Assembly (NCBI GenBank): GCA_949283215.1
Contig: CASDSC010000108.1
Location: 1 to 36,579 of the forward strand
Length of the DNA: 36,579 nucleotides
DNA from: an uncultured Alistipes sp.
GTDB taxonomy: Bacteria > Bacteroidota > Bacteroidia > Bacteroidales > Rikenellaceae
Reading direction: 5' to 3'
Under the pieces are notes generated by a model. It was given only the letters and a program-made list of their open reading frames with translations. It made no database searches and was not told where the DNA came from. Shown here one piece after another: positions 1-36,579 of this stretch (positions within the stretch are counted from its first letter, which is position 1; every line of letters starts with the position of its first letter). Made by a program: the position numbers and the translations under genes.

Positions 1-102
1 AATTAACTTTTAATTATTGATATATAGATATTTATGTATATAATTCGATGGTTTTTATTTTGGTGGTTTTTGCCATTTAAAAACCGGCTCCGGGTACGAT
101 GA

Positions 103-143
103 GAAAACCTCAAATGATTTATAAACTATCATCTGAGGTTTTC
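103..143. terminator. Long inverted repeat, probable bidirectional terminator
   Basis: Arms 103-118 and 128-143 pair over 16 positions with a single A/C mismatch, around a 9-base AT-rich loop. On the plus strand the hairpin runs into a T-rich tail (TTATTTTTTG), which suits a terminator for a gene left of the window. On the minus strand it lies about 70 bases beyond the stop of the PP-loop ATPase gene and ends in TTTTC, so it could end that operon too. The remaining bases 1-212 show no gene. Confidence 0.6.
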
Positions 144-212
144 TTATTTTTTGTGTCTGTATCTCCTCGGTTCGGACGAAACGATATAATACATTTTGTC
201 CGCAGAGCCTCT

Positions 213-920
213 TTATAACTCTTTCAAGTCGGCAAACCAATAGGAATAGGTCTTTACCGATCCGTCGTCGAGGCGGATGTCGTAACTTTGAGAAAAGGGC
301 TCGCCCAGTTGGAATGGAACGGGATACCGGAAAATTGGACCATCATAACAGAATGTGTGGTATTCTCCGTTTTCGCCGTTAGGATCGATGTCGTCCGGCA
401 AGGAATTGACAAAGTCTTGGTCGATCATACGTCCTATGGCTGCGGCTCCAAGTCCGTCTGCCATAGTGGTTACCACGACAGTCTGAAGTCCCGAAGTGAG
501 GAAATCGGTCATCACTTCCTCCGTGGTTTTGTTCCAGAGCGGTTCGACGACATCGATGCCGTGAGGGGCAAGGTGTTGTTCTCGATATTTGCGCACGTCG
601 TGCAGGAAAATGTCCCCGAAGATAAAATGCGTTACGCCTTGAGTTTTGAAATACTCCACGGCCTTCGACATTGCGGCACCGTAATCTTCCATATTGCCTT
701 TTGGCGTCAAGTCAACAATATGGAGGGGAATGCCGATGCTGTCAGCTTGCGCTTGCAGCAGCGGCAAGGGGTTTCCGTGCATAGTCGAACGGTGTGTCGT
801 GCGGTTGACAGTGGTCAGTAATGCGATAATTTCGTATATGCCCGCTTGTTGAACGCGCAACAAGGCATGGGCGGAATCTTTTCCTCCGCTCCAGTTGAAG
901 ACAGCTTTTATGCGTTCCAT
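213..920 (-). CDS. Dph6-like PP-loop ATP pyrophosphatase (diphthine-ammonia ligase family)
   Basis: This 235-residue protein has the adenine-nucleotide alpha-hydrolase PP-loop NWSGGKDS near residues 9-16, followed by a His/Asp-rich core (FGDIFLHDVRKYRE) typical of the MJ0570/Dph6 family. In eukaryotes and archaea, Dph6 amidates diphthine on elongation factor 2 using ATP and ammonia. Bacteria do not make diphthamide, so the bacterial homologue must act on something else, probably as an ATP-dependent amide-forming enzyme in the cytoplasm. The ATG at 920 lies inside the end of the upstream DUF2284 gene (13-base overlap), so the two are almost certainly co-transcribed and translationally coupled. 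Both lie downstream of the B12 uptake genes on the same strand, which suggests a corrinoid-related substrate. That link is inference. The family call is firm; the substrate is unknown. Confidence 0.88.
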   Translation of the reverse strand: MERIKAVFNWSGGKDSAHALLRVQQAGIYEIIALLTTVNRTTHRSTMHGNPLPLLQAQADSIGIPLHIVDLTPKGNMEDYGAAMSKAVEYFKTQGVTHFIFGDIFLHDVRKYREQHLAPHGIDVVEPLWNKTTEEVMTDFLTSGLQTVVVTTMADGLGAAAIGRMIDQDFVNSLPDDIDPNGENGEYHTFCYDGPIFRYPVPFQLGEPFSQSYDIRLDDGSVKTYSYWFADLKEL

Positions 921-1480
921 ATCACTTTCTCTGCACAGTGGAAAAATCCGCAGACCAGGATCAAATATTCAGGCAGTTGACCATCGGTTCCCCATTTCAG
1001 TTCGAGACCGAATAGTTCGGAGGTCGTACGTACGATGTCAAAGCCGCAAGCTTCGAGAGACGGCCGAACCCATTCCGGATGACGGCAAGGTTTTCCTTCG
1101 TGACGAGTACAACTGCCTTGGGGACAATATAAACAGGTTCCGGCATAGGCGAATGATCGTCCTCCGTAGGAACGTTCCATATCGAGCAGTTTTTTTTCGA
1201 TCCGGATACGCTCGGGCCGGATCAAGGTCATTGCATCGGTAATAGGAAGATCAGGGACCCGAGGAGTAATTTTTGTGGCGACCAGTAATGTTGTGGTATA
1301 TCCCTCGAGGTAACGATCTACGTTAAATTCGAAGGGAGGACAACCCCAGCTACGGCCATAATTGGGACAGGCACGGCAATAACTTTCAATGCGAGCGGCA
1401 TCGCGGAAACGGGCGATGTATTCATCGGCAGGCAATGATACCGTAAAATCTTCGGCAATATATTGGAATTTAGAATCCAT
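908..1480 (-). CDS. DUF2284 cysteine-rich, predicted metal-binding protein
   Basis: About 190 residues with the cysteine pattern of DUF2284: CRACPNYGRSWGCPPF in the first third, then CLYCPQGSC with a further Cys (GKPCRHPEW) in the middle, and a late Cys in LVCGFF. The family is predicted to bind metal, probably iron-sulfur; no reaction is established. I chose the ATG at 1480 because the protein then begins with a plausible N-terminus (MDSKFQY). An in-frame ATG at 1534 would add 18 residues of less convincing sequence. A TAnnTTTG match (TACTTTTG, 1485-1492, minus strand) sits directly before this start and could give a near-leaderless transcript, or be chance. The stop overlaps the Dph6-like gene. 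A gap of about 180 bases without a clear terminator separates it from the B12 lipoprotein gene upstream. Confidence 0.82.
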   Translation of the reverse strand: MDSKFQYIAEDFTVSLPADEYIARFRDAARIESYCRACPNYGRSWGCPPFEFNVDRYLEGYTTTLLVATKITPRVPDLPITDAMTLIRPERIRIEKKLLDMERSYGGRSFAYAGTCLYCPQGSCTRHEGKPCRHPEWVRPSLEACGFDIVRTTSELFGLELKWGTDGQLPEYLILVCGFFHCAEKVIWNA

Positions 1481-1658
1481 GAGACAAAAGTAATTGTTTC
1501 TTTTGATTTCGTCTGCTTTACCGTAGATAATCATTCAATCCTGTTGATCACTGTTCCCCTGCCATGATGGAACCGGGTATCGCCCATAAAGGTATGATGT
1601 GTTCGATATAGTTTATAAAGGGGTGTTAATTGGTTGGCATGATTCTGGAATCCGTGAT

Positions 1659-2843
1659 TTATTGAAGTGGCATAAGTTCATTGTATGTAAAGACGATATG
1701 GGCCGGGATGTCGCCTGTTTCAATCTCCCACTTTTTTTTGCCGTTAGGATCGAAACAATAGAGTTTCCCGGGAGTTACATAGTCTTTGGCATCTGAAACA
1801 AAAATCTCGCGTGTATTGGGATTTACGGCTATACCGTAAGGAATGACGATCTGTTGTTCCGTGCCGTCAGAGATGAAGTTGCGTGTGACAACTTTCTTGG
1901 TTCGGACATTGACGATGGCATAATTGACGGTGTTACTCTGCGTAGGGTAATTCCATTCTGTGCTATAGACATAGAGAGAATCTCCGCATACAGTCATTTC
2001 GCTGTTTGGCAGCAGCTTGAATTCGTCAGTAACCTTGTCCGTCCGGCTGTCAATAACGTATGTTCGCGAGGGGACATCGTAGTAGTCGCCCCGAGAGGAA
2101 ACCCATATCTGGCCGTATTGGTCCAGTTCCAGCCTGTGCAGATTGATTGCTACGTCGATTTTTTTTATTTCCTTGAATGTTTCAAGATCAATGACCGATA
2201 CCGTGCGGTCATAATTGGGAACACGGTATCCCCCCGAATTGGCGACATATAGTTTTTTCCCGACAACGACCATTTCTTCGGGCTGATAGCCGACCGTACA
2301 TGTTCCTACGATTTGCATGGTGGCCGTATCGATCTTTGCCACGTAACCCAGGCGTGCATTGGGGTCGATCTGCACGGGTCCTGCATAGGAACTGACATAG
2401 GCATAGCGATCCTTGAAAACGATGTAACGGCAATTGGGAATAGAGATTTGTGTGATGTGGCGTGCGGTTCGTACATCCATCACCTCAACGAAGTGTGAAC
2501 AGTTGATTACTGCGTAGAGTTTTCCTCCGTAGATCTGTAGGTCGTTACCTACGTCGCCCAACTCCTTCACTACGCCCGGATTCCGCTCGGCATAGATGTT
2601 CTTCGTATAAACGCCTGTCGCATAGTCGAAATAGTCGAGTGTGGCTTTGTTGTTGCCCATGTTGCCTTCGTTGAGCAGGAAGAAGCCACGGATTTTCCGA
2701 CTGCTTCCATCGGGTGTATCGTCGGGAGGAGTAACGGGAGTCGAGGTGGAGGGAACGACCGGTTCCTCCTTGCGACAAGCGCAAAGTGCCGACAGTGCCA
2801 AGATCACGATCACTGCCGAACGTACGAAATGGTGTGTACTCAT
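1659..2843 (-). CDS. btuG: BtuG-like surface beta-propeller lipoprotein (YncE/DUF5074 type)
   Basis: This 394-residue lipoprotein has a hydrophobic signal and a lipobox ending LCAC, followed by a Pro/Thr/Ser-rich linker. The rest is a repeated-blade propeller of the YncE/DUF5074 kind, opening with GFFLLNEGNM and repeating motifs such as GGKLYAVIN and GKKLYVANSGG. Bacteroides BtuG is a surface propeller lipoprotein that captures cobalamin with very high affinity and sits on BtuB. Size, fold type and position next to btuB all fit. The ATG at 2843 overlaps the btuB stop as ATGA, a 4-base coupling overlap; the longer reading begins with TTG and is less likely. The cobalamin riboswitch at 8910-9085 probably controls it as a distal gene. 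Direct B12 binding is inferred from context, because DUF5074 propellers also occur elsewhere. Confidence 0.85.
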   Translation of the reverse strand: MSTHHFVRSAVIVILALSALCACRKEEPVVPSTSTPVTPPDDTPDGSSRKIRGFFLLNEGNMGNNKATLDYFDYATGVYTKNIYAERNPGVVKELGDVGNDLQIYGGKLYAVINCSHFVEVMDVRTARHITQISIPNCRYIVFKDRYAYVSSYAGPVQIDPNARLGYVAKIDTATMQIVGTCTVGYQPEEMVVVGKKLYVANSGGYRVPNYDRTVSVIDLETFKEIKKIDVAINLHRLELDQYGQIWVSSRGDYYDVPSRTYVIDSRTDKVTDEFKLLPNSEMTVCGDSLYVYSTEWNYPTQSNTVNYAIVNVRTKKVVTRNFISDGTEQQIVIPYGIAVNPNTREIFVSDAKDYVTPGKLYCFDPNGKKKWEIETGDIPAHIVFTYNELMPLQ

Positions 2844-4888
2844 AATATCCAACTGATGATGATTTTTACGTTAGTACCAGGCATCGGGTAGCATTGTACG
2901 ACTTCGTATTGCTGATTGAGCAGGTTGTTTACTTCAACGGTGGCCCGCAGTTGCGAGTGGTTGAGGTGAAAATTTTTAGACAGGGCGACATCGCTCGTGT
3001 ACCAGGCAAGGGCATGGTTTTCGGGAATGTTGGCCGACGATTCGTATCGTTCGCCTGTGTAGATGAAACTGTAGTTGAGGCTCCAATCGCCGAGACTCAA
3101 TCCAATGATTGCCGAGGCGCTGTGCCACGGGATGTAAGGGATCTGTCCGCCGTAATAGGGACTGTTTGGGTCAGTGAAGTCCTGCGCTTTCTGATAGGTG
3201 TATGTTGCACGACAATCGATCCCGAGTTGCCCGAAACGCATCGATCCGCTCACAACGGCATCTGCACCGCGGATTTCGACATATCCCAGATTGACCATGG
3301 TCCATTGGAATTGATTCGATGTAGGCATGGCTATAATTTTGTCATCCACCTCGTTGTAGTATGCATCAAGACTGGCTTCCAGTCGCCAAAAACGGGCTTG
3401 TGGCCACTCTTTTGTGTAGGAAATACCCATGTTGTACTGGGTGGTGTATTCCGGTTTGAGGTATTTGTTACCGATGAAGGTATAGTAGAGGTCGTTGAGG
3501 GTGGGCATGCGAAATATCCGTTTATAGAAGGCTCGCAAGGCGAGATCCACTTCACGGAAGGGTTTGTATTGCGCTACGACGGTCGGGGTAAATACGCTTT
3601 TGTCGCCCGCTTCGGCACCTTGTGTACGTGCAAAGTCATCCACGAATGTATAAAGTAAACTACTTTGAACGGTTACCTTGTTGAACCGGAAAGTCGTTGC
3701 CAAGGCTGTTAGGGACGTAAGACGCGAAGGATAGACGAAATTTACCAAATCGGCCTTGAGCGTATTGTATTGCAGGTCAGTAGCCAGATTGACATCCCAC
3801 CATTTGAATAGGGTGAATTCGTGGGCCGCTGAGAGATATGCCTCCTGTTGGTGGTAGTGATTGTCGACGAACATTGTCGTTACATCGAGTCGAGGGTCGG
3901 AGAGGTAGTGCAGGTAGTCATAGGCATATTTGGCATTGACCGCCAGTCGATAACGATCGTTCAATGCCTTGAAAAATGATCCTTGCAGGAAAAAGTTCGA
4001 ATCCCATTGCCGATCCTCGTGGCGGAATTTTCCGGGTTCTTCACGAACGAAGGCCCCAGGGTAACCGCGTTCGGATTTGTAGAAGTAGGCTTTGACGCGC
4101 CAGTTCCCGTTGGGAATCTGACCGAAGAGTCCTTCTTCAATGCGAAGAGCCCGCACATCGCCGTTTTGTCGCACAGCTGTTGTGTCATATCCGTCTGCCT
4201 TGACGTAGGAAAATTTGTAGCGTCCTGTTGTATAGAGGAACTCTGCGTTCAATGAATTGGATATTCGGTTGCTGAGTCGTTGTTCGTAGAGGACAGATGG
4301 ATTGATTGTCCCGAAGGAGCCGCCTTTTAGGGTTAGTTTAAGATTGTAACTTTTACTGTCTGTAAATTCAGGAATCCGTGTTCGGAGATATACGGCGCTG
4401 GCAGAGGCGTAGTCTTTGGCCGACTGCATGCCAGAACTTTTTTGTCCATTGTAGAGCGTTACCGCCGCCATGTTGTCGAGCGAGTATTTTCCCAAATCGA
4501 TCTGTCCGTTTTGAGCGTTACCCAGTTGGATGCCGTCGTAAAAAACTCCGACGTGCTGTGTGCCCATACCGCGGACGTTGATCGTTTTCAGACCTCCTAT
4601 TCCCCCGTAGTCTTTAATCTGGACTCCGGCGAAGTATCGGATTGCGTCTGCCACCGAGTGTGCGCTGAGACGTTGCAACAACTTTCCGTTCAGAGTCTGT
4701 GCAGGAATGACCTTTTCGGGTCGGAATCTGCCGATTACAACGATGGAGTCGATGTGTTGTCTATCATTGAACTTTGTGGAATCCGGCATTTGAGCAAAAA
4801 CGGCAGCTGTACCTGGTCCTATGCAGAGGACCAGGTACAATGCCACAACAAATACTAATCTTTTATTCTGTTTGTTACCCGTTTTCAC
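2840..4888 (-). CDS. btuB: TonB-dependent cobalamin receptor, BtuB type
   Basis: A 682-residue outer membrane receptor with an N-terminal signal (about residues 10-32, ending VFAQ). A plug domain follows, with DSIVVIG as a likely TonB-box region and the plug motif LKTINVRGMG, then a C-terminal beta-barrel rich in alternating aromatic strands ending in IISWIL. Compact length, the riboswitch upstream and the BtuG-like neighbour identify it as a BtuB-type vitamin B12 importer powered by TonB-ExbBD. No carboxypeptidase-like SusC extension is present. The start is GTG at 4888; the first in-frame ATG lies after the signal peptide, so GTG is required. It begins 4 bases after the preceding stop and its own stop overlaps the next start, consistent with one operon. 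No btuCDF or TonB genes are in the window. Confidence 0.88.
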   Translation of the reverse strand: MKTGNKQNKRLVFVVALYLVLCIGPGTAAVFAQMPDSTKFNDRQHIDSIVVIGRFRPEKVIPAQTLNGKLLQRLSAHSVADAIRYFAGVQIKDYGGIGGLKTINVRGMGTQHVGVFYDGIQLGNAQNGQIDLGKYSLDNMAAVTLYNGQKSSGMQSAKDYASASAVYLRTRIPEFTDSKSYNLKLTLKGGSFGTINPSVLYEQRLSNRISNSLNAEFLYTTGRYKFSYVKADGYDTTAVRQNGDVRALRIEEGLFGQIPNGNWRVKAYFYKSERGYPGAFVREEPGKFRHEDRQWDSNFFLQGSFFKALNDRYRLAVNAKYAYDYLHYLSDPRLDVTTMFVDNHYHQQEAYLSAAHEFTLFKWWDVNLATDLQYNTLKADLVNFVYPSRLTSLTALATTFRFNKVTVQSSLLYTFVDDFARTQGAEAGDKSVFTPTVVAQYKPFREVDLALRAFYKRIFRMPTLNDLYYTFIGNKYLKPEYTTQYNMGISYTKEWPQARFWRLEASLDAYYNEVDDKIIAMPTSNQFQWTMVNLGYVEIRGADAVVSGSMRFGQLGIDCRATYTYQKAQDFTDPNSPYYGGQIPYIPWHSASAIIGLSLGDWSLNYSFIYTGERYESSANIPENHALAWYTSDVALSKNFHLNHSQLRATVEVNNLLNQQYEVVQCYPMPGTNVKIIISWIL

Positions 4889-4892
4889 CGTA

Positions 4893-6614
4893 TTATTTGT
4901 TCATGTTGAAATCTTTGATGTCGAACACTTCTGTCGATACCTCGCCGATCCAGCCGCATTGTTGATTCAGGGCAACCTGAATTTTTACGAAATCGATATA
5001 TTTCAGGTTGGCATCCCGGCCGTCAAATGTCACGGCGTTGGAGATCTTGAAGTGGTTGTCGGTTGGCGCGGCATTGTAGTTGTCGTCATCACTTAATCGA
5101 TCAATCGGGCTGTAATTATCGGCATATCCCCATTCGAAGGCCGGGTTAACCCAATAGGTCCCGTTTCCTGACTGGTCGTAACTCCGTGATCGAAGACATG
5201 GTCCCCGTAGTGTGTAGCTATCCTCAGCTACCCAAGTCGGATAATAGTAATCTTGTGAATGGAACGCGCCGAGATATTCGATAGCTCCGTTGGCTCCGCG
5301 GTTGTCGGTCCACAGGGTGTTCATCTTCGGAGCAGACGGCCGGTAATAGGTTACAGCATAATCTTGGATTGTTTCCTCTTTGCCGTATTCTGATCCTCGG
5401 AGTTCGTACCAGGTGTCGTTGGGCAAACCGTCACCGTTTTCATCCTGCATGACCCAGACGATGGCTGGTTCGGACGAACCGTTGAAGGCGTTGCCTGTGA
5501 TGGCGATATTGTAGTCTCCGTCATTGTCAATACTGTGGTCGAATCCGACAACAATATATCCACCGAAACCACCTAATGAGATATATGCTTTTTGCGCGAG
5601 GATACTTTCTGCATAAGCGCAAGCTTCATCCATGGTGTTTACCGTATAGGAGTCGTTGATAAATTGGCCGGGAGCCGGCAGAAATTCGTAAACCTTGTTA
5701 CAGGATACCTGGCTGTTTCCTGAACGGGGCCGATAGTAGGTTCCTTCGGCTGGACACACGTTGACAGTGAAAAGTTGGGAGGCCGAGAGATGATCGTTTC
5801 GCATTTCGAGTTTGATCATGTGTGTGCCTGTGGTTTGGGCTGAGAAGGCATATTCTGGCTTTTCATTTTCTTGCACGACCTCGCCGTCGATACTCCACGT
5901 GTAGGTGGCGTTGAATGCGTTTTTGATATCTACGGCTCTGATTCGGATTGTGCGACCGATAGCTACATTGTAGGAGGTTTGTTCGAAGTCCCATTCGAAG
6001 TCGATCTCATCAGCAGACCGTACATATACCGGAAATTCGATAAAATCCTCACCGTCTTCATTGCGTGTGTCGAGGCGTAGTGTATAATCGCCTCGTTTCG
6101 ATGCGGTGAATACATAATTCTGTTCGTTACCTACCGTTTCGCCGTCGAGTGTCCAAAGATAGGATGTTTCGAGGGTTGAAGCGACCTGCGGTAGTAATGT
6201 CAGTTCCGAACCGAGTAGTACGGTAAAGCCATTTTCTGCGCCTGGTAATGAAATCGTTGGCGGTGTAGGATCGAGCACATCGATACGTAATTCTTCTTCG
6301 TCTGTACCCCCTTGGTTGGTTACAGTTAGGGTAATGTAATATCGACCACTCTGTTCAGGAGTGAATTTTAAGGTCGGCTCATTTCCAATTATCTCATTGT
6401 CGAGTCGCCATGCGAAGGATGCATCTTCGGCATTTTCGTATGTTGGACGGATTTCGATTTCTCGACCGGTCTTGACTGTGTAAATCGACGTTGGACTGTC
6501 GAGGGTAATTATTGGAGGGTCAGGTAATGAGAGTTTTCCCCCAGTATCGGAACAACTAGCCATAAGTAAACTGGCAAAAGTTGCAAAGAAATAATAGAAT
6601 ATGGTTCGTTTCAT
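4893..6614 (-). CDS. PKD-like repeat surface lipoprotein of the B12 locus
   Basis: A 573-residue lipoprotein with signal and lipobox LLMASCSD. Three Ig/PKD-like repeats of about 80 residues follow, each with the recurring core F.W.LDNE.IG..., seen as FAWRLDNEIIGNE, YLWTLDGETVGNE and YTWSIDGEVVQENE. After about residue 290 comes a different, aromatic- and Gly-rich domain (GGFGGYIVVGFDHSID, DENGDGLPNDTWYELRGSEYG). The Asp-rich DENGDGLPNDTW stretch may bind calcium. The ATG at 6614 was chosen over an upstream TTG because it begins directly at the signal peptide. Lying between a propeller lipoprotein and btuB, it is probably a surface accessory factor for corrinoid capture, but I cannot assign a ligand. 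It could resemble the B12-binding surface lipoproteins described besides BtuG in Bacteroides; that is a guess from context. Confidence 0.75.
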   Translation of the reverse strand: MKRTIFYYFFATFASLLMASCSDTGGKLSLPDPPIITLDSPTSIYTVKTGREIEIRPTYENAEDASFAWRLDNEIIGNEPTLKFTPEQSGRYYITLTVTNQGGTDEEELRIDVLDPTPPTISLPGAENGFTVLLGSELTLLPQVASTLETSYLWTLDGETVGNEQNYVFTASKRGDYTLRLDTRNEDGEDFIEFPVYVRSADEIDFEWDFEQTSYNVAIGRTIRIRAVDIKNAFNATYTWSIDGEVVQENEKPEYAFSAQTTGTHMIKLEMRNDHLSASQLFTVNVCPAEGTYYRPRSGNSQVSCNKVYEFLPAPGQFINDSYTVNTMDEACAYAESILAQKAYISLGGFGGYIVVGFDHSIDNDGDYNIAITGNAFNGSSEPAIVWVMQDENGDGLPNDTWYELRGSEYGKEETIQDYAVTYYRPSAPKMNTLWTDNRGANGAIEYLGAFHSQDYYYPTWVAEDSYTLRGPCLRSRSYDQSGNGTYWVNPAFEWGYADNYSPIDRLSDDDNYNAAPTDNHFKISNAVTFDGRDANLKYIDFVKIQVALNQQCGWIGEVSTEVFDIKDFNMNK

Positions 6615-6706
6615 GTTTGGTCCCAATCAGTGAGTTCTATGGATTTGAACGGCACTACCGCCATGGGGCGGCAATGCCGTTCGAAATGCATTGGTTTTGA
6701 GTTGGA

Positions 6707-8608
6707 TCAATAGGAAGCTGAGAAGAAGATTCCTGCCGGGAAGTGGGTGTAGTTTTGGTAGTCGGCGACCAGAGAGGGGACTCCCGAGCTCATGTCGTAC
6801 ACCGAAATATCGTTTGTGAGGAAACTCCAACCATATCCCAAAATCGTGTTGTAATAGTATTCTCCGGTTATAGGGTGGATTGCAGGCATATTGTATATCA
6901 TGCCCCAGTTCGCGATGGTTGATTTAATGTCACCTAACGTTTCAGTGGTGTTAGATGTGAAATTGTGGCGGTAGATCGTGGAGGTGTTGTTGCAGAAGTA
7001 AATCTCGTCGCCTTTGGCTGAGATTCCTGGGGTGGCGCCCCAACCTGGAGATACACCTCCTTCGGTCAGAGTGTGCTTGTCCATCGAGTAGCCGGTGGCA
7101 GAGAGTTTGATGATCTGGGCAGGGTTGGTCGAGCACGAAACCCATAGATAACCCTCTTCGTCGGATTTAATGACTCCAGTTACGGTGCCATCCATTGCGA
7201 CAGTCTCTACGACTGAGCCGTTTACCAGCACAAGAATCGATTTATTGGCTGGAGCAAAGACCTTGTTTCCGACAACAGCCATACGGTTTTTCAGGGCCCC
7301 TTTCGTTCCCTCGAGTGCAGTGAGAGCGCGCGAGTCTAAATCCAGAGTCCATAGACCGGCATTGTCGCGGATATAGGCGGTACGGCCGATTACAACTACA
7401 TGGGTTGGCCATGAGAGTCCCGAGAGATCGTCGGTACTGAATTTATTGGTGTTTTTGAGTGTCTTGGCATCCATTTCGACCAACATGCCGTCGTTTCCGC
7501 CATTTTGTGAAATAATGTACATTTTGCCTCCGGTAATGAACAGGTCTTGCGCTGAATTTCCCAATTCCGAGTTATTCATTCGCCAGTAGGCATGGTCGAT
7601 GACGTGTCCGTCGGCGGTGATGTAGATAAGCGAACCATTTTCCGTTGTCATGTTTCCCTCATTGAGGACAAATGTACCTTTGGAATCGGAAAAATCAACT
7701 GCACAAATGCGTGTAGAGGCGAATACCGTTTGGCCCTTGCTGTCGGTGGCAATAAGAGAAAGAATACCTTCGGTATAATATGAACCGGAGAAAGCAGGCG
7801 CTGTTACCTTTATGGTTCTGGATTTAGAATCGATTTCGGCAGACCATCCCTGTGGCACATTCATCAGATCAACCGCTATCACTTCGCCCTTATACGAAAG
7901 AGTCTGTTCTTCGCCGAATGTGAACGTAAAGTAATTGTCAATGTCATTGTCAGTTGACCCTAAAGGTAGCGTTTCGGTGTACACGAATGTGAATCCTGCG
8001 GGCGAGGCTTTCGGGATTGAGATCGTTGTTTTGCCGTCGGCCAGGGTGAAGATTACCTCGGTTTCTCCGTCCTGCATGTCGGAAAAGATTGAATCACCAT
8101 CGCTGCCTTCGGCTTTGACTCCCATCGAAGACCAGTTTTGTCCTCCGTCGGTCGACATTTCCCACTCTGCGGTGTTCGGGTTAATACGCAGTTGCGGGGT
8201 AATGCCATCCGCACCTTCGGCTTTAATCTTATGTCCGTCCACCTCGATGATTGTGCCGTCGAGAGCCCAATAGTAGAGGTCGTCCTGGCCTTTGATTACA
8301 GAAAGTGCCGGGGCACTGGTACCGTCCTCCCCGTTTGAAATCGTAGCCGTTGAACCATCCGAAAAATGAATGGTATAACCGTCAGTGTTTTCGTCGACCG
8401 AGGTTATTGTTATATTCTGTTGTAAGGCTTTAACCAGTTTTTGAAGAGACTCGATGTCCGTGTTGGCTTTTTTCGCAGCTTGTTCAAGAAGTTCCATTCG
8501 CCCGTTCAAGTCGTTTACGGCGTTCCACAAATCGTCGTCATTGTATGAGCAGCTCCACGTTACAATGCTCAGGAGGACAATAGTCCAAAAGGTAAATAAT
8601 CTTCTCAT
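6707..8608 (-). CDS. DUF4988 coiled coil plus DUF5074 propeller surface lipoprotein
   Basis: This 633-residue lipoprotein is the first gene behind the riboswitch. Order of parts: signal peptide with lipobox (VTWSCS); a short heptad coiled coil (about residues 28-65, DLNGRMELLEQAAKK); a DUF4988-type beta-rich stalk with collagen-like ISNGEDGTSAP; an Ig-like segment; and from about residue 300 a DUF5074 propeller opening GTFVLNEGNM, the same signature that opens the BtuG-like protein at 1659-2843. The coiled coil suggests it trimerises or projects the propeller from the cell. The ATG at 8608 is preferred. The frame stays open 88 codons further up to 8872, but that stretch is leader RNA containing a terminator hairpin and does not look like protein. 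It is probably a second corrinoid-binding surface protein; a different ligand is possible. Confidence 0.82.
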   Translation of the reverse strand: MRRLFTFWTIVLLSIVTWSCSYNDDDLWNAVNDLNGRMELLEQAAKKANTDIESLQKLVKALQQNITITSVDENTDGYTIHFSDGSTATISNGEDGTSAPALSVIKGQDDLYYWALDGTIIEVDGHKIKAEGADGITPQLRINPNTAEWEMSTDGGQNWSSMGVKAEGSDGDSIFSDMQDGETEVIFTLADGKTTISIPKASPAGFTFVYTETLPLGSTDNDIDNYFTFTFGEEQTLSYKGEVIAVDLMNVPQGWSAEIDSKSRTIKVTAPAFSGSYYTEGILSLIATDSKGQTVFASTRICAVDFSDSKGTFVLNEGNMTTENGSLIYITADGHVIDHAYWRMNNSELGNSAQDLFITGGKMYIISQNGGNDGMLVEMDAKTLKNTNKFSTDDLSGLSWPTHVVVIGRTAYIRDNAGLWTLDLDSRALTALEGTKGALKNRMAVVGNKVFAPANKSILVLVNGSVVETVAMDGTVTGVIKSDEEGYLWVSCSTNPAQIIKLSATGYSMDKHTLTEGGVSPGWGATPGISAKGDEIYFCNNTSTIYRHNFTSNTTETLGDIKSTIANWGMIYNMPAIHPITGEYYYNTILGYGWSFLTNDISVYDMSSGVPSLVADYQNYTHFPAGIFFSASY

Positions 8609-8651
8609 GTTTTTAAAATTTTTTATAAAGTCGAGTTCTGGTACGAATAAA

Positions 8652-8690
8652 AAATGCTTGCTGCGGGTATAAAACTCGAAGCAAGCATTT
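8652..8690 (-). terminator. Leader hairpin with U-run downstream of the B12 riboswitch
   Basis: Arms 8680-8690 and 8652-8662 form a perfect 11-bp stem (AAATGCTTGCT pairing with AGCAAGCATTT) around a 17-base loop. The transcript continues with a run of U residues ending near 8649. This is an intrinsic-terminator-like structure in the 5' leader, about 45 bases before the first start codon and about 220 bases past the riboswitch aptamer. It could be the transcriptional expression platform or an attenuator. The stem is AT-rich, so its strength is uncertain. Confidence 0.55.
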
Positions 8691-8909
8691 CTGCAAATGG
8701 GGTATATGGCCTGTAACGACGTGATTTTTATAGTTCTCACGCCGTAAACAAGTTCACGAATTTGTATTCCTGTCGCCATTTGAATCACATGGGTGATTGC
8801 ACGACGGGAAGCGTAGAAAAAATCAAATTTGGGAAAGGGTGCGATGAGACAACGCGAACCGAACCGTTGCATTTGATTATAACCCGAAACCCGCGGGTGC
8901 CAATCATTT

Positions 8910-9085
8910 GTTAAGGCAGGTCTTCTGACTTGTCCCCGTTTATCGCGCCTTCCCAGTATGAACCAGTGGCAAAGATGTGGATAAACAATACTCCCTCAGG
9001 AGAGGACTTACAGCAGCGAGTACTGTTCCGGATTTTCACCGGATTCCCTTTTCATTTGTCCGGCATGCCGGACAAAAACCTTGAC
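8910..9085 (-). promoter_or_regulatory. Cobalamin (AdoCbl) riboswitch aptamer
   Basis: On the minus strand the conserved cobalamin-aptamer segments appear in order: GGGAATCCGGTGAAAATCC, the CGCTGCTGTAAG core, GCCACTG, TGGGAAGGCG and finally the B12 box AGTCAGAAGACCTGCC (8915-8930). A P1 stem can be drawn between GTCAAGG (9079-9085) and CCTTAAC (8910-8916) with one mismatch. A 22-base perfect palindrome at 9055-9076 forms the stem after P1. Binding of cobalamin normally represses the downstream transport genes. The aptamer begins within about 5 bases of the predicted transcription start. Its target is the lipoprotein/btuB operon extending to about 1659 and perhaps 213. Confidence 0.96.
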
Positions 9086-9089
9086 GCTG

Positions 9090-9097
9090 CAAAGGTA
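9090..9097 (-). promoter_or_regulatory. -7 promoter box of the B12 operon
   Basis: TACCTTTG on the minus strand is an exact match to the Bacteroidetes -7 consensus TAnnTTTG. It lies 5 bases before the 5' arm of riboswitch helix P1, which puts the transcription start at about 9083-9086. I see no TTG at the usual -33 spacing; that region is occupied instead by the palindrome at 9115-9132. Confidence 0.75.
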
Positions 9098-9114
9098 GTC
9101 ATGTTTTTAATATA

Positions 9115-9132
9115 TTGTTATCGCGATAACAA
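9115..9132. promoter_or_regulatory. 18-bp perfect palindrome upstream of the riboswitch promoter, candidate operator
   Basis: The sequence TTGTTATCGCGATAACAA is a perfect 18-bp inverted repeat. It starts 17 bases upstream of the -7 box at 9090-9097, covering roughly -25 to -42 of the B12 operon promoter. Such a site could bind a dimeric activator or repressor. No regulator is identified; the TetR gene starting at 9434 is the nearest candidate but its own putative site has a different sequence. Confidence 0.4.
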
Positions 9133-9381
9133 AAAAGTTCTGATGGGATAAAAAACAGGAAGTTGATCGATGTGATTTTTTATGATATCTTTCAGATTTA
9201 CATTAAATTAATAGGCTGTACGATTCTTGCTCTATCTGTTGGCATAGAAAGTAAGTTGTCTTTTGCCTATGTCCCCCATGTGCAGAAAGTAAATTCCTTG
9301 TTGCCAATACATTGCTAAAAAACGGTCACTAAAAATTCGGTCATAATTGCATGTTAGCGGTGAAGAAGAAAAAATATTCAT
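9133..9381. other. Divergent intergenic stretch, no gene seen
   Basis: This is the AT-rich spacer between the B12 promoter (minus) and the efflux operon promoter (plus). I found no convincing ORF, hairpin terminator or RNA gene in it. An open frame on the minus strand (9232-9525) runs antisense into the TetR gene and looks like chance. Confidence 0.4.
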
Positions 9382-9420
9382 TATGTTTGCATTAACAATA
9401 TTGTTAAATAATATTGTTAA
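9382..9420 (+). promoter_or_regulatory. Efflux operon promoter with overlapping TetR-type operator
   Basis: TATGTTTG (9382-9389) matches the TAnnTTTG -7 box exactly. Three bases later lies a perfect 16-bp palindrome, TTAACAATATTGTTAA (9392-9407), which would cover the transcription start. Its right half AATATTGTTAA is repeated at 9410-9420, 13 bases further on. The position, size and symmetry fit autorepression by the TetR protein encoded immediately downstream. That role is inferred. Confidence 0.6.
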
Positions 9421-9433
9421 TTTTGGGTTGTGT

Positions 9434-10060
9434 ATGAGAGAAATGAAACAGTTAACTACGGAACAACGGATTTTAGAAGCAGCAGAGGAAGAGTTTCTTA
9501 TCAAAGGGTTTGACGGTGCACGCACTACGACGATTGCCGAAAAGGCTGGTGTGACACACGCAATGCTACATTACTATTTTCGGACCAAAGAACAACTTTT
9601 CGAACGCATTGTGGCAAAAAATTCGTCCATCATCGTACAGACGATGATTGCAGCTATGGGGGATCCGCAGAAGCCTGTTATTGAACGTATCAGGTCGGGC
9701 GTTGTATCCCATTTTGATTTGATTGTAGCCCATCCTTTATTGCCTCGCTTTTTTCTGAACGAGATTATTTTGCGGCCCGAAAGGTATCACATGCTGTATG
9801 CTAATCTGAAAGAGAAGATTGCGACGTTGTTCTCCAATCTGCAAGCGGAGGTCGATCAAGCAGCGGCTCGCGGGGAAATGGAATCGGTAGATGTACGGAA
9901 ACTGTTCATGAGTATTGTTTCGCTTAATGTGTTTCCGTTTATAACACAATTATTTGCGATGCCTTTGTTGGGAGATCCTGGAGATGATTTCAAAAAATTT
10001 CTTGAGGATCGTAAAGCTGAAAATTTAGAGCTAATCATGCGCAGAATAAAAAAACAGTGA
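9434..10060 (+). CDS. TetR/AcrR family repressor of the efflux operon
   Basis: About 208 residues. The N-terminal helix-turn-helix is typical of TetR (EQRILEAAEEEF, then TTTIAEKAGVTHAMLHYYFRTKEQLF at about residues 10-60); the helical C-terminal half is the ligand and dimer domain. I chose the ATG at 9434; an ATG at 9443 is equally possible. An upstream ATG at 9347 would add a stretch that contains the promoter box and palindrome and is rejected. The stop is 3 bases before the TolC-family gene, so regulator and pump form one transcript. E. coli CecR (YbiH) regulates the related YbhGFSR exporter in the same way. The inducing ligand cannot be read from the sequence. Confidence 0.9.
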   Translation: MREMKQLTTEQRILEAAEEEFLIKGFDGARTTTIAEKAGVTHAMLHYYFRTKEQLFERIVAKNSSIIVQTMIAAMGDPQKPVIERIRSGVVSHFDLIVAHPLLPRFFLNEIILRPERYHMLYANLKEKIATLFSNLQAEVDQAAARGEMESVDVRKLFMSIVSLNVFPFITQLFAMPLLGDPGDDFKKFLEDRKAENLELIMRRIKKQ

Positions 10061-10063
10061 GTC

Positions 10064-11341
10064 ATGAGGTCATTTGTTTTCTGTTTGTTGCTGGCCGTTC
10101 AGACGTTGTATGTCGAAGGACAGTCGTTAGAAGAGTGCCGTCGTTTGGCACGGGAACATTATCCCGAGATCAGTCAGTATGGCTTGATTGCGCAAACCGA
10201 ACAGTATGATTTGTCGAATGCTGCAAAAGCATGGATTCCTCAGGTTTCATTGTCGGGGCAGGCTACCTGGCAGTCTGCCACACCGACCTATCCGGAGATT
10301 TTTGGGGCTATCCTGTCGGAAAAAGGTGTGGATATGTCCGGTATCCGTAAAGATCAATACAAGGTGGCTGTCGATATTTCACAGACCCTATGGGATGGTG
10401 GACAGTCGAAAGTGAATCGAGCTCTAATCGATGCGGAGGCGGCAGAACAGCGTCATCGAGTGGATGTTGATTTGTATGCTCTACAGTCAAGGGTGGATGA
10501 TCTCTATTTTGGAATTCTTCTCTTAGATGAACGGGTAGCCCAGACTCAGGCGCAGATCGTGTTGCTCGAGAATAACTTGTCGCGCATTCGGACCTGTTTG
10601 CGGAATGGAGTGGCAATGCAATCGGATGTAGATGCTGTGGAAGCAGAACTGCTTTCGGCCCGGCAGACGATGTTGCAGGTCGAAGCGTCTCGTGCGAGTT
10701 ACAGACGCATGCTGGAGATTTTTATTGGGAGGCCTTTGGACCAGGTACGGCTGGAACGTCCGGCTATGCCAGAGGTGGCTGACCGTTCGTTGCGGCGGCC
10801 TGAATTGGGCCTGTTAGATGCGCAAGCTCAAACAATTGATATACGCCGCAGAGCAATTACAAGTTCGTTGATGCCGCGGTTTAGTGCGTTTGCCCAAGGC
10901 TATTATGGATATCCGGGTCTGGATATGTTCAAAAGCATGATGTCACCTGGATGGACTGTGAATGCCATGGTCGGTGTCCGGATGTCATGGAATATAGGGG
11001 CGTTTTACACTAAACGGAATAGCCTGGGAAAACTTAATGCGGCCCAGCGTCAGATTGATATACGACGGGACGTATTTGCATTTAATACGCGATTGCAGAC
11101 GGCACAGGAGGAGGGTGAAATTGAACGGTTGCGACAGGTGATTGAATCGGACGGACAGATCGTCGAGTTGCGTCGCTCGGTTCGGATGGCTGCCGAATCT
11201 CAACTCGAGAACGGTGTAATCGAAACGACGGATCTGCTTCGCAAGATTACAGAAGAGACTTCGGCGGCGCTCAACCGGAGTACCCACGAGATTGAACTTT
11301 TGAAAACAATCTATGAGTTGAAATATGTTTTAAATCAATAG
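10064..11341 (+). CDS. TolC-family outer membrane efflux protein
   Basis: This 425-residue protein has a signal peptide (residues 1-19, ending VEGQS) and two long alpha-helical repeats characteristic of TolC/OEP channels, for example SLEECRRLAREHYPEI at the N-terminus, DVDAVEAELLSARQ in the middle and ENGVIETTDLLRKITEE near the end. It would form the trimeric outer-membrane duct through which the inner-membrane ABC exporter discharges substrate. It sits 3 bases after the TetR stop and 3 bases before the adaptor gene, within a tightly packed operon. In E. coli the Ybh exporter borrows TolC from elsewhere; here a dedicated channel is encoded in the operon. The family is clear; the transported compound is not. 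Confidence 0.92.
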   Translation: MRSFVFCLLLAVQTLYVEGQSLEECRRLAREHYPEISQYGLIAQTEQYDLSNAAKAWIPQVSLSGQATWQSATPTYPEIFGAILSEKGVDMSGIRKDQYKVAVDISQTLWDGGQSKVNRALIDAEAAEQRHRVDVDLYALQSRVDDLYFGILLLDERVAQTQAQIVLLENNLSRIRTCLRNGVAMQSDVDAVEAELLSARQTMLQVEASRASYRRMLEIFIGRPLDQVRLERPAMPEVADRSLRRPELGLLDAQAQTIDIRRRAITSSLMPRFSAFAQGYYGYPGLDMFKSMMSPGWTVNAMVGVRMSWNIGAFYTKRNSLGKLNAAQRQIDIRRDVFAFNTRLQTAQEEGEIERLRQVIESDGQIVELRRSVRMAAESQLENGVIETTDLLRKITEETSAALNRSTHEIELLKTIYELKYVLNQ

Positions 11342-11344
11342 ATC

Positions 11345-12229
11345 ATGAAACGACTTATCTATATTGCTGTGGTGCTATTGTGCGTGTCGTGCAGTACGCA
11401 AACGGTATTCGATGCACAAGGTACGTTCGAGGCTACGGAGGTCGTTGTCTCATCTGAGGCAACAGGACGGATTCTGGATTTCGACATTGACGAAGGTATG
11501 CTGATCGAGGTTGGTTCTACGATTGGAACGATAGACAGTGTCCAGCTTGATCTGCAGCGTAAGCAGCTCCTAGCACAACAGACGGCATTACTCGGTAGCC
11601 GTCCTGATGTCAAGGCACAGGTGGCGTCTCTCCGTGCGCAGATCGAGAAACAGGAGTGTGAACGGAATCGAGTGTGTAATATGCTGCGCGATGGGGCGGC
11701 GACACAGAAACAATTGGATGACATTGATGCCCAGATTCGCATTTTGGAGAGTCAGCTTTCCGCCACATTGTCGGCCCTGGACAAAAATACCGCATCCATC
11801 GATGGGAATGCAGCTGCCATGGAGGCTCAGATTGCTGCATTGGATGACCGTATTGCCAAATGCCGCATTGTGTCGCCCATTACGGGGGTGGTATTGTCTA
11901 AGTATGCCGAAGCGGGAGAGTTTGCTGCAGTGGGTAAACCTATGTTGAAGATTGCCGATCTGGATCATATCTACCTGCGTGCTTATTTTACGTCTGATCA
12001 ATTGGCTTCGATACGGATCGGTGATAGGGTGACTGTGACGGCGGATTTTGGAGGGGAGGCACGATATGATTATGAGGGCCGAATTATATGGATCGCGTCG
12101 GAGAGTGAATTTACTCCGAAAACAGTTCAAACAAAAGATTCGCGGGCCAATCTGGTGTATGCCGTTAAAATAGCTGTCAAAAATGACGGCCGCCTGAAGA
12201 TCGGACTTGCGGGAGAGGTGAAACTTTGA
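11345..12229 (+). CDS. HlyD/YbhG-type periplasmic adaptor lipoprotein
   Basis: A 294-residue membrane fusion protein. It has a signal peptide with lipobox (LLCVSCS), a biotinyl-lipoyl half-domain (TFEATEVVVSSEATGRI), a long coiled-coil hairpin (about residues 60-165: LQRKQLLAQQTALLG, then QLDDIDAQIRILESQLS), the second lipoyl half (CRIVSPITGVVLSKYAEAGEF) and a beta-barrel domain (LRAYFTSDQLASIRIGDRV). Length and arrangement match YbhG, the adaptor that joins ABC-2 permeases to the outer-membrane duct. The stop lies one base before the first ATPase start, so translation is probably coupled. Confidence 0.9.
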   Translation: MKRLIYIAVVLLCVSCSTQTVFDAQGTFEATEVVVSSEATGRILDFDIDEGMLIEVGSTIGTIDSVQLDLQRKQLLAQQTALLGSRPDVKAQVASLRAQIEKQECERNRVCNMLRDGAATQKQLDDIDAQIRILESQLSATLSALDKNTASIDGNAAAMEAQIAALDDRIAKCRIVSPITGVVLSKYAEAGEFAAVGKPMLKIADLDHIYLRAYFTSDQLASIRIGDRVTVTADFGGEARYDYEGRIIWIASESEFTPKTVQTKDSRANLVYAVKIAVKNDGRLKIGLAGEVKL

Positions 12230-12230
12230 C

Positions 12231-13130
12231 ATGGAAGCCATCGAAATATACGATATCTCGAAAAGTTTCGGGCCGGTACATGCGCTTGAATCCGTTTCGT
12301 TTACGGTTCGAGCCGGCGAGTTATTCGGACTTATCGGACCGGATGGTGCAGGGAAAACGACTCTTTTCCGTCTGCTGACGACACTATTGATTCCTGATCG
12401 TGGAACGGCGCGGGTTGGCGGTTACGATATCGTAGCGGATTATCGGGCGATTCGGTCTTGTGTAGGGTATATGCCTGGGCGATTTTCGCTCTATCCGGAT
12501 CTGACGGTAGAGGAAAATTTAAATTTCTTTGCGGCTTTGTTTGGCGTGACAGTCGCGCAATCGTACAATCTTGTCGCTCCCATATATCGGCAGATTGAGC
12601 CCTTTAAGAACCGACGTGCAGGGAAATTATCGGGCGGTATGAAACAGAAACTCGCCTTATCATGTGCATTGATCCATCGTCCGCAGATTTTATTCCTGGA
12701 TGAGCCTACGACAGGGGTCGATGCTGTGTCCCGAAGTGAATTTTGGAATATGTTGTCAGACTTGCGGCAACGGGGGATCACTATTCTTGTGTCGACCCCC
12801 TACATGGATGAGGCGTCGCGTTGTGACCGGATAGCACTCTGTAATGAAGGGCGTATTATGGGGATCGATACCCCTCGGGGTATTGTCCATCAATACGATA
12901 CGGAACTCTATGCGGTCCGGGCCCATAATATGTACGCATTGCTCGAGGAGGCTCGCAAGGTCGAAGGTGTTGACGCGTGTTATCCGTTTGGTGAGGCACA
13001 TCATCTTGTGGCAGGGTTGGGGTTCGACAGCGGACACTTTGCCGAAAGGTTGGGTTTCCTTGACGGTTTGCATATCGAACCGGTTGCACCGACGATTGAG
13101 GACGTTTTTATTAAATTGATGAAACGATGA
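12231..13130 (+). CDS. ABC transporter ATPase, first of a pair (YbhF N-terminal half equivalent)
   Basis: 299 residues with Walker A GPDGAGKTT (residues 36-44), an intact signature LSGGM (133-137) and Walker B with catalytic Glu (LFLDEPTTGVD). Two catalytic positions are altered: the Q-loop reads GYMPGRF, with Gly83 where Gln is expected, and the H-loop reads STPYMDEA, with Pro190 replacing His. Its own nucleotide site is therefore probably impaired, while its intact signature can serve the partner ATPase (13127-13867). E. coli YbhF joins two such domains in one chain; here they are separate genes overlapping by 4 bases (ATGA). It would act as a heterodimer under the two ABC-2 permeases downstream. 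Confidence 0.92.
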   Translation: MEAIEIYDISKSFGPVHALESVSFTVRAGELFGLIGPDGAGKTTLFRLLTTLLIPDRGTARVGGYDIVADYRAIRSCVGYMPGRFSLYPDLTVEENLNFFAALFGVTVAQSYNLVAPIYRQIEPFKNRRAGKLSGGMKQKLALSCALIHRPQILFLDEPTTGVDAVSRSEFWNMLSDLRQRGITILVSTPYMDEASRCDRIALCNEGRIMGIDTPRGIVHQYDTELYAVRAHNMYALLEEARKVEGVDACYPFGEAHHLVAGLGFDSGHFAERLGFLDGLHIEPVAPTIEDVFIKLMKR

Positions 13131-13867
13131 ACGATGTGGTCATTTCGGTTCGGGAACTGACGAAGCGATTCGGCGATTTCATTGCCGTCAATCGGATTAG
13201 TTTTGACGTACCCCGTGGCGAGATTTTTGGTTTCCTTGGGGCCAATGGTGCGGGGAAAACGACAGCCATGCGTATGTTGTGCGGTTTGAGTTATCCGAGC
13301 GCTGGGAGCGGTACGGTCGCCGGGTATGACATAAGGTGTGAGAGCGAGCGGATCAAGCGTTGTATAGGGTACATGAGTCAACGTTTCTCGCTTTATAATG
13401 ATTTGACTGTCCGGGAAAACATGTTGCTGTTCGCGGGTATATACGGGTTGTCGAGACGAGAGGCTTTGGCCGGAAGTGAGAGGATGCTTGGAAAATTGGA
13501 TTTTGTCTCGGAAGGAGATACGCTGGTTGGCTCACTGCCGTTGGGATGGAAACAAAAACTTTCATTTGCCATCGCGACACTGCATAGCCCCGAGGTTGTG
13601 TTTCTGGATGAGCCGACGGGAGGGGTTGATCCGGTCACGCGCCGCCAGTTTTGGGAGATGATATACGAAGCAGCGAGCCAGGGGACTACGATCTTTGTTA
13701 CGACGCATTATATGGATGAGGCTGAATATTGTTCCCGGGTATCGGTTATGGTTGATGGTGAGATACGGGCTCTCGATACACCGGCCCGGTTGAAACAACA
13801 GTATGCTGCGAACTCGATGGATGAAGTGTTCCGTATCTTGGCTCGTGGCGCAAAGCGGGGGGAATAG
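13127..13867 (+). CDS. ABC transporter ATPase, second of a pair (YbhF C-terminal half equivalent)
   Basis: 246 residues with Walker A GANGAGKTT (38-46), a normal Q-loop Gln85 (GYMSQRF), Walker B FLDEPTGGVD and a normal switch His194 (TTHYMDEA). The signature, however, is LPLGW (137-141) instead of LSGGQ. This is the reverse of the pattern in the upstream ATPase, so the pair would form one canonical site (this Walker A with the partner's LSGGM) and one degenerate site. The same LPLG variant is known to me from the C-terminal half of E. coli YbhF. The gene starts inside the stop of its partner and ends 3 bases before the first permease. Confidence 0.92.
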   Translation: MNDVVISVRELTKRFGDFIAVNRISFDVPRGEIFGFLGANGAGKTTAMRMLCGLSYPSAGSGTVAGYDIRCESERIKRCIGYMSQRFSLYNDLTVRENMLLFAGIYGLSRREALAGSERMLGKLDFVSEGDTLVGSLPLGWKQKLSFAIATLHSPEVVFLDEPTGGVDPVTRRQFWEMIYEAASQGTTIFVTTHYMDEAEYCSRVSVMVDGEIRALDTPARLKQQYAANSMDEVFRILARGAKRGE

Positions 13868-13870
13868 AGT

Positions 13871-14965
13871 ATGCAAAACAATTTTCTTTCTTTTGTTAAA
13901 AAGGAGTCGTTACATATTCTCCGCGATAGTCGTACGATGTTGATCGTCATGCTTATCCCGGTCGTTCTGATGGTGTTGTTCGGATTCGCCATATCGACCG
14001 AGGTCAACAATATTAAGGTTGCGGTAGTCGCTCCGAATCGGACGGATGCAATCCGTAAAGCGGTAACCCAACTTGCACAAAACGACTATTTTTCATTTTA
14101 TGGTTATATATCTAATGATCAGGTAGATAAAAAACTGCGTTCGGGAGAGGTCAATGCCGTTGTTCTGTTTGTTCCTGATTATGAACGTCGCATGGTCGAT
14201 GTCGGTTCAGGAGTTTCGGGTTCTCCCGTCATCCAATTGATTCTGGACGCATCGAATGTCAATACTGCCGGAGCTGCATCGGGTTATTTGCAGAGTATTC
14301 TTTGGGGGCCGGTATCGCAACAAACTCTGTTTGAGACACGCATGTTGTTCAATCCACAGATGAAAAGTGCATTTAATTTTGTCCCGGGTATTATGGGATT
14401 GATCTTTATACTGGTTTGTGCCATGATGACCTCTGTTTCGATTGTGCGCGAAAAAGAAATGGGTACGATGGAAGTCCTGTTGGTGTCCCCGGTCCGTCCA
14501 TTCAAGATTATTATGGCCAAGATGATACCGTATTTTGCTATATCTTGTATTGTGCTGCTTTTAATTTTGTTCTTGGCTCATTATCTACTTGGGGTGCCGA
14601 TGAGCGGCGGAGTCTGGGGAATTTTGTCGCTGTCGATGCTCTATCTTGTGCTGTCGTTATCCCTTGGGCTCCTGGTTTCGACGATTGCTCAGACGCAGGT
14701 TGCCGCTCTGCTTATTTCGGCTATGGTGATGATGATGCCCATTCTGATGCTTTCCGGAATGCTTTTCCCGATAGAGAATCTGCCAAAGTTTTTTCAGGTT
14801 GTATCTACGCTCATTCCCGCCCGTTGGTATATTGATGCTGTGCGGAAAATGATGATTCAAGGAGTTCCGATCGCCGAGGTGTGGTCCAATTGTGCTATTT
14901 TGTTCGGAATGACCGTTTTGCTTCTGGGTGTGTCGTTCAAAAAGTTCAACGATAAATTGGAATAG
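13871..14965 (+). CDS. ABC-2 type permease (YbhS-like)
   Basis: 364 residues. An N-terminal cytoplasmic segment (FVKKESLHILRDSRTML) and one membrane helix are followed by a large extracytoplasmic domain (about residues 45-170). A cluster of five hydrophobic helices comes after it (GIMGLIFILVCAMMTSVSIV; then IPYFAISCIVLLLILFLAHY and others), with the family motif REKEMGTMEVLLVSPVRP between them. This is the standard topology of ABC-2 exporters of the YhhJ/YbhS group. It would pair with the next gene to form the heteromeric membrane channel. The operon context points to export of a drug-like or toxic hydrophobic compound; the substrate is unknown. Confidence 0.92.
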   Translation: MQNNFLSFVKKESLHILRDSRTMLIVMLIPVVLMVLFGFAISTEVNNIKVAVVAPNRTDAIRKAVTQLAQNDYFSFYGYISNDQVDKKLRSGEVNAVVLFVPDYERRMVDVGSGVSGSPVIQLILDASNVNTAGAASGYLQSILWGPVSQQTLFETRMLFNPQMKSAFNFVPGIMGLIFILVCAMMTSVSIVREKEMGTMEVLLVSPVRPFKIIMAKMIPYFAISCIVLLLILFLAHYLLGVPMSGGVWGILSLSMLYLVLSLSLGLLVSTIAQTQVAALLISAMVMMMPILMLSGMLFPIENLPKFFQVVSTLIPARWYIDAVRKMMIQGVPIAEVWSNCAILFGMTVLLLGVSFKKFNDKLE

Positions 14966-14969
14966 CGTT

Positions 14970-16073
14970 ATGAGGGCCTTTGTCGTTCTGTTAAAGAAAG
15001 AGTTTTTGCAGATTCGCCGCAATTCGTTTTTGCCGCGTTTGATCGTTGCGTTCCCCATCCTGGTTATGCTCATAATGCCGCTTATCATGACGATGGATGT
15101 GCGCAATGTCAATGTCGTTGTTGTCGATCAAGACCTCTCGACCATATCCCGGCGTATTGTGTCTCATATCGAAGCATCAGATTATTTTACGTTGATAGGT
15201 GTTACTTCAGAGTTCGAACGTGCGATGGGGTATCTGGAGAAAGGACTAGCAGATGTGATTGTTCAGATTCCTGATGATTTTGAGCGTTATGTGGCGAATT
15301 CGATGGCAGCAAAAATCAGTATTACCGCCAATGCAGTCGATGCGACGAAGGGTTCGATGGGAATGCAGTATCTGATACAGACCATTACACATACAATTTC
15401 GGAGGTACAAGAAGAATTGGGGTCCACCATGCTTTCCGATTTGGTTACGATCCAGAATCGGTTTAATCCAACGCTTGATTATCGGCACTATATGATTCCG
15501 GCCCTGATGATCATGTTGTTCATTCTGATCTGTGGATTTCTTCCTGCGCTCAGTATCGTTGGCGAGAAAGAGAGCGGGACCATTGAACAGATCAATGTCA
15601 CGCCGGTCAGCCGTCTGACCTTTATCTTGTCAAAACTGATCCCGTATTGGCTTATTGGACTTTTTGTACTAACGGTTGCTATGGGCATTGCTCGGCTGGT
15701 ATATGGATTGTCTCCTGAGGGATCGATCGGAGCCATTTATCTCAGTGCTGTTTTATTCATCCTGACCATTTCCGGATTCAGTCTTACCGTTGCGAATTTT
15801 TCGGAAACCATGCAGCAAACCATGTTTGTGATGTTTTTCTTCATTATGGTTTTCATGTTGATGAGCGGTCTGTTTACTCCTATCGATTCGATGCCGCAGT
15901 GGGCACAAAGATTCACGTTGGTATTACCACCCCGGTATTTTGTCGAGATTTTGCGTGCAGTATACTTGAAAGGGGCGACTCCAGTCGAGTTGTGGGGTTC
16001 TTATGTGGCGCTTGGGATTTTTGCAGTACTGTTCAATAGTCTGGCGGCAGTGACCTATAAAAAACAGATTTAG
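14970..16073 (+). CDS. ABC-2 type permease (YbhR-like)
   Basis: 367 residues with the same topology as the preceding permease: N-terminal LLKKEFLQIRRNSFLPRL, one helix, an extracytoplasmic domain with VVVDQDLSTISRRIV, then helices containing IVGEKESGTIEQINVTPVSR. The ATG at 14970 was chosen because it begins exactly at the conserved N-terminus, 4 bases after the previous stop; the longer frame up to 14928 overlaps the other permease and reads through its end. This is the last gene of the efflux operon. No strong terminator follows; only a weak long-loop inverted repeat near 16109-16148 is visible. Confidence 0.92.
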   Translation: MRAFVVLLKKEFLQIRRNSFLPRLIVAFPILVMLIMPLIMTMDVRNVNVVVVDQDLSTISRRIVSHIEASDYFTLIGVTSEFERAMGYLEKGLADVIVQIPDDFERYVANSMAAKISITANAVDATKGSMGMQYLIQTITHTISEVQEELGSTMLSDLVTIQNRFNPTLDYRHYMIPALMIMLFILICGFLPALSIVGEKESGTIEQINVTPVSRLTFILSKLIPYWLIGLFVLTVAMGIARLVYGLSPEGSIGAIYLSAVLFILTISGFSLTVANFSETMQQTMFVMFFFIMVFMLMSGLFTPIDSMPQWAQRFTLVLPPRYFVEILRAVYLKGATPVELWGSYVALGIFAVLFNSLAAVTYKKQI

Positions 16074-16362
16074 CGTTGATAGGGCATCTCGATTGCTTTT
16101 TGCATAGGTAGGCCGGGAATGATGGTGTTATGTGATGGGGGAGGCCTATTGTGTGGACATGGATGACTTTGAAAACGTAAGATTGTCCATCTATTTTATA
16201 GTAACTGTCTATTCTTTTGCAGAAGTCCAATCGTTTTATTTGTGTAATAAATCAGAATTGTATTTCTGAAAACCACGTAACAAGTTGCTGATTTCTCGTT
16301 AAATGAGTATAGGCAGAGCCTGTCAGTTGAAGTTTGACAGAAACTTTCTAACCTGAAATGAA
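16074..16362. other. Intergenic region between efflux operon and GH97 gene
   Basis: AT-rich spacer. I see no exact TAnnTTTG box, no strong terminator and no convincing small gene. TGTCAGTTGAAGTTTGACAG near 16321-16340 is a short interrupted inverted repeat about 20 bases before the GH97 start; its meaning is unclear. Confidence 0.4.
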
Positions 16363-18312
16363 ATGGGACGTTTGATGTTGACGATTTTGATGCTTGCGGC
16401 CACGCCGATGCATCTTTTTGCGAAGGAGATCGTTTTGGAGTCTCCAGATAAGAAACTGAATATCGCTATTACGGTAGACCAGACGGTTTCTGTGGCGGTG
16501 TATGCCGAGGCGCAGCAATTGTTTACCATAGACAAAATCGGAATCGATACGGATAAGGGCATGATGCCAGCTCCGGGGGCCAAGATCAAGAAAGTGACCA
16601 CAAAGAGTGTTGACAATACGGTGGTGCCGGTTATAAAAGAGCGTACAGCCACAATACCGGACCAGTATAACGAGGCAGTCGTGGCATTCAAAGAGGGTTA
16701 TTCGCTTCAGTTCCGGGTGTATAACAACGGAGTGGCCTATCGGTTTGTCACAGATATGCCGGGGAGGATACGGATTGATCAGGAAAATGCCGAGTTTATT
16801 TTCGATAAGGCTGCCAAACTCACCTTCCAAAAAGATTCTTATTCTGGTAGTGCCTATGAATCGGTTTATGTGTCGAAGAATATCGGGGACCTGACGGACG
16901 AGGATATGGGCAATCTGCCGGCTTTGGTGGAGATTCCGGGTTCGAAACGGGTGCTGTTTCTGGAAGCCGATGTGAAGGATTATCCCTGTATGTGGATCAA
17001 GACGGTCGGAGGGAACCTGAATATGCATCAGTGGAACTATCCTGCGACATACCGGACCGATGGCAATTCGTACAATCGGAAAGATGTCATTACGACTCGA
17101 GATTATATTGCCGATGTCGAAGGGAGCCGTACGTTTCCGTGGCGGATACTGGCCATCGAAGATAATGATATGGATTTGATGACCAATCAGTTGGTTTATT
17201 TGCTGTCACCCGAATGCATGATTGAGGATCCCTCGTGGATCAAACCGGGATGGGTCACCTTTGATTGGTGGGGCAAGAACGGAATCTATGGAGTGGATTT
17301 CAAGGCTGGGATCAATACCGAAACGGCCAAATATTTCATTGATTTTGCAGCGGATTATGGATTGAACTATTTTCTTTTCGATGATGGCTGGACGATTGAC
17401 GATGACCTGACGAAAGTGGTTCCGGGTCTTGATATGGCCGAGGTGACGGCTTATGCGGCCACCAAAGGAGTGGATGTGCTGCTGTGGGTCAAATTTGCGT
17501 TGATCGACGACCAGATGGAGAAAGCGCTCGACCAATTCGAGAAGTGGGGTGTTAAGGGGCTTAAGATCGACTTTATGAATCGTTCCGATCAGGAAATTAC
17601 CAATTTTTATTGGCGTGCTGCCGAGGAGTGTGCCAAACGGAAGATGGTACTCAATTTTCATGGGGCCTATAAGCCGGATGGTTTACGTCGGGCCTATCCC
17701 AATGTGTTGACCCGGGAGGCGATGATCGAGTTCGAAATGAACGGTGTGACGGATTACGTTTCTCCGGAACACGATTGCACGTTGCCGTTTATCCGCAACG
17801 TGGCGGGTCCAATGGATTACCTCCCAGGCACAATGAATAATGCATCTCGGTACAGATTCTGGACCAATGTGGCTACGCCGATGGGTTTGGGTACGCGTTC
17901 CCATTCGATGGCTGTTGCCGTGGTATTCGAGAGCCCGATGCAGATGGTCCCCGATGCTCCGACGGCCTATTATAAGGAAGAGGAATGCGGACGCTTTATC
18001 ACACGCATTCCGACGGTGTGGGACGAAACAGTTCCTCTGGCAGGCAAGGTGGGAGACTATGTGGCTGTAGCCCGGCGGAATGGAGATGAGTGGTATGTCG
18101 GAGCTATAACCGACTGGACGCGGCGCAAGATGCCGTTGAAACTTGATTTTCTTGAGGAAGGAAAAGTATATGATATAGAGCTGTTCCGCGATGGTCCGAA
18201 TGCGGAATCGATGGCTGTGGACTACGTGAGAGAGGTACGCCAAGTGAAGAAAGGGGATGTGATCGAAGCCGATATGGCTTCAGGAGGCGGCTGGGTCGCA
18301 CGTATTTATTGA
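16363..18312 (+). CDS. GH97 family glycoside hydrolase, retaining (alpha-galactosidase-like) type
   Basis: A 649-residue secreted enzyme with a signal peptide (residues 1-20, ending LFAKE), an N-terminal beta-sandwich domain (SPDKKLNIAITVD), a central TIM barrel (FDWWGKNGIYGVDF, FDDGWTIDDDL, LKIDFMNRSDQ) and a C-terminal beta domain. GH97 contains inverting SusB-type alpha-glucosidases and retaining enzymes. Here Asp403 in KIDFMNRSD occupies the nucleophile position of the retaining subgroup. A Glu 55 residues later (E458, in IEFEMNG) lies at the acid/base spacing of the characterised Bacteroides alpha-galactosidase BtGH97b (Asp415/Glu470, from memory). I therefore favour retaining alpha-galactosidase-like activity. 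It stands alone between the efflux operon and its own terminator, with no SusCD pair nearby. Confidence 0.9.
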   Translation: MGRLMLTILMLAATPMHLFAKEIVLESPDKKLNIAITVDQTVSVAVYAEAQQLFTIDKIGIDTDKGMMPAPGAKIKKVTTKSVDNTVVPVIKERTATIPDQYNEAVVAFKEGYSLQFRVYNNGVAYRFVTDMPGRIRIDQENAEFIFDKAAKLTFQKDSYSGSAYESVYVSKNIGDLTDEDMGNLPALVEIPGSKRVLFLEADVKDYPCMWIKTVGGNLNMHQWNYPATYRTDGNSYNRKDVITTRDYIADVEGSRTFPWRILAIEDNDMDLMTNQLVYLLSPECMIEDPSWIKPGWVTFDWWGKNGIYGVDFKAGINTETAKYFIDFAADYGLNYFLFDDGWTIDDDLTKVVPGLDMAEVTAYAATKGVDVLLWVKFALIDDQMEKALDQFEKWGVKGLKIDFMNRSDQEITNFYWRAAEECAKRKMVLNFHGAYKPDGLRRAYPNVLTREAMIEFEMNGVTDYVSPEHDCTLPFIRNVAGPMDYLPGTMNNASRYRFWTNVATPMGLGTRSHSMAVAVVFESPMQMVPDAPTAYYKEEECGRFITRIPTVWDETVPLAGKVGDYVAVARRNGDEWYVGAITDWTRRKMPLKLDFLEEGKVYDIELFRDGPNAESMAVDYVREVRQVKKGDVIEADMASGGGWVARIY

Positions 18313-18332
18313 TTATCTAACACCGCAAATGG

Positions 18333-18375
18333 CAAATTGTCCGGTTCTCGGGAAGAGACCGGGCAATTTGTTTTT
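18333..18375 (+). terminator. Intrinsic terminator after GH97 gene
   Basis: CAAATTGTCCGGT (18333-18345) pairs with ACCGGGCAATTTG (18358-18370) with one internal mismatch around a 12-base loop. It is followed by TTTTT (18371-18375), about 20 bases after the GH97 stop. Confidence 0.85.
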
Positions 18376-18524
18376 ATATTACATGTGGGAACCCCTGCGA
18401 TAGTACCGGAATAAATGAGTGCCGTGCAGGATGAAACGGGTAGGTCATCAGGAATAAATTGTGGGGCGAGAAGTGTCACGATACGATAGATTGTGCTCCA
18501 TGCTCGGTTCTCGCTAAAATATAT

Positions 18525-18532
18525 TACTTTTG
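18525..18532 (+). promoter_or_regulatory. Candidate -7 box for the glycosyltransferase pair
   Basis: TACTTTTG matches TAnnTTTG exactly, 61 bases before the first glycosyltransferase start and after the GH97 terminator. No TTG is seen at the usual -33 distance, so confidence is moderate. Confidence 0.45.
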
Positions 18533-18593
18533 TTTGATAGAGGGGCCTCAGTCTTTTTGATGTAACCTGTTTTGTTTTTCGAAGTTCCTGAAA

Positions 18594-19538
18594 ATGAAGG
18601 CTGCTATGGTGAAAGTATCATTGATCATTGCCACATACAATCGTTCCCGGAGTCTGTTGCGTATGCTCGAGAGTTTGCCGGCTCAGACGCTCGACCGCTC
18701 TCTTTTCGAAGTGATTGTGGTCGACAATAACAGTACGGACGATACGCGGACAGTCGTCGAACAATTCGCGGCCGCGCATACCGATCTGCGCCTTGTTTAC
18801 CATTTTGAGTCTCAACAGGGGCTTTCACCGGCTCGCAACAGTGGGATCCGACGGAGCCAGGGAGGATATGTCGTGATCATCGATGATGACGAGACGATCA
18901 ATCCGGAATTTTTATCGGCGTATTATTATCTTTTTGAGCATTTTCATGATGCAGAAGCTGCCGGTGGACGTATCGTGGCGCAATTCGAGACTCCGGAACC
19001 ACCCCGTTGGATGTCGCATTATACAGAACGGGTTCTTGCCGGAATTCTCGATCTGGGACCGCATATCCGGCCTTTTACCGGGAATGCATATCCCGGGGGA
19101 GGTAATATTGGGTTTCGCCGATCCACGCTCGACCGGTATGGATTGTTCGATCCGGCATTAGGGCGGCAGGGCAGTCAATTGCTCGGGGGCGAGGAGAAAG
19201 ATCTGATCGGTCGTATTCGAGCCGGAGGAGGAACCGTGTATTATCTGCCGAATGCCGTGATATGGCATTATATTCCGCCTGAGCGGTTGACCCGCTCCTA
19301 TTTCGATCGGGTGACCTATATGGTCGGGGTGAGTGAGCGTACCCGGACACTCTCTAATGGTTCCTATGCGAACCGGTTAATTGCCGAGGCGGTCAAATGG
19401 TGCGGAACGTTGGTACTCTGGATTGGCTATTTGTTGCGGTTCCAGCCTGTCAAGGGCAATTGGCTCGTGCGAATGCGCTGGAATGTGACCCGAGGACTTT
19501 TAGGGTATGCAGTTCCGGTAAAATCTGATAAACGTTGA
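18594..19538 (+). CDS. Family 2 (GT-A) glycosyltransferase
   Basis: 314 residues. The N-terminus is a typical GT2 nucleotide-binding fold (VSLIIATYNRSRSLLRMLESL), with VDNNSTDDT and the metal-binding DxD-type motif IDDDETINP at about residues 97-105. The acceptor-side motif GGGNIGFRRS and GGEEKDLIGRI (a GT2 ED-type catalytic region) follow. A hydrophobic stretch, LVLWIGYLLRF, close to the C-terminus may associate with the membrane. It would transfer a sugar from a nucleotide donor onto a surface polysaccharide, lipid-linked glycan or glycoprotein. The second glycosyltransferase gene starts 9 bases after its stop. An internal ATG at 18606 is an alternative start. Donor and acceptor cannot be told. 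Confidence 0.88.
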   Translation: MKAAMVKVSLIIATYNRSRSLLRMLESLPAQTLDRSLFEVIVVDNNSTDDTRTVVEQFAAAHTDLRLVYHFESQQGLSPARNSGIRRSQGGYVVIIDDDETINPEFLSAYYYLFEHFHDAEAAGGRIVAQFETPEPPRWMSHYTERVLAGILDLGPHIRPFTGNAYPGGGNIGFRRSTLDRYGLFDPALGRQGSQLLGGEEKDLIGRIRAGGGTVYYLPNAVIWHYIPPERLTRSYFDRVTYMVGVSERTRTLSNGSYANRLIAEAVKWCGTLVLWIGYLLRFQPVKGNWLVRMRWNVTRGLLGYAVPVKSDKR

Positions 19539-19546
19539 GGTTCGAG

Positions 19547-20974
19547 ATGCGTTTTTTTAAAAATATAGCGACCTGCCTCGGCGAATTGGTGCAGTATCTG
19601 GATCGAATGGTGTCCAGTCAGATCTTTCCGTGGATGAGATGTACAGATCTGAGAGTCTGGACCAATATGACAGAGGCTTTACCTTGTGGCTCAGGATCTA
19701 TGCGAGGTCATCGTACGTCCGTTTTTTTTGCCGGTAGTGAAAATGATGCTTCTGCCAGCTGTGCAGTGAATCAACTTGCATGTTCCCCGAGCGGTACTGT
19801 TCAAGCTAATGCTCATTTATCTGAATCGGCAGAGCCAACGGTTGGATCCAAGCATATTCTGATTGTGTCCGGATTTTGTGCACCCGAAATTACGCCGCGT
19901 GCCTTCCGGACAGCCGAACTGGTGCGAGAGTTGTGTCGTCGGGGACATCGGGTGACGCTCGTTCTGCCCAACAAAGCGATCTATCACGACCAGCCGTTTG
20001 AGGTTGAAGGGTTGACTATGTTATATTCCGCGTCTCCTATACAAGAGAATGGGGCAGTCCCGGTTCGCCGACGTCTGCGTCGTTATGTTCCCGAATGGGC
20101 GATGCGAATGATTCTGTACATCTATAATCATGAATATTTTGTAAAATATGACCGGGGACTGACGACCCGTCTGATGGAGATCGAAGGCGAGTTTGACGCT
20201 CTGATTTCGCTTTCGTATCCCGTCGCAGTCCATCGGGCGGCGATGTATGCGCTTCGGCATAACAAACGGCTGCATGTGCGACGAGCTTTGGCTGAGTTCA
20301 GCGATCCTCCGATGCGGGGCGAATACAATGCCCGTTTTTTTCCGCTCTATCATCGGTTTTTGTACCGCATGGGACGAGTATACGACTGGTTCGTCATTCC
20401 GGTTGAGAATGCAATAAGTTGTTACACTCGTTATAAACCGGTGTCCGAGATAGCTGTAATTCCGCAGGGTTTTGATTTTTCGCGGACATCAACGGCGGCG
20501 TATCAGCCCCATGAGGTGCCGACGTTCGCCTATGCGGGTCGTTTCTATCGCAACACGCGCGAATTGCGATATTTTCTTGAATATTTGGCGGGCAGGACGA
20601 GCGATTTCCGATTTGTGCTCTACCTGATCCAGCGCGACGAATATTTTGATCGGATGATTGACGAGTATCGACCTCGGTTACGGGGAACGATCGAGGTGCA
20701 CGACGGCATTCCGCGCGAAGCGTTGATCGAACGTCTTGGCACGATGGATTTTATTGTCAATTTCGAGTTTACCTATAAAACGGCCACAGCCAGTAAATTG
20801 ATCGATTATTCGTTAGCCAATCGTCCTGTCGTATCCTTCAGTGAACTGACATTTGATCCGGCCGTATTCGATCGTTTTTTGGCAGGGGACTATACTGATG
20901 CCTTGACTCTTCCCGATCGTGCACAATATGATATTCGCAACGTTGCGGCCCGTTTCCTTGAATTGATTGGATAG
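19547..20974 (+). CDS. GT-B fold glycosyltransferase with unusual N-terminal extension
   Basis: About 475 residues. From roughly residue 100 the sequence is a GT4-like Rossmann domain (HILIVSGFCAPEITPRAFRTAELVRELCRRGHRVTL as individual motifs SGFCAPE and RTAELVRELCRRGH). A second domain follows, with FAYAGRFYRNTREL, VHDGIPREALIERL and SKLIDYSLANRPVVSF; this last motif is typical of Bacteroidales surface-glycan transferases. The first 100 residues have no recognisable fold and look low in structure (Ser/Ala-rich with several Cys). The ATG at 19547 is preferred over a TTG at 19535 that overlaps the previous stop. It probably works with the GT2 enzyme on the same glycan. Confidence 0.78.
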   Translation: MRFFKNIATCLGELVQYLDRMVSSQIFPWMRCTDLRVWTNMTEALPCGSGSMRGHRTSVFFAGSENDASASCAVNQLACSPSGTVQANAHLSESAEPTVGSKHILIVSGFCAPEITPRAFRTAELVRELCRRGHRVTLVLPNKAIYHDQPFEVEGLTMLYSASPIQENGAVPVRRRLRRYVPEWAMRMILYIYNHEYFVKYDRGLTTRLMEIEGEFDALISLSYPVAVHRAAMYALRHNKRLHVRRALAEFSDPPMRGEYNARFFPLYHRFLYRMGRVYDWFVIPVENAISCYTRYKPVSEIAVIPQGFDFSRTSTAAYQPHEVPTFAYAGRFYRNTRELRYFLEYLAGRTSDFRFVLYLIQRDEYFDRMIDEYRPRLRGTIEVHDGIPREALIERLGTMDFIVNFEFTYKTATASKLIDYSLANRPVVSFSELTFDPAVFDRFLAGDYTDALTLPDRAQYDIRNVAARFLELIG

Positions 20975-21383
20975 CAATAAGCCAATTGCGTTTCTGTAAC
21001 CGAATTTTTCGAGGACTCGTCAGTCTGCATGATTCATGTATTCGTATTTTTGATTCTGTTAGTTTCGATATGTGAGGTGACGGTTCATGTGATAATTCGT
21101 CCTGAATACATTGTGCTATTTAGAACGGATATGATCGGAATCACGTAAATTTGCGTATCTTTGGGCAACCTGATGGGTTAACATATTTATTAGGAGGCGT
21201 TTAGCTTGATTCCTCATTGATGAATCTGGACAATTCAACTAATGTCGAGGGAAGAAGATAGGCGTCTCCTTTGGTTGTGTATATGGTGCCATTGAGGCAT
21301 TGCATACAGCCAGAGGCGTGAGCTGTTTTCTTGTATTCGACAAAGGCTTGTCCAGAGCCAATCAATGATACAGGCTAACAGTC
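20975..21383. other. Low-GC intergenic region with possible gene remnant
   Basis: No complete gene is visible. Two TAnnTTTG matches lie close together on the plus strand (TAAATTTG at 21146-21153 and TATCTTTG at 21156-21163) but neither has a -33 partner. The right part carries the minus-strand open frame listed separately at 21201-21374. The composition is more AT-rich than the flanking genes. Confidence 0.4.
21201..21374 (-). pseudogene. Possible remnant or unannotated short ORF, unknown family
   Basis: The minus strand is open from a TAG at 21375-21377 to a TAA at 21201-21203, about 57 codons with protein-like composition. Segments read GSGQAFVEYKKTAHASG, CMQCLNGTIYTTKGD and LPSTLVELSRFINEESS, including a CxxC pair. 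There is no ATG before the internal Met, although a TTG is available at 21363-21365. It could be the 3' end of a lost gene, or a genuine small protein starting at TTG. I do not recognise the family. Confidence 0.3.
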
Positions 21384-21968
21384 TTGCGCCTTCTTGATTT
21401 CAAGCATTCTCTTTTGAGACTGGAGGGAGATAAATTTATCAAAGAGATGGAATTTGAAGATTTATTACAGTCAGGCATCTTGAGGATTGCTAATCTAAGA
21501 GTGTCGAATAGCGGTTATAGAATAAATTCGACACAGCAGGAACGAGAGCGATTGCAGCAAGTGTTGAGTGTAAATTGTCAACGAAATTCGGAAGGTGATG
21601 AATCTATAGCTAGCCGTGAAAAAGAGAATAATCTTCGATTGTCCGATATGTCTGAGTTTCGGGACAAGGAGATTCTCCTGGGTATGTTGTGCCATTTGGT
21701 GTTTTTGCTGACGGTCAATCCGGTCAAGAACTTTTGGAGTAAAAGGTCCAGGATATACAATAGTTATTGGGATGCAATATTGGTTAAATATGAACAGACG
21801 TTCATGCAGTTCAAAAAGTTGTATCCTAGTGATGAATTGGTTGCCCTATTTGAACGGAGACTCAAGATAGTAAAAAGGAGACGATTCTTGAAGAAATACT
21901 TTGTAGTGTTGGGCCTTTGGTTGATTCTGATGATTGCGGGTATCTTGATTGCAACCAATGTAGAATAA
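21384..21968 (+). CDS. Hypothetical protein with C-terminal membrane anchor
   Basis: I do not recognise this 194-residue protein. The N-terminal half is charged and predicted helical (FIKEMEFEDLLQSGILRIANLRVSNSGYRI, then a Glu/Arg/Gln-rich stretch). The middle contains a hydrophobic patch (LLGMLCHLVFLLTV), and a strongly basic segment (FERRLKIVKRRRFLKKY) leads into a terminal hydrophobic helix (VVLGLWLILMIAGILIA). It thus looks like a tail-anchored inner-membrane protein facing the cytoplasm. An ATG at 21447 (MEFEDL) could be the true start. The gene is visibly more AT-rich than its neighbours and stands alone, which suggests horizontal acquisition or fast evolution. Confidence 0.5.
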   Translation: MRLLDFKHSLLRLEGDKFIKEMEFEDLLQSGILRIANLRVSNSGYRINSTQQERERLQQVLSVNCQRNSEGDESIASREKENNLRLSDMSEFRDKEILLGMLCHLVFLLTVNPVKNFWSKRSRIYNSYWDAILVKYEQTFMQFKKLYPSDELVALFERRLKIVKRRRFLKKYFVVLGLWLILMIAGILIATNVE

Positions 21969-22250
21969 TCGCATTATGTATGAGAAAGGCCCGATTGCCA
22001 AAGGTCGCTTGCCGGAACTATGGAGTGTGAGTGTTTGAAAAAAACGGCGTCCTGACATTGAGTGATCGTATCTTGCTCGTTTTTATGTTGTGTGTCTTGA
22101 TTGTAGATTTATGAGGCCCAAGTGTTTTTTGTGTTGGATGAACGTTTCTTAAAACGGTGTGATGGTGGCTACACACCTTTACAAATTAGGTAATTCCCTC
22201 ATATGTCAGTATGTCCTGCATTCTTCGTTTTGAGGGGTATTGTTACAACT
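21969..22250. other. Intergenic region between hypothetical gene and LuxE-like gene
   Basis: AT-rich spacer between convergent genes. The only structure seen is a 6-bp stem (GGTGTG 22156-22161 with CACACC 22172-22177), followed on the minus strand by GTTTTAAG. It is a weak terminator candidate at best. Confidence 0.3.
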
Positions 22251-23306
22251 TTATTGGACGAGGAGATTACAACCCCTGATTTCGCTCCCGTCGAGACGTC
22301 CGAGCATACGGAAACGTTGGCTGCCCGGTAAACGGTGGTGTGTTGTATTATTTTTAAGTAATATTTTGTCGTATTGTCCGGGTATATTTTCTGTATGACC
22401 GAACTCTGCAGGGGAATTTTGATCTGTTAGGCGTTGCCCGAGATCCTGCGTTTGGATAAATGCACACGAGTATATGTTGGCCAGATCAATGACGTTGATT
22501 CCTCCCCTAGTTCCTGAAGGAGCAAAATCGAACGGGTCGTTCGGGTCGCGAATGATCACGCGCATCCATGGGGGGCATACGAATACTCCTTCACCATCCG
22601 AATAGGCCTGCGACATCAATTCAGCCATTCCATATTCGGAATGAATCCGCTCTACGCCGAATCCACGGCATAGAATGCGATGCATCTCTTCTTTGGGGAG
22701 TTCTTCTCGTCGGCCCTTCATGCCACCAGTCTCCATGACGATCGTGTCGGAGAGTTTGGGGGCGCTTGTTTCAGTCAGATCGAGCAGGGCGTACGTAACG
22801 CCGAGCAAGATTTTGGGTCCATTCGTACGTTGCATGTCGGAGATCAACTTGTCTGTATCGTGGAGATAAAAATCACCTCCGTTTGCACGGATCAGAGCAT
22901 CGGCCATATAGACCAGAGAGGATCCTTCCCGTTCGAGATAGCTGGGCAGCAGCGCAAAGACAGGTATCTGTCCGTAGAAGAGCCCAAAAGCTTTTCGGAA
23001 TGTTTTTTCGTACAGGGAGAGACTTGCCACATAGTGTCGTGCGGGGACCATACCCGAGGTGCTGCTGCTGGTGAAGATCTGCTCGGGTTCGTCCGGGCCG
23101 CAATAGATACGGTGACTTTTGAACAGACCGATCGGCAGGAACGGAATCTTATCGATCCGGTCGACGAGGTTGGGGTTGATACCGAGAGCGTCGATGTATT
23201 CTCGATAGGGTTGACATGTCCGTGCCTGGAATGCAAAAATTTCCAATGCAGCCTGTTCGAAGGCCGTCTCCGAATCGATCCGTAATATGTCGTCTATTCC
23301 GATCAT
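22251..23306 (-). CDS. LuxE/PaaK-like acyl-activating (acyl-protein synthetase) family protein
   Basis: 351 residues. The adenylate-forming core is visible in FTSSSTSGMVPARHYV (phosphate-binding Ser/Thr/Gly loop, about residues 78-93), SEYGMAELMSQAY (ANL-type YGxxE motif) and a C-terminal GRLDGSEIRGCNLL. This matches the LuxE acyl-protein synthetase group found in Bacteroidetes, which activates a carboxylic acid with ATP for transfer to a protein, carrier or CoA. The ATG at 23306 overlaps the glycosidase stop as ATGA, indicating translational coupling with that secreted protein. The frame upstream to 23441 lies inside the glycosidase gene and is not used. No acyl carrier protein, reductase or ketosynthase is nearby, so its acyl substrate is open. 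Confidence 0.8.
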   Translation of the reverse strand: MIGIDDILRIDSETAFEQAALEIFAFQARTCQPYREYIDALGINPNLVDRIDKIPFLPIGLFKSHRIYCGPDEPEQIFTSSSTSGMVPARHYVASLSLYEKTFRKAFGLFYGQIPVFALLPSYLEREGSSLVYMADALIRANGGDFYLHDTDKLISDMQRTNGPKILLGVTYALLDLTETSAPKLSDTIVMETGGMKGRREELPKEEMHRILCRGFGVERIHSEYGMAELMSQAYSDGEGVFVCPPWMRVIIRDPNDPFDFAPSGTRGGINVIDLANIYSCAFIQTQDLGQRLTDQNSPAEFGHTENIPGQYDKILLKNNTTHHRLPGSQRFRMLGRLDGSEIRGCNLLVQ

Positions 23307-25396
23307 ATAATTCTGTTGTCGTTCGTTTGCCGGTGTTTCTGTCTGACGAGAATCATCATTTGTGCCGGTTCGAGTCTGTATTCGAGTTCGTTTTTGTGGG
23401 GAATGGACCAGGTTCCCCCGTTTGGGTCTACCCGTTTCCATTTAGTCTCCGGACCTATCCCGTCAATTTTCAGCTGGCCGGTCCGGACGGTATCCGAGGT
23501 GTTCGTGACGATGATCACCTCGTGGTCGCAGCCTTCGTATTGGTATGCGGCGATCGTTTCATCGGGAGAATAAGGTTGTGTGACGAGTTTGCCGTCGATC
23601 AATGCGTCGGCGTATTTTTTGCGAATTTCGACCAGATTGCGCACATATGCCGAATCCGCAAGGTGCGCATTGCAGAGCAGCAGATGATGTCCGGCCGCGA
23701 ATGTCTGGTTCATCTGGTTACGGTCGGTTCCGTTGGCGAAATAGTTCATTTCGGGCCGGCCATACCGGATGGGCGAGGCGATGATCCGTCCCTGGTTGGT
23801 ACGTTTCAGCCAAGCAAAGTCGGCATGCAGACCGCCGTCCCAATATTGCCAGATCGGGCCGCTTGTACTTTCGCCCATTACGATGGCCTCGGGTTTGATA
23901 GCTTGGGCATATTGGCGCAGGTGTTCCGTTTGACGCAGTACGCCGAGCGAATAGGCGGCCGGAGTGATCGTTCCGGATTCGAGGGTGTTGCAACCTATGT
24001 TCATCGCCCAACACCACGAGTCGAAGAAGATACCGTCGACATCGTATTGACCGATCAGCCGATCAATAATTTTCTCGAGATGTTCGGTCCACGTGGGCGA
24101 ATTGGGATTCATCGAGTAATTGTGTTCATAGAATTCGGCCAGATTTCCGTCGCTCCAGCGGATCGCGATCTGCTCTCCGATCGCTTGTCCGATATGGGAA
24201 TATTTAAGTGCGATGAACGGTTCTACATACACGATGACTTTTCCGCCCCGTTCGTGTATGGCCTTGATACCGTCGATGAAGGCCTGTTCGCCTCCAAGAA
24301 TCTCCGAGGGAATATAGTCTCCCTTGTTCCAATAATCCCAGGGGATTTTTCCCATGTCGTCTCCCTGCCAGTAGTCCCAAAGGTAGACGATGTCGGTTCC
24401 GAGCGACTGGGCTTCGTCGAGGAGTTTGGGCAGTTCGTTGAAATTTTGGATTCTTGTTTTCAGCTCTTGAGACGGGAATTGCAGAAACATGCCACCTCCG
24501 CCACCACCCGAGAAGCCGTAAATAGCTCCGGCTTCGCGTAACCAGACGGGGATCTCGGGAAACTGCCAGTTCGGCCGGTTTTTTTCGACGAAATAGTCCA
24601 CGGCATTCCTCCAACCACTCTGGCTGTATACGCCGATTGCCACTTCGGGCAATGTGTGTCGTTCTCCAGGGTCGAGAGTCATGGCATAACGACCGGTCAG
24701 CGTGTGAGCATCGAGGGTCATTTGGATGGGGACCTCCCCGCAGTTGGTGTTGCTCGATACATCGGCGACGAACCATCCGTTTCCTTGGTCGTAATCGTAT
24801 ATTGAGCAGAGTTCCATGTTGTTCATGGCTCGGGGCAGATATTCCGCAAACCCTGCGGCACCCATACCGATCGGGGGTATGGTGTCATAGAGCGGGACGA
24901 CGGTTCCGAGCTCCTGCGGAATCATGCCGTACATCTTTCGCTGTACGCCATCGGTCCGGAACGCGGTGATCCACGGGAATGCCAGTCCGAAACTGTGTCG
25001 TGTCGGCCCTTGGTTTTCTACGAAGAGTTGTGCTGTGACCGTTCCTGGATCTTGTAGGCGTAGGGTCAGGGCAAATCCTAACTTGGCCCGATCGAACGCA
25101 CCTTCAATTACCACTTCGTGTTTCGACACCTGTTCGGCCCGGGTCACTACGAGACCGCACGTGTCGGTCAACGGTTCTGCCCCACGTAGCAGGGTCAGTA
25201 GGCTTGATGGTGCCACCAGATAGTCGATTCCGTTGCGTCGATCCGACAGTTGATTGAGCGATATACGTTGCCGTTCGACGCAGATCTCGAGGCATATCGT
25301 CTTGTCGGCGAGCGTATACGTGTTTTGTTGTGCCACCGACAGGGATGGCATGCATAACCCGAATACGAGCGCTCCGAGGATCCGAATCTTTTTCAT
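23303..25396 (-). CDS. Secreted TIM-barrel glycoside hydrolase-like protein (DUF6259/GH36-GH31-like)
   Basis: 697 residues with a signal peptide (residues 1-22, ending LSVAQQ), an N-terminal beta-sandwich domain to about residue 280, a TIM barrel and a C-terminal beta domain (EVIIVTNTSDTVRTGQLKI). Barrel motifs include YLWDYWQGDDMGKIPWDYW, GGKVIVYVEPF and YDVDGIFFDSWCWAMN; the Asp in DGIFFDSW is a plausible catalytic residue, and VMGESTSGP may supply a second acid. A striking Gly run (FSGGGGGGMF, about residue 290) precedes the barrel. The overall plan resembles DUF6259 proteins and clan GH-D enzymes, so action on a plant or host glycan is likely. The substrate is unknown. It is followed with a 4-base overlap by a LuxE-like gene. 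Confidence 0.72.
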   Translation of the reverse strand: MKKIRILGALVFGLCMPSLSVAQQNTYTLADKTICLEICVERQRISLNQLSDRRNGIDYLVAPSSLLTLLRGAEPLTDTCGLVVTRAEQVSKHEVVIEGAFDRAKLGFALTLRLQDPGTVTAQLFVENQGPTRHSFGLAFPWITAFRTDGVQRKMYGMIPQELGTVVPLYDTIPPIGMGAAGFAEYLPRAMNNMELCSIYDYDQGNGWFVADVSSNTNCGEVPIQMTLDAHTLTGRYAMTLDPGERHTLPEVAIGVYSQSGWRNAVDYFVEKNRPNWQFPEIPVWLREAGAIYGFSGGGGGGMFLQFPSQELKTRIQNFNELPKLLDEAQSLGTDIVYLWDYWQGDDMGKIPWDYWNKGDYIPSEILGGEQAFIDGIKAIHERGGKVIVYVEPFIALKYSHIGQAIGEQIAIRWSDGNLAEFYEHNYSMNPNSPTWTEHLEKIIDRLIGQYDVDGIFFDSWCWAMNIGCNTLESGTITPAAYSLGVLRQTEHLRQYAQAIKPEAIVMGESTSGPIWQYWDGGLHADFAWLKRTNQGRIIASPIRYGRPEMNYFANGTDRNQMNQTFAAGHHLLLCNAHLADSAYVRNLVEIRKKYADALIDGKLVTQPYSPDETIAAYQYEGCDHEVIIVTNTSDTVRTGQLKIDGIGPETKWKRVDPNGGTWSIPHKNELEYRLEPAQMMILVRQKHRQTNDNRII

Positions 25397-25513
25397 GGTT
25401 TTCGTTAGTGACCAATACGGAATACAAACGTTCCGACAGAAGCGATTAAGCTTGTTGTTCGAAGATTTTTACCGGTTTTCGTGTGATCTCAGATATTTGT
25501 GTGCGAAGTTCGG

Positions 25514-26449
25514 TTACAATGGGTTTTCCAACAGGAAGCGTTCGCAGTCGATAGCCGCCATACATCCGGATCCAGCCGCTGTAATTGCCTGGCGATAGGT
25601 GTTGTCTTGAACGTCACCGGCGGCGAATACACCTGCCACACTGGTTTTCGAACTTCCGGGGATGGTTTTGATGTATCCTTCGGCATCCAGGTCGAGTTGT
25701 CCTTTGAATATTTCGGTGTTGGGATGATGCCCGATAGCTACGAACATCCCCGCAACATCGATTACTTTTTCTTGTGCGTCAGGGCCTTTGAGCAGTAACC
25801 CGGTTACTCCGTTTTCGTCTCCGAGCACCTGTTGGGTGACGTGTCCGAACAGTATTTCGATATTGTTTGTATTCATCACCCGATTCTGCATGTGTTTCGA
25901 AGCACGCAGGTAGTCTTTGCGTACCACCAGGTATACTTTGTTGCACAAGGATGCGAGGTATGAGGCCTCTTCGCAGGCGGTGTCTCCTCCTCCGATCACG
26001 GCGACATCTTTTTTGCGATAGAAAAATCCGTCGCAAGTTGCGCAGGCCGAGACTCCCATCCCGCGGAACTGTTGTTCAGAGGCAAGGCCGAGGTATTTGG
26101 CCGAGGCTCCGGTAGCGACGATAACGGTTTCTGCCTCGATTGTTTTGCTTCCGTCTACTGTGACGATAAATGGGCGTTTTGAGAAGTCAACTGCCGTTAC
26201 GGTGCCGAACCGCACGTCAGTTCCGAATCGTTGTGCTTGTGCTTTAAGATCTTCCATCATCGCGGCACCAGCAATACCCGAGGGGTATCCAGGGAAATTC
26301 TCGATTTCGGTGGTCGTGGTCAATTGTCCTCCGGGTTCTATTCCTTCGTAGAGGACGGGGTTCAACGAAGCACGTGCCGTATAGATTGCAGCCGTGTAGC
26401 CAGCAGGGCCACTGCCGACGATCAGGCATTTTACTTTTTCGGTTTCCAT
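25514..26449 (-). CDS. trxB: Thioredoxin reductase
   Basis: 311 residues with the FAD-binding motif GSGPAGYTAAIYTARA (12-27), the redox-active pair CATC (Cys136/Cys139), the NADPH motif VIGGGDTACEEASYL and the C-terminal FAD motif GVFAAGDVQDNTYRQ. Length and order match low-molecular-weight bacterial thioredoxin reductase, which passes electrons from NADPH to thioredoxin in the cytoplasm. The ATG at 26449 starts right at the conserved N-terminus; upstream in-frame starts would reach into the promoter. A TAnnTTTG -7 box lies 27 bases upstream. It is probably transcribed alone; the glycosidase gene follows after about 117 bases on the same strand. Confidence 0.96.
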   Translation of the reverse strand: METEKVKCLIVGSGPAGYTAAIYTARASLNPVLYEGIEPGGQLTTTTEIENFPGYPSGIAGAAMMEDLKAQAQRFGTDVRFGTVTAVDFSKRPFIVTVDGSKTIEAETVIVATGASAKYLGLASEQQFRGMGVSACATCDGFFYRKKDVAVIGGGDTACEEASYLASLCNKVYLVVRKDYLRASKHMQNRVMNTNNIEILFGHVTQQVLGDENGVTGLLLKGPDAQEKVIDVAGMFVAIGHHPNTEIFKGQLDLDAEGYIKTIPGSSKTSVAGVFAAGDVQDNTYRQAITAAGSGCMAAIDCERFLLENPL

Positions 26450-26475
26450 AATTAGTATTAGCATTGATGTACGAA

Positions 26476-26483
26476 CAAAGATA
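26476..26483 (-). promoter_or_regulatory. -7 box of trxB
   Basis: TATCTTTG on the minus strand is an exact TAnnTTTG match, giving a predicted start near 26470 and a leader of about 20 bases. No TTG is visible at the -33 spacing. Confidence 0.6.
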
Positions 26484-26598
26484 CGATATTTTCGATTTTC
26501 AGTGAAATCATAGAGCATAATCCTCGCAGGGGGATATCTGATAGATCATTGTGTGTTTTGTTTTGTAATTGAGTGACGGGTTGCCACGGTGGTGCAGG

Positions 26599-26645
26599 GA
26601 AAAAGAGCCGGGCGCTGGTCCCTGTAAAAGGGTCCGGCGCCCGGC
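26599..26645 (-). terminator. Strong intrinsic terminator after the GH172-type gene
   Basis: On the minus strand GCCGGGCGC (26637-26645) pairs with GCGCCCGGC (26607-26615), with further pairing inside (GGACCC with GGGACC) around a short loop. It is followed by CTCTTTTT (to about 26600). It lies 30 bases past the stop of 26675-28240 and shields trxB from read-through. Confidence 0.92.
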
Positions 26646-26674
26646 CATGGTTGCGGATAGTCCGCGTCAGTTGA

Positions 26675-28240
26675 TTAATAGAGGTCTGCCGGAGCAGTAC
26701 GTTTTTTGTTCCAACGTTCACGCAGGCGTACCGAGTCGAATCCGAGGAAGCTGCCTACCGAAGCGGAGTTCCGTCCTTTGCATACGAAGCGGAGCGTGTG
26801 TGTGCCTGGGGTGAAGTCACGCGAACCGAGACTCAGTTCATCCGTTTTGGTCCACGGAGAATACATGTCGAGGTTTTCGGCAACCAATTCGCCATCGAAA
26901 TAAACGTCATAGATACCGAAGTCGAACGATTTGGTGTATCGTAGGGTCAGTTGACGGCGTTCTGCCTTTTGGAGGTCAAAGTCCATTTCGATGAAAGCGT
27001 CTTTGCCGTTATCGGGCAGTTGGTTCGGGAAGAATACCTGCCCATTGCCCGTAAAGCCGTACCCCGCTTGGAGTGTGGGTTCCACTCCGTCACTGTAGCG
27101 GGCATTTTTGATCAATGTTTCACCTTCCACGATCAAGTCGATTTCCGGAAGTTTGCGTTCAGCGGCAGAAGGCAGTTTAGTGAAACGTTTGGGTTGACCT
27201 ACCTGATACCAGAAAGCTACGGTCGAGAAGTCGTCGTTGCGTTCAGCGTTCCATTCGGGTTCGCCGGGAGCCAGTTCGTCTTTCGAGATCCATCCCACGT
27301 TTTCGATTTCGAATCGGAGTGATTTGGTGAACGAAACGGGGTCAGCAATGTGCCAGCGGTAGTAGTTCATGATCCAGCCCACTTGGTCGAATTTACCTTC
27401 TTCGTTTGGCGCACCGCAGTATGCATAGCTGGTCGGAGCCGACAATCCATATGCATGCATAGCGTAGTCTTCTGTTCCAGTTCCTTGAATGGTCGGTTTT
27501 TTGTCGCCGTCGATAAAGAATTTTTCGTCGCCTTCACCGAACCATTCCGGGCTGCGTGAACGGATATTCATAACGGTACCTACATAGTGTCCTTCGCCTT
27601 CAGCGTCGAGGATGAGGTAATCACGACCTGAAGCAGTGGGGAATTCTTGCCGGTATTGAGCACAGAAATAAGGGGTCTTTTCCGGATGCTGTTCGTCGAT
27701 TTGGTAATCTACATAATAGTAGAGATTGGTTGGCCGATCGCTCTGGTTTTCGATTTCGATACGGGCTGATTTGTAGAACGGCATGATCCAGAAGCAGTTG
27801 TAAGAGTCTCCTCCTTCCACGAGTACCGGTAACGAGTTGACAGACATCCGTCTGCCGAAACCGCAAGCGAAGAAATCGCCGACTGGAGCTTCTACTGCGG
27901 GTTCTTTGGCTCCATCCCAATACATGCGGATTACCAATTCATCGTGAGATGCCATACCGGGACTATTCTCTGTTTTGGGCATGGCAGCCGGGAATGTGAG
28001 CCAGATGTGGCGGATCGAACCGCTACCCTGGATGTCGGCCAATAAGTGAGTTTCGCCCGGTGCAACGTTGTAGTTGTCCGAGTTGCTCGACCGTTCGGGT
28101 CTTGCCGACGAGATGCGGCAGGTTTTACCTTTTTGCAATTTGGTCAGATAGCCGAGCGGTCCTTCGAAAGAATCGCCCTGGGCACTGAGCATGGTCGTCA
28201 TGCCGAATGTGACCGCGAGCAAACATAGCAATTTTTTCAT
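26675..28240 (-). CDS. DUF2961 (GH172-type) secreted glycosidase-like protein
   Basis: 521 residues with a signal peptide (residues 1-20, ending MLSAQ). The family signature follows: SSARPERSSNSDNY near the mature start, GSIRHIWLTFP, then APVGDFFACGFG, MPFYKSARIEIEN and the strongly conserved GTGTEDYAMHAYG with its Glu/Asp pair, a likely catalytic region. The C-terminal 130 residues form a beta-sandwich (LRYTKSFDFGIYDVYFDGE, RDFTPGTHTLRFVCKG). DUF2961 founded family GH172, whose studied members act on furanose linkages (difructose dianhydride, arabinofuranosides). The exact sugar here is unknown. The gene lies 59 bases after the GNAT stop, so it may be the last gene of the operon starting at the 28909-28938 promoter. 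Confidence 0.88.
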   Translation of the reverse strand: MKKLLCLLAVTFGMTTMLSAQGDSFEGPLGYLTKLQKGKTCRISSARPERSSNSDNYNVAPGETHLLADIQGSGSIRHIWLTFPAAMPKTENSPGMASHDELVIRMYWDGAKEPAVEAPVGDFFACGFGRRMSVNSLPVLVEGGDSYNCFWIMPFYKSARIEIENQSDRPTNLYYYVDYQIDEQHPEKTPYFCAQYRQEFPTASGRDYLILDAEGEGHYVGTVMNIRSRSPEWFGEGDEKFFIDGDKKPTIQGTGTEDYAMHAYGLSAPTSYAYCGAPNEEGKFDQVGWIMNYYRWHIADPVSFTKSLRFEIENVGWISKDELAPGEPEWNAERNDDFSTVAFWYQVGQPKRFTKLPSAAERKLPEIDLIVEGETLIKNARYSDGVEPTLQAGYGFTGNGQVFFPNQLPDNGKDAFIEMDFDLQKAERRQLTLRYTKSFDFGIYDVYFDGELVAENLDMYSPWTKTDELSLGSRDFTPGTHTLRFVCKGRNSASVGSFLGFDSVRLRERWNKKRTAPADLY

Positions 28241-28299
28241 GAGTAGTAATAAAATGTAGGGTTAATAAATGTTGTGTCTGTTGATAAGTAATGTTTGGT

Positions 28300-28773
28300 T
28301 TATACGGTTCCGTTTTTTGTAGCTCCACTATATGTCATGTGCAGTATAGGATAGGGTCGACCTGCGGAATCGAACATGTCCCGGCTTGTTTTGATGAATC
28401 CCATGTGGAGGTAAAATCCCACAGCGCTTTCGTTTTGTTCATTGACATCCACCTCTCGTATTCCATGAGTGACAATCAGGTGTTGTACCATGTATTTCCC
28501 AAGACCTTTACCGATTGAATCAGGACGAGAGAATAACATCTCGAGTTTGACACCGGAAACGGCGGCGAACAGTGCGATTTTTCCTTGTAAGTCTCGGATC
28601 ATATAAACGTCCATCAAGGGAAGTGTTGCAGAAGTCAGAGGTTTGTAAAGCGCGATATCGTGTTCACATAAAAAATGGTGGGTGGCGCGCACCGATTTTT
28701 CCCACACTGCGACCAACTCAGGAAAGTCGGCTGGCGTTGCGGGAAGAATCAGAGTGTTGAGAGTGTGTTTCAT
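28300..28773 (-). CDS. GNAT family N-acetyltransferase
   Basis: 157 residues with the GNAT fold: an N-terminal ILPATPADFPELVAVWEKSV, the acetyl-CoA pyrophosphate loop SIGKGLGKYM (Q/RxxGxG type, about residue 97) and the C-terminal NEQNESAVGFYLHMGF motif. It closely follows the pattern of small PhnO/YjaB-like acetyltransferases that modify amines, amino acids or antibiotics. The acceptor is not evident. Its ATG lies 15 bases after the stop of a 23-codon ORF (28789-28860), and a hairpin spans that ORF's end. This arrangement suggests coupled or attenuated translation. Confidence 0.88.
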   Translation of the reverse strand: MKHTLNTLILPATPADFPELVAVWEKSVRATHHFLCEHDIALYKPLTSATLPLMDVYMIRDLQGKIALFAAVSGVKLEMLFSRPDSIGKGLGKYMVQHLIVTHGIREVDVNEQNESAVGFYLHMGFIKTSRDMFDSAGRPYPILHMTYSGATKNGTV

Positions 28774-28783
28774 GACTTTTAAG

Positions 28784-28812
28784 GAGTGTCAATATTTTTT
28801 AAATAGACACTC
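28784..28812 (-). promoter_or_regulatory. Hairpin spanning the end of the small ORF, upstream of the GNAT start
   Basis: GAGTGTC (28806-28812, minus-strand sense) pairs with GACACTC (28784-28790): a 7-bp stem around a 15-base AT-only loop. The 5' arm lies in codons 17-19 of the small ORF and the 3' arm begins in its stop codon, 10 bases before the GNAT ATG. A ribosome finishing the small ORF would melt it. This suggests, but does not prove, translational coupling. Confidence 0.45.
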
Positions 28813-28860
28813 TCCTAAAGCGCCCAAAAATCCAAAGATTAAGATAAAAAACGATAACAT
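28789..28860 (-). CDS. Putative 23-residue membrane peptide
   Basis: A short ORF from ATG at 28860 to TGA at 28789. Residues 2-15 are almost entirely hydrophobic (LSFFILIFGFLGAL), followed by GECLF and a basic-aromatic end KKY, the make-up of a single-pass membrane microprotein. It lies 43 bases after a predicted start directed by a well-formed promoter (TTG, 19-base spacer, TATATTTG) and just before the GNAT gene, so it would be the first translated unit of that transcript. It may be a functional small protein or a leader peptide. No family is recognised, and chance cannot be excluded at this length. Confidence 0.45.
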   Translation of the reverse strand: MLSFFILIFGFLGALGECLFKKY

Positions 28861-28908
28861 GGTATTATTTTCCCTTGTTTGTTAAATTTAGAGATGTGAC
28901 ATTGCGAA

Positions 28909-28938
28909 CAAATATAATAAATGTCTGTGTATTTTCAA
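28909..28938 (-). promoter_or_regulatory. Promoter of small ORF/GNAT/GH172 unit
   Basis: On the minus strand TTG (28936-28938), a 19-base spacer and TATATTTG (28909-28916) match the Bacteroidetes sigma-ABfr consensus in both boxes and in spacing. The predicted start is near 28903. It is divergent from the promoter at 28983-29014. Confidence 0.75.
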
Positions 28939-28982
28939 TTCACATAATTCATTTTGTTGTTGAATCGGGCGATGTGCTGGAA

Positions 28983-29014
28983 TTTGTATAATTCGAGGGG
29001 AAAGCATATATTTG
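28983..29014 (+). promoter_or_regulatory. Promoter of the radical SAM gene
   Basis: TTTG (28983-28986), a 20-base spacer and TATATTTG (29007-29014) form a near-ideal Bacteroidetes promoter. The predicted start is near 29020, leaving a leader of about 53 bases before the ATG at 29073. Confidence 0.78.
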
Positions 29015-29072
29015 TTGATACCTTGGACCGAAGAACAGGTTGTATTATTGTTCGATAAATGAAAAAAGATTT

Positions 29073-30056
29073 ATGAATGAAGAGATAGTCCGTTTGATCG
29101 ATTCGGTGAAATCCCGGGCATTGGCAGGTGAGACAGCCGATCGGTCGACGTTGGTACGATTGCTTTCTCTGGATCCCGATTCTCCCGAGGTGGAGTATAT
29201 GGGACGGGCTGCTCGGGAAGTGGCTCGAGAAGTAGCAGGCAATCGTGGAAAAATATGGGCTGCGATCGGAGTTGATTATTGCCCGTGTATGATGAATTGC
29301 AATTTTTGCTCTTTTGGAGCTCAGTGGGGCGTGATCAATGAGGCAAACGAATGGGATGAGGAGAAGATTATCCGTGCAGCCCGTCGTTTTGTGGCCGGGG
29401 GTGCTTCTTGGGTTACATTGCGAACGACTCAGTTTTATGGTGTTGAACGGTTGATGGCGCTTGTCCGTCGGATCCGGAGTGAGGTGCCAGGCAGCTATGA
29501 GATCGTGGTGAATACCGGAGAGTTTGATTTGCCAATTGCCGAATCGCTGAAGGCCTCAGGAGCCGATGTGGTATATCATGCGTTGCGGTTGGGCGAGGGA
29601 CGCGATACGGCTTTCGATCCGCGTGACCGTTTGGCTACACTCGATGCTGTACGCCGGTCCCCCTTGCGTTTGGCATCATTGGTTGAGCCGGTCGGGGTTG
29701 AGCATACTCCGGAAGAGATGGCTGATGTTTTCCTGACCAATTTGCAGTATGGGGCTTCGTTGAGTGGCTCGATGGCTCGGGTCAATATCCCGGGTACGCC
29801 GTTTGGATGTTGCGAGGCGCTTCCGGAACGGAGATTGGCTCAGGTTGTAGCTGTTACCCGTTTGGGGGGAGGTCGCCAGACGCCTGATATCTGTGTGCAT
29901 CCGCCCAGTCTGTTGGCATTGGAGTGGGGGGCTAATCTTGTTGTAGTAGAAACTGGAGCCATACCACGCGGAGAAGATGAGAATGAAGCCGATTGGCAGG
30001 GTTTTGGACCGGAAGAGGCAAAAGCACTATTTGCAGAAGCAGGTTATGAGGTATAG
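29073..30056 (+). CDS. Radical SAM enzyme of the BioB/HydE/PylB group
   Basis: 327 residues. A radical SAM cluster motif CMMNCNFC (CX3CX2C, Cys72/76/79) is preceded by another Cys at 70. A TIM-barrel core follows (GGASWVTLRTTQFYG, IVVNTGEFD), and near the C-terminus SMARVNIPGTPFGC resembles the BATS region of biotin synthase, HydE and methylornithine synthase PylB. It would bind a 4Fe-4S cluster and cleave S-adenosylmethionine to a 5'-deoxyadenosyl radical in the cytoplasm. The ATG at 29073 begins a sound N-terminus; the frame up to 29040 crosses the leader. It is followed after 29 bases by a Cys-rich C_GCAxxG_C_C protein, a likely partner. No pyrrolysine, hydrogenase or biotin genes are nearby, so its reaction is unknown. 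Confidence 0.85.
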   Translation: MNEEIVRLIDSVKSRALAGETADRSTLVRLLSLDPDSPEVEYMGRAAREVAREVAGNRGKIWAAIGVDYCPCMMNCNFCSFGAQWGVINEANEWDEEKIIRAARRFVAGGASWVTLRTTQFYGVERLMALVRRIRSEVPGSYEIVVNTGEFDLPIAESLKASGADVVYHALRLGEGRDTAFDPRDRLATLDAVRRSPLRLASLVEPVGVEHTPEEMADVFLTNLQYGASLSGSMARVNIPGTPFGCCEALPERRLAQVVAVTRLGGGRQTPDICVHPPSLLALEWGANLVVVETGAIPRGEDENEADWQGFGPEEAKALFAEAGYEV

Positions 30057-30085
30057 AATTTTATAATTTGAAATCCGATATTTAC

Positions 30086-30514
30086 ATGACAGAAGAAAAA
30101 GTACTTGAGTTATTTGGACAGGGCTTTGATTGTGGCCAGGTTGTCCTTTCGGCTTGTGCCGAAGAGACTGGTCTTGATGATGCGACGGCCAAACGGTTGG
30201 CTTCGTGTTTTGGTGCCGGGATGTTTTGCGCAGAGGTGTGTGGTGCTGTATCTGGAGGGTTGATGGCGATTGGGGCGAAATACGGACATACCGAACCGAA
30301 TACACCCGAAGTGAAGCATGCGATGTTGGCGAAAAATATGGCTTTTCAACAGAAGATGCGTGAAGAGTTTGGTTCTACAGTGTGCCGTAAGATTTTAGGA
30401 TACGATTTGACGATTCCGGAGCAAAAGGCAGCGATTGATCGTGAACAATTGCTGGTAAAGTTGTGTCCTAAGGTGGTTTGTGCCGCTATCCGTAATGTAA
30501 AGGAGATACTTTAG
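30086..30514 (+). CDS. C_GCAxxG_C_C family cysteine-rich protein
   Basis: 142 residues of the small family named for its cysteine pattern. Visible elements are GQGFDCGQVVLSAC (Cys16, Cys24), LASCFGAGMFCAEVCGAVSGGLMAIG with three cysteines in the core, a Cys in STVCRKILG, and C-terminal KLCPKVVCAAI. The family probably binds a metal or iron-sulfur cluster; its role is not established. The ATG at 30086 (MTEEKVLELF) is preferred over an upstream TTG at 30068. It lies 29 bases after the radical SAM gene in the same orientation and is probably co-transcribed. It ends about 25 bases before a terminator hairpin at 30539-30575. Confidence 0.85.
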   Translation: MTEEKVLELFGQGFDCGQVVLSACAEETGLDDATAKRLASCFGAGMFCAEVCGAVSGGLMAIGAKYGHTEPNTPEVKHAMLAKNMAFQQKMREEFGSTVCRKILGYDLTIPEQKAAIDREQLLVKLCPKVVCAAIRNVKEIL

Positions 30515-30538
30515 CGAGTCATTGTAAAGATATTATAG

Positions 30539-30575
30539 GCGGGATCGTTGATGTTGACGGTCCCGCTGTTTTTTC
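30539..30575 (+). terminator. Intrinsic terminator after the radical SAM/Cys-rich pair
   Basis: GCGGGATC (30539-30546) pairs with GGTCCCGC (30559-30566) with one mismatch around a 12-base loop. It is followed by TGTTTTTTCT. It overlaps the promoter boxes of copA (30554-30583). Confidence 0.78.
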
Positions 30576-30583
30576 TATCTTTG
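30554..30583 (+). promoter_or_regulatory. Promoter of copA, overlapping a terminator
   Basis: TTG (30554-30556), a 19-base spacer and TATCTTTG (30576-30583) match the Bacteroidetes promoter consensus. The -33 box lies in the loop of the upstream terminator and the -7 box in its T-run. The predicted start near 30589 leaves a leader of about 100 bases before the copA ATG. Confidence 0.72.
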
Positions 30584-30692
30584 AACCGTATAATGAGTAG
30601 AGAATTTCTCGATAGAGATATGTTGTGATAGAGCTGGCATTGTTGAAGTTGTGCCCGATTTGTGAGGGTATTCAGTAATAAAATATGAAAAT

Positions 30693-32957
30693 ATGGGAAC
30701 GCTTACGAAAACTTATCCTGTGCTAGAGATGAGTTGTGCGGTTTGTGCCGCGAATGTGGAGAGTTGTGTGGCAGCCCTGCCAGGCGTACGTTCCGCAACG
30801 GTTAATTTTGCGTCGAATCAATTGCATGTGACATTTGATTCGTCCCAGGTGACTCCTGAGCAGATTCGTGATGCAGTTCGTTCGATCGGTTACGATTTGA
30901 TTGTCGATGAGGATTGTGCCGATCAGCGGCAGGAATCGGCTGAACAGGTCCATTATTTTGCATTGCGACGGAAAACGATTCTTGCGTGGGTATTTTCCGT
31001 TCCTTTGTTGGTGGTCGGGATGGGGTTCATGGATATGCCCGGAGCCGATTGGCTGATGTTGGCCCTTGCGTTGCCTGAGTTGTTGTTTTGTGGACGGACG
31101 TTCTATGTCAACGGATGGAAGCAGGCTCTGCACGGACGGGCCAATATGGATACGTTGGTATCCCTCAGTACGGCGGTAGCATTTCTGTTTAGTTTGTTCA
31201 ATACGCTGTTTCCCCAATTCTGGTTGTCACGAGGCATAACGCCTCATGTATATTACGAGGCATCTGCGGTGATCATAGCGTTTGTGTTGCTGGGCAAATT
31301 GTTAGAGGAGCGGGCCAAAGGTAGCACGACCGCAGCGATCAAACGGCTGATGGGGCTGCAACCACAGATGGCCCGGGTCGTGCGTGAGGGTGTGGAGTGC
31401 GATTTGCCCATTGCCGAATTGCGAGTGGGCGAAAGCGTGAGTGTACGGCCTGGAGAGCGGATTCCGGTCGATGGAACGGTGCTTTCAGGAGAGTCGTATG
31501 TCGATGAGAGTATGATCTCGGGAGAGCCGATGGCTGTGCATAAGAGTCCGGGAGATCGGGTGTTGGCCGGGACGGTCAACCAGCGGGGAGCCTTCACTAT
31601 CCGAGCTTCACAGGTGGGGGGCGAGACGGTGCTGGCCCGCATTATCGAGATGGTACGCGCCGCTCAGGGAAGCAAGGCGCCGGTACAACGTATTGCGGAT
31701 CGTATTGCTGCCGTTTTCGTGCCGACTGTCTTGGGAATTGCGGTGCTGACTTTTGTGATTTGGATGATAGTAGGTGGCTCGGGCAGTTTTCCTCATGCGT
31801 TGCTTTCGGCTGTGTCTGTATTGGTGATTGCCTGTCCGTGTGCATTGGGTTTGGCTACACCGACGGCCCTTATGGTCGGCATCGGACGCGGTGCGGAGAA
31901 CCAGATCCTGATCAAGGATGCTACGGCGCTCGAACAGATGTGCCGGGTTGATACCATCGTATTCGACAAGACCGGCACCCTGACGGAAGGTCGGCCGACG
32001 GTGACCGCGTGGATTTGGAATGACCGGTCAGTCTTTACGGACAAAGAGCGAACTTTCTATTTAGGGATGGTTCGTGCGGCGGAATCTCGTTCCGAGCATC
32101 CGTTGGGAGAAGCGATTGTGCGTTATTTGGTAGGGCAAAATACGGAGGATGTGGAGATCGAGTCGTTTGAGAGCGTTACGGGGCGAGGGGTGGTCTTTAC
32201 GTGCGGGGCGAATTCCTACTGGATCGGCAGTTTGAGAATGGCAGCTGAGCACGGTTATTTTGCAATGGATGAAACAGCCCTCCCGGGTAAAGATTCCTTG
32301 CCTGAAACATTATCATCTCGCATTCACCGTGCACAGACAGAGGGCAAGAGTGTGGTGTTGTTTGGTTCTGATGCAGGTTTGATCGCTGCGATTGTGGTCA
32401 GCGATCCGGTCAAACGGACGACGCCCGAAGCATTGGCCCAGTTGCGCAGAGCGGGTCTTGCGGTTTGCATGTTGACCGGAGATAATGTCCGAACAGCGTC
32501 GGCATTGGCTTCGGAATTGGGGATCGAACGTTTCCGGGCCGAGGCGATGCCCGACGATAAAGAGCGGTATGTGGCGGATTTGCAGGCGGCAGGACGCACT
32601 GTAGCGATGGTTGGCGATGGGATCAACGATTCGCAGGCGTTGGCACGGGCCGATGTGAGTATCGCGATGGGACAGGGAACGGACGTGGCGATGGATGTAG
32701 CGATGGTTACGCTCATTGGTTCAGATCTACGTTTGGTATCCAAGGCACGCACTTTGTCTCGGAAGACCGTACGGCTCATTCGGGAGAATCTGTTTTGGGC
32801 TTTTGTCTATAATGTGATTGGTATCCCGGTAGCGGCCGGATTGCTTTATCCGCTTTGGGGTGTATTGCTAGACCCGATGCTGGCGAGTGCGGCGATGGCA
32901 TTCAGTTCGGTATCGGTTGTGTTAAATAGTCTGCGTTTACGGTATAAAAAACTTTGA
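30693..32957 (+). CDS. copA: Copper-translocating P1B-type ATPase
   Basis: 754 residues. One N-terminal heavy-metal-associated domain has MSCAVC (Cys15/Cys18). Eight transmembrane helices follow, with the intramembrane metal site CPC (381-383), the actuator motif SGEP, the phosphorylation site DKTGTLTEG (Asp425), the P1B-specific SEHPLGEAI and the hinge [14 protein letters not shown]. The CPC motif and MxCxxC domain indicate Cu(I) export from cytoplasm to periplasm; silver is also possible. It is transcribed from its own promoter. A separate HMA protein and a bacterioferritin follow on the same strand. A CueR- or CsoR-type regulator is not seen in the window. Confidence 0.93.
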
Positions 32958-33113
32958 TTGGCGTGGTTGTGTCGGATATTCGGAGAGAGATTGTCTGTAT
33001 TTTAGTTTTGCTTGTGTGATATGGTGAAAACAGCATGAATTTTGCAGCAATAGAATGTAGATAATTTCGTTCTCTTGATTATAAAGATGTATTTTGCTAA
33101 ATAACGAAGAGGT

Positions 33114-33323
33114 ATGAAAATCAGTCGTTTTAAGACCAACGCCAAGTGTGGCGGGTGTGTTGCTCGGATTGCTCCTTATCTGAATCGAATTCTCAAAGCG
33201 GACGAATGGACGTTTGATTTGGATTCTCCCGATAAAATACTGACGGTGAATTCCGATAAGCCGGATGGTTTGATAGTCGATGCGGTTCGAGAGGCGGGAT
33301 ATCGGGCTGAGAAACTCGAATGA
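33114..33323 (+). CDS. Small HMA-domain metal-binding protein (copper chaperone-like)
   Basis: 69 residues forming a single heavy-metal-associated fold with the beta-alpha-beta-beta-alpha-beta pattern. The metal site is CGGC (Cys12/Cys15), in NAKCGGCVARI; the second half reads KPDGLIVDAVREAGYRAEKLE. CopZ/Atx1-type chaperones deliver Cu(I) to CopA-type ATPases. Lack of the usual Met before the first Cys (here Lys) is a small departure. It sits about 156 bases after copA on the same strand with no terminator between, so both may respond to copper together. Confidence 0.85.
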   Translation: MKISRFKTNAKCGGCVARIAPYLNRILKADEWTFDLDSPDKILTVNSDKPDGLIVDAVREAGYRAEKLE

Positions 33324-33492
33324 TTCGATCTAGCGGCTATCGATCGAGTTGATGTTGCGAAAGACACGAGTCTGTGTGCCCTGCAACAGTCACAAACTCT
33401 TTGCAAAATGAGGTGCGGTTTGTTGTGATATTGTTGTGTTTTTCGAAAACATTCTTTACATTTACAAACTAAACATCTAAAAATAGAATGTT

Positions 33493-34002
33493 ATGAAAAA
33501 AGAGAAAAGTATCGAATTGCTGAATCGGGCCGTGGCCGACGAGATGGCAGCTGTCAATCAATACATGTATTTCCATTTTCGGTGTGACGATTATGGTTAC
33601 GATTTGTTGTCCAATTTGTTCAAACGGACGGCTATTCACGAGATGACGCATGTTGAGCAGTTAGCCGAACGAATTCTGTTTTTGAAGGGTGAGGTTGAGA
33701 TGGCTCCGTCTTCTCCGGTTCAAAAGATTCATGATGTGAAACAGATGCTGGCACGTGCTGCCGAGATGGAAGCAGGTAGTGTACGCGATTATAACGATTG
33801 GGCCAACGAGTGTGCAGCCAATGCCGATTCGGTAACGAAAAAGCAGTTTGAGGCTCTGGTTGCCGAGGAGGAGGCTCACCTCGATCAGTTCGAGACAGAA
33901 CTCGAGAATCTGGAGAAATTCGGCGATCATTATTTGGCTTTGCAGTCTATCGAGCGGAGTAAGAGTGTGTCTGCCCAAATGGGCGCATCATCAGCGGAAT
34001 AG
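33493..34002 (+). CDS. bfr: Bacterioferritin
   Basis: 169 residues forming a four-helix ferritin. All six dinuclear ferroxidase ligands of bacterioferritin can be placed: Glu17, Glu50, His53, Glu93, Glu126 and His129. Met51, in the EMTH motif, matches the heme-coordinating Met52 of E. coli Bfr, which favours a true bacterioferritin over a non-heme ferritin or Dps. It would assemble as a 24-mer, oxidise Fe(II) and store ferric mineral in the cytoplasm. The tail after residue 155 (SKSVSAQMGASSAE) is longer and more polar than usual. A weak -7-like element TACATTTA lies shortly upstream. A terminator follows at 34104-34140. Confidence 0.9.
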   Translation: MKKEKSIELLNRAVADEMAAVNQYMYFHFRCDDYGYDLLSNLFKRTAIHEMTHVEQLAERILFLKGEVEMAPSSPVQKIHDVKQMLARAAEMEAGSVRDYNDWANECAANADSVTKKQFEALVAEEEAHLDQFETELENLEKFGDHYLALQSIERSKSVSAQMGASSAE

Positions 34003-34103
34003 GTCCAGATATAGAGCCTGAAGTTGCCGTTTGTGCTTCTGCCCTGCGGAATGTATTTCCCTTTCCATGATAGTATTGCAATCGGGATAGGGCATATGGT
34101 TTG

Positions 34104-34140
34104 GATTCGGAAGAGGAACCTCCTTTTCCGAATCTTTTTA
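34104..34140 (+). terminator. Intrinsic terminator after bfr
   Basis: GATTCGGAA (34104-34112) pairs with TTCCGAATC (34126-34134), with AGG/CCT pairing inside. It is followed by TTTTTA, about 100 bases after the bfr stop. Confidence 0.82.
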
Positions 34141-34222
34141 TGAAAGAAAAGAGTAGAGAATGGAGTGTCAAGAATTTGCCAAACTGAGGATAAAACGTTT
34201 AATTTTTAATTTCCCCGTTCAA

Positions 34223-34256
34223 TTTGACCAACTCTACTGAATTTTTTCTACTTTTG
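34223..34256 (+). promoter_or_regulatory. Candidate promoter of the GNAT/argG unit
   Basis: TACTTTTG (34249-34256) matches the -7 consensus. A TTTG lies at 34223-34226, but the spacer of 22 bases is slightly long. The leader to the ATG at 34318 would be about 55 bases. Confidence 0.5.
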
Positions 34257-34317
34257 TCGCTCATAGATGGTTTGATTGTAGACATCACTGATTTTTAGCT
34301 GTAAATTAGAGGGTACA

Positions 34318-34899
34318 ATGACACTGGAAGATTTTGTCGTACGCGTAGCGACAGAGGAAGATGTTCCTTTTGCGCAGGCCATATGCGACGAGATGGCCGA
34401 ATCGGCCAAAGCCCGTGGAACGGGTATCGCTAAACGTACTGCCGAATATGTGGCGGGAAAGATGCGTGAAGGAAAGGCTGTGATCGCCTTTCATAAAGAC
34501 GGCACGTGGGCCGGTTTCAGTTATATTGAGTCGTGGGGTCACGGGGATTATGTGGCTAACTCGGGTCTGATTATCAATCCCAAATTCCGAAAGTTGGGAT
34601 TGGCTCGTGCGATTAAAACCAAGACTTTTTTCTTGTCGTTGAAGAAATTCCCAGGAGCAAAGTTGTTCGGATTGACGACAGGATTGGCGGTGATGAAGAT
34701 CAACAATGATTTGGGCTATCGTCCGGTAACATTCTCCGAGTTGACAGATGATGAGGAGTTCTGGAAAGGATGTGAGAGTTGTGTCAATTATCCGATACTC
34801 CAGAGCAAGAATCGAAAGAATTGTCTATGTACGGCAATGATCTTCGATCCCAAATACGACAAGGTGAAAGCGACCGAGCCAGGGGAACCGGGCAAATAA
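34318..34899 (+). CDS. GNAT acyltransferase, probable first enzyme of arginine synthesis
   Basis: 193 residues. The GNAT acyl-CoA loop is visible as NPKFRKLGLARAIK (about residues 95-108). The C-terminus carries LTTGLAVMKINNDLGYRPV and a Cys cluster (GCESCVNY, NCLCTAM) that is unusual for a GNAT enzyme. Immediately upstream of argG, such proteins in Bacteroidales are taken as glutamate N-acyltransferases opening the arginine pathway. Bacteroides is known to use N-succinylated ornithine intermediates, so this enzyme may transfer succinyl rather than acetyl. That substrate choice is inference. It shares orientation with argG across an 86-base gap and its promoter at 34223-34256 probably drives both. 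Confidence 0.78.
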   Translation: MTLEDFVVRVATEEDVPFAQAICDEMAESAKARGTGIAKRTAEYVAGKMREGKAVIAFHKDGTWAGFSYIESWGHGDYVANSGLIINPKFRKLGLARAIKTKTFFLSLKKFPGAKLFGLTTGLAVMKINNDLGYRPVTFSELTDDEEFWKGCESCVNYPILQSKNRKNCLCTAMIFDPKYDKVKATEPGEPGK

Positions 34900-34985
34900 C
34901 GAGGAAATTAATTAGCCATAACCTCGGGACGAAGAGGATTATGGTTGGCGGAGCCTTCGTGCAGCCGCATCAAACAGCAATAGAT

Positions 34986-36179
34986 ATGAAAAAAGTAGTA
35001 TTAGCCTTCAGCGGCGGACTCGACACATCGTATTGTGCCATTTATTTGAGCCGGGAGATGGGCCTCGAGGTTCACTCTGTTATTGTTAACACGGGCGGCT
35101 TCAGTCCCGAAGAGGTTGCCGAGATCGAACGCCGCGCCTATTCGTTGGGTGTAGCATCACACAAATGTATCGATGTACGTGAAACTTATTACCAGACGTG
35201 CATCAAATATATGATCTTTGGCAATGTGCTCAAAAATTCGACCTATCCGCTGAGTGTAAGTTCAGAGCGTGTTTGTCAGGCAACAGCGATAGCTAAATAT
35301 GCGGAGGAAATCGGAGCCGATTATGTTTGCCACGGAAGTACGGGGGCGGGTAATGATCAGGTACGTTTCGATATGATCTTCAATACGCTGATCCCCAATA
35401 TCCCAGTGATTGCTTTGGTGCGTGAAAAACGGTTGAGCCGCGAAGAGGAGATTGACTATTTGCGCAAACATGGCGTAAAATATGATTTCAAGAAGGCAGA
35501 ATACTCGATCAATCAGGGAATCTGGGGAACTTCGGTAGGCGGAAAAGAGACGTTGACGTCGAGCCAGACTTTGCCTGAGAGTGCCTATCCATCGCAACTC
35601 ACGAAAGAGGGGGCAGAGAAGGTGGAATTGTGGTTTGAGAAAGGTGAGTTGAAAGGAATCAACGGTACGCAATATGCTCATCCGGTAGATGCCATTCTGG
35701 CTCTTCAACACATGGCAGCCCCTTATGCAATCGGCCGCGATATGCACGTGGGTGATACGATTATCGGTATCAAAGGACGTGTAGGTTTCGAAGCCGCTGC
35801 TCCGATGGTGATCATCAAGGCTCACCATATGCTTGAGAAACATGTGTTGACCAAATGGCAGTTGTTCTGGAAAGATCAGATCGCCGCTTTCTATGGTAAT
35901 TACCTGCACGAGGGTCAGTATTATGATCCTGTAATGCGTGATATCGAGGCGTTCCTCGAAAGTTCTCAGCGTACGGTAACGGGTAAGGTTTTTGTGGAAT
36001 TGCACCCGTATCGTTTTGTAGTAGTAGGTATCGAGAGCGATCACGATCTGATGTCGAATGCGTTTGGAGCCTACGGCGAAATGAACAACGCATGGACAGC
36101 TGACGATGTGAAAGGATTTGGGAAGATTTTCGGTCTTCAGACGATGATCTATCACAAAGTCAATAAGGATATGAAATAG
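34986..36179 (+). CDS. argG: Argininosuccinate synthase
   Basis: 397 residues with the N-type PP-loop FSGGLDTSY (residues 8-16), the citrulline/aspartate-binding HGSTGAGNDQVRF, and the region SINQGIWGTSVGGKETL. The enzyme joins citrulline and aspartate with ATP to argininosuccinate, the penultimate step of arginine synthesis. The ATG at 34986 is chosen because it begins right at the PP-loop strand (MKKVVLAF); the frame open from 34779 overlaps the GNAT gene and has no homologous appearance. Next genes argC and others are not present before the terminator at 36201-36227, so in this genome the operon appears to end here. Confidence 0.95.
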   Translation: MKKVVLAFSGGLDTSYCAIYLSREMGLEVHSVIVNTGGFSPEEVAEIERRAYSLGVASHKCIDVRETYYQTCIKYMIFGNVLKNSTYPLSVSSERVCQATAIAKYAEEIGADYVCHGSTGAGNDQVRFDMIFNTLIPNIPVIALVREKRLSREEEIDYLRKHGVKYDFKKAEYSINQGIWGTSVGGKETLTSSQTLPESAYPSQLTKEGAEKVELWFEKGELKGINGTQYAHPVDAILALQHMAAPYAIGRDMHVGDTIIGIKGRVGFEAAAPMVIIKAHHMLEKHVLTKWQLFWKDQIAAFYGNYLHEGQYYDPVMRDIEAFLESSQRTVTGKVFVELHPYRFVVVGIESDHDLMSNAFGAYGEMNNAWTADDVKGFGKIFGLQTMIYHKVNKDMK

Positions 36180-36200
36180 TTTTTCGAATAAAAGTTCTGG

Positions 36201-36227
36201 AGCCGGAGATATTCTCCGGCTTTTTTT
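36201..36227 (+). terminator. Intrinsic terminator after argG
   Basis: AGCCGGAGA (36201-36209) pairs perfectly with TCTCCGGCT (36213-36221) across a 3-base loop and runs into seven T residues. It begins 21 bases after the argG stop. Confidence 0.95.
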
Positions 36228-36451
36228 GTATCTTAGAGAGCACCAGTAGTGTTGAGTCGTAATGATTGAGTCTGTGTGACGTTGTTGAAAAAAGGTAGGA
36301 AAACCTTCATTGGGAGTTTCGTTGATCGTTGATGATTCTATAAATGTTTTGACTGCGTGTAGATTAGCGGTATGATCTTTGAGGTATAAGGTAATAGACC
36401 GTGAAAGATTCGGTCATAAGCAATATAGCTTTAAACTAAAACAAGATAGCC
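36228..36451. other. Intergenic region upstream of the superoxide dismutase gene
   Basis: AT-rich spacer. The best promoter-like element is GATCTTTG near 36373-36380, one base off TAnnTTTG. TTTTGA lies about 22 bases upstream of it. No small gene or RNA is recognised. Confidence 0.35.
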
Positions 36452-36579
36452 ATGAAACATGAACTGCCACAGTTGCCTTATTCACTGGATGCTCTAGCAC
36501 CGTTAATGAGTGCCGAGACGCTGGAATACCATTATGGTAAGCACCAGCAGACGTATGTCAACAATTTAAATAACCTGAT
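36452..36579 (+). CDS. sodB: Iron/manganese superoxide dismutase, N-terminal part (cut by window edge)
   Basis: Only 42 codons are visible. The sequence [20 protein letters not shown] followed by [15 protein letters not shown] is the N-terminal helical hairpin of Fe/Mn superoxide dismutase. His27 is the first metal ligand and His31 the conserved active-site neighbour. The enzyme converts superoxide to oxygen and peroxide in the cytoplasm. Bacteroidales carry an iron or cambialistic form, so I suggest sodB, but the metal cannot be judged without the rest of the protein. Confidence 0.93.

Follow-up and report, generated by a model that had tools for sequence, protein, structure and literature searches.

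A coupled DUF2284–DUF71 gene pair beside a cobalamin uptake operon in Alistipes and its possible role in corrinoid handling

Gene content of the locus

Two small genes lie behind a riboswitch-led B12 uptake operon in the window, the 36,579-nucleotide stretch of uncultured Alistipes sp. DNA analyzed here, which raises the questions of whether they belong to that operon and what their products act upon. The features of the locus are as follows.

102–144, no strand: inverted repeat of 17 bp with a T-rich tail, downstream of DUF71 (from sequence and fold)
213–920, minus: DUF71/COG2102 PP-loop ATPase (PF01902), ORF of 235 aa, Pfam E 1.7e-32, motifs FNWSGGKD and ENGEYH
908–1480, minus: DUF2284 (PF10050) cysteine-rich protein, ORF of 190 aa, Pfam E 5.6e-22, predicted CblD/QueG-like nitroreductase-type fold
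1485–1492, minus: predicted promoter, TACTTTTG, an exact match to the Bacteroidota -7 element that lies 12 bases ahead of the DUF2284 start codon ATG
1659–2852, minus: BtuG-like DUF5074 beta-propeller protein (domain match)
2840–4888, minus: BtuB-like TonB-dependent receptor; its top NCBIfam hit, the model for the vitamin B12 receptor, scores 94.8 bits, far below that model's cut-off
4893–6626, minus: PKD_3-domain protein of the B12 uptake operon (domain match)
6707–8872, minus: DUF4988 and DUF5074 protein of the B12 uptake operon (domain match); its true start is probably internal
8898–9098, minus: cobalamin riboswitch RF00174 heading the uptake operon, 99.5 bits

The ORFs, the Pfam matches and the riboswitch match confirm the arrangement originally described, namely a minus-strand DUF71 and DUF2284 pair overlapping by 13 bases behind a riboswitch-led btuB/btuG operon. 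The DUF2284 protein scores 78.7 bits, over the PF10050 gathering cut-off of 25, and an in-frame ATG at 1534 would lengthen it to 208 aa. As had also been noted, the pair has no clear terminator upstream; no terminator-like site was found between DUF5074 and DUF2284 in 1480–1659. The 17-bp inverted repeat at 102–144 is probably a two-way terminator closing the DUF2284–DUF71 unit. The -7 promoter element of the uptake operon itself, TACCTTTG at 9090–9097, sits on the 5' boundary of the Rfam match to the riboswitch. Since no signal peptide is evident by eye in the window DUF2284 or DUF71, both proteins are probably cytoplasmic. They differ in this from BtuG, BtuH and other accessory proteins of Bacteroides B12 loci, which share the setting of riboswitch-led btuB operons but are surface lipoproteins (PMC6143338, PMC8941943).

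Coupling and transcription of the pair

DUF2284 precedes DUF71 on the same strand in 25 of 28 distinct paired loci, and the two genes overlap by 4–25 bases in 24 of those 25, so the overlap in the window is not due to chance; in the remaining three loci the genes either converge (two loci) or stand in reverse order (one locus). The element TAnnTTTG was detected 12–14 bases before the DUF2284 start codon in 10 of 38 genes, against 0.045 in shuffles, and in 11 of 485 control genes from these loci, among which DUF2284 genes may themselves be counted. Upstream of the window element TACTTTTG, a -33 TTG was not found. The recurrence of a -7 element just before the DUF2284 start favors a near-leaderless DUF2284 transcript of its own and weakens the case for read-through from the riboswitch, though both may occur. 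The original prediction had placed the pair in the riboswitch-led transcript. This view is weakened by the putative near-leaderless promoter element, present in many genomes including the window, and by the survey of the window's family, in which pairs near riboswitches often lie on the opposite strand. An independent start near 1485 had been named as an outcome that would speak against that transcript, and on the sequence side of this point a -7 element is predicted at 1485–1492.

Relationship of the window DUF71 to Dph6 and DUF71-B12

The DUF71 family has been divided into Dph6 and DUF71-B12, the latter adjoining B12 genes in most cases and carrying ENGE[FY]H where Dph6 has the motif EGG[ED]xE (de Crecy-Lagard et al., 2012; PMC3541065). 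The window DUF71 shares with this subgroup the PP-loop SGGKD, the motif, as ENGEYH, and the B12 transport neighbors, which lone relatives of the same clade mostly do not have. It differs in falling in a clade separate from the DUF71 proteins encoded directly behind riboswitches, in being paired with DUF2284, and in that most genomes carrying it have no CbiB, CobU or CbiZ. ENGE[FY]H was found in 118 of 129 matched DUF71 sequences, a set that includes a duplicate of the window gene. Because the window protein bears the subgroup motif, its B12 link is the known part of the present finding: the connection drawn in the original prediction is supported, though it was published already in 2012 (PMC3541065).

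Identity of the window DUF71 with Dph6 itself was rejected. The Dph6 catalytic motif EGG[ED]xE188 is replaced by ENGEYH, with His for Glu188, and the match to the Dph6 equivalog TIGR03679 reaches 89.2 bits against a cut-off of 197.3. The two nevertheless belong to one superfamily, as a phmmer match to Dph6 (PF0828, 3rjz) covers residues 9–203 of the window DUF71 with an E of 3.6e-15. To our knowledge, bacteria make no diphthamide, and the earlier argument that this enzyme needs another substrate holds.

In a quick FastTree tree, the window DUF71 grouped in a clade of 98 rows (99*), apart from the DUF71 proteins encoded directly behind riboswitches, which come from other Bacteroidales and are placed before btuF. 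One locus encodes both types: at L117:7207-8582, a B12 riboswitch and a BtuB-like gene are followed by a tandem of two DUF71 genes, one per subfamily, whose products may be complementary. The majority of the window DUF71's relatives are lone genes without a B12 neighbor, suggesting that DUF71 may serve a wider function or another one. No conserved non-B12 neighbor of lone DUF71 genes was found either, the contexts being mixed; the commonest is PF01497, in 7 of 79 neighboring proteins and partly from the riboswitch-led type.

Distribution of DUF2284 and its association with B12 loci

Across 120 genomes of the window's family (Rikenellaceae), DUF2284 was detected in 33 and DUF71 in 36; both occur in 25, of which 19 carry them side by side, that is, within 3 kb. 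An even draw of 394 other Bacteroidota genomes, the window apart, yielded no DUF2284 outside the family, although named Bacteroides and Muribaculaceae loci do carry it, and DUF71 was present in 110 of 395 Bacteroidota genomes of the even draw. The pair recurs beside B12 riboswitches: 8 of the 19 pairs lie within 10 kb of such a riboswitch among the matches listed, against 0.56 expected, an enrichment that is indicative, as the surveyed genomes are related and probabilities overstate its significance. For the other 11 pairs, partly on short contigs, no B12 riboswitch was found within 10 kb among the matches listed. Within the same distance and again among the matches listed, 6 of 14 lone DUF2284 genes but 1 of 17 lone DUF71 genes have a riboswitch (expected 0.41 and 0.48, respectively). 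The DUF2284 genes close to a riboswitch are spread over at least six genus groups and their gene orders differ. Since pairs and lone DUF2284 genes are enriched near riboswitches and lone DUF71 genes are not, it is DUF2284, more than DUF71, that carries the B12-locus link. The original prediction is therefore supported as to B12 but not as to the transcript, and the partner to which it gave no role has the stronger B12 evidence.

DUF2284 also occurs without DUF71 in complete uptake operons. In L109, a locus that came in through locus-level riboswitch searches, it closes an operon of riboswitch, 198-aa protein, DUF4988, PKD3, DUF5074, BtuB and DUF2284. The Bacteroides finegoldii operon runs from the riboswitch through DUF4465, PKD, lipoprotein, YncE, BtuB, BtuF, BtuC and BtuD to DUF2284. 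This riboswitch-led B12 uptake operon is held complete in an element with integrase genes (L149:1433-14980), and horizontal transfer of B12 uptake is possible. Three clostridial DUF2284 genes were found, the first adjoining genes for a URO-D-family protein and RACo, the second those for a B12-binding corrinoid protein and a homocysteine S-methyltransferase, and the third tetrapyrrole methylase/HemD and siroheme synthase genes. In the library searched, DUF2284 is absent from the 2012 study (PMC3541065) and elsewhere named but never in a B12 or DUF71 context.

Several other genes were observed at these loci. An AspT/YidE-type permease (PF06826) is encoded directly behind a B12 riboswitch and beside DUF2284 at L006:11849-13612, L007:11314-12999, L059:11169-12941 and L004:1-1688, and is a candidate B12-regulated inner-membrane transporter. 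At L141:9365-9928 a DUF6580 protein is encoded within a riboswitch-led operon, with PKD_3 on one side and DUF2284 on the other, and a class III anaerobic ribonucleotide reductase is encoded directly behind a B12 riboswitch at L128:10545-12842.

Conserved cysteines and predicted fold of DUF2284

Seven cysteines are conserved in DUF2284, at residues 35, 38, 47, 116, 119, 124 and 132. Those at 38, 47, 116, 119, 124 and 132 are invariant in 42 sequences including the clostridial ones, and Cys35 is invariant in the Bacteroidota set. A search for solved structures with sequence similarity to DUF2284 gave none. The model of the window protein (pLDDT 93, pTM 0.88) ranked the human B12 chaperone CblD at the top (Z 6.3–7.0), followed by the MetH activation domain (Z 6.0), with QueG and a reductive dehalogenase lower. 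A second model, of a 38%-identical homolog and built on a separate alignment without the window's close relatives, returned CblD (Z 6.2–6.7) and QueG (Z 4.5–4.9) in all of the first ten rows, with CblC and a reductive dehalogenase at lower rank. QueG binds B12 through a nitroreductase-type module common to RdhA and CblC (PMC4646009). CblD, described without known enzymatic activity in humans, has a modified nitroreductase fold, and its closest relative, CblC, reaches only a DALI Z of 5.2 (PMC4705923).

As all Z values are below 8 and the Foldseek E is 0.47, the magnitude of the match alone proves nothing, and it is the rank order that counts. Nor does sharing a fold with these proteins demonstrate that B12 is bound. 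In both models B12 proteins outrank plain nitroreductases, and this predicted ranking and the gene context agree in pointing to corrinoid handling. The likeness to CblC/CblD, QueG, RdhA and the MetH activation domain lies in their being the best structural matches of the two models and in the corrinoid gene context; DUF2284 differs from them in having no detectable sequence similarity, in its own seven-cysteine pattern, and in having no recognized ferredoxin domain.

Proposed role of the pair and alternative explanations

We propose, at a probability of about 0.5, that the two genes make up a corrinoid-handling unit of B12-scavenging gut Bacteroidales, coupled in translation and under a promoter of their own. 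DUF2284, with its predicted nitroreductase-type fold, would bind the imported corrinoid and reduce it, deligate it or pass it on, and the seven conserved cysteines may build a metal site that serves this reaction. DUF71, a PP-loop protein with His for the Dph6 Glu, would be the ATP-using partner acting on the same corrinoid or on its acceptor, in a reaction with no need of CbiZ, CbiB or CobU, for which ATP-dependent amidation of a side-chain carboxylate may be one option. The genes and their coupling, the enrichment at B12 loci, the promoter element, the motif, the gene absences and the fold ranking of the models were established directly; we infer the corrinoid binding, the metal site and the redox or delivery function of DUF2284, as well as any substrate of DUF71.

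A different mechanism was put forward in 2012, in which DUF71-B12 replaces the amidohydrolase CbiZ in pseudo-B12 salvage, cleaving pseudo-B12 to cobyric acid that is rebuilt by CbiB (PMC3541065). The clustering of bacterial DUF71-B12 genes with btuCDF and cbiB and their anti-correlation with CbiZ speak for it (PMC3541065), and CbiZ was indeed found in none of the 120 family genomes. However, CbiB is present in only 7 and CobU in 12 of these. Among the 36 DUF71-bearing family genomes, 33 have no CbiB and 30 no CobU (3 and 6 have them, respectively), and the 25 near-complete ones give the same picture, with 23 lacking CbiB (2 have it) and 20 lacking CobU (5 have it). The window genome itself, 86% complete, has neither CbiZ nor CbiB, and so departs from the 2012 pattern of CbiB present and CbiZ absent. 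As CbiB and CobU are mostly absent, the 2012 mechanism cannot work in most DUF71-bearing genomes of the family, where cobyric acid would be a dead end and DUF71 must have intact corrinoids, or else a different substrate, to work on. A CbiZ-substitute role was rejected on these absences for most of the family, and as a general account of DUF71 here it is very improbable.

Dph6 homologs amidate a carboxylate using ATP and ammonia, which lends some appeal to the idea of the original prediction that DUF71 is an ATP-dependent amide ligase re-amidating partly hydrolyzed corrinoid side chains in salvage, with DUF2284 holding the corrinoid. Such a reaction does not depend on CbiZ, CbiB or CobU, in keeping with their absence, and suits the B12-locus context. 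We nevertheless consider it doubtful as the full explanation, given that the Dph6 catalytic Glu188 is replaced by His in the window protein (PMC3541065) and that most relatives have no B12 neighbors. These same lone DUF71 genes in mixed contexts, together with the pair's own promoter element, may instead suggest a function outside B12, in which a PP-loop enzyme and a cysteine cluster form a sulfur- or nitrogen-transfer system acting on RNA or protein, and the proximity to B12 genes is local hitchhiking. Fe-S clusters held by cysteines serve PP-loop enzymes such as TtcA. This reading is unlikely in view of the DUF2284 genes that occur without DUF71 in complete B12 operons and beside corrinoid genes in Clostridia, and of the DUF2284 models, which rank CblD and QueG first.

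Implications for cobamide metabolism in gut Bacteroidota

For the corrinoid-handling unit proposed here, side-chain amidation by DUF71 is possible and fits genomes without CbiZ, CbiB and CobU, whereas a CbiZ-like hydrolysis feeding CbiB does not fit most genomes of the family. What is new is the part of DUF2284: its gene context in two phyla and the ranking of the predicted folds agree on corrinoid handling. A broader and more tentative proposal, which we regard as possible but less likely than the unit itself, is that DUF2284 constitutes an unrecognized bacterial family of corrinoid chaperone-reductases, an Fe-S-bearing counterpart of CblC/CblD that would act after uptake in Bacteroidota and in corrinoid-protein activation in Clostridia, and that with DUF71 would edit or repair imported cobamides where the nucleotide loop cannot be rebuilt.

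The uptake of cobamides by gut Bacteroidota has been studied closely, while their fate inside the cell is little known. The question of DUF71-B12 function, posed since 2012, is narrowed in that the enzyme must here do without CbiZ and, for the most part, without CbiB and CobU. Should DUF2284 prove to chaperone or reduce corrinoids, a "metal-binding protein of unknown function" would gain a testable role.
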